Shown here piece after piece: positions 1-64,000 of a DNA stretch of 64,000 nt. Both the position numbers and the translations under genes were made by a program. Source of the stretch: Diphasiastrum complanatum (Eukaryota > Streptophyta > Lycopodiopsida > Lycopodiales > Lycopodiaceae); assembly GCA_029204225.1 (NCBI GenBank), contig CM055110.1, positions 40,179,515 through 40,243,514 of the forward strand, read 5' to 3'. Positions within the stretch are counted from its first letter, which is position 1; each line of letters begins with the position of its first letter. The notes under the pieces are model-generated. The model did not search any database. It was not told where the DNA came from and saw nothing but the letters and a program-made list of their open reading frames with translations.

Positions 1-26
1 GGTCTTTATTTCTCTGAAATTTCACA

Positions 27-39
27 TGGTATCAGAGCC
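27..39 (+). other. Primer binding site, element I
   Basis: TGGTATCAGAGCC directly follows the LTR end. It is complementary to the 3' end of plant initiator tRNA-Met, the usual copia primer. The bases that follow (AAGTACAAGAG) are the same as in element II at 18222, which places both in one lineage. Confidence 0.85.
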
Positions 40-2045
40 AAGTACAAGAGATTAAAGCATTGATCTAAACAACACCCAGATTGGCAAGTTTTTTGAGAAA
101 ACTCACTAATCTTGAGTGGGCGAGTTTGAAGAGTTAGTTAGCCTTGATATTTGTGCATCAAACTTGGTTGTGGGATGCAGGGTTACTCTTCACACGTGTA
201 AGGACGTACAGTACCAGTTTTGGAGCTATATTTTTCAGTTTGATGCTATATCTTACTCATACACCCAAACTAGCAGGTTTTTTGGAAACTAGCTAATCTT
301 GAGGTAGCGAGTTTGAATAGATAGATAGAATCATTATATTTGTACCAAATATTTTTGTGGGCTTCATGTGTACTTACCACACGTGTGAGGCCGTACATAA
401 CCTGTTATGAGCAATAAAATTCAGTTTTGGTGCATTTAATGCCTCATACACCCAAAACTAGTCAATCTAGTGCATTTTTCAGGCTTTGTAATGCATTGTT
501 TCTATTCCTTTGATTTGTTCTTGGTATAGATCAATCATATAGATGATTTGAATCTTTATTACAGTACATTAAAGCTGATCTTCATATGCTTTGGGTGTGC
601 ATTAAAGTTGAGAGAGAAAGATTGACAAAAACCATAGATTAAGGAGTGATTTGCAAGGGAAGAGATTGAAATCCATTGTATCTTCACTCTAGATGTGTTC
701 AAGAGTGAAAGGGTTGAGACTAGAAGCATCTAAGTGCTAGAAGTCAGCCTTGGATAAGTCCTCCAAGTGAAATCTTAAGTGAATTTCTAGAGCACAAACA
801 CTCATAAAGGCAAAATCTACCAATACAAGTGATAAGCATTGTTGGAGAGTTCTAGAAGTGATTTTTGAGATCTAAGTCACATTGTTCCACTCCTACTCAA
901 AGAGTTGAGTTTTGTTTGGCTTGAAAGAGAGTCATATAGGTGTGTAAGTCACATGTGTAGTGTTTGATCCAAAAATCCTAAGAGTTCCTTCCTTTGTAGA
1001 GGGCAAGTTCTAGTAACTCATTTCTTGACTTTGGTGGAAAAATTGTCTCCTTCATTGTGATCAAATCTTGCTAAGTGGCATTAGCTCTTTGTAAGCACAT
1101 ATCTTAGTGAGAGAGAAGTATCACATTTTTGAATTTCATTCCAACTCTAAAGAGGTAGACTCATTGGTACTTGGTGGAGTCCAATAGGGGTGAATGAATT
1201 CAATTTTTGAGCACAATTTGACATTGTATGTATGAAACTCAAATAAGTTCTAATTCAACTTTCTTTGTGAGAGGGTGAGGGTCAAGTTGTGATCCCATTG
1301 GGAGTATAGAACAAGGAGGAGTCCATATTTGAGTGTTCATACATGGTTGGGATCTTTGTGAATCTCTAGATGTCTAATTTTTAAGCTTGGTGAAAAATTA
1401 TTGACATAGATTGTTATCAAACCATTTCATGTCCATTCCAAATCTCAAGAGTGAGATTATTTGGGTCAAGAGGATTCCAAAAGGCGTGATTGGATCTGAT
1501 CTTTGTGTGTTTGAATCAAGTATACATGTCAAGTTTATGTGATCTAGTGTAGATCATTTTTTTTGTGAAAGTTAGTGGTTTAATTTGTTGTCGAATCAAA
1601 TCAAATTCAATCAAAATCTTAAGAGTGAGATTATTTGGGTCAAGAGTGAGTCCAAAAGAAGTGATTGAGTTTGATTTTCAAGTATTTGAAACAAAACCCA
1701 TCCTTTGTTCAAGAATATCAAAAGTTGAGTGAACTAGTCAAGAGAAAAGAAAAATCTAGGAGTCAAATCTTTTCAAATCCATTCCAACTCTCAAAAGAAA
1801 GAGTCATTGGTGTTTGTTGAGTCCAATAGGGGTGTTTGAATCTGATTTTTGTGATTTGATAGAGTGCTTTGGTCTTAGTGATCAAAGCAAAAATTAGTTT
1901 CCAATTCACTAGGTTGAAAAGAGATATGATTCAAAATTTGTCTTGTGTAGATCCTTCTAGATTGTTGAATGTGTTCAAATCTAGTTTCTTGAGAGTCACA
2001 AATTACATTTTGAAAAGTCATATCACAAAGTTTTACTTCCTCATC
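40..2045 (+). other. Untranslated leader of element I with degenerate internal repeats
   Basis: About 2 kb without a convincing gene. Two roughly 185-bp copies (about 78-240 and 262-420) each contain a stretch around GCGAGTTTGAA and end near a CACACGTGTR motif followed by a GTACA-containing tail. Further on, a degenerate unit around AGTGAGATTATTTGGGTCAA or GAGTCCAATAGGGGTG recurs near 1140, 1440, 1620 and 1785. Such leaders usually carry packaging and dimerisation signals; no specific one can be assigned here. Confidence 0.6.
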
Positions 2046-3884
2046 ATGGCATCAATAGGTGGCAACCTATTGGAGGCAAGTAAGGATCCTAAATGCAACC
2101 TTTGTGGCAAGAGAGATCATTTTGTCTCAAGATGCTACAAAATGAAGACCAATCCATCCAAGGAGAACCAAAGCAAGGGGGCCGAGGTGAAGGATGGAGA
2201 TTCAAGTGCAAAATGCAAAGGCAAGAAGGACAAATCTAAGGAAATGTGTTTCCTTTGTGGAAAGATGCATGAGGCTTGGAGTCTCACAAGGACTTACAAG
2301 AGTTGTCTTCAAAAATCCATCACCACACATTTCAAACCTCTAGAAGTTTTTCATTTGGAAGTGCATTGTTTGGTTCAAGATGCAAAGAAAGATGTTTCTT
2401 TCATGAATTTCACTTGGATTTATTTCATGTTCTTGGAAAGCATTTTGTTTGGAACTTTGGATAAGTTCAAAGTTATTGTTATGATCCAAGAGAAACCAAG
2501 CAAAATTAAGGAGGAGCAATCACAAAATGAAAATAGTTCCATTTATGCTCTCATGACATCTTTTGAAGAACTATTTTGCTTTGAAGAGATTTTTGTATCT
2601 CAAATGTGGATTAAGGCAATACTAGTTGAGTGTGATGCCTTAATAGATAGCAAAGCATGTTTTCCTTGTAAACTTACATTGAGTATAAAGACAAGGAAAT
2701 GGAAATGTCTTCATGATGTATTTTCTTTTGGTTTCAATAAGATCATGAATGATGTGTTCATTCATAATGTTGAAAGTTGTAAATTTTCAATTTTAAAGGC
2801 AAGTTGTAAACTTCTTATGAGAATAAGTGAAGCATCCAAAGTGGACACTTATATCCATAAGCAAGTAGTTAGCCTTATTGAGATGGAAATAGTTCTTGAT
2901 TTCAATATTAGAAAAATCATGTCAAGTTGTGGTGATTTTTGGACTTATGGTTCTAGCATAAGTAATATTGTTGATCATAGAAAGTGCACAATGTATGGTC
3001 ATGTTTATTGTGATCATTATGAGACATGGAGGTCTCGGATTTTCATCAAGGAGGAGCACCAAGAAGTTGATCTTAAGGAGTCATCTCAAGGTTCAAGTGT
3101 GCCAAGGATTGAGGAGGAGAGTCCTTCTCAAGTTATGATTCCAAGAAGAATATCAAGAGACATGGTTGAGCTCATATGGCTCACATTTCAAGGGAAAGAG
3201 GAGCACATTTCAAGTGGTATAGATCTTATGCTTTCTTCTCATATGTCATTTGGTGAATCAATTTGCTTTGGTGAGACTTTTGCAACTCAAAGTTGGAATA
3301 AAGCAATACTAGTTGAGTATGGTGTCTCTCTTGAGAACATAGTTGATGTTCTTAATGATTTCAAATTGATTTTAGATCAATTAGAAAGCAAATGGTTATT
3401 TCATCAAATGTATGCTCTTGAATCTTGCAAGAGCAAGAGTGATTTGCTCATTCATAGTATGAAAATTTGTCTTTTTTCATGTATTGAGGCAAATTGTAAA
3501 CTCTTTATGAGAGTAAGTGAATCATCCTCTAAGGACACTTATCTCCATAATAAAGTATTTAGCCTCATTAGATCTGAGATTAGAATGGAAATCAAGCATG
3601 AAGATATGATGCGAACTCTTGGTTATTATAGCATGCATAGTCTTGCCAATGTTGATGAGCCAAATTCTCGAGATCTTGGTAACATGATGTTGGATCTTTG
3701 TGATCCTTATGAGTCAAGAAGGACTCTTTATTTTCTCATGGAATTTCAGCTATTTTTGAGCTTTTGGATCAACCATATGTTTCAAGGATGGAACAAATCA
3801 ATGGAAAAAGTGATCAAGTGGTGCAAAGCTCTCAAGTTCATCAAAGAAGTCAACATCAAGGAGGCACTATCATGGATATGGTGA
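2046..3884 (+). CDS. Gag-derived protein of element I: zinc knuckle plus long tail with internal duplication
   Basis: A 612-residue frame. I chose the ATG at 2046 because its context (MASIGGNLLEAS) matches the gag start of the autonomous element III (MASNGGIMLESS). Directly after it comes a CCHC knuckle, CNLCGKRDHFVSRC, so the capsid part of gag is deleted. A second partial knuckle (CFLCGKMHE) follows at about residue 128. The rest has no domain I recognise. It contains two related segments, roughly 2560-2900 and 3250-3595, sharing patterns such as KAILVE, CKLLMRISE/CKLFMRVSE, and KVDTYIHK/KDTYLHN. There is no protease or polymerase motif. A frame this long without a stop in a non-autonomous element suggests recent origin or constraint. 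The function is unknown; RNA binding through the knuckle is the only supported role. Confidence 0.6.
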   Translation: MASIGGNLLEASKDPKCNLCGKRDHFVSRCYKMKTNPSKENQSKGAEVKDGDSSAKCKGKKDKSKEMCFLCGKMHEAWSLTRTYKSCLQKSITTHFKPLEVFHLEVHCLVQDAKKDVSFMNFTWIYFMFLESILFGTLDKFKVIVMIQEKPSKIKEEQSQNENSSIYALMTSFEELFCFEEIFVSQMWIKAILVECDALIDSKACFPCKLTLSIKTRKWKCLHDVFSFGFNKIMNDVFIHNVESCKFSILKASCKLLMRISEASKVDTYIHKQVVSLIEMEIVLDFNIRKIMSSCGDFWTYGSSISNIVDHRKCTMYGHVYCDHYETWRSRIFIKEEHQEVDLKESSQGSSVPRIEEESPSQVMIPRRISRDMVELIWLTFQGKEEHISSGIDLMLSSHMSFGESICFGETFATQSWNKAILVEYGVSLENIVDVLNDFKLILDQLESKWLFHQMYALESCKSKSDLLIHSMKICLFSCIEANCKLFMRVSESSSKDTYLHNKVFSLIRSEIRMEIKHEDMMRTLGYYSMHSLANVDEPNSRDLGNMMLDLCDPYESRRTLYFLMEFQLFLSFWINHMFQGWNKSMEKVIKWCKALKFIKEVNIKEALSWIW

Positions 3885-3990
3885 TCTTGGATCTTCATCA
3901 AACTCATTGGCTGATCTTCACACCTATGAACCTGCAATGATCAGCCTTAAGTGTTGTAAATAGATGTACCATAGATGTATCAAGTTAGTT

Positions 3991-4001
3991 TTGAGGAGGA
4001 G
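3991..4001 (+). other. Polypurine tract, element I
   Basis: TTGAGGAGGAG lies directly before the TG of the 3' LTR, the position of the plus-strand primer. Element II has TTGAGGAG in the same place. Confidence 0.7.
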
Positions 4002-4866
4002 TGTTAAAATTGGCAAAAGCTAACTTGGTTAAATCTTGTAAATACCATAATGACTTGTACCTATCATCATTAGACATGTGTGGAGCCTGTTCCCACGTGT
4101 GAAATCTATGCCTAAGTCATTTAGATAGATCATAAATGTTGTACATATCATTTAAATTGGAAACTAGTGGCTAAATTGGCCAAAAACTAGTTTAGTAGTA
4201 TTATGACACTTGGCACCATTCTAGTGGTAGAAAATGCTATATCACATGGGTAGGAGTGGTCTCCCACGTGTGAAATATCATATAGAAAGTTCAGATCCAT
4301 TGTATATAGATTTCATACATGTCAAAAGTCAAATCTCCTAGATTGTAGGACCTATCTCCTAATTTGTAGGAATCTAGAAGGTCAACACTAGCCACCAATG
4401 ATGATGTGGCAAATTAATGGAATCTTAGCCAAAGTGGATATGGATAAGCACTATGACCTGTCTCACACGTGCTGGAAGTGTCTTAGAGAGAGAGTATGAT
4501 GATTTTTGTATTTAATCCATGATGGATCCACTTTGAGAAATCAATGAGGCAAGATCTTGGTTTTGGAGGCATATCTTGAGTATTCTCATATTTGTGTTGT
4601 GATTTTATGGTTCTATTGCTTTCTAACACTTGTGTACTTCACTCTCTGCTGTAATTCCGTACAGGTACTGTTCTTCACACGTGTGAAGGCAGTAGGTCTC
4701 AAGTTTAATCATTTGCTTGTTGTTCTTGCTAGATTTTTGATGGGGAATTGATCTAATTCTAGATCTAATCATTGGTTGATTAGTAGATCATGTAATCTAG
4801 CTTCCAAAACCTCTTGAGGATCTGATGTAGATCCATTCTTGGTCTTTATTTCTCTGAAATTTCACA
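4002..4866 (+). repeat. 3' LTR of element I (865 bp)
   Basis: It starts TGTTAAAATTGG after the polypurine tract and ends TTTCACA, identical to the LTR end at position 1. CACGTG cores occur at 4094, 4265 and 4466, and a full CACACGTGTG at 4676-4685. CACGTG is the G-box/ABRE core bound by plant bZIP and bHLH factors, so these may be promoter elements of the LTR. Confidence 0.85.
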
Positions 4867-4888
4867 AACTACACAAATCCTAGAGAAA

Positions 4889-5290
4889 ATGGCGGGAGTT
4901 GAAGCTTTCAGCTTCTTAGATGGATTCAATGGATATTTCCTTGTCCAAATAGCTCTAGAAGATAGACACAAAATGACATTTGCCACATAATATGGCATTT
5001 ATGCCTACAACGTCATGCCTTTTGGCTTATGCAACAACCCCATCCATGTTCCAACGAGTCATGCAAATGGTGTTTTAAGACTTGCTCCATAGGATCATCG
5101 AGATTTATCTTAACGATCTAGGTGTGCATTATTCAGCAGATAAACACCTCGAAGCACTTGAAAAGATCTTTATTCACTATCGTAGGTTCAGCATATCACT
5201 AAACCTTGAGAAGTGTCAAATCTGGGTCACTCATGGAGTTGTGCTCGGACATATCATCTCCAAGGACGGTATTTCTATCGATCTCTCTGC
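4889..5290 (+). pseudogene. Broken Ty3/gypsy reverse transcriptase fragment
   Basis: Translation gives the RT core: FSFLDGFNGYFLVQIALED, a stop after TFAT, then YAYNVMPFGLCN, further breaks, and after a frame change YLNDLGVHYSADKHLEAL, LNLEKCQIW and LGHIISKDGISID. In gypsy RTs these are the palm segments; the catalytic YLDD (or YIDD) reads YLND here, so an active-site Asp is lost. Its upstream side is element I, which inserted into it. Stops and frameshifts show it is dead. Confidence 0.8.
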
Positions 5291-5299
5291 TGCAATCAC

Positions 5300-6345
5300 T
5301 CTGTTTTGATGTACCATACTTGCAGGTACAGTTCGAGTGCCCTTCGTTTGGAGGTTATAGTCTTTTGTTTGGGTCAAAACGGACAAAGGACCCAAAAATA
5401 GGGATTTTCCTTGTTTTTGAGCTGTTTCTTCACCTTGAAGAAACTTCACACTTCACTTGTGAAGGGATCCAACTCCAATTTCAGTATGAAATTTTTTACT
5501 GAAATTGAATGGCTATATCTATTTCAAATCCTCTTAGCCTTCTTCAACGACCCTTCAGACTCCATCTAATTTTGATCCAACTGTGGGTATCCACCCTGAG
5601 TAGCGTAATCTCAATCGTCGATCCTGATAGTTCTCTATCCAATGGAATTGATTTGATCTGCGCATTTTGTGCTCCTCCTCAAACCGCTAGCACCTGAAAA
5701 CACGCTGGTCTCGCTTACAATGGTCGCGCGCGACCTGTCTGAGCTCTTCTTCTCTCCTTTCTTTCATGGTTTTTTAATATGGCTTCTACAAAAAATGCTT
5801 ATGGTTCCACGAATGAAGCGCGGCTGTCCGCGACCACTTCAAACCTGATTCACACTACTAGGGTGCCCTCCTCTGGAACTTCACAACTTCCAAAAAGGTT
5901 TAGAATGGAGAGAAATCTTTTATTTTGTGCTCCCAAACCCCAGACCAGGGTTTTTCACACAAATCTATTCTTGGCTTCCTATTCACAGTGTTTTGACAGG
6001 CCTATTCTCTTGCTCTGAGGTCGCCCTACTGCTAGAACTCTGATGCTTCAATCTGTTTGTCAAACGGTGTCTGATTGAGTGCACACTGACTGCAAACACC
6101 AAGTAGCCTTCCTTCAAAATTTCACAATTCTGTCTGCTGAGGTTTTGATTCAGCCGACAACTCTTGTCTTTGAATCCTCACACAGTCTCAAGCTCACCAA
6201 GCTTCTGTGTGCTAAACTCTCTGCAACAGTGCTTCTCCTTCCGTCTTCAACCCGCCGTAAACCCTGAACTCTCAGAGGACAGTTCTCCCGAAGCTCTCTT
6301 TAAAGACGATGTTGTACTGTGTACCCTGTACGGATCTGATACCAA
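5300..6345 (-). other. Internal remnant of a minus-strand LTR element with primer-site complement
   Basis: No protein is recognised. GGATCTGATACCA at 6332-6344 is the complement of TGGTATCAGATCC, close to the tRNA-Met primer site, so an LTR element reading to the left probably has its 5' LTR from about 6345 rightwards. The stretch resembles 56650-57838 of the large-LTR element further on (shared GAGGTCGCCCTAC and the ACTGTCCGCGA/GCTGTCCGCGA pair). Open frames here are short and look accidental. Confidence 0.4.
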
Positions 6346-6611
6346 CTTAGAATTTGCTTCGAACAGGAATACAAATCATACTACATAGTAACACAGATAG
6401 AAAACACTCTTCATAGCAAGCTCATATAGCAACTGTATTTCTCATAATAAATTACTCTATACATATAGTTGTTCACTCAGGCAACCCATGCATGACCCAG
6501 GTTGTCGTTGATGGGATGCGTGTCCGGTTGACTTGCCTCGTGGCAAGGCCAACTGATCCTTATCAACTGATAGGACCCACAGTACAGTAGCATAGTGATT
6601 CTACTTTAATT

Positions 6612-7394
6612 CTAACTTTTTTAATGTGCCTTACCTAACCTTTTATCACCTGCGTTTACCTAAAATTTTAATTACTTGCTTGCGAGTCTTAAGATTCTTA
6701 TTTCCTCAGAGTTTTATGTGGTGATTTGGATTCTTCCCGATTGGCCACCTTCCTTGCTTATTATACAAGCATGTATGGCTCCTAGAAACTATAAGCTAAG
6801 ACACTCTTATCTTATGATGTAATTGATGCTGCATATTGTTAGACTGAAACTTAATTGCAAAAGGTTATTGATTGAACAAAGAAAATCTTTAAGGCAAACG
6901 TGTACTGATATTGAACCATTCTAATGTTTTGGCTAAATTAGTTTGCTTATCAAGCTGAATTTTCAAAGTGGATAAATGGTTTTGATTTCAACTAGTTCCT
7001 TTGAGATAACCAGTCAAACAATGATCACGAACACCAGCCAAATTGTCAGTATGCTTCTCACCTTTCGAGGTATCGCGTGATGTGATGCAGGATTATCTGG
7101 AAAGAGAAAATCGTAACCTAAAAAAGTGTTTTAGATGAGGCTGATGAAATGTTGAACATGGGGTTCATGGAGGATGTCGAGTTAATCCTTGGTTAGCCCT
7201 TCACAAGTTCATCATTATATATAAATATATATGTGTATATGAATGTATGAGGGGAGAAGGATGCACCATGCTGCATGGGTGCATGTTCCTCCCATGCATT
7301 TTTTTACAAATTTTTTACTAAAAATAACATAATTATGCATGAAGAGAGTATGTATGGCTCCTCCATGCATACATATCCATCCCCCATGGCCCTC

Positions 7395-7478
<84 letters not shown>

Positions 7479-7820
7479 CATGAAGATCCACTCTAATTCT
7501 ACCTTAAGTAAACACACACACACACACACCCCTGAAGATCCACTCTAATTCTTACCTTAAGTAAACACACACACAAGATTTTGGTGCATGCAAATATTAT
7601 GTATGCATAAAAGCAAATTGACGTCGATTGTTCAGAAACGACCTTTTTGTCAGGGAGAATGCCACTAAATGGACTACTTTCCAACATCCCCAAGAACCGG
7701 TCCATTGTCGCTGAACGAAGTCCATTTTTCAGATCGTCTGTTCTGTTCTGTGCTGCACGCCGATACGAACGTCAACACTAAATTGGGCTCCAAATGGTTC
7801 ACACAGCGAAACATGCGTCC
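6612..7820 (+). repeat. Left arm of a large inverted repeat (partner 28475-30226)
   Basis: Read forwards, this arm matches the reverse complement of 28475-30226. Matching landmarks include TTTTTTAATGTGCCTTACC (outer end), the GTTAGACTGAAACTTAATTG stretch, the helicase exon, GGATGCACCATGCTGCATGG, the CT/CA microsatellite with its CATGAAGATCCACT flank, and CACTAAATTGGGCTCCA near the inner end. It lacks about 650 bp present in the right arm at about 29290-29935. The arms differ by scattered substitutions and microsatellite length. Confidence 0.8.
7067..7191 (+). pseudogene. DEAD-box RNA helicase exon fragment (RH7-like), left arm
   Basis: Two frames give DYLERENRNLKK and then, after a small frame change, VLDEADEMLNMGFMEDVEL. 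The second is Walker B (motif II, DEAD) of DEAD-box helicases and most resembles plant nucleolar RH7-type proteins (LDEADEMLRMGF). A GT donor (TTGGTTAGC) follows the last codon, as at a real exon end. The frameshift and the lack of flanking motifs show a captured fragment. The same exon is in the right arm on the opposite strand. Confidence 0.75.
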
Positions 7821-8320
7821 GAACCAAAAACCCTAAACGTAGTGTTGGGATTCTAGGCCCGTCGAGCCAGGAATTGGTTGGATTCAATAAAAAATAGTCA
7901 TAACTTTGGACGAGAGATGTCCACAGGTTTGTGGGCTCAACACGAACCCACAAGACCATTTACAGCTCAATTTTGATGTCGGTTGTTCGGAAATGTCCTT
8001 TCGGTAAGGGGGAATGCCACTAAATGGACTGCTTTCTAACATCCCTGAGAACCAGTCCAGTTTTGCCGAATGAAATCCGTTTTTCAGACCATCTGCACAC
8101 TAAGACATTTTTAGTATAATGTGCAAAACATTTGTTGGGCTTTGCTGAGCTCTGAGCTCAGCCCAAACACACACGCACACACACATCCATAAAGACCCAT
8201 TCTAACCTTTACCCTAAGTACACACACACACACACACAAACACAACACGCACACAAATGCACACACAACACCAACACACACATAGCACATGCACACACAC
8301 ACACTCACACACACACACAA
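7398..8320. repeat. CT/CA microsatellites and a duplicated 125-bp unit
   Basis: (CT)n then (AC)n at 7398-7478, more (CA)n at 7512-7529 and 7564-7575, and a CA-rich stretch at 8219-8312. A unit near 7616-7740 (TTTTTGTCAGGGAGAATGCC, CCACTAAATGGACT, CATTTTTCAGA) recurs at about 7966-8095, and the CA-flanking CATGAAGATCCACTCTAA recurs as CATAAAGACCCATTCTAA near 8187. Open frames through these repeats are low-complexity artefacts. Confidence 0.8.
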
Positions 8321-8429
8321 ACGTACACAAAGCCATTAGATCACGCATAGACAAGCATGCATGCATGTACATGTGCGCACGTCCGTCATCGATGCACGTC
8401 TGCCATTGCCCGTCAACGACGGGCACAAG

Positions 8430-8804
8430 CAACTAGTGTATATATATATATATATTAGAGAGAGACTACAAGGGTGTTTTTAACCCACTCTACTCTCCCT
8501 ATGTCAAACCTAGACCCTACTCTTTGCCTATTCATACATACAATACATATGCACACATGCCTATTTTTTGACTACACATACACATAAGCACACATACAAA
8601 TACACAAGGCTCACACACACATGCACATACGTATACATATACATACACATACACAAGCCTATTTTTTGACTACACATACACACATGCATATTTATACACA
8701 AGCACACATACACATACACATTCAGACACATAATATACACATACACACATATACATACACATACATATACACATACATATAACACAATGATAAAAATAAA
8801 AAGA
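8430..8804. repeat. TA and CACATA-rich low-complexity tract
   Basis: (TA)n at about 8438-8455 is followed by a 200-bp stretch of interspersed ACACATACACAT. No gene is visible. It ends where homology to the second methyltransferase element begins at 8805. Confidence 0.7.
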
Positions 8805-9524
8805 AATGACATGGAGACCCATTCTTTTCGAGTTTTTCAATTTTTTTTAAAAACTAGCCATATTTAAAATGCTTCAAAAAATTATATTGTAATACTAAAA
8901 AAATGTTGTATTTTGCAAAAAAATTAATCATGCTACTAAAATTTTGTTAATAAATTTTGATTAATAACTGCAAATTAGCTTATATGAAATAATAAAAAAA
9001 TTACTAGACACACAACCACTAGAATAATTAAGAAATTTATTTTTACTTATTTAAAACAAAAGTTTTAATTTTTTTTTAATTTAAAAAGTTTTTTAAATGA
9101 CAATTCTTCTATCAAGAAAAATATTTTTAAAATTATAACAAAACTTTAATCAACAATTTTTTAAATTTAAATATTTTTTAAATCTGAACTTATATGTCAA
9201 ATATCTATGTAAGGTCATTGAATATTTAAATATTAAATGATTGTAGATGATTTGTGAAAATATTTAAATCACCCTAAAAAAAAATTTCTATCGCTCTAAA
9301 TCTCTAACAATATTATTATAAAAATACATCAAAAAATGGAAATATTAAAAATCTAATAGTTCATTGCAATTTTAGTTTTGCTAATGACTATTAATGTTAA
9401 AATAAAATCATGGTTAAAATCATTGCTTATATATATATAACAATTTTTTAATGATATGAAATTAAAAAATTGAAATATTCTAAATAATTAAAAAACTAAA
9501 ATATTCTAAATAATTAAAATACTG

Positions 9525-9563
<39 letters not shown>

Positions 9564-9668
9564 CAAAAAAATTTAAGAACATTAAATCAATCAAAAAAAT
9601 TTCAAGACACAATATTTCAAAAAATATAAGCACAATTATTTTCTCAAATAAATTTTTTTTTATTACTC
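8805..9668. other. AT-rich 3' flank of methyltransferase element copy A
   Basis: From about 8805 the sequence (AAATGACATGGAGACCCATT, then AAAATGCTTCAAA) parallels 23585-23730, the 3' flank of copy B, so 8805 is a candidate element boundary. The rest is very AT-rich, with (AT)n at 9526-9559. No gene is seen. Confidence 0.5.
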
Positions 9669-10883
9669 CTAGAAATCATCAAGGTCATTTACATCCTTCT
9701 CTTTTTCTTGAGGAGCCATTGTAGACTCAAGTGACACCTCTTCCAAAATTTTATCGACAATTGTAACCACATTATAGTCTTGAACTAGAATATCAACAAA
9801 CCTCCCTGTGTCACCCAGTTTCTTGCCAGTAGGAGACTTTGGTTCCTTGGACAAGGGAATTACCTAGTCCTCGTTATCTAAAATCTTTCCTATCTCAACC
9901 AATTCATCTGGCAAAACTACAAGAAATTTTATTCTCAGTTTTACAAAATCAACTAAATTAGAATCTAAATATGCTACAACAACATGTTTGCCTTTCTAAA
10001 AAACACATGCACTCGTAGTGCCACTACCGCTAAATAAATTCAAAACCCTATCATTTGAGTGAAAAAAATATCAATTAAATGATTTATCAATTGTTGTGGC
10101 TTTTGGTAGGGACAAGCAGAACTCTCATTGGATTCTTGAGTTTCTTTGTCACGACTGGATACTAGAACAAGTTTCCAAAACTTGATAGCCGGAGGTATTG
10201 TAGTGAAGCATCAATTGTCGTCTAGAGAATAATAACCAATGATTATGTATTCTATTTTATTGCAAAGTTGTGCTCCTCTCAAGTTTTTGACATTGGGCTT
10301 GTACCTAACATGGAATATTACAACTAAAATAAATAAAAAATCTCAAAATTTTTAAGCTAAGATGATTGATTATACTAAATTTAAAATAAAACTTTGAATT
10401 AAAATACGAATTTTAAAATTCGTAAATTTAAAAACTTACCACACAACATTTTCTGTTCCCGTATTACAAAAAATTAATAAAGCTTTCTATACTGAAGCTG
10501 ATTGCCAAGAGGAATGAAAAATAACAACTCTCCAAATAGGAGACGTTGTAACTTCGAGAAAACTTTGCATGAAACTATGGATATCAGTGAATTTGAAAGG
10601 AGAATCATCAGTTAATTTGGAAGTCCATATGGTATATCAGCTATGCACAGTGTGTAGGACATTCTCTTTAAAAATTTGGGAGTTTCTCTACAATCACCCT
10701 TCTCAACAGTGTAGAAGCATGGTTAATCATCGACACTTTTGAGGAGGTAAGTCTTTTATGGATCCTCCTCCGCAATGGTCTCACCCCGTCCTAGTCACTT
10801 CTTATTCTTTTTTTTGCTTTCAGCTTCAGAATATGTCTTTTTAATTGCTCTGGAAGGACTTTCTTTCTCTTATCTTCGGGGGA

Positions 10884-10989
10884 CTGAAAAAGAAGAAGCT
10901 ATGCTTAGCATAAGAGATATAAAGTTTAAAACACAATAAAAAAGAAACAATTAATTAATACCTATGCTAAGCATGGGTGAAGTAAATAC
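10884..10989 (-). other. Intron of copy A carrying two ATGCTNAGCAT palindromes
   Basis: On the minus strand it starts GTATTTACTTCACCC and ends CTTCTTCTTTTTCAG, a textbook donor and polypyrimidine-AG acceptor 106 bp apart. Within it lie TATGCTTAGCATA (10900-10912) and CTATGCTAAGCAT (10962-10974). Both are members of the palindrome family that forms arrays at 22 kb and 25 kb. Confidence 0.65.
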
Positions 10990-12700
10990 CATGTCTCTAA
11001 ACAAAATAAAAAAATGGAGTCAAGGATTCATTTCAGCTGCTTAGAGGATAAAGCCTATGGCACTCTTCGAAATCTTGATAGTTTAACCTTGTTACAAGGG
11101 CTTTTTGAACTTTCATAAACAAATTTTGCCTGCATTTAAAAAAGTGTAATAGTTACAAATCCTTCAAAATCATTAAAGTCATTTTATTAAAAAAAGTAAT
11201 GAAAACAAATATTTAAATTATAAATATTACCTCTGAAATTCTTTTCTCATTTTTGCTAGGGAGAGTGGACCATCTACATCTCTAGAAAGAACACTTATTA
11301 TTAGCTCTAAAGAGCTAATCTCTTGCATGTTTTTCCACTCTAATATTCTCATTTATGTAGGGATGGACTTCAGAGTTTGAGTTTTTTGTCTTTAAGGGAC
11401 CCTAGATTGGCCTTTTATTTGAAAAGTATCCCACTTGTCAAAAATTTTATCGACAAGGGCCCATACCTAAAATCAAAAAAGGTTTTAACTATTTAATAAG
11501 CAATTCAAGAAATATTAAAATAAAGTTCAAAATTTTAGTCTAATAATTTTTTTTTATGAAGAGGATAACATGAATTTTGATTAGATCATTCCATGACAAG
11601 CATAGCAAGAAAAATTACCTGGCTACTACGGAAAGCAAGTTGAAAAAAATTATCATATTTTGTAAGGCTCTTTGTAGGATTTTTTGAATCAAATGACGGG
11701 CCTATCTCTTGAACACAAAGTGTCTTAAGCTCCATTTGATTTACATCTCCAGCTTTGGAGATTCTCATATATTCTTTGTGAAAAAACTGGATTATTTGTA
11801 TGACAGTCATCTTCATTGGGTAGTCCTAATCAATATTATGATCCCATGTGAGCAATTTTGCTTCTTCCACTGTTAGGCCAACAAATGCAATGGCACTAAC
11901 AGTTCTGAGAATACTCTTGGGATAATTATTTTCGGGCTTGTAAATTGTGTATGCATCCCCAAGAACAAAAAAATGATATGAATCTAAAACAGGAAAAATT
12001 AAAATTTGCAACCGTTGCATTTTGAGGGATCAACCAATACAACAAAAGGGATTTACTATGGCCTATGTATGATCTTTAAATTTTATTTTTGAATTATGTA
12101 CATGTGTCTCATTAGGTTCTCTTACTTCCATTGGTCTATCTCCTATTATTGGGTCTACATGTGGCTTATCACACTGATCTATATTCAAAATTAGAGTTGT
12201 TTCCCTAAATTTTTTTGTTTTATGAATATTTTCTCTTAATTTGGCAATCTTTTAATTTGTCTTGTAGGGGCCGGATGGAAGCACCAGGTAAAGATAATGA
12301 GAGTTCATTTCCATTTTTTTTGTTTTCAACTTAAGAAATGGATTTATGGCGATGTGTAACCATCGTTTTTGGGCGGAACTTGGGTCTGGTGGGAGAAATA
12401 TTGTGTGATCTTTTTTTTTTTTTGAATGAGGGGCAACTACAATGGCCTCAACATTTTCAGTGGTTGGTTTTGTGACTTGAGCAGTGGTAGAAACAGGCTT
12501 GCAAGGTCTCATAGATACAAATTTAGAACTCCGTAATGAATACACCAGATCTTTTCTCTCAGCAATAGCAGCTAGCACCAGTTTTAAGCATTGCTTCATG
12601 CTCTGGACAAAAACAAGAAACAAGTTCAAAGTATAATGAGCAAATGAATTTATATTGGCTATGCTCATCATAGGACTACTCAATTTTAATAAGAGATCTT

Positions 12701-12803
12701 CTATTTGCAAGTTGCTGGGAATTTTATATTTAGTTAAACACTATGCTAAGCATAGAACACTTCTTAATATATATGAGTGACAACATATTTTATGATTATA
12801 TAC
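12701..12803 (-). other. Intron-like gap in copy A with a 15-bp perfect palindrome
   Basis: On the minus strand CTTTG|GTATATAATC looks like a donor and TTGCAAATAG an acceptor, though the flanking frames do not join cleanly. CTATGCTAAGCATAG at 12741-12755 is a perfect palindrome. The corresponding gap in copy B has CTATGCTTAGCATAG at 24645-24659, so the palindrome's position inside the gene is conserved between copies. Confidence 0.5.
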
Positions 12804-13409
12804 CAAAGTCACAACAAGTTTATCAAAGTAAGTTTTGATGACATCATCTTGGCAGAGTCGAATCTTAATCATAGTCTCGTTCAAAATGAAAATAGGATGA
12901 GACTTATCCGTCTCCTTTACAAAGCCATTTACAAAACCCTCTTCCTCATCCTCATCTGGTTGATTAGCAAGCAATTTTCCTTGAATATGAAATTGTGAAT
13001 CCCCCCTGCTAGGCTTCTCAAAGAGCTTTGTGTTGTTAACTCCTCTAGTGAAGTAGTACATAAATTTTTTCTTGTTTTTCAAAGAGATATCTTGAGGTTT
13101 ACCCAAAATTTGAAAGAAATCCTCGACATTTTGAAGATTAGCACAAAGAAGAGACAATCTGTGGAGAGGAAGATTCTTTAGTAAAATTTCAAACATTACC
13201 TTATTAAAAATACTAAAAACTTAAAAAAGATAAGCAGTTTTTACTAAAAATTATAAATAAAGTAGGCAATTTCTGTTAAATTTAATTAAAAATTCACATG
13301 ATTTACGAGAAATTGAGACCTTGGAAAAGCACATATTTTTGCTAAAATGTCTCACAATTTTTACTTTTAAAAACCTGAGGCTTGCAACAAGGGAGGAATA
13401 CGAGTTCTG

Positions 13410-13428
13410 ACCTATGCTGAGCATAGGT
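13410..13428. repeat. ATGCTGAGCAT palindrome upstream of copy A
   Basis: ACCTATGCTGAGCATAGGT is a 19-bp dyad, odd only at the central base. It lies about 200 bp upstream (minus sense) of the first exon-like piece of copy A, as the arrays do for the other copies. Confidence 0.7.
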
Positions 13429-13484
13429 TGCCTCTCCGGTCCTCTTCGACCTCGTCCTCCTCTTCAGGTACATGCTCTGCATAG

Positions 13485-13802
13485 TTAGAACATTGTTCTT
13501 TTGAACAAGTTGAATCACCGAGTGATGATTCAAAAGCTTCAATTCACTCGGTTACTGATTCTAGTAAATCAACAGATTCGCGTAAGTTTGTTGATCCTCG
13601 ATGTTCAAGCTTTTCACATGTTCGTAGGAGACCTTTTGAAAGTGATGTTCATCGTGTTAAATCTAAAAGGGCTATAAAGCTTTTTCCTTGGGTTTCAGCC
13701 TTAGATGCACTCAGTGACATGGTCCAGGGAGTGCTCCAGATGTTAAAAAAAAAGAAGAGAGGAGAAGTAAGCATGTTAAAAATAAGTGGATGGGAGAAGT
13801 AA
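13485..13802 (+). CDS. Open frame of unknown function, probably an exon remnant
   Basis: A 105-codon frame without an ATG near its start. It is rich in Ser, Asp, Lys and Arg (DSSKSTDSRKFVDPRC, HVRRRPFESDVHRVKSKR, LFPWVSALDALSDMVQG). Codon use looks coding-like, and it lies divergently beside copy A, where copy B has its DUF7869-like neighbour. I do not recognise it and see no similarity to the N-terminus of the 26402 frame. It may be a fragment of a host gene or of the same element. Confidence 0.3.
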   Translation, partial: LEHCSFEQVESPSDDSKASIHSVTDSSKSTDSRKFVDPRCSSFSHVRRRPFESDVHRVKSKRAIKLFPWVSALDALSDMVQGVLQMLKKKKRGEVSMLKISGWEK

Positions 13803-14749
13803 GTATATAGGGTTGGGTAGAGTTTACAATAGCTTCAAATAAGTGTCTCTAGCAGGCATAACATGATAGGCCATCAACAATAAATAGTTACGAGTTTGCA
13901 CCCAGGCCCCATACGAAGCCTAAATTTAAAGCACCTGAAGCCCTCACAGTCCAGCTGCCAGCAGCAGCGAGCAAGGAAGGCAATGCGCACTGTCGTCTAA
14001 TTGCAGTGTACACCGTCACGCCTTCTTCTTGTATATGCGTGTCTCTCTTGTGTGAGTTCAGTCAGAAGATGAATGCACATTGCATCATCAGTGCCAGCTA
14101 GAGAACAACGTCCGGAGTAGACAGAAAGCAGTGAGAACAATTTTACAGCTACTGGATTTACACCAGCCTGCTGGATTTACACAATCATGTCTTTTCTGCA
14201 CTCTAACAATGTGGTTGGAATTAAGCCCGTATCAACATAATGGATGGCTCACGGGGCACGGCCTGTTGCAGCTGATTCCTTGAGTGAAAGAATAATTGCC
14301 TGCGCTGAGTCTTGTGTAAGGTTTAAACATGAAATGCTGTAGCCAGTTATTGATTTAAATGGTGGACATTCCTCTCTCTGTAATTTATGTAGAGGTCACT
14401 GGGTTGAGTAATTCTCAAGAATAGTCAGCAGGACTGAAGCCAAGCCGGTGACGTTTGTCTCTCCAAGATATATCAAGTAAATTTATTTAGTAGGTAAATT
14501 CAATTTTGCAAGATTTTCTGAGTTACGCAAGCTGAAGTTGTATCTCGTCGATGACCTTAATTTTCATACTGAACCGTGGAGCCAGCAATTGTAAGTATAG
14601 CTTCCTCTTTCAGCGCCATTGTAGTAAAACTTTGGTGTAAGATGCGGACGAGATGAGGTTTAAACCTAAAAGTTGCAAGCTTGGCTGGATGCATGATATG
14701 TTTTCGTAGACGTGCATAATCTGCTAGCTCTGCGTTTGTCGTGAAGTGG
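13803..14749. other. Intergenic region upstream of the pectin methylesterase
   Basis: No gene is supported. The region probably contains the pectin methylesterase promoter and 5' UTR. The open frame at 14080-14283 has no recognisable content. I could not assign a TATA box with confidence. Confidence 0.4.
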
Positions 14750-14775
14750 GGAGAGAGAGAGAGAGAGAGAGAGAG
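14750..14775 (+). repeat. (GA)n microsatellite abutting the pectin methylesterase start codon
   Basis: About 13 GA repeats end exactly at the ATG (14776). Upstream of it the frame has only a GTG, which is not a plant start, so the ATG after the repeat is the likely start. GA repeats in 5' leaders are known binding sites for plant BBR/BPC factors; whether this one is used is unknown. Confidence 0.8.
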
Positions 14776-16616
14776 ATGCGTCCGAAAGGGAGTTTTTGTG
14801 TTCTGGCCATTGCCAAAGCAACCATTCTGGGCTACTTAGTCAGCAGTTCTAAACAGCACGAGGTCGAGCAGAAATTAGTCACGCCCGCAACGCCCGCAGA
14901 TTTCAAGGCATCCCTTGCTCAATTGGACAAAGAGTTCATGACATGGATCCACGGGTTTAAACATTCAAAACGTTTGGTGTTTAACACAGCTGCGATTAAA
15001 TTGAGACCATGTAAGGTTATCACAGTTGATAAGAGAGGTGGATTTGGAACAGTACGAACAGTTCAGGCAGCTGTTGATGAAGTCATGGATTTCAATTTCC
15101 AACCTGTTATTATAGTGATCCATGCTGGTATTTACAGGTCTGTAACGGCCCTTGACTATACGTCAGCTTACTGAATCACGATTCACCCCTTTAAGCACTT
15201 GTAGCTCAAACGGATTCAGATTCAAGAGCATCTTTCAAGTTCACTTTACTTTTTGCATGAGATGGATTTTTGTACCCTGCTCCTAACAGAAGACCTTTAT
15301 TATTTGAATCTCAGGGAAAAGGTTGTTGTTCCAAGATTTAAGCCCTTTATCACCTTTCAAGGTGAGGGAAGTCAAAATACCATAATTGAATGGGACGACA
15401 CTGCCAGCAAGCTTGGTCCTGGAGGTCAACCATTAGGCACTTATAACAGCGCTACAGTTGCTATCAACCCCCCATATTTCATTGCAAAGAACATAACCTT
15501 CAGCGTAGGTGGTATTGCTGTTGTAATCATCTACATAAAGTTTAAACACATACATCTAGCTTCAAGGAATTAGTTTTACCTGAGCTGAAATGTCACTTTA
15601 CTTCCTCGAAAATGTAGAAAGAAAGGACAAGCTTGATGCAAACGGTAGCAGATCGTCTTCTGTTGTCAGTTAGTTATTAATCGTAAACCTCTTATAGCTC
15701 TAGTACGTGATATGTATGTGTATGAAAATTCCTAACGTTTTCTCTTTTGACAGAACAATGCCCCAGCACCACCACCAGGAGCTGAAGGACAACAAGCTGT
15801 CGCGCTAAGAATATCAGGCGATACAGCAGCATTTTACGGTTGTCAATTCTTGGGCGCTCAAGACACCCTCTACGATCATCAAGGCCGTCATTTCTTTAGG
15901 GACTGCTATGTCGAGGGCTCCGTGGATTTCATCTTCGGAGATGGCTTATCCATGTACTATGTATGTCTTTGCATCCTTTCATGATCTGATTGATTCTTTG
16001 AATCTTTGTCTTCCTGTAGCTACTCTATGCTTGATGATCCGTATAAATTGTGGTCCTTTAAATCACCTTATTTTCTGCAGAACTGCCAGCTGCATACAAT
16101 CTCCAAGACAATTTATGGAGCAATTACAGCACAGCAACGCAGCGGTTTGCTTGATGATACTGGATTCTCATTCGTAAACTGCCAAGTAACAGGATCTGGA
16201 GCGCTCTATTTGGGGCGTGCCTGGGGAACATTCTCAAGAGTTGTCTATGCCTACACCTACATGGATCCGATCATCATACCTGAAGGATGGTACAACTGGG
16301 GCGATCCAGCTCGGGAGCAGTAAGCCTCTCTTCTACTTCAGAGTTTGGCTCATACATCTCCATAATACTCAAGACACTTATCAGTAAGCGTTGAAGGAAT
16401 TAGTGTGTTGTGTTTAAGACAACACGACTATAACTGCTGAAGAAACCTGATCATCTGCTGTATTGCAGGAGTGTGTTCTACGGGCAATACAATTGCTACG
16501 GCCCAGGAGCCAATTATAAAGGGCGTGCTGCCTGGGCTCGAGATCTCACAAGCCTGGAAGCTCAGCCTTTTCTGACGCTAAGCTTCATTGATGGTGAACA
16601 GTGGCTTCAATATTAA
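14776..16616 (+). CDS. Pectin methylesterase (pectinesterase, CE8), five exons
   Basis: Exons 14776-15137, 15315-15504, 15754-15960, 16081-16319 and 16469-16616 have GT-AG introns and join in frame to 1146 nt (381 aa). The enzyme demethylesterifies homogalacturonan in the cell wall. Family motifs are all present: GIYREKV (118-124), QAV (Q198), QDTLY (Q220, D221), DFIFG (D242) and LGRAW (R299). LGRAW replaces the commoner LGRPW, as in some plant subfamilies. The N-terminus has a short hydrophobic stretch ([16 protein letters not shown]) that could be a signal peptide or anchor. There is no pectinesterase-inhibitor pro-region, so it is the short type. The C-terminus ([32 protein letters not shown]) is intact. 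It looks functional and lies in a transposon-rich block, 0.9 kb upstream of element II. Confidence 0.92.
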
Positions 16617-16873
16617 TTCCCAGCACCAGCTACAGCTTACAATGCCTTACATCCTTTTCCCTCCAACAACCTTCCCTTATAAATAATCCATGTGCTTTTG
16701 TGATCTACAACAGAGCAATTGCACTATAGGTGCACCCCCGATCCCCATTTCGTAGTATGTCCTCTGTAATCTAAAACATTGCAATGTGGCTAATGCCATA
16801 GCACAAGACAAGGTACACGTCACAAAATAGAGCAAAGATCTCTCGATCGAGAGCAAAGATCTCTCGATCTCGA

Positions 16874-16913
<40 letters not shown>

Positions 16914-17141
16914 AATTCAAGCTTGTGTGACGACTTCTTATGCTATGGGTACCTTATCAAGCCACTTTCATTGTGTGTTTTGGGCTCACTACATATTTGT
17001 TGTGCTACCTATTTTTTAATATTTTTATTAATTTCATTAATCCATGTGTACTATGTGAGATTCGGAATAATTTTTGACATGGATATCCATCACTCCAATG
17101 TATGTGATTATTAGTTATGCCTCGTCATTTCGGACTTGGAT
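16617..17141. other. 3' flank of the pectin methylesterase with a TC/AC microsatellite
   Basis: No gene. A short duplication (GAGCAAAGATCTCTCGAT twice, near 16831 and 16850) leads into (TC)n then (AC)n at about 16869-16914. A polyadenylation site is probably nearby, but no single signal stands out. Confidence 0.5.
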
Positions 17142-17215
17142 CTCAACGGGGTTGGCTCAGTTGGTTGGCTTGGCATCCAAAGTTTCTTTGGTCCCAGGTT
17201 CGAGCCTCCCCTTGG
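17142..17215 (+). repeat. tRNA-related (SINE head-like) sequence
   Basis: TGGCTCAGTTGG (17153-17164) matches the pol III A box and GGTTCGAGCC (17197-17206) the B box, with tRNA-like spacing. The 5' GGGG and 3' CCCC could pair, but the acceptor and D stems do not fold as a real tRNA, so a tRNA-derived SINE head or tRNA relic is more likely. The downstream body is unclear. Confidence 0.4.
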
Positions 17216-17501
17216 AAACCAAGAAGCATTTCGGACTTGGTCGGTAAAGTAATTAATAATCATATGAGGGCCCAAACCTATATTTGGGCATAGGAGCTCT
17301 TGCATGGTGTTTGACTGCTATAATGCAAAAATAGTAAGTCAACTCATACTTGAAGTTGCATGGGGATCCTAAGCGGAATATTCTTTCCTCTTGGGAGAGA
17401 ATATAATATACTAGTGGAAACTTGCCTATCTTTCTATTGGATTTTATGATCCTTGAAGCCAGGATCCTTCGACATGTTTTGGGATGTCAGAATCCGACGT
17501 C

Positions 17502-17506
17502 TATTG
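17502..17506. other. Target site duplication, left of element II (TATTG)
   Basis: TATTG precedes the first LTR and recurs at 21157-21161 directly after the second. Five bases is the normal copia duplication. Confidence 0.9.
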
Positions 17507-18208
17507 TGTGAAGAATTGCCAAAAATTGGCAAATCTAGCTTGATAAAAAAACCATGTAGAATAGTGTAAATTGTGTACACAAGTGGGTCCCACACATGTG
17601 AGGCCATGATGCCACATGGGAAACTCATCCTAATGTAGGTTAGGTCAAGTCAAGAGAGTTGGTCATGTCTATTTGGTGGTCATCCCTACTTTATAGGACC
17701 TACACCTAAGTTTAAGGTGAAAATTTGACCAACTAGCTACCTACCAAGCATAACTCTAGGAAATAGACTAGGGTTTCATTTTAGGTCAAGGAGAGTGAGT
17801 TAACTTCCTTATTACATGCTGGAAATCCACCTAACTTCAAGAAGGAAGTCGAATTTGCTATGTATTCCCTCTCTCCATAGTGAGCAGATAGAAAATTTTT
17901 CGAGCTCATTGGCAATATCAAGCTAGTTCACTATGTACATTGAGTTTTTGTGATCCAAATGAAACCAAATCAATTTCTACTTGTTTCTCAGGTTGAAGGC
18001 CGTACTACAGCCTGTAGTACACACGTGTGGGCTCGGATTTCAATGTTTATCAATGCTTTTGATTGTTAATGCTTGTTGTTTGTCAAATTGCCAATCTAGA
18101 TCACCTTTTTTGTGTCTAGTTTTTTGATAGATTGTTAAGCAAGCATCCAATCACTCTTGTGGATCTTTTGTAGATCCATTTATGGTCCTAAAGTATAGTA
18201 CTTTCACA
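17507..18208 (+). repeat. 5' LTR of element II
   Basis: It starts TGTGAAGAATTGCC and ends TTTCACA. It contains CACACATGTG at 17591-17600 and CACACGTGTG at 18020-18029, each beside a short GTAC/CCGTACT context that also occurs in element I. Confidence 0.93.
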
Positions 18209-18221
18209 TGGTATCAGAGCC
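18209..18221 (+). other. Primer binding site, element II
   Basis: TGGTATCAGAGCC, complementary to the 3' end of initiator tRNA-Met, abuts the LTR and is followed by the same AAGTACAAGAG as in element I. Confidence 0.9.
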
Positions 18222-18400
18222 AAGTACAAGAGCATAAGCCATTGATCTAATGCAAATCCATTTTTAGCGAGTTTTGGTGCTAAAAACTAGTATTGAGAGG
18301 GCAAGCTAGAATCTTGATTTTGGTGAGGAGATTTGATCCCAAACTTGGTAGGGGTCCAAATCCGTACTGTCTACATGTGTGGGCATCTCTGAACCTGCAT

Positions 18401-18682
18401 TTAATGCATGGTACTAGAGTTCTTATGCTTAGAAATCAAATTTTGCAAAGCATGAGGAGAATTGAGGAGAGTGCACAGGATTATGTATTCAGAATCAAGT
18501 CTCTAAATAGGGAGTTGGCTTCCATTGGAGAGAAGATTCATGATGGAGAGCTTGTACAAATTATCCTTAATGGTCTAGGAGATGACTTTGCAAATTTGGT
18601 CCAAAGTTTTGCCATCCAAGACACTTTGCCAACTATAGAAAAACTTCACAGTGTAGGATGCGCCATGCAAAATCTAGGATGA
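18401..18682 (+). pseudogene. Truncated gag (capsid, UBN2-type) of element II
   Basis: From about 18401 the translation (TRVLMLRNQIL, ESAQDYVFRIKSLNREL, DGELVQIILNGL, NLVQSFAIQ) aligns with residues about 104-185 of the element III gag. The leader and gag N-terminus are deleted, and no convincing ATG precedes it. The frame ends at 18682 while the nucleocapsid continues in another frame from about 18658, a 25-base overlap. That may be a simple frameshift mutation or a frame change used in expression. Confidence 0.7.
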
Positions 18683-19620
18683 GTTCCTTGTCTTTGCAGG
18701 ATGATGATGAGAAAGCCAATTTCTCATTCAAGGGCAAAAAGAAGACCAATGGAAAGAAGAAGCATCCAAAGGAGGCCAAAGAAGAGGATGATGCATCAAG
18801 CTCAAAGGACAAGTCAAAGCAAAAATGCTTCTTTTGTGGAAAGAAGGGGCATTATGCATCTAAATGCTACAAGAGGCTAAGAGCACAAGTGGAGGAGGAC
18901 AAACAAGGAAACCTTGCAAAGGAGGAGGAGGAGGATGAAGTAGATGTATTCTTGATGGCATCTACATCCTCACCGACAATCAATAGCAATTCAAGAGACA
19001 ATTGGTGGATCGACAGTGGGGCTAGCTCTCACATGTCTTGTGAAAAGGACTTTTTCTCAACCTTACACTCTTTCAATGCTGCTAAAAAGTTTGTCTTTAC
19101 TGCAAATGATGAAGAGTGTAGGATAGATGGTGTTGGCACCATCTCTTTGTGTCTAGAATCCTCAAAATGCATGGATCTAAAAAATGTCCTTTATGTACCA
19201 TCAATCACCAAGAATATGCTTAGTGTTGGTTTACTCTTAGAAAGTGGTTTGGATGTCCACTTTAAGCATGGTGTTTGTTTCATCTTGAAGAATGGTGTTT
19301 GCATTGCAAAGGGATTTAAGAATGGAAGATTGTTTAAGTTGGAAGCTAGTGTTGCTTTTGAAAGAATGAGCTTGGCAAATGAGGAGATCACTCAAAAGGA
19401 GATCTTGACAAAGTGTGATCTTGCTTGCATTGAGGAGGACCATCAAAAGGAGGAAGATATTGAGGATCACCCTCAAAGCATGAGAGTTCCAAGGGAGTCC
19501 TCAATGACAATGTCCGAGTCATCAAATTGCATGCAAATTGTCCATTCAAGTGTGCATCTTGCAAGGGTGGTGAGCATTGGAGAGTCTACTATCTTTGAAT
19601 ACTTTGTTGGAAAGTATTAG
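18658..19620 (+). CDS. Nucleocapsid-protease remnant of element II
   Basis: A 320-residue frame. A Lys/Asp-rich linker leads to a CCHC knuckle, CFFCGKKGHYASKC (about residue 60), then WWIDSGASSHM with the aspartic protease catalytic Asp at residue 119. It continues with the conserved VLYVPSITKNMLSV and GRLFKLEA of the copia GAG-pre region. After about residue 235 it loses similarity to integrase. The protease motif is intact, so it might still be active; the rest of pol is missing. Confidence 0.75.
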   Translation: MRHAKSRMSSLSLQDDDEKANFSFKGKKKTNGKKKHPKEAKEEDDASSSKDKSKQKCFFCGKKGHYASKCYKRLRAQVEEDKQGNLAKEEEEDEVDVFLMASTSSPTINSNSRDNWWIDSGASSHMSCEKDFFSTLHSFNAAKKFVFTANDEECRIDGVGTISLCLESSKCMDLKNVLYVPSITKNMLSVGLLLESGLDVHFKHGVCFILKNGVCIAKGFKNGRLFKLEASVAFERMSLANEEITQKEILTKCDLACIEEDHQKEEDIEDHPQSMRVPRESSMTMSESSNCMQIVHSSVHLARVVSIGESTIFEYFVGKY

Positions 19621-19702
19621 TAGACATGAGGTGACTTGTTTCTTACCATTGAGATCCATGGTGTTTATTACTTCGTATGACAAGACAATGAAATGAGATT
19701 CT

Positions 19703-20398
19703 TTGAAATCTACATTTGTTGTTGATAAAGCAATTTCATTGGATAACTATTTTTGTAATAGTTTGAATAGAGTCATAAAAGATGAAACATCATTTGCTTT
19801 GGAAATCTTTGTGTCCACATGCTTTGTGCATGATCATTCCAATGTAAGGACCAAAGATTATCCTATTTCAATGATAGGAATAATGGTAGTGTTTTGCTCT
19901 TCAAGTAGAGATTGTAGAATCTACTTGTTTTCAACCAAAGAATTTGTCAATGGTGGAAATGTGATCTTTCAAGAGTGGAAGATTTGTAAACTTGAAGAAG
20001 CACCTTTGGATCAACACATTATTCAATTCATTGATGTTTTGGAGTCAAGTCAAGTGGAGGATCAAGCTCAAGACCCGAGGACTCCAAGAAAAATCTTGAG
20101 TATCAAGATGGAGCCATCTAGGCTCATCATATGGATTAAGCAAGACAAGTTGTCTTTGTCAACATTATTTATGCGCTTAATATTTTCAGTGATGTATCTT
20201 CAAGTGCACAAAATGCCTTGGAATCCATGGCTTGGCATGATGTTTAGTTTTGAAGTGTGCTACATGTATATAGACACATTTATGGAACATCTTGTAAGGG
20301 ATCCTCTAAGAGGTGGTGAAAGATCCTTCATGGACATCATTCTCTATTGGAGTCTCAAAAGTTCCTTGTTTGTAGCTGGATTTTTTAGACACTTCTAA
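19703..20398 (+). pseudogene. Integrase C-terminal remnant of element II
   Basis: A 231-codon open frame. Its first half aligns by eye with the element III integrase C-terminus: NYFCN with NYLCN, IFVSTCFVHDHSNVRTK with IFGCTCFVNITLDDRTK, and STKEFVNGGNVIFQE with STKKVVISRDVIFHE. The upstream DDE catalytic core is absent, and the frame then ends without RT. The last 100 residues are unrecognised. This shows element II arose by internal loss from an autonomous copia. Confidence 0.6.
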
Positions 20399-20446
20399 AA
20401 GCTTTCATTCATCTATCAAGAGAGTTGTAAATAGATCAAGCTAAAT

Positions 20447-20454
20447 TTGAGGAG
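20447..20454 (+). other. Polypurine tract, element II
   Basis: TGAGGAG-type purine run directly before the 3' LTR, matching element I. Confidence 0.65.
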
Positions 20455-21156
20455 TGTGAAGAATTGCCAAAAATTGGCAAATCTAGCTTGATAAAAAAAC
20501 CATGTAGAATAGTGTAAATTGTGTACACAAGTGGGTCCCACACATGTGAGGCCATGATGCCACATGGGAAACTCATCCTGATGTAGGTTAGGTCAAGTCA
20601 AGAGAGTTGGTCATGTCTATTTGGTGGTCATCCCTACTTTATAGGACCTACACCTAAGTTTAAGGTGAAAATTTGACCAACTAGCTACCTACCAAGCATA
20701 ACTCTAGGAAATAGACTAGAGTTTCATTTTAGGTCAAGGAGAGTGAGTTAACTTCCTTATTACATGCTGGAAATCCACCTAACTTCAAGAAGGAAGTCGA
20801 ATTTGGTATGTATTCCCTCTCTCCATAGTGAGAAGATAGAAAATTTTTGGAGCTCATTGGCAATCTCAAGCTAGTTCACTATGTACATTGAGTTTTTGTG
20901 ATCCAAATGAAACCAAATCAATTTCTACTTGTTTCTCAGGTTGAAGGCCGTACTACAGCCTGTAGTACACACGTGTGGGCTCGATTTTCAATGTTTATCA
21001 ATGCTTTTGATTGTTAATGCTTGTTGTTTGTCAAATTGCCAATCTAGATCAACTTTTTTGTGTCTAGTTTTTTGATAGATTGTTAAGCAAGCATCCAATC
21101 ACTCTTGTGGATCTTTTGTAGATCCATTTATGGTCCTAAAGTACAGTACTTTCACA
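20455..21156 (+). repeat. 3' LTR of element II
   Basis: Same length (702 bp) as the 5' LTR, with nine substitutions. CACACATGTG lies at 20539-20548 and CACACGTGTG at 20968-20977. It is followed by TATTG, the second copy of the target duplication. Confidence 0.93.
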
Positions 21157-21466
21157 TATTGGAATTCAGATTTTTGGAGCTTAGAGCTTGAAGCTTTTGG
21201 AGTTTTTGGGAGCTTTTGGAGCTTTTGGAGGTAGTTGTTTTGTGTTTTGTGTTTCTTTTGTTTGTTTTTGTGAAAGAAAGTGAGGAGGGAAAAGTGTAAA
21301 GTAAATGAAAGAAAAGTGCATGTAAAGTACATGAGAGTGTAAAGTGTAAATTAGATCCGAGTTACATTATTGCTTGAATAGTAAAGATAATAATGTAAAG
21401 GTAGAAATGTATAGATAGTGTATGAATTTTTGAGATATATATATATATATATATAGTGTAATTTTT

Positions 21467-21498
<32 letters not shown>

Positions 21499-21739
21499 GA
21501 AAAGTGTGTATGTGTGTGTGTTTTGCATTTTGCATTGATTTAGAATTTAGGGTAATAGATAAATAGATAGCGTTTGATAGTAATTAAATGTTAGATTTGT
21601 AATTAATTTGAGAGAGAGAGAGAGGAATCGAAATGTGAATGTATGTGTACTTTGCATTTTGAGTTGATTTAAAATTTAAGAGTAAAACCATCATCCTTGT
21701 CTGCAACCGCTACCTTCCAAAGCACGTGTCTTTGTGCTT
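21157..21739. other. Low-complexity flank with GA and TA repeats
   Basis: A GAGCTTTTGGA-type repeat lies near 21177-21225, (TA)n at about 21437-21455, (GA)n at about 21470-21492 and again at 21611-21625. No gene is supported. Confidence 0.6.
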
Positions 21740-21940
21740 TCAAGGTAGATGACCCTTTGCTAGAAGTATCAACAATCCAAAGGAAGAGTTCAGTGAGTTT
21801 TTGGCCCTCAGACCCTTGGTAAAGTAAAACATGTGCCTAGTCATGTCTATTTTCTGGAGATTTGCAGGGTTTATATGCGGATGAACTTTGAGCTGAGCCA
21901 TTTGAATGTTTGAAAAAAAAAAAAATAGGATATATGACAA
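21740..21940 (-). pseudogene. ParB-like/methyltransferase family, copy C (N-terminal exon fragment)
   Basis: Minus-strand translation gives NPANLQKIDMTRHMFYFTKG, resembling LCANLQNVEDFF and KKFMYYFTRGV of copy A and KTKYMF-FTKGVNN of copy B. Only this exon is visible. A dense palindrome array begins about 60 bp upstream (minus sense), the same arrangement as in the other copies, which is the main reason I assign it. Confidence 0.4.
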
Positions 21941-21995
21941 GAAACAAAAAACTTAGAAAGACAAATCTCAACTGATATCCTCCTACCATTGATGT

Positions 21996-22600
21996 GGACC
22001 TATGCTCAACATAGGTCCACTCTTGACTTATGCTCAACATAAGTCCAGAGCGAGCATAGGTTTTCTCTCGACCTATGCTCAGCATAGATTGAGTGAAAAC
22101 CTATGCTGAGCATAGGTTGCTCAAGACTTATGCTCAACATAACTTGAGAGCAGACCTCTGTTGATGCTCTTCTTGACTTATGCTCAGCATAGGTCAAGAA
22201 CAAACGTAGGTTGAGCATAAGTCCTCTCTCGACTTATGCTGAGAATAAATCGAGAGTGAACCTATGCTGAGCATGGGTTCGCTCTTGACTTATGCTCATT
22301 TATGCTCAACATAGGTTTGCACTAGTGAGCATAAGTCCAAAGCGGAAGCATAGGTTCGTCGCTCTCGACTTATCCTAAGTCTAGAGCAAACCTATGCTCA
22401 ACATAGGTCCGCTCTGGACCTATGCTGAGCATAAGTCCAGAGCGGACCGGACCTATGCTCAGCATAAGTCCTCTCTCGACTTATGCTGAGCATAAGTTGA
22501 GAGCGAGAACCTATGTTGAACTTAGGTCCACTCTCGATTTATGCTCAACATAAGTTGGAAGATGACATAGCTGAGCCAACACCCAAACAGACCTATGCTG
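21996..22600. repeat. Array of about 17 ATGCTNAGCAT palindromes (array 1)
   Basis: Dyads centred on GCTNAGC repeat every 28-40 bp over 600 bp. Two types tend to alternate: ACCTATGCTGAGCATAGGT and GACTTATGCTCAGCATAAGTC. Some arms extend to about 14 bp each side (CTCGACTTATGCTGAGCATA and its partner). Spacers are rich in GAGAGCG/CTCTCG. Half-sites and mutated copies are present, commonest as GCTCAAC. Both strands would fold into chains of hairpins. No family I know has this array. Confidence 0.85.
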
Positions 22601-22639
22601 AACATGGCCTCCACTACACATCGACCCAAAATAAAAATC

Positions 22640-23010
22640 TAAGCTAGAAAATTGTAAAATATGATGAACATTTTTTTAAGACAAAGAAATGTGATCTGAA
22701 TATGCTTACCTTACTGGAATCTCGAAATGTTGGTGTCTGTCAACTAGTCCTAAAATTAGCATTCTTGTCCAGCTTATGCTTTCCGTAATAGATCGATCAA
22801 ATCGCTAAAACAAAGACTCGGAGAGCACAAAAATAGCAATTCAATTGGCAAAGGTGAGTTATGCCATGTCTGTGCTCCTTAAATACTATACGAGAATCGG
22901 GTGGGTGTCATCTTCCAGGTTTTAAGTCCAAGGGAATAAGGTGAGTGCCATCCTTTAAGTCGGTATGGTGGCTTTTCCTCCCATCCTCATCAGTATATTT
23001 TATGATAGAA
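22640..23010. other. No gene seen between the two dyad arrays
   Basis: A donor-like GGTAAGC lies on the minus strand near 22705, but no exon I recognise is attached. The rest is unremarkable. Confidence 0.3.
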
Positions 23011-23314
23011 TATTAACCTGTTTAATGATGGACAAATTGTATCATTTAGTAGATATTTTTGAAGCGCGCCTCACTGGCCGCGATGGTGGCATATCACTTT
23101 CTCACATCTCTTCGTGGAAATGCTTTAGTGGCAGTGATGAATCAACTATCCACATTTTCATCTGAATGCTTTACTTTACTTCTTGTATGGACAATGATGG
23201 AAAGGCATTATCATATTCTTCTTGAGGCTTCTAATTTAGTATGAATGATGTAGCCAACAATGGATAGATTGCATACTCTTTCATTTGCAAATGATGGATC
23301 ACAAGGTTGAGGTG

Positions 23315-23530
23315 TATCTTGGCCAGCGATGGACAACAAACACTTTTCACCTAATCTATGTTTTCTTACACTACTCCTACTGTCCAGCGATGGACAATAG
23401 GAGCACTTACTTTTTGAGTATATATGATTAAAGTTGTTTTTTGTCCAACGATGGACATCAAGCTAAAAAACTTTTTATTCTCTGATGCTTCATATATACA
23501 TACCTTCTATTATCCAACAATGGATAGAAG
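23315..23530. repeat. Array of TCCANCGATGGA dyads (array 2)
   Basis: GGCCAGCGATGGACAAC (23321), TGTCCAGCGATGGACA (23381), TGTCCAACGATGGACA (23442) and TATCCAACAATGGATA (23511) are imperfect palindromes about 60-70 bp apart. Weaker relatives lie at 23027, 23074, 23188 and 23253. Flanks sometimes extend the dyad, as in CTTCTATTATCCAACAATGG with its partner ATAGAAGG. The motif is unrelated to the ATGCTNAGCAT arrays on either side. Confidence 0.7.
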
Positions 23531-23572
23531 GTTGCTTTTCGGCTCAACTCTAAAGAACATGGTGACCAAAAA

Positions 23573-23930
23573 AAGATAAATGACATGACGACCCATTTTT
23601 TGTAATTTTATTTTTTTTTAAAATGTCTATATTCAAAATGCTTTGCAAATTTTATATTATAATGCAAAAAATATATCATTTTTTTGTTAAAAACTAAAAT
23701 CATACTAAAAAAGTTAGATATAGAATTTTGACAACATATTCAATTTTGCACGTATTTTAAATTAATTAATAAAAAACAAAATCTTTAAATATAAAAATAC
23801 TAAAATCAACAACAAAAATTATTTTAGTTATCAATTATTTAGTAACAAATATTTTAAAATTTAAATTTCTTTGTTTGAAATATTTTTTTATGAATGCAAA
23901 ATAAATTCAAATTAATATTCTTTTAAAATT
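23573..23930. other. AT-rich 3' flank of methyltransferase element copy B
   Basis: Starting near AAATGACATGACGACCCATT it parallels 8805 onward, then becomes AT-rich. No gene. It marks a candidate boundary of the repeated unit. Confidence 0.5.
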
Positions 23931-25060
23931 CTAATTTTTCACAATAATAATTTGTACAAATTCAAAAAGATTTATGTAATTTAGATCTATAACACACCCA
24001 CTTTGTTGAGGTCCTTTCGACGGACGAATTATAGAGTCTTCGTCATATGTAGACTTTCTTGTCTCAGCTAATTCGTCTGACAAAACTGATATGAATTTCT
24101 TTCGTATTTTTATAAATTTTACTACACTAGAATCTAATTCTACAACAGCAACATGTTTGCCTTTTTGCACAGCGCATGCGCTTGTAGTGCTACTTCCGCT
24201 AAACAAATCTAACATCCAATCTGCTGGGTGGAAAATTTTTTTAATAATATGATTAATTATTTGTTGTGGCTTTTGATAAGGACAAACCACAGAACCTATC
24301 ATCGAATTTTTCAGTTTTTTTGTGACTGTTGAAAATTGGAACAAATTCCCAAAGCTAGTCAAGCCGGTGGTGTTGTAATGTAGTGTGAGTGGTGGAAACA
24401 ACCTTTTTTTTTTTGGATTTTAAGTCTCCTTGAGCTGGTTGGCCCTTTATTTCAAAAAAATTTCATTTGTCAAAAATTTTATCTACAAGAGCCCACACTT
24501 GAAAAAATAACATTATGAAAACAAAATTATATAATTAACAAATTTTGAAATTTCATTTATTATTTTAAAAAAAAATTAAATCGAACATTGCATGCTAAGC
24601 ATAGTAAAGCAATTATCTAAATTAAAAATTTTTAAACAAACATTCTATGCTTAGCATAGTAAAAAAATAATTTATTCCTTTTAATGTGTTCATATCAATG
24701 TCACAAGGGCTTTGTCAAAATACACTTTAATGGCATTGTCTTTGCAAAGTCAAATCTTAAACATTCTCTCATCCAAAATGAATATCGAACGACTTTTGCC
24801 AAGTTCTTTCACAAGAACATTGACCAAGCTCTCTTGCTCCACATCGTCATCGGGCTGATCAGCAAGGACTCTACCTTGCATTTGAAATGGATCTTAACCT
24901 CTTCTGCTCTTCTCAGCAATATGGATAAATAGTTCATTCAATTTACTGTTATTTACACCTTTTGTAAACTAAAACATGTATTTCGTTTTGTCCTTCAGAG
25001 GAACATCTTGAGCCCGATCTGGCATCCGAAAGGAAATCTTCGACATCCTTAATTTTTCAA
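23931..25060 (-). pseudogene. ParB-like/amino-methyltransferase gene, copy B (internally deleted)
   Basis: The best-preserved part is a 156-codon minus-strand frame (23931-24401) with PYQKPQQIINHII (residues 41-53) and MLDLFSGSSTTSACA (63-77), followed by GKHVAVVELD. In beta-class DNA amino-methyltransferases QKP...II precedes motif I (FxGxG), the AdoMet-binding loop; here the last Gly is Ser. Upstream, VWALVDKIFDK near 24475 and the 24690-25060 part (MQGRVLADQPDDD, FTKGVNNSK) match copy A. The catalytic motif IV and ParB-like region present in A are missing, so this copy is deleted and inactive. Palindromes at 24591 and 24645 lie in the gap equivalent to copy A's intron. Confidence 0.65.
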
Positions 25061-25249
25061 AAATTTCGCTCTAAGTCTACAATATACAGTTATTATTTGC
25101 AATTGATTAGAATTTTAATAAAGAAATCCTTTAAAATTTGAGTATAAATGACAAAAATTTACTCAAAAATCTTATTAAAAAGTAATATTTTTGTTTGAAT
25201 TTTTATTTTTTTTAACCTTTCTAAGTCCAAGTCCAAAAAAATAAACTAT

Positions 25250-25755
25250 TTTCTTTGCTAAGCATAGAAAATTCTTTTATTTTGCATCTATTGCCCATGC
25301 TTAGCATAGAAACCTCTCTTCCTTGTTCCCAAGTCTTATGCTGAGCATAACACCTCTTCAATCTTTAAGTGGCTATGTTATGCTCAACATAAGATATTCT
25401 CTTAATTTCTCTGAAGTTCTATGCTGAGCATAGCGTGCTATCTCACACGTGAATATGTTATGATGAGCTTGCTCGTCCACGATCTATGCTCAACATAACA
25501 TGCGGGCGAGCGAAAGATTAGGAGTTCCTATGCTCAGCATAACATAACCACGTGGAGTGAGAAATCACACTATGTTCAACGTAGAACTAGGGAGAAATTA
25601 AGAGAATATCTTATGTTGAGCATAACATAACCACTTTAAGATTGAAGAGGTGTTATGCTCAACATAAGACATGGGAGCGAGAAACGAAGGTTTCTATACT
25701 GAGCATATATAATAGTTGTAAAATAAAATAATTTTCTATGCTAAGCATAGAATTT
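25250..25755. repeat. Half-kilobase foldback made of ATGCTNAGCAT palindromes (array 3)
   Basis: About 13 palindromes of the ATGCTNAGCAT type, and the whole block is itself an imperfect inverted repeat centred near 25490. For example CACCTCTTCAATCTTTAAGT (25342) is mirrored by ACTTTAAGATTGAAGAGGTG (25632), and AGTTCTATGCTGAGC (25413) by the reverse of TATGTTCAACGTAGAACT (25572). It lies in the space between the divergent copy B and DUF7869-like genes. It could be a MITE-like insertion or a regulatory region. Confidence 0.8.
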
Positions 25756-26101
25756 AAAAGAAATTAAACATGTGTTTTAAGAATATGGCGGCACAACACT
25801 ATGTTGAGCATAAAGAAAAACTTTTAAAGTTTAAAAAATTACAAATATTACTTGGACAAGAAGTGGATTGCTGATAGCTATGCGCGAGATTATAGAAGGT
25901 CATCAAATGAATGATTCTATCGCTCTGACGACAATCTTGAACGCAAATTCACAAATGAGGTGCCATGTCTTACTCTTGAGGTCCGCAAGTAAAAAAAATT
26001 TGACCTTCAAACTTTAATGGGCCCCCATTTTAATACGCGACCAACTTTTTTCTTCACGACCAACTTGTTCGACAACCAAACGAACTCGTGTCAAATATAC
26101 C

Positions 26102-26157
26102 AACCCTAACCCTACTGTTAGAAGGAAGACCTAATCCTAACCCTAACCCTAACCTTT
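26102..26157. repeat. Short interstitial CCCTAA repeats
   Basis: CCAACCCTAACCCTA and, 25 bp on, CCTAACCCTAACCCTAACC form a few (CCCTAA) units, the TTAGGG type rather than the usual plant TTTAGGG. Too short to be a telomere. Confidence 0.7.
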
Positions 26158-26401
26158 TAACATTTAAAAACAATCTTTTGCAGTTGGAAATTATCTTTGT
26201 TATTGTTGATTTTATGTTAAATGCGTTCTTTACAAATTTCAATGTGTAGTTCTATTGATGTTGGCATAGTCTGTTTAACTCTTATTATGACTAGCATAGC
26301 ATAATGTAAAATTTTTGTTTGTTGTGTTAATTTTACGTTTATATTTTTATTTTTGTTTATGCTTGGCATAGGACTAGAATCAAAAAATTTAAATTTTTGC
26401 A

Positions 26402-28490
26402 ATGGCAAGTAGTTCTTCTTCTTCTATTCTTATAGTTGTTACTCAGTACGTAGCCACATCTAAGTCATCCTCCTCTGATATTCCTAATAAAAGTTACTAT
26501 TATGAAACCACTCCTTCAAGTTCTCATCCTAATACTCTTTGTGTTTCCCCGTCAACAACATCATCTGAGATTTCTCATTTAACTACTTTTCAGAAAATGA
26601 GACCTTTGACACAACTTGTTACAGACAGTTTGCTCGACATGCGAGTTGTTAAAATCTGCCAAACTAGCATAGACCAATGATGAGAAAGGTAAAAATTAAT
26701 TAACTTTTAGTACTTTAAAAAATTTATTTTTTTGTTAATTTTTTAGTTTTCAAATTAGTAATGTTATGAAATTATCAGAATTTTATTGAATATTTAAATT
26801 GTTAGATTTTGTAGTGGATGCTGCAAAAGCGCTTCAAGTGCACAGAGATCAACAAACAATAGAAAGACAAAAATTAACAAAACATCAAAAGAAATGCCTA
26901 GAATTTTCACAAAAGTATTTTGGCCTTGTCATCAATGACATGGATCAAAAGAAAACGATGCTACCTCATCTTGTTAGAGTGCCAAAAAATTTGAACGAGA
27001 CAGATTTTATTCACGTTCATCTCGTTGGAACACTTGTGTTTAATGGCACATTGAATGTTCGAAATGATCCAAATTTGACCATCACCATTGTATAAAAGAT
27101 AATTTGCGAATTTGGTGATAATTTTCAAGAAATACTGTATTTGCAACTGGACAACACCGCTAGGGAAAATAAAAATCAAACTGTACTAGCTTACTTGTCC
27201 ATGTTGGTAGAGAAAAAAAAATTCAAAAAAAATAAAAATAGGATTTTTGTTGATGGGTCATACCCATGATCAAATTGATCAAATGTTTAGTTGTTTTTCC
27301 AAAAGACTAAGACGCAAGAAGGTATTTTCTTTACTAGTGCTTCAGAGCATTGTTGAAGAGCCATACGTGCCAAAGCCAACTGTGTTGTTAATTAGGCATA
27401 CATATGATTTTCGTGAATATATTAAGGCATCTAATGAAACAAGTCGTTGTGTTGCTACCATTAATAATATTAGCTTTCAACATTAGTTCAAAATCAAATG
27501 TAATGAAACTGGCATCACATTGCTATGGGGCAAACAATTTTCAAGTTCAATTTCATGGTTACTTGTTGAAGGAGTACGGTTTTTGCTCAATATAGCTTGC
27601 TGCATTGTCTCTCTTGAAGTCCATGCTAGAAGAACAAAAAGCACAAACAGAGCATTGTGAGATTGACCTATTTGTCTCAGTAAATTTTTTGGATTCAAGT
27701 ATTCAAGCAGCTTATCAATTTTTTGATAAATTTGATCAACATTGGTAGATGGACTTTTTCGAGGAACAAAAAATTAGTTTGCTCAATCTTGAACACGCAT
27801 CAACAACTGAAGAATTTCAATGACTTCATAAATTAGGAACTTTAACTACAATTGTCGAACCTTCAAATCTACCCCGAGATAATGATTTCTTGGAGCTTTT
27901 GAAAGGCGAGGAACGTGAAATTTATTTGGGCTCAAGGAAGAATAGGCAAAGTGTAAAAGTTGCAAAAATGAAGTGGCATGGTGATATGAATGAAATCCAA
28001 ATTGGAAGCCTTGTTGCACTTCTAGCTTTAGAAAACATGTCCATTGGTTGCACACCACTTCAACAAATGCTTTTTTGGGAAGGTATGATCTTGAAATGTT
28101 GTAAGTAGATCCAAAGGGTAAGAGAAAACGATTGCCAAAGAACCAACCGAAGATTAGTGATTTGAATTTACAAGATGTAAATGTTTTGGCTTTTAATTTT
28201 GAGTTGACAATGATCAATCATCTACGAGGTCAACCATAGCCATACTGAATGAACGACTTACATTAATGAGACAATCATTGTCATCAACTCGTCAACAACA
28301 GAGAAAAGCTGACTTACAAGGTTTTTTATCAACATTGGACGCGGATTCTGAAGATGATATGCTAGTCGACTCTGATTAAGAAGACGGGTCTTCCACCTCA
28401 TCGGTTGAAAACGAGAGTGTTCAAAATATGTCAAGTTCCAAATTGAGAGGCATCAATGAAAATTCCTTTCAGACGCACGTTTCGCTATGA
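26402..28490 (+). pseudogene. DUF7869-like gene, frameshifted, divergent to copy B
   Basis: The first part (26402-26680) is a Ser-rich N-terminus. A likely intron (GTAAAAATT at about 26691 to TTGTTAG near 26805) leads to KLTKHQKKCLEFS, DFIHVHLVGTLVFNGTL, a stop, then YLQLDNTARENKNQTVLAYL, a frameshift in an A-run near 27220, GHTHDQIDQMFSCFSKRLRR (27256) and PKPTVLLIRHTYDF. LDNxxxENKN and GHTHxxIDQxFS are the signature of proteins I know as DUF7869, repeated in plant, oomycete and animal genomes; a nuclease or transposase role is suspected but I cannot show it. The C-terminal part is acidic (LDADSEDDMLVDSD). Stops and frameshifts make this a pseudogene. It ends next to the right inverted-repeat arm. 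Confidence 0.6.
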
Positions 28491-28994
28491 GTACTGTGGA
28501 GCCCAATTTAGTGTTGACGTTTGTATCGGCATGCAGCATAGAACGGAACAGACGGTTTGAAAAACGGACTTCATTTAGCAACAATGGACCGGTTCTTGGG
28601 GATGCTGGAAAGTAGTCCATTTAGTGGCATTCTCCCCGACAAAAAGGTCATTTCTGAACAAACGACGTCAATTGCTTTGATGCATACATAATATTTGCAT
28701 GCACCAAAATCTTGTATGTGTGTGTGTGTGTGTTTACTTAAGATAAGGATTACAGTGGGTCTTCATGGGTGTGTGTGTGTGTGTGAGGTGAGGGCCATGG
28801 GGGATGGATATGTATGCATGGAGGAGCCATACATACTCTCTTCATGCATAATTATGTTATTTTTAATAAAACAATTGTAAAAAAATGCATGGGAGGAACA
28901 TGCACCCATGCAGCATGGTGCATCCTCTCCCCCCCCCCCCAATAGATTCATATACACATATATATTTATATATAATGATGAACTTGTGAAGGGC

Positions 28995-29123
28995 TAACCA
29001 AGGATTAACTCGACATCCTCCATGAACCCCATGTTCAACATTTCATCAGTCTCATCTAGAACACTTTTTTAGGTTAAGATTTTCTCTTTCCAGATGATCC
29101 TGCATCACATCACGCGATACCTC
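28995..29123 (-). pseudogene. DEAD-box RNA helicase exon fragment, right arm
   Basis: The counterpart of 7067-7191 on the minus strand. Motif II reads LDETDEML instead of LDEADEML, so this copy has lost the DEAD Ala. Same GT donor and same flanks as the left copy. Confidence 0.75.
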
Positions 29124-29307
29124 GAAAGGTGAGAAGCATACTGACAATTTGGCTGGTGTTCGTGATCATTGTTCAACTGGTTATCTCAAAGAAACCAGTT
29201 GAAATCAAAACCATTCACCCACTTTGAAAATTCAGATTGATAAGCAAACTAATTTAGCCAAAACATTAGGATGGTTCAACAGCAATTGCAAACAAAACAA
29301 TTTGTTA

Positions 29308-29355
<48 letters not shown>

Positions 29356-29635
29356 CTGGCTAGAAGCTGCTCTTTGGGCCATTGATTAATGGTACTTCCC
29401 AGTTAATGAATGAATCTATTTTGGATCTGTTGCGGTGATATATTTCATGACCATCTTTCAATTTATTGTTTCTAGATCGAAGTTCAAGATTTCACAAGTT
29501 ACCGAATGTCCAAAACTGTTTATTTTTCATGTATCGTTCTTGATTTTGTGTTTAAAACCACCTGTAGGATTGCGTGAAGTGAACGCTTTGCGGTTGATTG
29601 CATCTATTTAGGTTCTACAAAGAGCTCTTGGCATG

Positions 29636-29731
29636 AGCTTTCTTTGTCTTTATAGTGGAGCTCCATACGGGCCACAGCAGAATGCATTGCGGAGAGGCGT
29701 AGACATAGTGGCTGTTGTATCTGTGTACTGA
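29636..29731 (+). pseudogene. Second helicase exon fragment, opposite orientation
   Basis: LCLYSGAPYGPQQNALRRG followed by VDIV matches the segment before GTPGR in plant RH7/RH3-type DEAD-box helicases (GG...RGVDIVVGTPGR). It is followed by AVVSVY and a stop, so GTPGR is lost. It lies on the plus strand in the arm's extra segment, opposite to the motif II exon next to it, so the locus was rearranged after capture. Confidence 0.65.
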
Positions 29732-30226
29732 TCTAGACAAAATTACAACTAAAACATATCAAATTTCCAAAAGTAAAACAATTGGAACGAAAAAGAAAAA
29801 ACAGAAAGGTCGTTGATTTCTTTCAAAATCAAACTATGATTTGATGAAACATTTTCGTGACGCTTCATCATTCTTTCGCTATATGTATGTGGGCTTGAAT
29901 CTTGACACGCAAGTCCTAATTTTGTCACAATCAGTACACGATTGCCTTAAAGTTTTCCTTTGTTCAATCAATAACCTTTTGCAATTAAGTTTCAGTCTAA
30001 CAATATGCAGCATCAATCAACACATCATAAGATAAGAGTGTCTTAGGTTATAGTTTCCAGGAGCCATGCATGCTTGTATAATAAGCAAGGAAGGTGACCA
30101 ATCGAGAAGAATCCAAACCACCACATAAAACTCTGAGCAAATAAGAATCTTAAGACTCGCAAGCAGGTAATAAAAATTTTACGTAAACGCAGGTGATAAA
30201 AGTTTAGGTAAGGCACATTAAAAAAT

Positions 30227-32154
30227 GCTCCTAAAAAACGTGAATGCTTGTCGAGCAGCTATTCAACCAGTTAAAAACAAACTTTTCATGTTTTATAAGA
30301 GGATGAGTTTATTGTAAACTTACCCGACACAAAGCTTGAAGCCCCTGTGCAAAGCTCTCGAGCTATGGCTGAGTGTAGAGCCTGATTGCTCGTTTCACCT
30401 TAATTTTTGAAACTGAAGCTGTAGGTCCCTTGCACTTGCTCTGTACGTGAGCACTGTAATCAAGAACCTGTGAGAAATGGGCTCTGGCTGCCACTACAGT
30501 TCGGAACAACCACAGAACAATGGCTTGTTCCGTAGAGATTCTTCAAAAAGAAAGCGAATGGAGGTGTTCTAAGTGAGGCACAAATCTTTCAAGCAATAAC
30601 AGATTTAGAACAATAGCTAATGGCCTCCAAGATGGAGTGGAGAGGAAGATGTTAACCTTGGCGCACCATCACAGAAAACCATATCTCTGTGAACAAAAAG
30701 CTCTTCTTCACAGGTGAATTAGATGAACCGTAATAAATTCTAAGGGACGAGAGAGAGAGAGAGAGAGAGAGAGAGTAGCAAATGCTCCCTAGACAGAGAA
30801 CACAATCCACACAGACTGCTCATTGTTCTAATCATTGATCCCGGAGAAGAGCGGTAATTGCCAAGAGCACACAACTTAAAGCAAAAAAGGAAAGAAGATA
30901 AATAATAGTGAAACCTCCAAGAGTTAAATGTAGAAACAAAGATTTTAGCCTGGCTAACTAAAAACACTGCAAGACGCTATAAGACGTCTCTAAAAGGCAG
31001 ACCACAAACGCATGTCATAGGTAACATAGCTTTACTTGTTATTGGGTAAAATGACTCTCATTTCCTAATTGCAAAAGGTTATGTAGACGTACGATACTAA
31101 TAGCGCTCAGAAAGCCGAGATAAATATTTGTTTCCACGGAAATCTCCAAAAACTTTTTAAAACCATAAATACTACAGGTCAGCCCACGTTGCGTGAACGA
31201 CAGAAGACAAAACCGAATATATAGGAAACAAACTTAGATACTACAGGTCAGCGTGCTTCGAATGTTGCGTGAACGACAGAAGACAAAACCAAATATATAG
31301 GAAACAGGAGTTTGAAACATCTCTCACAAATAAACTTCTGAAGCTCCTTATATTTCGAAAGAAAAAACATATCCGTTAGATTGAAATTTTAACATTGTCA
31401 TCTCTTCGAAAGAGCAAGCATATTCCTTATGTTACAGAAAAGTGGAAGAACGATGGACAACCGTGACGTTGTGATTCATGAAGCTGCTACGTGACGACAA
31501 CAATTGAGCCTTTAAGAGGACCATTTTGATGTCAATGGTTTGTGGTCATCTATTCACCGTCATGTCCATTTCCTTTAGGTCCTTGTGTGTAGATTTTGTA
31601 TGTTTAACACCAATCAAGTGCCCAAAATGCACTAAGTTCTATATTCTTGGATATGTGCATTGGATCTAATAGATGCTTTGTACCAATACCATTAAAAAGA
31701 TTGTGAAATATGGACAACGTTCTCATTCAATGTGGGAAATGCTTTGAGGATTGGATCTCCAAGTTTGAAGCCAATCACTTGCCTTTAGAGCAGGGAGTAC
31801 CAAAGCAATTCTATAAACATACTATAGATATGACTACAAATGCAAATTTATTCATCAACGACATTGCAGAATGAATCTCATCTTAGAAGAGCTCTAAATT
31901 TTGAAATGAGCATTTTTTAGAATGCTTTTATTTTTTGTCTTTGATTTTCAACATTTGGCCCAATCAAAATGCATATATTTGAAATCTACATAGTGTACAA
32001 TTTTTTTAAAAAAATTAATAAATCTTAAGAATTTTTGAAATTGTCATGAGACAGCATAGAAGCATTCAATTGGATGGCTCTATGTGACAAGAATATCTCA
32101 AGTTAGAAATACTAAACAATACTAGTTAATATGATGCATCATCAACTGGTTACA
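30227..32154. other. Gene-poor stretch with a 69-bp tandem duplication and GA repeat
   Basis: No supported gene. (GA)n lies at about 30751-30775. A unit ACTACAGGTCAGC ... ATATAGGAAACA occurs at 31171-31239 and again at 31240-31307. The remainder shows nothing I can assign. Confidence 0.55.
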
Positions 32155-32376
32155 TTAGTATACAACTAATACCATCTCGTCCTTCATTGCTTTCCACCAT
32201 TCCGGTTTTGCAATTTCTTCTCTGAAGCTTGAAAATTCTATTTCAACAAAAACATTATCCAAGAAAGCATAATTCATCTGCAACACTTGTCTTATTGATT
32301 GATCACCTAGAACTCGGCCTTGACTTGCATTGCTTGACTTAGGTACATCCTGATCCTTCATGAGATTCAGCACCAC
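32155..32376 (-). pseudogene. Copia RT N-terminal fragment
   Basis: Minus-strand translation NYAFLDNVFVEIEFSSFREE followed by KPEWWKAMKDEM fits the start of copia RVT_2 (EPSSFxEAxxxPEWxxAMxxEM). It lies downstream of an RT segment that should follow it, so it comes from a second element or a rearrangement. Confidence 0.6.
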
Positions 32377-32639
32377 TTGTGCTTTTTGGCTTCAAATTTG
32401 AAGAAGTGGCAGGCTTCAAATTTGTGTTTCATAAAATATATAGTAGCTCTTTTTGAAAAATCAACTAAGGACAACGAACACGATGCAGAGGACTATGGGG
32501 ACAATATTTTTGTTTTCAATATTGATTTTCAATGTTCATCAATGCAAGAGTACCACACTCGTGGTGCTTGCTTCAATCCATATATGGCTTTGTTGAGTTT
32601 ACAAACCAAACGTCTCCCTTGTTCAACAAACCCTTGAGG

Positions 32640-35600
32640 TTGCTCTAAATATACCTCTTCATCCTTCAGTCAATTAAGAAAAGTAGATTTGACATCTATT
32701 TGCTGGATTTTCCAACCATAGAAAGCCGAAATTGCAATGATAGAGCGAATAGTCACCATTTTGGCTATAGGTGCGAAGGTCTCCTCAAAGTCTATGCCTC
32801 CCTGCTGCTCAACCTCTTGCAACTAGTCGTGCCTTGTACTTGTTGAGTTGCCCATCCGCTCCATACTTCGTCTTGTAGATCCACTTATAGGCATCTTACC
32901 ATCAGGTAGCTCAACCAAGTCCCACGTTTTGTTCTTCGATATAGCCTCCATTTCTGTTTTCATAGTTACATGCCACTCCTTTGTTCCTGTGCTTCGTTGA
33001 AAGTTTTAGGTTCTTGAGCCATTAACATGGATCCCATTAGGGCTAGATTCATCTCTAGTCAAGCTCGAGGTTTTTGATTTCTGCTTGATCTCCTAAGATC
33101 TCTCTGCTCACTTGATTCAGGAGTATCTCCCTTATTAGCATCACCTGTTACTGACAAGTACCACTTAGGCACTCTCCTAGGAGTCTCATTATTAATCCTG
33201 TCTTTTTCCATTGGCTTTTCCATATCGACGTCAACTTCTTTCTTCACCTGTACTTTGGCTTTATCATCAAGGGAATCAATTATCAATTTTATTTAGTCAT
33301 TTTGACCCATCTCATCAAAAGTAGCATATCTGAAAATCACGATCTTTTGTACATATGTGTCATACATCCTGTATGCCTTGGCTCTTTCATCATCTCCAAG
33401 AAAAACACACTTAACAGCTTTTGCATCCAACTTCTTTCATTTTTCATCAGGCACATGAGCGTAAGCATCACAACTAAATACTCGTTAATGAGAAACATTA
33501 GGTTTCTTTCCAGTAAAAGCTTCGTAAGGTGTCTTACCCTCCATGGACTTCGTAGGACACCGATTCAAGATATGAGTAGATGCATTGCATGCTTCTACTC
33601 AAAAAGTATTTGGCAAACCCTTGCTCTTGAGCATTGCCCTAGCCATCTCCACAATGGATCTATTTTTCTGATCTGCAATTCCATTCTGTTGTGGTGAATA
33701 GGGTGTAGTAGTTTGTCTCTTGATCTTCTGATCCTTGCAAAAATTTATAAACTGTGTTGACAAATATTCACCGCCACCATCTGATCTGAGAGTCTTAATA
33801 TAACAACCTGTTTGTTTTTCAACTAGAGCCTTGAACTCTCTAAACTTGGCAAAAGCATCAGATTTCTTGCTTATGAAATGAATCCAGATATGTCTACTAT
33901 AGTCATCAATGAATGTGATGAAATAGTAACAACCACTAATGGACCTAGTTTGTATTGGTCCACACAGATCACTATGAACAAGATCAAGAATGCCATTGGC
34001 TCTTCTTGCTCCATCTTTGGAAAATCTCTCTCTATCATGTTATCCCAAAATGCAACCCTCACAAATTTTTCCTTCAAAAAAGATATCAGGCAATCCAACC
34101 TCTTTTAAGGATTTGCAAGCTTTGAGCACTAATATGACCAAACCTTTGATGCCAAAGGTGACTTCGACTATCAACAGTGCTTACCATAGCTTGAGTAAAA
34201 GATCTTGCATTCAATTTGTAGAGTCGATTTCCGTTGACTCTAGCTTCTGTAGCAATCACTTTGTAGTGATTCTTGATGTCTTTGACAAGACATTTGTCAC
34301 TGTCAAACTCAACCTTGAGTTGTTGATCAGCCATCGTCCCAACAGATAGTAGATTGTTAGCTAAGCTAGGTACATACTGCACATTGTTTATCCATTTTAT
34401 CATCCCGTTGGCTAACTTCACTGGCACCACTCCAAATCCTTTAACAAATAGCAATTGGCCATTGGCTTGCCCAACTTCATCACCATTGTGAGTTTCCTTG
34501 AGTTCTAAAAACCACTCTTTCCTTGAAGTCATGTGCTTGGACGCACCCAATATCAATGTATTAGGTATCCTTGGCTTCATCACTTGTCATTAATGTTGTA
34601 ATGAACAAGTTTAAACTTTCACCTGTATCATCTTCATATTGATCATCATTGTATTGATGTTGATTAACATAGTTGTCTTCGTAATGATCATCATCAAATT
34701 GATGTTGATCAACATAATTGCCCGCTTGCCATTTGCCTTTTCTTTGTTCTATCTCCTTCGATTTCTCAAAGCATTCATGCTCCCAATGGCCAAATTTGTT
34801 GTAGTATCTACAATTTCCAGGTTTATTTTGCCTAGAATAGTCGTGTCCTTGACCTTGGCCTTAATTCCAATTGCCTCGATTCGGGCCATCATTGGATTGT
34901 TCTTGAAATTGTTGGAATGATCCACGATTTGAGTTTCCACCTCTTGATTTGTGTCTTCCACGACCAAATCTGCCACCACATCTTCTGACTGCAAGAGCTT
35001 GATCAAATCCCCTGTTGCGATGACTCAAGTTCTCTTGACGTTGCTTTTCCTACAAAAGCAATCTACCTAACTCTTCATAGGTTGGAAGATTTTTCCGTGT
35101 GGCTATACTTGTCACAAACATCTGATGTGACTCACTCAAACTATTCAATGTCAATTTCACGATCTCACGATCCTGAACTCGCTCTCCAACGACGACTAAT
35201 TGGTTACGAATCTCCTTTATCTTCAATAGGTAATCAACAATGGTTGCACCATCATCCATTCGTAATGTGTGCAGCTTTGTCTTCAGGAATAGCACTCGAG
35301 ATGTGTTTGTGGTCTCAAACAATGCCTTCAATGTATCCCATGCTTCTTTGGTCCTTCTGAATCTGAAATGTAGAGAATCATTCCATCTCTAACTGATAAG
35401 TTGATGACATTTCGTGCTGTCTGTTTTCTCCTATCAAATGTCCGCTGATCTTCTTCAATCAATGGCCTTGTCTCTTCACTTGTCACAATCTCCCATAGCT
35501 CATTTTCCATCAAAATGTTCTTCAGTTTGAATTTCTAAACTTTATAGTTGTCGGCTCCTTCCAATTTGCTTGACTCATTAAGAACACTCTCGTTTAGAGT
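32640..35600 (-). pseudogene. Decayed copia gag-pol, minus strand
   Basis: In order on the minus strand: gag (35050-35513; NELWEIVTSEETRP, LHTLRMDDGATIVDYLLKIK), a damaged knuckle (CRYYNKFGHWEHEC, second Cys replaced by Tyr), protease region with LGAS for DSGAS and YVPSLANNLLSVG (34086-34583), HLWHQRFGH, integrase (HSDLCGP, FIDDYSRHIWI, LRSDGGGEY, TPYSPQQNGI; about 33560-34080), linker ending RRSSRNQKPRA (33059), and RT pieces IDFEETFAPIAKM, QQIDVKS and NKAIYGLKQAPR (about 32640-32830, broken). Many stops and frameshifts. The far LTR is not found, so the element is truncated after RT. Confidence 0.85.
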
Positions 35601-36555
35601 TGGCATTACTGGACAGATGATTCTGGATCACAAAATTTATCACACCACAGAACTATATATTTTTGGTTGTACACCTGATATTTGTACAACTCGCGAATGT
35701 ACGATTGCTCAGGATTCTTTTTAGCTCGCTCGCGTGGATCCGTTATTGGTACGGATATGTGATATCGGTGTGATGCGCAAATGTACGATTGTTCTGGATT
35801 TTTTTTACCTCTAGCATGTCGATTCGATATTGATACTGATATGCGATATCGGTATGACGCGCGGATGTACAACTGCTCTTGGTTTTCTTTACCACTGGTG
35901 CGTCGATCCGATATTGTTACAGACAAGATGAAAAGTAGAGGGAATATAAGAACTTTCAAAGGAAATATTCTAGATTACTCACTTCGGCGCAGCGGCTATG
36001 TTGCCTTCTCTTTGCAAATATTTGGAAATGTGTGATCGTTCAAAAGATAGAGATCAGTCATGTGAAAAGTATGAAGCCTCCTAACTTTAAATGACAATAC
36101 TAGACATCATCTAGTGTGATTTTCGGTACCCGCAAATAAACAAATGAGAGATTTCTTGGCAAAACTCTCACACAAATGGCACTTTTCACAACAACTAGGA
36201 AGTATTGTGAAAATCTCTCCCACTCAACAGATTTTCAATTTGTCTGATGTTGTCTTGGCTTTTCTGATAACTCTGGGACTGTGCTTTTCACAACAACTAG
36301 AAAGTATTGTAATCTCCCCACTCAACAGATTTTCGATCTGTCTGATGCAGCCCTGGCCTTTTTGATATCTTTGGGACTGTGTCTTCATTTTCCATTGATG
36401 ATTCTGAGCTCCAAACTTGGAAAATACACCACAGAAGAATTTCTTTCAGCTGTTTTTGTCTCTCCAAGCTTTCACCTCTCGTGAAGGACTTTCTCACTTC
36501 ATTGCGAAGCCTATGACAAGTTGTATCCATTGATCAGGCACACAGGACTATCGCA

Positions 36556-36958
36556 GCTCTGATACCCTGTCAATAATCAGATATGCAACATCAAGCATTC
36601 ACCATAAACAATCACCAAAGAAGGTAGAAGAAGAACACGTACTATCACTCTATTACACTATTACATACTACATGTAAAATGTACAAATAAACTCTCTTCA
36701 CATTGAATCTGATTTCAGTAGTACCACACACAAACCATCTCTAATCTCTTCGGTGGACTATATTCTTGTTTTAAGAATATGAATTAATTTTTAAGATCAT
36801 GTTGGACAATTAGAACACTTAAAGCTGTGATTACATTTAGCATAAGCTGTCTATTAGACTGTTTTTGCATTTAGCAGCTGATTAGAACGGGAGAGCTGTT
36901 TCACAATATTTCTACTCTCCTTTCCATTCAAGTTCTGCTTATCTCCCTTGCCCCATCA
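36556..36958 (-). repeat. Primer-site complement and probable 5' LTR of the minus-strand copia
   Basis: GCTCTGATACC at 36556-36566 is the complement of GGTATCAGAGC. One base on, TGTCAATAATC begins a stretch that could be the LTR, ending near CCATCA at 36958. Immediately afterwards TTGGTATCAGGGCC (36961-36974) looks like a plus-strand primer site, so two elements may abut here. LTR limits are tentative because no second copy is in the window. Confidence 0.45.
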
Positions 36959-36973
36959 GATTGGTATCAGGGC

Positions 36974-37590
36974 CACTACAAGAAAAGGTAGCAAAAATTA
37001 CGGAAAAAATGGCAAAAATTGCGAAAATTTTCGCAATTTTTGCCATTTTTTGCCAAAAAAATTGCGGAAACAATTTCCACAATTTTTTTGGCATCTTCGC
37101 AATTTTGGTCCCACAATTTTTTTGGCTGATTATCCGTAATTTTTATGGCTAAATTAACAATAAAATAATTGCGGAAACCCACCTACAATTTTTTGGCATA
37201 ATAATTGCGGATTTATTTCCACAATTTGTTTGGTTGATATTTTTTGCTAGATTTTTTGGGCAAAAATTGTCAAAAAAATTGCGGAAATTCATTTCCGCAA
37301 TTGTTGTGTCAAAAATTGCGGATATTTTTCCACTATTTTTTGTGCAAAAATTGCGAAAAAAATTTACAAAAATTCATTTTCATAATTTTTTTCAAAATAG
37401 TGTCAAAAATTTGCGAAAAATAAATTCGCAATAGAATATAAATTACGAATTTATTTTCTACAATTTTTATACACTATTTTAAAAAAATTGTGGAAATGAA
37501 TTTTCACAATTGTTTTGACAATTTTTGCCAAAAAAATTGCGAATAAATACTTGCAATTTGTTGGCTAAAATTGCAAAAAATATCACCAAC
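36974..37590 (+). mobile_element. CACTA (En/Spm-type) terminus with subterminal repeats
   Basis: CACTACAAGAAAA at 36974-36986 is the canonical 13-bp plant CACTA terminal repeat. The next 600 bp consist of motifs built on TTGCGGAAA / TTTCCGCAA in both orientations (near 36998, 37061, 37168, 37203, 37278-37302, 37315, 37411, 37486, 37537), as expected of subterminal transposase-binding repeats. A perfect 48-bp palindrome lies at 37004-37051 (core GCGAAAATTTTCGC). The opposite terminus is not seen, so the element is truncated or its other end has diverged. Open frames here are repeat artefacts. Confidence 0.6.
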
Positions 37591-37605
37591 CCTAAACCCT
37601 AAACC
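37589..37605. repeat. Short CCCTAAA (plant telomere-type) repeat
   Basis: ACCCTAAACCCTAAACC, just over two units of the usual plant telomere repeat, lies where the CACTA-like repeats stop. Too short to mean more than an interstitial scrap. Confidence 0.6.
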
Positions 37606-37612
37606 TCAATAG

Positions 37613-38836
37613 CCAGTTCTTTACCTTAGATAACGGTTGAGCTAAACATGACTGTCGTGGCGTCGGATCCTTCTGTATAGTTGCACACTACATGACATAC
37701 AAAAAAGATTATGAAATTGTAAGAAAACTTATCTCTATCTCTCTAATGAGGTCCATACTTTTTATAAGGCTTTCACAATTTAGAGTATGACTTCCCATGC
37801 ATTGTCTTATGTCTCAAAATACATGTGCAATAATTAGACTCTTAGAAAGAAGCGAGGTTAAATCTCTTTAACTGTAGATAATGGCTGAGCTGAACCCAAT
37901 TGTTGTAGCATTGGATCCTCCTCTACAGCAACATGATGCATGATCAAAACTGAAATAAGAAATATATCTCATTATCTTTCTCTTTCTCATTCTCTCTTTT
38001 TCTCTCTTTGTCTCTCTCCCTCTCCCTCTCTTTATGTAGATAGCTAGGACCGTACCAAGTTTCAATAGAAAGAGATGGAGAGGGAGAAAGAAAAAATGAG
38101 AAAGCGAACTAACCTGGGATAAACTTTTCATCATTTATATCTTGCATTCTCAAAAAAGAACTATAAGTCCCCAAGCATAAGTCAAAGTTAAAGAATAAAA
38201 CTTAAAGAATAAAACTATGTTGTATAGCATGTCATGTGCATTGAATAATTGTTATCATCCCTACAAAAAAAAACTCACATAACTCGCAAGTGATCTACTC
38301 TCAAATGGTCAAAACCCATGCAAAACGAACAAAGTTCATGAAACAATTAGGGACAATAATCCAATTTTTTGATTAACAAAAAATTAAGTGTTTAAAATAA
38401 AATAAAAAAGATTATGAAGTGCAAAACAAATTTTAAAACTAAAGAACATTTCAAAACAAGATTTTTTATGTCATAAATCTTGGGTTTAAAAACCGCTTGT
38501 GGCAAGTAAGGGCTTGTCACTCAATATAGGCCCAAGAACTTTTTCACATATCTATTTTTGAAGGAAACCTCAAGAAGGTTTCCGAACACACTGGTTTGCG
38601 GCTTCCTAGTTCGTACATGTACTTTCAGTGCATCTTCCTAGTTACTACGTGTTGTGACTTTGTTGAGTTTCGTTTAGTTGCATTGGAAATTTTGTCAGTT
38701 CTCTGTGATATATTGGAGATCAGCTGAGGAGAGGTTGTGAAATTGGCTGGAGCTGCTGAATGTTGGATCGCCTGAGCTAGAGCTAGGTTTCTCTGCACTC
38801 TCTGGACTCTCTCTGTCTGTTTGAAAGGGTAAATTT
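37613..38836. other. No gene seen; TC-rich tract near 37970-38030
   Basis: A short duplication (TAACTGTAGATAATGGCTGAGC near 37870 resembles TTAGATAACGGTTGAGC near 37625) and a TCTCTCTTTCTC tract are the only structure visible. Confidence 0.4.
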
Positions 38837-39079
38837 ATGTGGCTGGGCTTCACTACATTGCATTCATTGCCTGAACTCTTCTTAATCAGTCCAATATTAG
38901 CAGCAGCTTTGCAAAGATTGGAGCTGGAATCGCAAAAGAAATTAGCTTCTACGGGTGAAATTGGTTTTTCGAGAGTTCAAGATTTTCTTGCCGCTTCTTC
39001 CAAGAGACTACTTCAAGCTAGCAGCTCCTTTAATTTCTCTCGGGCTTGCGCTTTCATCATTATAGGCTCTGGATCTGGA
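38837..39079 (+). CDS. Possible first exon of an unidentified gene
   Basis: An ATG-initiated frame of about 80 codons ends CAFIIIGSGSGG just before a good donor (GGAG|GTGAGT). The GxGxxG pattern after a hydrophobic strand is what an FAD/NAD Rossmann fold start looks like, for instance in plant fatty-alcohol-oxidase-type GMC enzymes, but a single short motif is weak support. No downstream exon could be found before the next repeats. It may be a dead fragment. Confidence 0.25.
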
Positions 39080-39357
39080 GGTGAGTGACTAGTAATAGTA
39101 CTAAATATACAGGAAACTTGTAGCGTTGTACCAACTTAATCATTCATTCAGACCATTGCTTCGTGGATAGTCCTTTTATGTGGTGCGGCTGGTTTTGATA
39201 TATTATTACAGGCTCTGGATTTGGAGGTGAGTGACTGTAATAGTAGTAGTATACTTGTAACTTTGTACCAACTTAATCATTCATTCAGACCCGTTGAGAC
39301 CATTGCTCCCTGAATGTCCTTTTATGTGGTGGGCGGGTTTTGATATATTATGTTCTG
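39064..39357. repeat. Tandem duplication of about 147 bp including an exon end and splice donor
   Basis: GGCTCTGGATCTGGAGGTGAGTGACT (39064, given here only by its start GGCTCTGGATCTGG) recurs as GGCTCTGGATTTGG at 39211. Both are followed by ACCAACTTAATCATTCATTC and TCCTTTTATGTGGTG. Each copy carries the GGTGAGT donor. Confidence 0.75.
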
Positions 39358-40242
39358 TGATCATGGAAATTTTACTTTTTCCAAATTAAACGCTTCTAAA
39401 ATTGTGACCATTAATTATCACATTGTATGAACATAGAAAACATTACAACTTGAGAATTTCAATTGACCAAAGCTTATTCCATTCCATTTAAAAATTCTTT
39501 GTAACAATATTTCAAAAGTTTTGAAACATGTTCACTTACCTGTTAATATAATTCCACCTAAATTGATTTGAATAATGGCTTTTTAATTATTGATATTACA
39601 AATTGTATGATTTTATTTAAATGGTTGATAGGGCTGGGTGCCATCTTGTAATAATTGTTGTTTGGAGTTGTATTTAATAAGTGGAAAATGCTCATGGGCT
39701 TTGAACACCATTATTCAGATTCATATTTTGCTGCCCACCTCGACATGAATACACTCACGCTTACATAGATAAAATGTCGATTATGCCACGTAGCAAGTGT
39801 GAGTAGGATCGATATCGAACAAAGTGCTCGTGAGCACCTATCTCTCGACGCAGAGCGGCTTAGTAAGTGATGAAGACACACTACGACGGTCGATAGCGAG
39901 CCTGCTCATGCCTGTCGTTACCTAGCACATGATTGGCTGGCTTTCTCCCATGCATTCCATGCATGCCAAGAGACAAGGTGATCTATAATATACGTCACGG
40001 AATCATTGCGTCATAACAATGAAAAATTTGTAACAAAAAATACAAAATATTGCTCTAGAGACTTAAAAAAATACTTTTGAGAAAATGCATATTACTTCTC
40101 ACCCTCATGCAAGAGTGATCAACACCTAGCTTTAACAACAAAAGCTAAAATCAAAAGAATAAAATAATTGGACACATACTCCATCCATTTTCTGCATCCA
40201 GCTTGTTATGCTCATGCTCTCTCTTGCTCGCTCGCTTTCTTT

Positions 40243-40284
<42 letters not shown>

Positions 40285-40970
40285 CCTTGTTCTGCAAGTA
40301 TAGTGGAGCCCAGACATTCTCACTGATTTCATCACTGAAAAGGTAAAAGAGTTCGTTACTGATTTGACCAATTCATACTTAATTTCTTTCCTCCTGATGA
40401 CTACTCATATAATGAATGCATGTAATTTCTGAAGATTTCTGGTTCAGTACCTGTTTTATTTCTGAAAATTAGCTAGCTTTCATCTAATTTCTCCACTCTC
40501 TCTCATTAAACCATCAGAACTGTTGTTTCTAGGATTGTATTGGTGGTAAAAGGGTTTCTTACCCATCTTCATCCTCGAAATCTATAAGCTATTACATAGA
40601 ACCAATAAGTACAACTGGCTACATTCATATTGTAGTTCAGATTCAGTAAATTATTTTCATTCAATCTCTTTAGTTTTGTTTGTAGAGGGCTCCGGGACTC
40701 ATCTGAGCATTGATTTAAATCAAATAATCCACATGACCGATGTAGTAGGAAAACATGGCCTATGATCAGATAGATAATAATTGTGTTCTGGAGTGCAGGA
40801 ACTATAGTACTGCAATATTGCAGCCTTCTGTAATTCAATAAAATGGTATTGGATTTTGAATCTGCCCGACAGTCAGCCTACTCAGAGCATGATATGATTG
40901 TCGATGTCCTCGAAACAGTGGCATTTGTGATGGATTTAGCACACCACCTGTTTAGAACTGCCCACATACG
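39358..40970. other. No gene seen; CT microsatellite
   Basis: (CT)n at about 40241-40282. A stretch around 39730-39990 rich in TCGA/CGAC words shows no coding structure. Upstream of 40971 an open stretch (SARQSAYSEHDMIVDVLETV) might be an extra exon of the next gene but is not assignable. Confidence 0.4.
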
Positions 40971-41501
40971 ATGTTCCTTGCAGACAAGAAGTTAGCCATC
41001 GTTGGACATGAGTTGTCAGGCTTTATACAATGCATGTGTCAGGCTGCCGCAATATCCTTTGACAAAATAGACATGGGCATTCCTCCTTGGAGAGAAGTAG
41101 AACACATGAGCAACTTTTGGTTTTCTAATTATAAGATATTCACCTCAACCCATCACCATTTTGTTGGATATCATATGTGCTTCCACTATCACGTTAATCG
41201 TGATGAACTGTACCCTGCCTATGGCTTAATTTGTAGTTACTCATGGACTTCAGAGCTATCAAGGCGAAGAGCTATATTTGAGACCCTCAACAGAAGAGTA
41301 AAGAGTGCCACATTGGATAGCATTGTATGTGAGATTATGGGTTGTGGTTGTGGTTTTTACGAAGTGAAGAACGAATGGCAACCACCTCCAGTGAATCCAA
41401 AAAAAACACTAACATCAAGCAAGAGAGCCATGGGAGATCTTTCATTACCCTTCGCCATGCATCACCCTGAAGGAGGCAACGGCGACATCGATCCACAATG
41501 A
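40971..41501 (+). CDS. DUF506-like protein, possible or partial
   Basis: A 176-residue frame from an ATG. FIQCMCQAAAISFDKIDMGI followed by PPWREVEHMSNFWFS resembles the plant DUF506 (TIGR01615) pattern, in which a C-x-AA-x-S stretch precedes PPWR...YM..KW. NEWQPPPVNPKKT near residue 136 resembles the family's C-terminal region. Between them is an insertion of about 65 residues with HHHFVGYHMCFHYH that I do not know from the family. The upstream half of DUF506 is not visible, so this is either a fragment, an exon or a divergent member. The role of DUF506 proteins is poorly known. Confidence 0.35.
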   Translation: MFLADKKLAIVGHELSGFIQCMCQAAAISFDKIDMGIPPWREVEHMSNFWFSNYKIFTSTHHHFVGYHMCFHYHVNRDELYPAYGLICSYSWTSELSRRRAIFETLNRRVKSATLDSIVCEIMGCGCGFYEVKNEWQPPPVNPKKTLTSSKRAMGDLSLPFAMHHPEGGNGDIDPQ

Positions 41502-42474
41502 CAACTAGCAGCCTTGGTTTGGGAAGGAATGACCAGTTTGTTTCAGCTTATTTTGATTTGGCTGATCATGTCTATATATGACATGCAAATTTTGCTGGTA
41601 TACAAAGTTTTTCAAGAGAATAACTTGTTTTTATATATGCTAACTTTGTCACAAAGGAAACAAGAACACACATGGATTGTAGATCCAAGTTCTTTAGAGA
41701 ATGAAACCCCCAAAACACACACACACACACACACACAAAGTACAACAACATCTAATGGTACAAAAGCTTTAAAATGCAGAAAGTACAAGCACCTTAATTG
41801 GTAGTTCTGGAGGATCGAAATTGTTACACGATAGGTTCAAATAGTACCACTCTTTGGTACTCTAAAGTCTTAGAAACACGTAAACCTTATAAAAATAGTA
41901 CAAATTTTGTAAAATTGGTAGTACCTAAAGCTAAGATTCCACCAATCGGTAAACAACACTAAAATAGTACCAAAAAGACTACAAAGGATTGTATGCGAGT
42001 CTCCATTGAAAATTGTATCTTGTTTAAATGGTCCATGCTTCTTCTTAGGATAGAAGTGCACCATCACAATAACTTCTTTTATTTATCACCCTTGACAACA
42101 AGAATACACTCTTTGAAACTTATCAACTAGTTTGAGATTTATCATGTGGAGTTTAATTGGCAATTTTGGCCAATATGCATTTTAAACTTAGAGGTAAACT
42201 TTACAATGTTAATAAGGCCTAAGAATAGTTGATTTACACTACAACAAGTTGCGCAATTTCCAGCACTTTTTTTGAGAAAAATTAAGAGGGAGAGGTGCTT
42301 GAAAATGACAAGATCCCCTCCCCCTCCTTTAACTTATGTACATAAGGAGGGGGGCCGTGCACCCATGTGCCCCCTCTCCATCTTCTCCTCCACTCTGGGC
42401 CATTGGTTCATTTTGGGGGGCCGTAGCCTGGAGGCCACCACCCGCACCCCTCTTCTTCAGCAATTTGGATCATA
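41502..42474. other. No gene seen; AC repeat and an AGTACC-rich stretch
   Basis: (AC)n at 41715-41738. Between 41820 and 41990 the word AGTACC/GGTACT recurs several times without clear periodicity. A CACTACAACAAG at 42237 recalls a CACTA end but has no partner. Confidence 0.4.
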
Positions 42475-43340
42475 TTAGGCCGCATCTCTGGCGAGATTTT
42501 CTAGGATGGATTCTCCAAAAGATAATAGAAAATGATCACGTTCCGTGACGGCATTAAGTTTCTTAAAATCAACACAAATCCAGAGTTTTCCATTTTTCTT
42601 AGGAACGATGACGATTGGGGAGACCCAATCAGTATGTTTGATTTCATAGATGAATCTTGCATTTAACAAGCGTTGGAGTTCTTTTTTTATTTTGGCCTTG
42701 TAGATCGGATTGCATCGGTAGGGACGACTAGCAGTTGGCCTCGCACCCGGTTTAAGAGAAATACGATGCACAACTACTTGGGGTGAGACGCCTTTCATGT
42801 CTTTATAGGACCAAGCAAAGACATGTCTATATTTGTGCAGTAGCTTTTCAAGCCGTCTGCATTGTTCGCGATTGAGATGAGCTCCAACGTGAAAAATGTA
42901 TTTGTTAGTTTCAGTTGGCTCACTCAAAGATAGAGTGATGGTGCGGGCAAGGCCTTCATAGGTCAAATTACCATTTGGTTCACGTTGAGCTTGGAGTAAT
43001 TGGATTGTGACATCCTCGATCGTATAGTCCTTAAGTATTCAGGCACATCATGGGCTGGAGATTCGAGGGGGGCTTTGCCTTCCAACTGTCAGGATGGTGA
43101 TTTGGAAGGTTCGGGGGTTGGTGTAGGAACAGAAGCAATCTCAAGAACTTTCCTAACAATGGTAAGGTTGCCAGACGGTTGAATTTGAAGAGGTTTCTTC
43201 ATCTTTTCTTTCATGGTATAGCCACGTGGTTGTGGCTTCGGAGGTCGTGAGATGTGCGGATGAGAAAGTGGTGGCACATCATGGAGGATTTTGTCATCGA
43301 TTTAAAAGTTGACGGGGGCGGTAGGTGATTTGTGTTTGCA
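42475..43340 (-). pseudogene. Ty3/gypsy pol fragment (protease-RT junction to RT start)
   Basis: The minus-strand frame 42475-42966 contains YRHVFAWSYKDMKGVSPQVV, SRPYRCNPIYKAKIKKELQR and WVSPIVIVPKKNGKLWICVD followed by FKKLNAV, the N-terminal part of gypsy RT. It then loses the palm domain, which should begin PLPF; here it reads LLSFGESILENLARDAA and stops. Upstream to about 43340 is the linker (PPLSHPHISRPPKPQPRGY). It is truncated, so no polymerase activity is expected. Confidence 0.8.
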
Positions 43341-43474
43341 AATGTTTGTTAACGAGTGACCCACAGTTCAAAATAAAAATGTTGTTCATGCATGTGTGTT
43401 TTATTGGAATTCGATGCTCAGCCTCAATAATGAGCATCTTTCTTTACCAAACTCAACGTTGGGTCATAAAAGTT

Positions 43475-44465
43475 TAATCCTTCGAAAAAATCTGATCCTT
43501 TCGAAAAATTTGAGTCATTGGAAACACTCGATCCTTTGAAAAAATTGGAGTCTTTTGAAAAAAACGAGTCTTTGAAAAAATTCGAATCTATTAAAAAATT
43601 CGAGTCATTGGAAAAATTCGAGTCTTTCTCAAAAAATTTGAGTTTTTCAAAAAACAAATTTGAGACTTTAGAAAAATTGAGTCTTTTGAAAAATTCAAGT
43701 CATTGAAAAGATTCGAGTCGTCGCTATCCAAAAAAAAAAATCTCGTCTTTGAAAAAAATCGATGGTTTCAAAAAATTTGAGTCCTTTGAAAAATTCGAGT
43801 CATGAAAAAATTTGATCTTTTGGAAAAATTCAAATCATTGAAAAAGTTCGAGTCCTTGGAAAAATTTGATCATTTGAAAAATTCGAGTCTTTGAAAAAAT
43901 TTGATCCTTCGAAAAAAAAAATGATCCTTTTGAGTCTTTGAAAAAATTCGAGTAATTTGAAAAATTTGAGTCTTCAAAAAAATTTGATCTATTGGAAACA
44001 TTCGATCCTTTTAAAAGATTCGAGTCTTTCGAAAAAAAAATCGAGTCTTTCGGAAAGAATTTGATCCTATGGAAAAATTCGAATCTTTGAAAAAATTTGA
44101 CTTTTTGAAAAAATTCGATCCTTCGGAAAAATTCAATCCTTTCGAGTCTTTCAAAAAAATTCGATGCTTTCATGTCTTTGGAAAAATTTGAATCATTTGA
44201 AAAATTTGAATCTTCGAAAAAATTCAATCCATTGGAAAAATTTGATCCTTATCAAAAATTTGAATTTTTCAAAAAAAATCTAATCTTTCGAAAAAAATTC
44301 AAGTCTTTAAAAAAAAATCAACTCTTTGGAAAAAATCGATCCTTTAGAAAAATTTGAACCTTTGGGAAAATTTGATTCTTTTGAAAAATTTGAGTCTTCG
44401 AAAAAATTCAATCCTTTGAAAAAAGTCAAGTCTTTGAAATAATTCGAATCTTTAGAAAAATTCTG
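43475..44465. repeat. Degenerate 18-bp minisatellite, about 1 kb
   Basis: Units of the form TCATTGGAAAAATTCGAG, with variants TCTTTGAAAAAATTCGAT, recur about 50 times. The period is close to 18, so all frames can stay open for 60-130 codons: FEKFES on the plus strand and DSNFSK on the minus strand. Indels break the frames. No start context or neighbouring exon suggests translation. Confidence 0.85.
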
Positions 44466-44663
44466 AGTTGACAGTACAAAGGGTAGAAAATATACAAAGG
44501 GTCAGAGTTTACTCTGGGTCGAAAAATATACAAAGGTTCAAAAATATCTCGCATATCTCACATCTCGAATATCAAACATATCTCACATATCTCGGCCATA
44601 GTAGGGGTCAAAATTTAACCATGTTCAACAATAGCACAAGGAGTATCTTAATAAAATAACATT

Positions 44664-44665
<2 letters not shown>

Positions 44666-44743
<78 letters not shown>
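44666..44743. repeat. (TG)n(GA)n compound microsatellite
   Basis: About 21 TG repeats followed by about 18 GA repeats. The frame across it is an artefact. Confidence 0.9.
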
Positions 44744-44744
<1 letters not shown>

Positions 44745-44747
<3 letters not shown>

Positions 44748-46590
44748 GTTGGATTTCAATGCTCAAGCTCATATCCATTAGTTCATAAATACATGTAAAG
44801 TTGCACAATCTATATAAATACATTACATTCGACTACAAAAGTTGCATCTATCGCAAAATCTCGACTGAGTCAAATAAGCCAATTGTCAAGATTTTCGGCA
44901 TATGGCACTTTATCTCAAATATAACAAAACTGTGAAATAGGCAACTGCCTCAGATATCGTAGATAGCGTGGACCTTAGCAAAAAGCGAATGCCTTGGATA
45001 TCACAAACTTCAACGAAGGGCAGCGATTTGATAGACTCCCCTTGATATTGCACCATAATGTTTTTCCAAATGCAAATTCACTCTCTAAAAGACAGTGGCT
45101 CCTTTAGTATCATTATTATCCTTTAGTATACGCCTATTGCACCTACAAACAACGACTACCCTTAATATCGCCATTATCACATTTTTCAACAAAGGAGAAA
45201 ATACATTATTTTTGTTTTTTAAATAAATTGAAAAACACCAATATTTGAAAAAGTTACAAAAGTTTTAATTTTTTTTTTTCTGAAAAGCGAATTTACAAAT
45301 ATATTATTATAAAAAATCAGAAGCATTTATTAGTTATATGTTTAGCTAATCATTACCACAAATCTACATAATCATGACAATGTACAATATAAATTTGACT
45401 TTTGTTAGTGATAGAAATGTTGGTTGATTTAGAGGTACTTTTTTTAGACTAGCAAAACTTTAGTTTTGTGCTTTTTACAATAGTTTATTGTTCATATCAG
45501 AGTTATTTTTTTCTTATACATTGTGATACATGTACTTCTTAACTATTGTTTTCAATGCAAATTTGCGACCTTCTTCAAACACTTTTGTTATACATTTGCA
45601 TTGTCATTTTATATTACTGATATTTAGTAAGCAATTACTCATGTGCCTCATAAATCAATGATCTGATAATTGTCTCAAATTTCTCAAAGATTGTTGATAT
45701 ATTTGTTACAAATGTATAATTTCACTTGAAGATTTTAGGATCTTTAGCAATCACAATATTTTTCTTTGGAGTTTGCACATCAAGGCGATGCACCTCTTGG
45801 AACTTGGAATTTCAATGCTAATCACCAACAATTATGGCTTTGGCAATTGCTCCATGACCTTCTTGATCTTGATTACTCAAACACAAAGATGAGTTTTTAG
45901 CATATGCGCTATCATAAATCAAAGTGTATGGCTTCAATCAAATACAAGACACAAGTAGAAACTTGTTGGATTTACTACTCCTACTCTCCTAAATCCCATT
46001 TTTAATCTGCCTCCATTCTTGCTACATATTTATTAACGTTGTCACGTAGCCTGCATAATTACACACAAATTCCCACAGATGAATAAAAGGCGAAAGAATC
46101 ACGAACACTGTGTTTTTTTTTTACATAGGTTATGGTAACAAGCGAAAAGGGGACACTTTCCTACAAAATGCCGAAGGTGCCCTAAAAGCTAAGGCACCCT
46201 GTAAATCCTATCCTAAGGCCATTCGTAAGAGTGACCCACTTTTTGCATCATCACCAACGTTCACTTAGCACTGGATGACATCATATCCTTTTTACCCTCA
46301 CTCCATGCAGTTGCGCTAACAGATTTGACAACGATCGCAGCCACCCACGATCTCCATTGGCTACCCACATCCACATTCCACCACAAATGTAAAAAAATTT
46401 GTCCCGAAAAATCGAAAAAAAAAACTAGACCACGCGTACAGCCGTACGGACCAAAAAAAAAAAAACAAAACTTTGCATAATGACATTATATATGGGAAGG
46501 CTTGAACTCCTCGGGCCTTACTTGACCTCAGGCTCCCGCCATTGGGCGAGGGCTCTCCCAATAAAGAAGGCCCTCAGACAGGGCCTTCCC
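44745..46590. other. No gene seen
   Basis: AT-rich, with many stops in all frames. I see no repeat boundary or coding motif that I can support. Confidence 0.4.
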
Positions 46591-46595
46591 CCCAA

Positions 46596-46892
46596 CCCCC
46601 CCCCCCCCCCCCCTCAAAAACACAACAAAGACTTGTAAAGAAAGAGAATAGAGGTAAGAGAGCGAGACATATGTATTTTCTTTGGCAAAACCATACTACT
46701 TTTTGCCTCCAATGAGGGTTATCTGTCAAAACAAAGAAAAAACATTTTTCTATTATCTTTGTTAATGGAAGAACTTATGCTCTTCTTGCTAATTGCCTGG
46801 AATAGAGGGAGCTACAAGACCTATAACGTAGCTGATAGTTGTAGCAGTGGTGCAAGTGGCGCAATTCCTAGTGCAACAAAAGCTCGCTCGCG

Positions 46893-46941
<49 letters not shown>

Positions 46942-47060
46942 AACTGCTCGTCCTCCCAGCAACGTCCTCTACCACTCTCTCTCCCTTTCTCTCTCTTTTC
47001 GCTCATCTCTCTCTCTCTCCTCTCAAACATCATCATCTCTCTCTCTCTCTCTCTCACTAA
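46596..47060. repeat. C-run and CT-rich tracts
   Basis: An 18-base run of C at 46596-46613, then (CT)n blocks at about 46889-46942, 46974-47020 and 47036-47056. Open frames across them on either strand are Leu/Ser or Arg/Glu repeats, not genes. Confidence 0.85.
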
Positions 47061-50000
47061 ACATAGATAGCTTTTTTATTTTTCACACTCCTCCTAAAAA
47101 GTTATATATTCTAATTAAGCATAGATCTTGGAATCAAGCCTCCGTCTTTCTCTCTGCCATTGTTGTCTCTCTCTTTCTCTTGTCCTCCTAGCAAGTTGTG
47201 CTTGATCATCACAGACGTCTTAATCACTAGCACAAATGCATGATCAATTGAGCGAAGCGAAGATTGCTTATGCATACACAATCCAGTCCTCTTGAACTTG
47301 ATAGATTGGTTGCGGAGCAAGGAAAAAACTACGAGAGAGAGATGATGAAGCAGCTTTGTGAGAGAGTTGATGAAGCAGCTTTTGTTAAGAATCCAGCAGA
47401 GAAACAACTGCTGGGGCGTAGCGAGCTACGAGGAGGTTCGATAAACTAGGGGAGCGTTATCACGCTTCTCTCTCTAACCCCTCTCTATCTCAATCAAACT
47501 CTTTGGATCCATCATTGTTCTACTCTCTCTCTCTCTCTCTCTCATTTTTTTTGGAAATCTCTAAAAGCACACGTTCTCTCTCTAAAAGCCACGCATTTGC
47601 CCGTAATCCAATGCAACGATCGATCAAAGACGTTTTAGAGCACACGTGGCTCAATAAAAATGCAAAAATCAATTTTTCCATCAAAACCAACATTCATTCT
47701 CTCTCTCTCTTTATCCATAATAGCTCTCCTCTTTTTCTTCTCTCTCTCTCGGCCCGTTCTGTTAATGGCTTTCTCTGTTTTACCTAACTGAGTTGGCTCG
47801 TTGTAGCCCGTAGGTTGAGAGAAGAAGAATAAGGAGAGATTAAGGCCTTGAAGTAGAAATTAATATTTCTATAGTGGGGTTGGGGGATTCTTTGTTGGAT
47901 TTATATTTAATTTTTCTCTGATAATGCAAATTGATTTTTGCACTTTTTTTTTCAATGCAATTGAATCAGACTTTATTTGAAATTAGTAATGGGCTTGGTA
48001 TTTGCATTTTTTTAGTTTATATTTGCCGAATTTTGCAGTTTATTGATAATGAGTCATGCAGGCAAGTAAATTCATAAAAACATAACTTTTGTTGATAATG
48101 AGTCATGCAAGCAAGTAAATTCATATAAACGTAATTTTTTCTTATGAAATACATTAACCCAAGCAGACTAGCTAAATAGGAGGTTCCCGTAATTGGAAAA
48201 TACTTCATATCATCTCCCAATCTTTTGATTTGTATCTCTCATCAAGAGCGGACCAATCATTATAAACAACTTGACATGTTAAGTCAAGCAGCTATAGAAC
48301 TCCATTAAAGCAATAAGAAACTGGATAATAAAATGCAATTCTTGTTTAAAATTATTACACTTTGATAATTCATATAAGTGTCGGATGAAAAATGAATTTT
48401 ATCAATCATTTTTGTTCAAGAAGGTAAAGCATCCTCTAGGTGGAGGGAACTACTCTCAAAACAAGCAAAGTGGTCGGGTTGTTGTGGAATTCCAAAAGGC
48501 TTTCATTGCTATTTTTGACTCAAAATAGATATTTGTTTTATTGATTGTCGAATGGGCAACTGTAAATTAGTGACTTATGTCCAAGACTTCATAAGTTTTT
48601 TGGCCAAAGTACCTGTCAAATTGCCCCACAATTTGAAAAAAAAAAAAAGGCCTTTTCATGATTCATATGCCAATGAACACCAAAAGAAGAAAACAAAAAC
48701 CAATAAGTTATGATAAGCCATGCAAAACTATAATAAAAAAGGTTTGAAAGGTTGTGAGGCCCCATGAGCAAAACTTATTCAAAAAGTTAATTTTGAGATC
48801 AAGCATATCAAAAGAACCATTTAGCTCTTAAATTCCTTTAAGAATCAAAAAAATTGAAAAAAAAGGACAACTCTAAGGTTGAATAACAATTATTTGCAAT
48901 TTTATAATAGTTAATATTACACAAATAATTAAATTCAAGCCATTAATAAAGAGTTTTCTATTGAACCATTATAATCAAATTTGTTATTGTGGAATGTCTA
49001 TGTTCCAAGATAACTAGATTTGAACACCTATTACTTGACATAGCTCTTTGAGTGATCAAATGTGAATAATTGACAGAGTAATGCCAAACCGGTCAATAAA
49101 AAAAAAAACAGTCCAATTATATTGGAAAATTTGTAATTGTTGAGAACTGATCAAAAGTATAAAAAAAAAACCGATTTCATTTCCCGTTAAATTCTATGGT
49201 GAATTATATGCAAAAGATCAGACTAGTACCATTTCATACTAGTAGGTGATTTTTTGTATATCAATGATATCAACCTAGGTATAGGATTGAAATGAAATTG
49301 TTTTAGATTTTTTCCTACAATTTTTTTACATTTATGTCTTTATATCTTCGTTGTTCCTTAGCTGAAAGATTTTTAGGGGACTGAAAATTTTAAGGGGGGA
49401 AGAATAGTGGACATCAAAGGTAGTAAGTGTGATTGGAAAATGTATTTTGCAGGTAGGATTTTGTTAATCCTTGTAAATAATTGCTTAATAGCGGATATTA
49501 ATTTCCTGGATAGAATTCATTTAGTTGAATTCATAACTAATATCTTTGTAACCATTGAGTTATCCACAATTTTGGATGTCAATTCTGATTGTAAAAAGGA
49601 ATTGATTCATGGATTACATTGGATCTGTAATGGACTACATTACCGAATTTTGAAATGGACTTCGTAATCCAACAAATTAATAGATGTCGCAATGCAATTA
49701 TTTGGCATCTAATATGGCCATTGGAACTGATGTCCACGTCAATAATTTGATACGATTCAAATTTGACGGGATGTCTATACTTGGGTGCAGACTTTCTAAT
49801 GGGTACTAGCACATCAAAATCCAATGGTTGCTCATTTTTCGATTTTCTGTTCAATCTAGCCCATTTTTGCTCACTCTTTTTTGCAAGTTTGGAAGTGTTA
49901 TTGCATTGTAGAGGTGTGGTCTAGTTGTTTGTATTAGACTATGTAAGTGTTGTATTGGCCATGAGTCTTTGGTTTTAGCAATTTTTCATTTTATTTTGTT

Positions 50001-50430
50001 TATGCAGTGGCTATGAGTGCCAAGTCTCAAGCATTTATAGTTAATGAGTCAGGACATGTATCTCATAACAAGGTCCGTTTTGCCATGCGGTAAAATCCCC
50101 AAAAGGTAGATGTCCTAATGTATTATTTTCTTCTCTTTGAATATATATAGTTCAAACCACTAAAACATTTCAGAGGATTTCTAACCCTATTATCGAGGCT
50201 CTTATGAAGAATTAAAAAAAAACAAACACCATAAACCTCCGTATACACCATGAAGTAAGCCTTGGAACGAGATCCTAGATAATTACCTCGGTAGTAGAGA
50301 CTTCTTCATCTCATTTCTGTTTTTTTTGTAGATACCGAGGGATATACTGAGGTCCCTCAGTATATCCCTCTGAAAAGGCTGTTGGTGGCATGTCTCTTCT
50401 GAGAGATATTCCAAGGGTCAATATTTTGAG
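47061..50430. other. Gene-poor stretch with CT tracts, a 49-bp tandem duplication and one hairpin
   Basis: CT tracts continue at 47523-47544 and near 47699-47710. TTGATAATGAGTCATGCAGG at 48043 recurs 49 bp later at 48092. A near-perfect hairpin lies at 50337-50370. No frame has recognisable content. Confidence 0.5.
50337..50370. repeat. 16-bp inverted repeat with a 2-base loop
   Basis: GAGGGATATACTGAGG and its exact reverse complement CCTCAGTATATCCCTC are separated by TC. It could be a remnant of a small foldback element. Confidence 0.7.
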
Positions 50431-50439
50431 CCTCCTACT

Positions 50440-50475
50440 AAGATCACGTTGAAAGGTCCACAGATGTCAGAATGC
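50440..50475 (-). pseudogene. Scrap of copia integrase
   Basis: The minus strand reads LELVHSDICGPF, the start of the copia integrase core (IHSDLCGP, with the first catalytic Asp). Only these dozen residues are preserved. Confidence 0.5.
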
Positions 50476-50535
50476 ACTAACTCCAGAGAAGATAATAAAG
50501 ACATTCAATCATCATTGTCATCAAATCACGACATG

Positions 50536-50665
50536 TTCAAAATTGCTTGCAAATTCAGTGAACAAGAGAGGAGAAATACTCAATGTAAATGTGTGACATA
50601 TTCAGAATTGCATGCAAATTCATGGAACAAGAGAGAGGAGAAATACTCAATGTAAATGTATTGAT
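50536..50665. repeat. 65-bp tandem duplication
   Basis: TTCAAAATTGCTTGCAAATTC ... CTCAATGTAAATGT (start of unit 1 at 50536) recurs from 50601 with a few changes; both copies contain GAGGAGAAATACTCAATG. Confidence 0.75.
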
Positions 50666-50693
50666 TGTATTATAACAAAATACAAAGTGTCCA

Positions 50694-51092
50694 CTATTCA
50701 TCATCAGCTTGTGTGTCAGCTTCTATGGCAATATTGTCATGAAGAAATTCTCTGCTAGAGTATGCATATAATAGATGTGCATTATCCTTATTTCCACTAA
50801 GTTCAATATAAGTAGAATACAATGAATAATGAGAGCTCCTTAAAGGAACATTCCCATCAGTAAAACCTAGAATGTTAAAAACATAAGATCTTTTGACGAA
50901 AATGATCTTATTTCTCTTAACAAATTTATGTCCTCCTAGATATAATGATAAAGCTTTAACTGCCATTATCAAAGTCTCTCCAACTAGGCTCAACTTCGAA
51001 TGAGCAATACAGATCTCATTCAAAGAAGGTAGACAATCATCCCAGCTAGTGGCAATATTTCCTAGCATATCCTCAACCCAAGATGCAAGCAA
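50694..51092 (-). CDS. Unrecognised 132-codon frame
   Basis: A minus-strand frame from an ATG, of balanced composition (SLYLGGHKFVKRNKIIFVKR, SHYSLYSTYIELSG), ending in an acidic tail. I do not recognise it and no family motif is visible. Its position between a copia scrap and gypsy integrase suggests it belongs to a mobile element or is accidental. Confidence 0.25.
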   Translation of the reverse strand: MLASWVEDMLGNIATSWDDCLPSLNEICIAHSKLSLVGETLIMAVKALSLYLGGHKFVKRNKIIFVKRSYVFNILGFTDGNVPLRSSHYSLYSTYIELSGNKDNAHLLYAYSSREFLHDNIAIEADTQADDE

Positions 51093-51880
51093 TCAAACAT
51101 CAAGGAGATGAAGTTAGTTGTCACGCATAGGTTCAATCCCATGAGAGGGATAGCATATCTTAGAATTCAGCATGTATGGAAGATTTGGAAAGCTTTTATA
51201 GGCTAATTGGAGGGTCCATTAGACAATGTACTAGTTTGTTGGTCAATTTTGGACAAAAATTTGCAAGCATGTTCAGTATTATGAAAATAGGTTATAAAAA
51301 TCTAGTCGAAATTTTCTGAGGTACTTGAATTGGCAAAGGTTTATCCTTCGCCTAAGGACATCATTTGCCTATGTACTGTAATAAATGCAAATTTTGAAAA
51401 TCTGAGCCTCTGCCCAACCTAATTTTGGCATTCTCATCTGTCAGGTCGACGAAGGTTAATTAGAATTGTCGAATGCTTGACGAAGGTTTCCAAAATGGTA
51501 AGTTTATGAACATTCGTCTAACTCAAAAATAGTTATCATCTATGGAAATGAACCTTCGCCCAACTCAGTATAGAGGTGGATGTATGATCTAAAATCTCAA
51601 CCAAGGTTTCTAGGACCATATGTGCAAAATATGACCCAAAAAGTGATTTTCTAAGTCATTTTTCATCAAAAATAATGTTTTAAAAATTCTTTCCTTTCTC
51701 TATTTCCATTTTGATGACTTTTTTGACTTTTGCTCATCATTCTTTATTTTCTTTTTCTTTTTTTGTCTGTTTCTAAAGAAGAAAAAAATCATTCAAGTAA
51801 TAAAAAACAAGAAAATTGTAAAACAATCAAAATAAAAATGACAAGGAATTGGATCACTTTGGTTGAACTGGCTGATCTGG
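51093..51880. other. No gene seen
   Basis: The only pattern is repeated use of CCTTCGCC and CGAAGGTT words around 51340-51610. Confidence 0.35.
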
Positions 51881-52560
51881 TTACCAAAACTTGCATAGTC
51901 GACTGTCATTCACCGGAGTGTCAAATCTTTTTCCGTCCAAATGTTCTAAATGACTGCTCCCTCCATAGTTCAATATTTCTTTCACTCTATACGGTCCTTC
52001 ACCTGTGAACTTCAATTTGCCTTTAATCAATTTCATCTTATACATTAGTGCTAGATTTCCTTCCTTCATATCTTTTTTGTGTAATCGGCGATCGTGCCAT
52101 GCCTTGTGACGGGTTTTCTCTACTGCTAATGTATGAACTGCCATCAATATGGTCTACCAAAGTTTTTGTAAAGCCTCATGAGGCATCTGGAAGGATTTGG
52201 CATCATCCAATCGTTCTGTTGTTGTTATGCATAGAGATGGTATCAAAAATTCAATTGGCATAACTACATCTTGTCCATAAACAAGATTAAATGGTGTTTG
52301 ATTCATACTACCTTTGTAAGCGGTTCTAAATGCCCATAAAATCAAATAAAGCTTATGTTTCCAATCAGAATGACTTGCTTCTACCGTTTTTGTCATAATG
52401 CTGCAGAGAATCTTGTTGGAAGATTCAGCTTGGCCATTACCCCTCAAATAATACGGAGTACTAAACCGATGAATAATAAAAAAGTCTTCCAATAGACACT
52501 TTATTGTTTCAATTACAGAATGTGTTATGCGATCACTAACGATCTCGATAGTGTTAAAAT
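51881..52560 (-). pseudogene. Ty3/gypsy integrase fragment
   Basis: The minus strand reads EDFFIIHRFSTPYYLRGNGQ followed by AESSNKIL, then LWAFRTAYKGSMNQTPFNLV, YGQDVVMPIE, and in the next frame the C-terminal part WHDRRLHKKDMKEG, FTGEGPYRVKEI. This is the integrase core around the catalytic Glu and the following linker/SH3-like region. The N-terminal side is cut at about 52560, and a frame change separates the two pieces (52154). It probably comes from the same family as 42475-43340. Confidence 0.8.
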
Positions 52561-52634
52561 TTTGTTAGGATCTAGTGTAGTATGCAGATCACATCAATCA
52601 ATCACCATAGACACTCCTCACAAGCTCTCAAAGA

Positions 52635-54584
52635 TGGCACGACAAAAGCGATTAGATTACAAAGAAACACTGTACATATAGAGTATTCACAAACTGCATG
52701 AAAAGGCAGGTGTCCTAAAATTGGCCTACCACCTGTCAAACTAAGGTCGGGCCCAATATGGCCTAATTTGACCGACAAACTTGGGACATGCCCCCAAGTA
52801 TAACATACACTATATATAACCCTGTACAGGCTAATTTTTGCTATGTGTGGCTACTTGGCTTACCCAAGTAGCCGGCTACGGGATCAGTGCCCGACTGATG
52901 TGACAATAGTGGGTCACATCCCGAACAACCAAAAAATTGTACTCCTAATAAAGTGAAGATATGTATAGTTAATTACAATACTGCATTTCGAGCTTACAAT
53001 AAAAACATATTAGACCAAATCTGATTCTTGACACTCTCCCTTAAGCTCAAATGTAGTATGAGTAAAGAAATATATTGCAACAGTGTCTAGAGTGTCCAAA
53101 AGATGTTATGCATATCCCTGCTACCCTGTACTTGACTCACACTCAAGCACACCATCAAACCACCAGGTTTGGCACACAAAGTATCATGCAAACACAATGC
53201 TCATACAAAGAGTCTACCATAGTCTCGACCAACTGACTCATCCCCAATCCAACTTGAACACAAGTGGACCACATGAGTGACATGGCTCAAACTGAGGAAA
53301 TCCCATTGCCACCATGAGACTTACATCTTCCATCTAGCTAGGCTAACATCCTATTAGGCACTTACACGCACAAACTTGTAAAACTGACATAAATGGGCGA
53401 CTGAGTCTCAACCTGAGGAAATCTTACTGCCACCATAAGACTATACCCTCACCGGATAAACAGCTAGTAGACATAAAGACAAGTCAATGAGCATAAAATG
53501 ACTACTTTGTTTCACTGTAGCAAATGCACAACCACATACGACTCCAACTCAGATTTAGACCTCTTGTGACAAGGTAACATGAAAGCCCACACACACTTAT
53601 GCAAACTAACATGAATGATAAAACATCAAATACATGACCAAGACCTGCCCATAAGTGGTATCCTGTAGTACCAGCACCTGTGCCATCTATAGATCCGCTG
53701 CTACACCACTGGTCTCCAAATCAGGTCTCCAACTATGGCCCGCACCTATAACCAAGATGTTCTCATGTCCAAGCATATCACATAGATGTCCTCATACATC
53801 ATCCAAGATCAACCATCTCGAACCAATGAGCACTCCAAGCCTCATCCCTGATGTATCTCCCAAACAAAGCTATGCTCCAAACCGCTTTGCCCTAACATCC
53901 TATCCAATAAGCCTTGAATGTCGATCCCCATCCATTCTCCATGCTCCATGCACAAGAGTCTACCAAGGACTCAATGAATGAATGTACACAATCTTCACCA
54001 TAGGCTATATCTGAGTAGCTCACCTATCTCCCAGAGATATTGATGATAATTTGCCTCTCCTACACCTCATGCAGGCTCAACTTTCCATGCTTGACATTGA
54101 CAACTTTGATTTGACCAGTATATAGGCCTCCCACCAAGGAGCCTATCTCACGAATATTGTATCCATCATAGCGTCCAAGCCAAATCAAATGCAAACTAGA
54201 TCCACTATCGTGATGAATAATTCACCCACGATCTATAGCATATCAGGTAGGATAGCTCCAGAACCTTGTACCCTATACCGTCTGATCACCAAATATCCAT
54301 TACCTGATGATAGCTCCCCAAGAATCTGTCCACCTATAGTGCAACTAGATTCCAACTAGATCGAACCAAAAGTTGCATCCTACTTACCAAATAGTGATGG
54401 ATAGAAACAATATGTGATGCCAACCTGGAGATCACTGTGCTTATAACCATGCAACTCACCTGATCACTTGCCAAATTATTAGTTGTCACTCCTTGAGCAA
54501 TCATCTCCATCCCTATCGGCTCACAACCATGGGCATCCTAGATCCACATCACCCCATAATGCACTCCATGCTCTCAGGATATGT
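52635..54584 (-). repeat. 3' LTR of the minus-strand large element (right limit unknown)
   Basis: It starts TGGCACGACAAAAGC and aligns along its length with 57844-59659. Compared with that copy it has about 134 extra bases near 53500-53635. It continues past 54584, where the partner is interrupted, so the full LTR is longer than 1.9 kb. Confidence 0.75.
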
Positions 54585-57500
54585 ACCACCACTAGGTACA
54601 CTCCATGCCACCTACCTCCAAGTAGGCTTGACCCATCCCTAGGTCACCACATGATGCACCAGTTGAAGAACATCGTCCATACATCAAATGACATATTATA
54701 CATGAGCAACTGTAGCATTTCCCTGAGTGCCACCCCAGTGGACTCGTCATCCACATACTATGATCACCTGATGTTTTCGATTCTGGTCACCATCCTGCTA
54801 GACAAGTTGAACTCCAAAGCATCACCTTCTCCACCTGGCTCCTAGCATCTGCTCGCTCTCCTTGGCTACGTGCCACCTAACACCATGCTAATGCAAGCAT
54901 TTCCCTGAGTCGTCGCTCATGGGATCCTGAGACCACTGTCTCCCTGATTGTACTATGGTATATGGCTCTGAGTGACTTCTTCTAGGCTTATCCCTGATCT
55001 CACCAACTGAGAATCTACATGATGGAAATTCCAACACCAGCCAAATGCATGAAAGCTATGAGTAACTTATCCATGCCCGTGATGGTAGATGCCTCCCCAT
55101 CGATGCCAATGCCAATGACTGGCCCCCTGCTGTAATGCCAACCTGTACTCCCAAATGAGCACATCATGAAGTACTCGCCATCAGTGTCCCCTCTAGTAGA
55201 TCGCTAGCAAAACACCCACCATAGTGTTTGCCCTCTGATCACGTCCTGTGCAATCTCCATAAGCTCTCCAACCTAGAGCTAGCCCTCAAAGCTTCACGCT
55301 TTGTCCATTTGTATTTGCAATGTTATGATTCCATCATGAATTCCCCCTGTAAGTCATGTCCATGCCAAAGACTCAAGTCCAATATGAAATAGCTACCCCC
55401 TGATGATCACCCCATCTCATCCTGCAGTGCTATCTCTACCAGGTATCCAAATGCCATCCCTAATCACAAAGATTTGAGCATCTACACTATAGTGTCCACA
55501 TGTATTCTCCAAAGCTAGTTCCAAGCTGCTCTTGTAAATGGTTCCAAACCACTCCCTAAGAATACACTGAGATGTGAACTCCAAAGCCACCATCAAGTCC
55601 CTCACATAACTGTGCATGCCAATATCCCTCCAAGTGAATCTGTGAGATCTTCCATGGCCCAAACCAAATGATCTGCACTCTATTATCACTGGAATCTACA
55701 TCGTTGATGCACTCATGATACGACAAATTGACTTGACTTACCCATAATAGGCAGTTGAAGTGTATTTCTCAATGACAAACTTGATACACTACTCCACAAC
55801 TACTTTGACTTGATCAAAATTAACTTACCGACTACAAAATCGCAAAATCATCACACTTACCTCTCACCAAGAGTCTCCAAAGTGTGATTACTGATTCGTT
55901 CTTCAACCTCTGCGTGTCCCACACACAACTCATCCAATGCAAGTCTGCTATCTTGCCCAATGGCTTCCAACTGCCGCCACCTCGCACTTCCATCACCTGT
56001 GACCGCCAAAATGTGTGTACCTCCAAGCTAGCCATTATTTCCCTCCGAAAGAGAAATTTCTAGTCGGAGATGCGTGTGTCCATGCAGCTATCATCTGAAT
56101 CGACAATGCCATTGTCGATCATGCCTGTGAGAGCGTTCTCCCAAAATGCCACTTGACGTTGGTTGGTTCGAACCCCAAGAGTTGAACCTGATCACAAGAA
56201 TTTTTCACCTATAACTGACATACCGTGCCTACCTCTCACATGTGATTGCTTGCCCTCTCAAAATTGTTGCCAATGATGAGTAGTCACGCCGCCAAACTAC
56301 ACTTCCATCGACAAAACTAGTTTTCTCCACACAATTACGCTACCATTCGCTCCCATATTGCATTCACCACTTCCAAACACCCTGTTACCCTATCATAAGT
56401 AAGCAAAAATGATTAGGAAGCAATAATGCCTCATTGTACCGCCTTGTAATAGGTTTCACCAGCCAACAATTGCCCCCCCAAATTTGGCTCTACGGTACCC
56501 AAATGGTGAATGTAGCCCATCACTAAATCACTCGCACTCCACTTGACAGAATGGTAATGAAACCACCACAAAACACCTTTCTCCCTACTCTGTGACGTCG
56601 CTCTGTCCACTGGCTCTGAGCAACTAGTTTCAGAGGTCATTTTGGCCCAAAAAAGGCCAAAAAAAGGTTCTTTCTAGCCAAAGATAGGTCCATTTCCAAA
56701 ATGCCCTTGCAAAATTGAACTGATTCTTCATAATGAAGATTTTTAATGAAGTGAAGTTCACTTTGAACTTCGGGTCCCTTCACTCAATTTCAGAGTGAAA
56801 ATTTTTAATGAAGAAAAGAGTGCCTTGCTCTTCAGGCCTCTTCACCTTCCATCCAATGACCATCTTCCATCTTGTGGTCCAGATCGTTTCTCAAACAATT
56901 CATCTTGGCCATCGATCTTCGTAGGACCCCATCCTACGGTTTTCCTTGCACCTGCGAGCTAAAACTAGGTCTTCAAGACACTGGACCCTTTCATACGCTA
57001 ACACTCCATCCCGGCTAGACACACGCGACTGTCCGCGAGTTATCCCTCTCTTTTGCTAGTTCTCTTCAAGCATTGCCAGGATTTCTTGCTGTTATGATCG
57101 CCCACTTAGATCTGCTAGAACTTGTTGATCTCTTTACGGCCCTCTACGGCCATTAGCAGCCACATTTCTTGTACCAGGGTGCCATACTGTAGCATGTTAT
57201 AGTACAACAAAACATCCTACAAAGAAATATAAGAGATTTTCTCTCCTGAAACCCTTGTTCAGAAGGAATGGAGGTTTCTTGGGCTTTGCTCAGTCTTTCT
57301 CTAAGCTTTCACTTGCAGTTCTCTTCCTCACTGAGGTCGCCCTACCTCCAGTGTTTTGATGCAATTTACAGTTTGTCAATTGGTGCGATATCATCTCCGA
57401 ATAAGCTGATTTTTTCATCAAACCATCCACACCCCACGAAACCAAAAATTTCTGAAATTTCCACTTCCACCTAATTTGACCTTGTAAAATTTCCATGGCT

Positions 57501-57826
57501 CTCCATCATTGCTCTTTGCATTCTCATGCAAGCCCCGTTGCACCAAATGGTTGTCCACATAGTGAATAACGTAGCCAACACCAATGATTTTTCTGAAACC
57601 ACTGAACTGCAAGATTTTTTGTGAATCCTCCTTGGAATCCACTTACAAGAATCGTTCTGATCTTCCTTGAAGCTTCGATTGAAGGAACTTTGTTGTCTCC
57701 TACCATCCAGACTACCGATACCCTGTATGGAGTCCTCTCTCCTGAGACGCTCTGAGTGCTATTTCTCCTGGTGAAAGATGCTATCTTGTAGCTCCACCGG
57801 ATCGTGCATACCTGCAACACCCTAAT
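54585..57826 (-). other. Remainder of the LTR plus interior of the large element
   Basis: No protein domain is recognised. Minus-strand frames such as 55417-55689 and 57524-57820 show no family motif. Resemblance to 5300-6345 near the primer-site end suggests a second member of the family there. Confidence 0.45.
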
Positions 57827-57838
57827 GCTCTGATACCA
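57827..57838 (-). other. Primer binding site of the minus-strand large element
   Basis: GCTCTGATACCA is the exact complement of TGGTATCAGAGC, five bases from the TG of the adjacent LTR. Confidence 0.8.
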
Positions 57839-57843
57839 TCTCT

Positions 57844-59659
57844 TGGCACGCCAAAAGCTATTACATTACAAAGAAACATTGCATATATAGAGTATTCACA
57901 AACTGCATGAAAAGGTAGGTGTCGTAAAATTGGCCTACCACCTGTCAAATTAAGGTCAGGCCCAATATAGCCAAATTCAACCGACAAACTTGGGACATGC
58001 CCCCAAGTATAGCATACACTATATATAACTCTATACAGGCTAATTTTTCCTATGTGTGGCTACTCGACTAACCAAAGTAGCCAGCTACGGGATTAGTGCC
58101 TGACTGATGTGACAATAGTGGGTCACATCCTGAACAACCAAAAAACTGTAAATCCTAATTAATTGAAGATATGTATAGTTAATTACAATACTGCATTTCG
58201 ATCTTACAATAAAAACATATCAGATCAAATCTGATTCTTAACACTCTCCCTTAAGCTCAAATGCAGTATGAGTAAAGAAATATATTGCAGCAGCATCTAG
58301 AGTGTCCAAAAGATGTTATGCATATCCCTGCTACCCTATACTTGACTCACACTCAAGCACATCATCGAACCACCAGTTTTGGCGTACAAAGTATCATGCA
58401 AACACAATGCTCATACAGAGAGTCTATTATAGTTTCAACCAACTGACTCGTCCCCAATCCGACTTGAACACAAGTGGACCACATGAGCGACATGGCTCAA
58501 ACTGAAAAAATCTCACTGCCACCATGAGACTTCCATCTTCCATCTAGCTAGGCTGACATCCTATTAGGCACTTACAAGCACAAACTTGTAAAACTGACAT
58601 AAATGAGCGACTGAGACTCAACCTGAGGAAATCTTATTGCCACCATAAGACTATACCCTCACCGGATAAACAACTAGTAGACATAACGACAAGTCAATGA
58701 GCAAATACATGACCAAGAACTACCCATAAGTGGTATCCTGTCGTACCAGTACCTGTGCCACCTATAGATTTGCTGCTACACCACTGGTCTCCAAATAAGG
58801 TCTCCAACCATGGCCCGCACCTGTAACCAACATGTCCTCACGTCCAAGCATATCACATAGATGTCCTCATACATCATCCAAGATCAACCATCTCGAACCA
58901 ATGAACGCTCCAAGCCTCATCCCTGATGTATCTCCCAAACAAAGCTATGCTCCAAACCGCTTTGACCTGACATCCTATCCAATAAGCCTTGAAAGTCGAT
59001 GCCCATCCATTCCCCATGCTCCAAGCACAAGAGTCTACCAAGGACTCAATGAATGAATGTACACAAACTTCACCATAGGCTATATCTGAGTAGCTCACGT
59101 ATCTCCATGAGATACTGATGATGATTTGCCTCTTCTACACCTCATGTAGGCTCAACTTCCCATGCTTGACATTGCCAACTTTGATTTGACCAGTATATAG
59201 GCCTGCCACCAAGGAGCCTATCTCACTAATATTGTATCCATCATAGCGTGCAAGCCAAATCAAATGCAAACTAGATCCACTATCGTGATGAATAAATCAC
59301 CCACGATCCATAGCATATCAGGTAGGATAGCTCCAGAGCCTTGTACCCTATACTATCTAATCACCAAATATCCATTACTTGTTGATAGCTGCCCAAGAAT
59401 CTGTTCACCTATAGTGCAACTAGACTCCAATTGGATCTAACCAAAAGCTGCATCATGCTTACCAAATAATGATGGATAGAAACAATATGTGATGCCAACC
59501 TGGAGATCATTGTGCTTATAACCATGCAACTCACCTGATCACTCACCAAAGTATCAGTTGTCACTCCCTAAGCAATCATCTCCATCCCTATCAGCTCACA
59601 ACCATGGGCATGCTAGATCCACATCACCCCATAATGCACTTCATGCTCTCAAGATATGT
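57844..59659 (-). repeat. 5' LTR of the minus-strand large element, interrupted
   Basis: It begins TGGCACGCCAAAAGC. It ends at ATATGT where element III was inserted; the uninterrupted sequence of the other copy (54579-54584, ATATGT followed by ACCACC) shows the pre-insertion state. Confidence 0.75.
59655..59659. other. Presumed target site of element III (TATGT)
   Basis: TATGT precedes the TG of the LTR. In the empty paralogous site the same five bases run straight into ACCACC. The second copy would lie outside the window. Confidence 0.6.
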
Positions 59660-60313
59660 TGTGAAAATTGTCAACATTTCCTAGCTAGTTTGAGGCCTAA
59701 ATTGGCAATTTTTGTACATAGTTTTGGATCTAACCTTTCACACGTGTGAAAGAGACCTAGATACTTTTATTCTAGTATATATCTCATGTTGAAGAAGTCT
59801 CAAACTTTGGGACCTTCTAAATGACACTAAAATCATGTTATTTGGACATATAGGCCAAAATTGGCTATTTTAGGTTACTGGTGTCCTAAAATTGGGTCCT
59901 AAGTTCTAGAGAGAGGAGAGAGAGTCATCTCTCTCACCTATATTAGGCTGAAATTCGTGGAGAACAGGTTGGAGAAACCTTTTGTATGCTTCATTGAGAT
60001 CAATAGATCATTGTCATTGTTTCTTCCTCCATTGAGAGCATTGTTGTGTGTATTGTCTTCAAGCTATTGTGTATGATCTTAGGTGCTTTCCAAAAGTGGT
60101 AGGCTGATGTATTATGGACTGTATAATGCTATTTTGGGCCGCACTTGATGTTTATGGAAGTTTTCATTTGTGGTAAATGCTTTTTGATTAAGTTCTTTGC
60201 ATTCTAGGTAGCATAGAATGTGTTGCCAATTCCTAGCTTATGTAGTTTGGAGTGCAAGCATTCAAGCCAATGCTCTTGGAGTTTAGATCCACTTAGGATC
60301 TGTATTTTTCACA
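59660..60313 (+). repeat. 5' LTR of element III
   Basis: TGTGAAAATTGTCAAC to TTTTTCACA. It carries the 14-bp perfect palindrome TTCACACGTGTGAA at 59737-59750 and ends with the same TTTCACA-type tail as elements I and II. Confidence 0.85.
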
Positions 60314-60325
60314 TGGTATCAGAGC
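60314..60325 (+). other. Primer binding site, element III
   Basis: TGGTATCAGAGC, complementary to initiator tRNA-Met, abuts the LTR. Confidence 0.9.
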
Positions 60326-61485
60326 TGGTTGGCTTCTATTCATAGTAAGTATTCCATTTTTGGTGATATTTGGATGTTTGATCAAGTTCTAGCATGATTT
60401 TGCATTGCTTTGTTGATCAAATCTTACTAACCTTTGTTTTGTGAGTTGAACTTGTGGATCAAAAGCATATTTCAGGTCTATTGAAGATCAGAGGCTGAAA
60501 AGAAACTATTTTGGATCAGATCATAACACCTAATCATTTGTGATTGTGAGGCTTGTGCATATTCAATACTAACAATGTTCTTTTCAATCCTATTGTTGAC
60601 AATCTCCATTCTTGGATGAACACTCTCCTTAAGTGGATGAAACTTCTCCTTAAGTGGATGACAAATGCTCTTTTGAGTGAGTTGTAATTCTCCTAAAGGC
60701 TGAGCAAAGCTCCCATTTGGATGAAAGATCCCCTTTTTTGGGTGAACATATTGTAAGCTCCATTGTGAAGAGCATATTGTAAAGATTGTCATCAATTTTG
60801 GCATAAATTTTGGTGTACTTTGTTGAGCATGTAAGTAACTCTCCTTATGTAATTTGATTGGAGCATTTGCTGGAAGGTGTTAACCATTATGCAAGTGTGT
60901 TTTCAGGTTCTTAACAGGTTGAGGAACATTCTCATGTGAAGTGATCTTAGATCTACATCTAAACACCAAGATTTGACAAGATAGTGAAGCTAGTCTTGTG
61001 ATTCACTAAGTGTGCTCATTCATTCACCTCTAAATCTTGTATTTATCACTTGCTGGAGTTTATAAACTTTTAGAAGTGTGGTTTACATGTGGTTTTACAG
61101 GTTGAATCAATATCTTAGTGTGTTGATCATATGTTGATCAAGTTTGTTCATTACTAGGTAATCTTGGCATCCTAGTTTTGGGTATTTTCTAAGAATGCAA
61201 GTAACTCTTCACACCATAACTTGATTTGGTCACTTGCTGGAAAGTTTGAGAGCTTAAGCAAGAGTGTGTTCAGGTTGGTTTGATTTTGTAATCCATTCTT
61301 AGTGTGTGCAAAGTATTGCATGTGTTTCAATCTTCCTTTCTATGCTTGGAAACCATCTAGGTTCAAGATAGAAGTGTTTTAGGGTCCTAAATCTTCATAG
61401 ATCTCTTTATCTATCATTTGTTGAGAGAAAAGTGAGTGCTAAGTGCTTTAGGACAGAACCTAAAAGTTGAAGAAACATTAGAATC
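60326..61485 (+). other. Leader of element III with degenerate repeats
   Basis: A unit around TTTGCTGGAAGGTG...GTGTGTTTTCAGGTT recurs near 60857, 61050 and 61230. CTCCTTAAGTGGATGA is duplicated at 60630-60665. No gene is supported. Confidence 0.6.
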
Positions 61486-64000
61486 ATGGCTTCCAATGGT
61501 GGGATCATGCTAGAGTCTAGTGAAAGGTTGAGTTCATCAAACTACTCTACTTGGAAAGTGAGGATGGAGTCCTTACTTGAGTTGAATGAACTCATGGACA
61601 TAGTTGCAGAAATTGAAGAGAGACCTCTCACACTTCAAGAGCAACAAAGGTTTGATAAGAAGGCCAAAAGGGCTCTTCATATCATTAAAATGAATGTTAC
61701 AAATGAACTTCTCAAGGAAGTTGGAAAGTGTCAAAGTGCAAGTGAGGCATGGAATGCCTTAAAGAAGCTCTTTGAATCAAAGTCCACATCTAGGGTATTG
61801 ACCCTAAGGAGACAAATATTTTCTAGTAGGCAAAGAGAGGGTGAAAGTGCTCATGCATTTATCTTGAGAGTTAAGTCCCTAAGTGATGATTTAGCATGCA
61901 TTGATGAGAACATAAAAGATGGTGAAATAGTCCAAGTTATGTTGAATGGTTTGCTAAATGAACATGCTAACCTTGTGCAAAGTTTTGCCATTCAAAGAGT
62001 CTTGCCAAGTGTGGTTGACTTGCAAGAAATCTTATTGGCTGAAGAACATAGGTTGCAATCAAAGCTTGATGGTGCATCCTTGCAAGGTGGAGGTGAAGAG
62101 GCTTTCTTCACAAAAGGCAAATTCAAGGGCAAAGGTAAAGGCAAAGGGAAATGGTCCAAAGGTGGTAACTTTGATCATGATGATCACTCTTCCTCTTCCT
62201 CTTCTACTAAGAACAATAAGTCAAAGTTCAAGTGCTTTTATTGTGGGATAAAAGGTCATTTTGCAAATGAATGTTATAAGAAGAAAAGAGAGCAAGGAGA
62301 GAGGCAAGGAAATCTTACAATAGATGAGGAAGGACATAACACATGTGAATCACTTGTTATGAATTCAAGTTTGTTAGCCAACATAGATGATAATGATCCT
62401 TGGTGGATTGATAGTGGAGCCTCATCTCACATGACAAGACATAAGGAATACTTTACATCCTTATTGTCTTATGAGGGAGAAGGTAACATCATCTACACTG
62501 CAAATGATGGTCAATGTGACATCAAAGGCATAGGCACTATTCCTATTTCCCTTTCAACAAATAGGAAAGCAAATCTTGAAAATGTTTTGTACATTCCTTC
62601 AATCACTAAGAATTTGCTTAGTGTAAGTCAAATGATTGACAAAGGACTTGATGTGGAGTTCATTGGAGATGCATGTTTGATAAGTAAATGTGGATCCTTG
62701 ATTGCTCAAGGTAGGAGGCATGGTAAACTTTTCAAGCTTGATGCATGTGTGATCTCTAATCATGAAGGATGTATGGCTAGGGAGCAATTGACAAACCAAG
62801 AAGTTTGGCACAAGAGGTTGGGCCATCCCAACTTCAAATCTTTGGAGGTAATGGCAAAGAAAGAGCTTGTTCTTGGTCTCCCTAAAAGTCTTGTTGCAAA
62901 CAATAGTGTTTGTGAACATTGTGCCTTGTCCAAATCTCATAGACTTGCTTATTCTAGATCTACTTCTAGATCTAAAGAAGCTTTTCAACTTGTGCATTCT
63001 GATATTCATTCTTCTAGTACAACTAGCAATGGTGGGGCAAAGATGTATGCAACTTTCATTGATGACTTTAGTAGGTATACTTGGATCTATCTTCTTAAAA
63101 GTAAGGATGAAGTGTTTGCTGCATTTGTCAAGTTCAAGAATGAAATGGAAAACCAATTCAATACAAAGATCAAATGCTTAAGATCTGATAATGGAGGGGA
63201 ATACACCTCAAATAGGTTTAAAGACTTTTGTATAGCACATGGGATTAAGAGGGAGATGTCTAGTCCTAGGACTCCACAACAGAATGGAGTGGCCGAGAGG
63301 AAGAATAGAACCCTTTGTGAATGTGCCAAGGCAATGAGACTACATGCTAATCTTGCTAAGTCTTTTTGGGGGGAAGCTTTAGCATGTGCTAACTATCTAT
63401 GTAATAGATGGACAAGTGCTTCCTTGGATGGTAAAACTCCTCATGAGGTTCTTTATGGTAGAAGGCCGAGTGTCAAGCATTGTAGGATCTTTGGATGTAC
63501 ATGTTTTGTCAATATCACACTTGATGATAGAACTAAAGAAGATCCTTCATCAAAGAAGGGTGTGTTTGTTGGCTATAGTGAAGTAAGCAAGGCTTACAAA
63601 GTGTACATTCCTTCTACAAAGAAAGTTGTCATAAGTAGGGATGTCATCTTTCATGAAGAGAATGTTTCCAATGTTGTTGATGTTGATGTTGATGTGCCTA
63701 CTAATCATCATGATGTGCAAGATGTCTTGGATGAAGATGGAGATGCCACTCCAAAGCAAACTTCAAGGAAGACTCAAAGGCAAAGGTCTAAGCCATCAAG
63801 GCTAACCTATGATGAAAAAGGAAAGCAAGTGGTGGACAACTCTAACTTTGCTTTTCTTACCTCTTTTGATGAACCAACTTGTGTAGGTGAAGCAATTCAA
63901 AAGAAGGAATGGATCCAAGCCATGGATCATGAGCATCAAGCACTCATCAAAAGCAACACATGGAGGTTGATAAAGCTTCCAAAGGACAAGAAGACAATTG
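61486..64000 (+). CDS. Copia gag-pol polyprotein (N-terminal 838 residues, open at window end)
   Basis: It starts at the ATG in MASNGGIMLESS, matching element I's start. In order: gag with DUF4219/UBN2-type capsid (about 15-190); CCHC knuckle CFYCGIKGHFANEC (250-263); aspartic protease WWIDSGASSHM (Asp309); GAG-pre and HHCC zinc binding (WHKRLGHPN at 441, CEHC at 476); integrase catalytic D506, D568 and E604 (HSDIH, LRSDNGGEY, GVAERKNR), with the D,D(35)E spacing intact; then RT beginning EWIQAMDHEHQAL (808). There are no stops or frameshifts in 2.5 kb, so it may be active. No start is closer to the LTR. Confidence 0.93.
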   Translation, partial: MASNGGIMLESSERLSSSNYSTWKVRMESLLELNELMDIVAEIEERPLTLQEQQRFDKKAKRALHIIKMNVTNELLKEVGKCQSASEAWNALKKLFESKSTSRVLTLRRQIFSSRQREGESAHAFILRVKSLSDDLACIDENIKDGEIVQVMLNGLLNEHANLVQSFAIQRVLPSVVDLQEILLAEEHRLQSKLDGASLQGGGEEAFFTKGKFKGKGKGKGKWSKGGNFDHDDHSSSSSSTKNNKSKFKCFYCGIKGHFANECYKKKREQGERQGNLTIDEEGHNTCESLVMNSSLLANIDDNDPWWIDSGASSHMTRHKEYFTSLLSYEGEGNIIYTANDGQCDIKGIGTIPISLSTNRKANLENVLYIPSITKNLLSVSQMIDKGLDVEFIGDACLISKCGSLIAQGRRHGKLFKLDACVISNHEGCMAREQLTNQEVWHKRLGHPNFKSLEVMAKKELVLGLPKSLVANNSVCEHCALSKSHRLAYSRSTSRSKEAFQLVHSDIHSSSTTSNGGAKMYATFIDDFSRYTWIYLLKSKDEVFAAFVKFKNEMENQFNTKIKCLRSDNGGEYTSNRFKDFCIAHGIKREMSSPRTPQQNGVAERKNRTLCECAKAMRLHANLAKSFWGEALACANYLCNRWTSASLDGKTPHEVLYGRRPSVKHCRIFGCTCFVNITLDDRTKEDPSSKKGVFVGYSEVSKAYKVYIPSTKKVVISRDVIFHEENVSNVVDVDVDVPTNHHDVQDVLDEDGDATPKQTSRKTQRQRSKPSRLTYDEKGKQVVDNSNFAFLTSFDEPTCVGEAIQKKEWIQAMDHEHQALIKSNTWRLIKLPKDKKTI

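What the first reader, a model, noticed from the sequence alone, without database searches (positions are those of the whole stretch)
9669..13196. A eukaryotic mobile-gene family joining a ParB-like domain to a beta-class DNA amino-methyltransferase
The minus strand carries, in order, a ParB/sulfiredoxin-like stretch (VLDSYHFFVLGDAY ... TVEEAKLLTWDHN), motif IV (ADIPYG), VVIFHSSW, EYIIIGYY, QKPQQLINHLI and motif I (LFSGSGTT). That order is beta-class N6-A/N4-C methyltransferase, an enzyme type of bacteria and phage, here with introns in a plant genome and in at least two copies. Cytosine methyltransferases in retroelements are known; I know of no described plant element with this architecture. 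Stops make this copy inactive; the ParB assignment is the weaker half.
Basis: partly seen in the sequence, partly recalled or inferred. Interest (0 to 1): 0.92.

Follow-up and report, generated by a model that had tools for sequence, protein, structure and literature searches.

The report
Plant transposon carrying its own DNA-methylase
A family of jumping genes in a plant carries a bacterial-type DNA-methylating enzyme beside its probable transposase, along with arrays of palindromes that the element's own proteins may bind; the same enzyme pairing was already known from jumping genes of algae.

Summary
The reading holds in the main. The pieces at 9669-13196 are a decayed beta-class amino-methyltransferase gene: a better copy in the same genome (L028) matches PF01555 over positions 3-217 of 221 (E 3.4e-16), and the nearest solved relatives are CcrM, RsrI and MboIIA. 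A second copy lies at about 23,556-25,046. The genome gives 1605 candidates (150 scored, all 150 over the cut-off).

The gene sits head-to-head with a DUF7869 gene in an element of about 8.8 kb with sharp ends, an 11-bp terminal repeat and 4-bp target duplications (exact in 3 of 6 copies). These features fit Sola transposons. The same gene pair lies on contigs probably from the fern Azolla.

The ParB half rests on motifs alone: every profile and fold search failed.

The architecture is in print for algal transposons, including Sola1 of Ectocarpus (PMC12477816). Not met in my few literature searches: an abundant plant family, and phased arrays of the palindrome ATGC-N3-GCAT beside the methylase gene in both lineages. 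That the protein binds and methylates its own array is inference.

The parts
12801..13129 (-). copy 1, exon e1 (N-terminal part, domain unknown)
   Evidence: tblastn homologue of e1 in copy 2 and in L010, L011, L013, L016, L028; no Pfam family above its cut-off
12324..12602 (-). copy 1, exon e2 (linker rich in basic residues)
   Evidence: tblastn matches in other copies
11619..12140 (-). copy 1, exon e3: ParB/Srx-like stretch (assignment by motif only)
   Evidence: conserved in the 7 copies aligned and at 41-42% identity in L031-L038; no profile hit
11230..11466 (-). copy 1, exon e4
11036..11128 (-). copy 1, exon e5
10490..10883 (-). copy 1, exon e6 with motif IV (DIPYG)
   Evidence: L028 homologue in PF01555
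9669..10303 (-). copy 1, exon e7 with motif I (LFSGSGTT) and the C-terminus
8781..8820 (-). copy 1, end of the element on the methylase side
   Evidence: homology with other copies stops here
24693..25046 (-). copy 2, exon e1
24439..24498 (-). copy 2, fragment of exon e4 (e2, e3, e5 and e6 gave no match in this copy)
23931..24401 (-). copy 2, exon e7 as an open frame of 156 aa with motif I
   Evidence: PF01555 E 2.8e-10
23556..23605 (-). copy 2, end of the element on the methylase side (..GGTCACCATGTT)
   Evidence: sharp end shared with L022, L024, L028 and L041, L042, L043; a pattern for it has 314 places in the genome, reversed control 0
25254..25812 (.). copy 2, array of TATGCTNAGCATA palindromes, mostly 41-42 nt or twice that apart, upstream of e1
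   Evidence: 34 sites with up to 1 mismatch in the window, 0.18 expected; spacing
10900..13425 (.). copy 1, scattered copies of the palindrome (10900, 10963, 12742, 13413), the first three between exons
26393..28471 (+). copy 2, divergent DUF7869 gene (broken), probable transposase gene; homology to other copies ends near 28471
   Evidence: PF25273 E 2.5e-17 (typed piece); frames; boundary

Best explanation
This is a degraded copy of an abundant, roughly 8.8-kb terminal-inverted-repeat DNA transposon of the Sola kind. It carries two divergent genes. One encodes a DUF7869 protein, most likely the transposase (inferred). The other encodes an accessory protein with a ParB-like stretch and a beta-class methyltransferase domain closest to N6-adenine enzymes. 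Beside the divergent promoter, in what looks like the first intron of the methylase gene, lies an array of 2 to about 13 palindromes (core ATGC-N3-GCAT) set near whole turns of the helix. I think the accessory protein, or the transposase, binds this array side by side and the methylase marks adenines of the element's own DNA. That mark would control the divergent promoter and tell the element's own DNA from host DNA, for example to counter silencing or to time transposition. Shown: gene order, methyltransferase family, ends, target duplications, copy number, arrays and spacing. Inferred: transposase identity, intron 1, array binding, adenine as the target, and the benefit to the element.
For: Methyltransferase: PF01555 3.4e-16 over 3-217/221; CcrM, RsrI, MboIIA nearest; motif IV begins with D. 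Mobility: left end 832 places against 0 for the reversed pattern, right end 314 against 0, 4-bp duplication exact in 3 of 6 paired copies and off by one base in 2 more, 1605 and 2954 candidates for the two genes, 150 of each scored. Gene pair: DUF7869 upstream on the opposite strand in 7 of 20 genome loci (two of them, L010 and L011, near-identical) and in copy 2, and in L031, L034, L035, L036, L037 of 8 fern-type loci. Arrays: 5717 places in the genome against 0, core identity 1223/1270 against spacer 2962/3543, spacings near multiples of 10.4 nt in both lineages, corresponding place and shared ATGC-N3-GCAT core in the fern-type elements. Sola definition: DDD transposase, 4-bp duplications, 11-bp or longer repeats, mostly 2-9 kb (PMC10741241, passage); ParB-like plus methyltransferase in Sola1-1_Ec32 (PMC12477816).
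Against: No ParB profile matched by any method, and the fold model was too poor to help (pLDDT 40.9 overall; Foldseek nothing at E 0.001 or better). The DUF7869 model was useless (pLDDT 34.1), so the transposase role is not shown. The shared four-base half-site is short; by my own estimate, chance could give it at about 1-2%. The array-conservation figure is biased in its favour, because cores were picked as intact in the reference copy. The array units are partly duplicates of one another, so the spacing p-values are too small, and some spacings (34, 66, 80 nt) do not fit. 4 of 20 genome loci and 2 of 8 fern-type loci show no site. One paired copy (C5) shows no duplication. No methylation data exist here.
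Confidence: 0.55

Rival explanations
1. The palindrome array is the transposase's binding site or a promoter element for DUF7869 alone, and the methylase acts elsewhere, for example genome-wide or against host restriction or silencing.
For: The array lies between the two genes; transposases commonly bind internal repeats (general knowledge).
Against: In L034 and L037 the array lies behind the mini-exon that I read as exon 1 of the methylase gene, and further palindromes lie between later exons of the methylase gene.
Confidence: 0.25
2. The methyltransferase gene is cargo with no role in transposition, kept only because it travels with the element.
For: 17 of 20 sampled genome loci have stops in the matched pieces.
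Against: The same gene pair in the same orientation in two distant lineages at 41-42% identity over e3, with long open frames in 6 of 8 fern-type loci, and similar proteins in algal transposons, argue for retention by selection.
Confidence: 0.12
3. It belongs to another DNA transposon superfamily (for example KDZ or EnSpm), not to Sola.
For: [quoted passage not shown] the passages do not say whether the two coincide). DUF7869 was not compared with any Sola transposase.
Against: 4-bp duplications, an 11-bp repeat and 8.8 kb fit the Sola description.
Confidence: 0.3
4. Ordinary decayed host gene or contamination, not a mobile element.
For: Copy 1 is broken and lies beside a host pectinesterase-like gene (named by eye).
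Against: Hundreds of dispersed places with shared ends, and target duplications.
Confidence: 0.02

Closest known systems
Sola1-1_Ec32 of the brown alga Ectocarpus (PMC12477816, passages read)
   Same: ParB-like plus DNA methyltransferase (4mC or 6mA) gene on the strand opposite the transposase, in a DNA transposon
   Different: Other lineage; 21.5 kb against about 8.8 kb; sequences not compared because they are not in the tools; palindrome arrays not mentioned in the passages I read
[quoted passage not shown] known to me only through the passage; Petroll 2025 not held; Iyer 2011 not looked up)
   Same: Domain pair as accessory gene
   Different: Host lineage; details not seen
[quoted passage not shown]
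   Same: ParB domain fused to an adenine methylase
   Different: Bacterial; the passage says that its ParB part nicks DNA non-specifically; no transposon or introns are mentioned there
Bdelloid N4-cytosine methyltransferase (PMC8885841, title and start of abstract in a search listing); Marchantia DN4MT1 (recalled)
   Same: Bacterial-type amino-methyltransferase acquired by a eukaryote
   Different: As I recall these are domesticated host genes with an SPPY-type motif IV; here the gene is part of a transposon and motif IV is DIPY
KDZ transposons with TET/JBP genes in fungi (Iyer 2014, seen only as a citation; content recalled)
   Same: DNA transposon carrying a DNA-base-modifying enzyme
   Different: Oxidase and not methylase; other transposase family

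Membership tests
N6_N4_Mtase (PF01555), beta class | Profile match over the curated cut-off | tested here: met
   60.3 bits against 26.7 for L028 e6+e7 joined; 41 bits for copy 2. Pieces of copy 1 alone: no hit; fern-type e6 alone (L032): no hit
N6_N4_Mtase (PF01555), beta class | Motif IV before motif I | tested here: met
   DIPYG in e6, LFSGSGTT in e7
N6_N4_Mtase (PF01555), beta class | Adenine rather than cytosine as target | tested here: inconclusive
   Nearest solved relatives are adenine enzymes (for CcrM and RsrI this is recalled) and motif IV begins with D; no activity data
ParB/sulfiredoxin superfamily | Profile or fold match | tested here: not met
   Pfam (only DUF6551 at E 0.087 for L032), PF02195 in own genome 0, PHROGs only an unknown family at E 0.25, PDB, hhalign probability 0.1%, Foldseek
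ParB/sulfiredoxin superfamily | Order strand, glycine loop, helix, strand, helix with conserved motifs | tested here: inconclusive
   Low-confidence model has E328-331 E352-356 H361-370 H374-379 E383-385 H390-396; hhalign pairs LTVEEAKLLAWDHN with LSDEEAMQLSLIEN of a bacterial ParB
Sola DNA transposons | 4-bp target site duplication | tested here: met
   Exact in 3 of 6 copies (TTCC, ATGT, TATA), one mismatch in 2, none in 1
Sola DNA transposons | Terminal inverted repeats of 11 bp or more, size mostly 2-9 kb | tested here: met
   AACACRATGAC against AACATGATGAC, 1-2 mismatches in 11; L028 element spans 8794 bp
Sola DNA transposons | DDD transposase of the Sola type | tested here: inconclusive
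   DUF7869 found; model pLDDT 34.1; no Sola reference sequence available
Cytosine-methyltransferase retroelements | Reverse transcriptase and 5mC methyltransferase in one element | tested here: not met
   No such family in the scanned pieces of both genes; the element has terminal inverted repeats and 4-bp duplications. L028 was not scanned end to end

The most novel reading that the evidence does not exclude
Seed-free vascular plants host a transposon lineage with a complete self-marking system: an element-encoded DNA amino-methyltransferase that reads a helically phased array of ATGC-N3-GCAT palindromes in its own first intron and writes a non-5mC mark there. If so, plants would have 6mA or 4mC as a selfish-element mark, separate from their 5mC machinery, at thousands of defined sites.
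Probability: 0.33. Interest if true: 0.87.

Novelty: new variant of a known kind. Interest (0 to 1): 0.64.

Why it matters
Whether land plants make real 6mA or 4mC in nuclear DNA is disputed (my knowledge of the field). A transposon that brings its own methylase and a defined array names exact sites (5717 places in one genome) where native long reads can settle the matter. It also extends a pattern reported for algae into land plants at high copy number.

Tried and rejected
Inverted repeats at 8008-8242 and 28549-28785 looked like the element's ends but belong to an unrelated repeat also present at 7513-7823: rejected. A viral origin: no relative in IMG/VR with the methylase alignment (22 pattern matches, none confirmed). 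Phage relatives of the methylase are remote (48 records; 21-29% identity in the 20 rows listed); the ParB-like part has only matches at E 2 or worse. A bacterial ParB of the same MAG as a bridge: hhalign not significant, and the ParA control scored slightly higher. Fold models of both proteins were too poor. PF02195 in the own genome: nothing. ERR2144891 was not found in the Azolla metagenome paper. Host name: contig lengths (seen for part of the contigs; C23 reaches past 40.9 Mb; C24 has 10.9 Mb) suggest 23 chromosomes, and an rbcL-like fragment reads FRMTPQPGVPPEEAG; this made me think of the lycophyte Diphasiastrum (n=23), but that is recall and not tested. Overlap of the two best lists gave only 3 close pairs of 150 x 150, one of them in the same orientation; both lists are cut, so this is weak either way.

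Full report
What is there. tblastn of the pieces against 20 further loci, which I picked from the 150 scored PF01555 places of the same genome (favouring long open frames, so not a random sample), shows a gene of seven matched pieces e1 to e7 with introns; e7 matches in 20 of 20. Three of the 20 carry all seven pieces (L013, L016, L028) and 17 of 20 carry at least one stop in the matched pieces. The most complete copy, L028, matches PF01555 over positions 3-217 of 221 at 3.4e-16 when its e6 and e7 are joined. The family profile finds CcrM (7e-11), RsrI (1e-9) and MboIIA (3e-8) among solved structures. Motif IV (DIPYG) precedes motif I (DLFSGSGTT), as in the beta class.

The mobile element. In 7 of the 20 loci (L010 and L011 are near-identical), and in copy 2 of this window, a DUF7869 gene lies upstream on the opposite strand (Pfam 2.5e-17 for copy 2). 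In the other 13 loci no such match lies in the 10 kb fetched. DUF7869 has 2954 candidate places, 150 scored. Comparing copies gave a sharp end on the methylase side..GGTCAYCATGTT (L022, L024, L028 and copy 2; L041, L042, L043; variants in L012 and copy 1); L013 and L019 break off before it. The end on the DUF7869 side, AACACRATGACATTTGTTTTGGGAC.., is shared by L028, L016 and L013. The ends form an imperfect inverted repeat of about 11 bp. The left end occurs 832 times with up to 3 mismatches (reversed-pattern control 0); the right end 91 times, or 314 times with a looser pattern (control 0). Of six copies with both ends, three have exact 4-bp target duplications (TTCC in L028; ATGT and TATA), two differ by one base, and one, a 1.5-kb copy, shows none. 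The L028 element is 8794 bp long. In this window copy 1 shows no DUF7869 match and copy 2 is cut near 28471 by an unrelated repeat.

Relatives elsewhere. The e3 alignment finds eight loci in the bacterial and archaeal genome collection, all in one MAG labelled Trichormus. They show the same exon pieces split by what look like introns, and five bear the DUF7869 gene, a family found in none of 14 control genomes; L034 also carries a retrotransposon-like fragment (by eye). I therefore take them as contamination from the fern host Azolla; the symbiosis is recalled, and the run accession was not found in the Azolla metagenome paper (passages). Six of the eight (L032 to L037) have a first-part open frame of 562-594 aa, counted stop to stop; L031 has a shorter one and L038 has stops. 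The head-to-head order holds wherever the contig is long enough (L031, L034, L035, L036, L037; the other three begin close to the gene). That their C-terminal part is the same methylase rests on tblastn with e6 and e7; the e6 exon of L032 alone had no PF01555 hit. Their methylase-side ends are sharp too..TGTT in 5 of 6, of which CRTGTT in 4, like the ..CATGTT of the window's genome.

The ParB question. The stretch reads YFVIGGSHSAEARRQL..GLTVEEAKLLAWDHN in the fern-type copies, close in look to ParB. But no profile agrees: Pfam, PF02195 over the genome, PHROGs, PDB by profile, hhalign against a bacterial ParB (probability 0.1%, though with the N-terminal part alone it pairs the expected motif; the ParA control scored 0.2%). 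An AlphaFold model of the fern protein has mean pLDDT 40.9; the region concerned (about 50-72) has the order strand, strand, helix, helix, strand, helix expected of ParB, yet Foldseek found nothing. I keep ParB-like as a label from motifs and from the published algal proteins, not as a shown membership.

The arrays. The window holds 34 sites of TATGCTNAGCATA with up to one mismatch, 0.18 expected, and 21 of ATGCNNNGCAT, 1.09 expected. In other copies they form arrays in front of e1, mostly 41-42 nt apart. A donor-like TTGACG|GTAAGATT stands before the array in all five copies aligned, and an acceptor-like TTTGCAG after it in L028 only, so the array may lie in intron 1 of the methylase gene; no transcript was seen. 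Across these five copies the core is identical at 1223 of 1270 compared positions, the spacers at 2962 of 3543 and the central base at 72 of 106. Because cores were chosen as intact in the reference copy, this overstates constraint; halving the spacer divergence as a rough correction (my own reckoning) still leaves the core about twice as conserved. The genome has 5717 places of CCTATGCTNAGCATAGG with up to one mismatch, the reversed pattern none. The fern-type elements have, behind a mini-exon MEKR.S.KRPAR|GT that I read by eye in L034 and L037, arrays of GGAAGTCGATGC-NNN-GCATCGACTTCC, ten units in L036. The two palindromes share ATGC-N3-GCAT. Spacings cluster near whole helical turns in both lineages: 40-42 and 83-84 nt in the window's genome, 50-52 and 41 nt in the fern type. 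The p-values there are too small, because units were copied from one another, and spacings such as 34, 66 and 80 nt do not fit. Four of the 20 genome loci (L015, L019, L021, L024) and two of the eight fern-type loci (L031, L033) show no site.

How it may work. Palindromes at whole helical turns on one face of the DNA suggest side-by-side binding of a dimeric protein made by the element. The methylase would then mark adenines in or near these sites. Such a mark could set the balance of the two divergent genes, time transposition, or oppose silencing. None of these steps is shown. The suggestion in print for the algal proteins is the same in outline: accessory proteins that bind and modify their own transposon (PMC12477816, passage).

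What is known. [quoted passage not shown] Petroll 2025, not held). PMC10741241 gives Sola as DDD transposase, 4-bp duplications, repeats from 11 bp, mostly 2-9 kb, found in the moss Physcomitrella and not common in flowering plants (passage). The element fits these measures. So the kind is known. I found no report of it in vascular plants, nor of the arrays, in a few narrow searches of the open-licence library; most subscription papers are not in it.

Verdict. A real, abundant DNA transposon family with an accessory bacterial-type methylase: confident. Sola membership: likely. ParB: plausible, unproved. Self-marking through the arrays: open and directly testable.

Noticed in passing
21997-22560: A second dense array of the same palindrome lies outside copy 2, beyond its methylase-side end at 23556, with irregular spacing. 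It may be a remnant of another element; unexplained.
   Followed up: partly
17506-20753: Probable young Copia-like LTR element: two 300-nt repeats 99% identical around an ORF with a zinc knuckle.
   Followed up: no
14728-16600: Plus strand: pieces of a pectinesterase-like host gene next to copy 1 (named by eye).
   Followed up: no
7000-7823 and 28468-29190: An unrelated repeat, 88-96% alike in inverted orientation, that cuts off the DUF7869 end of copy 2.
   Followed up: partly
L031-L038: A cyanobacterial MAG in the genome collection carries eukaryotic transposon contigs, probably from the fern host Azolla: a contamination worth flagging.
   Followed up: partly
G000:C5:69073715-69075200: A 1.5-kb copy with both ends of the element: probably a non-autonomous deletion derivative.
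   Followed up: partly
L044: An rbcL-like fragment of 75 aa on contig C9, 85% identical to the angiosperm query: probably plastid DNA transferred to the nucleus.
   Followed up: partly
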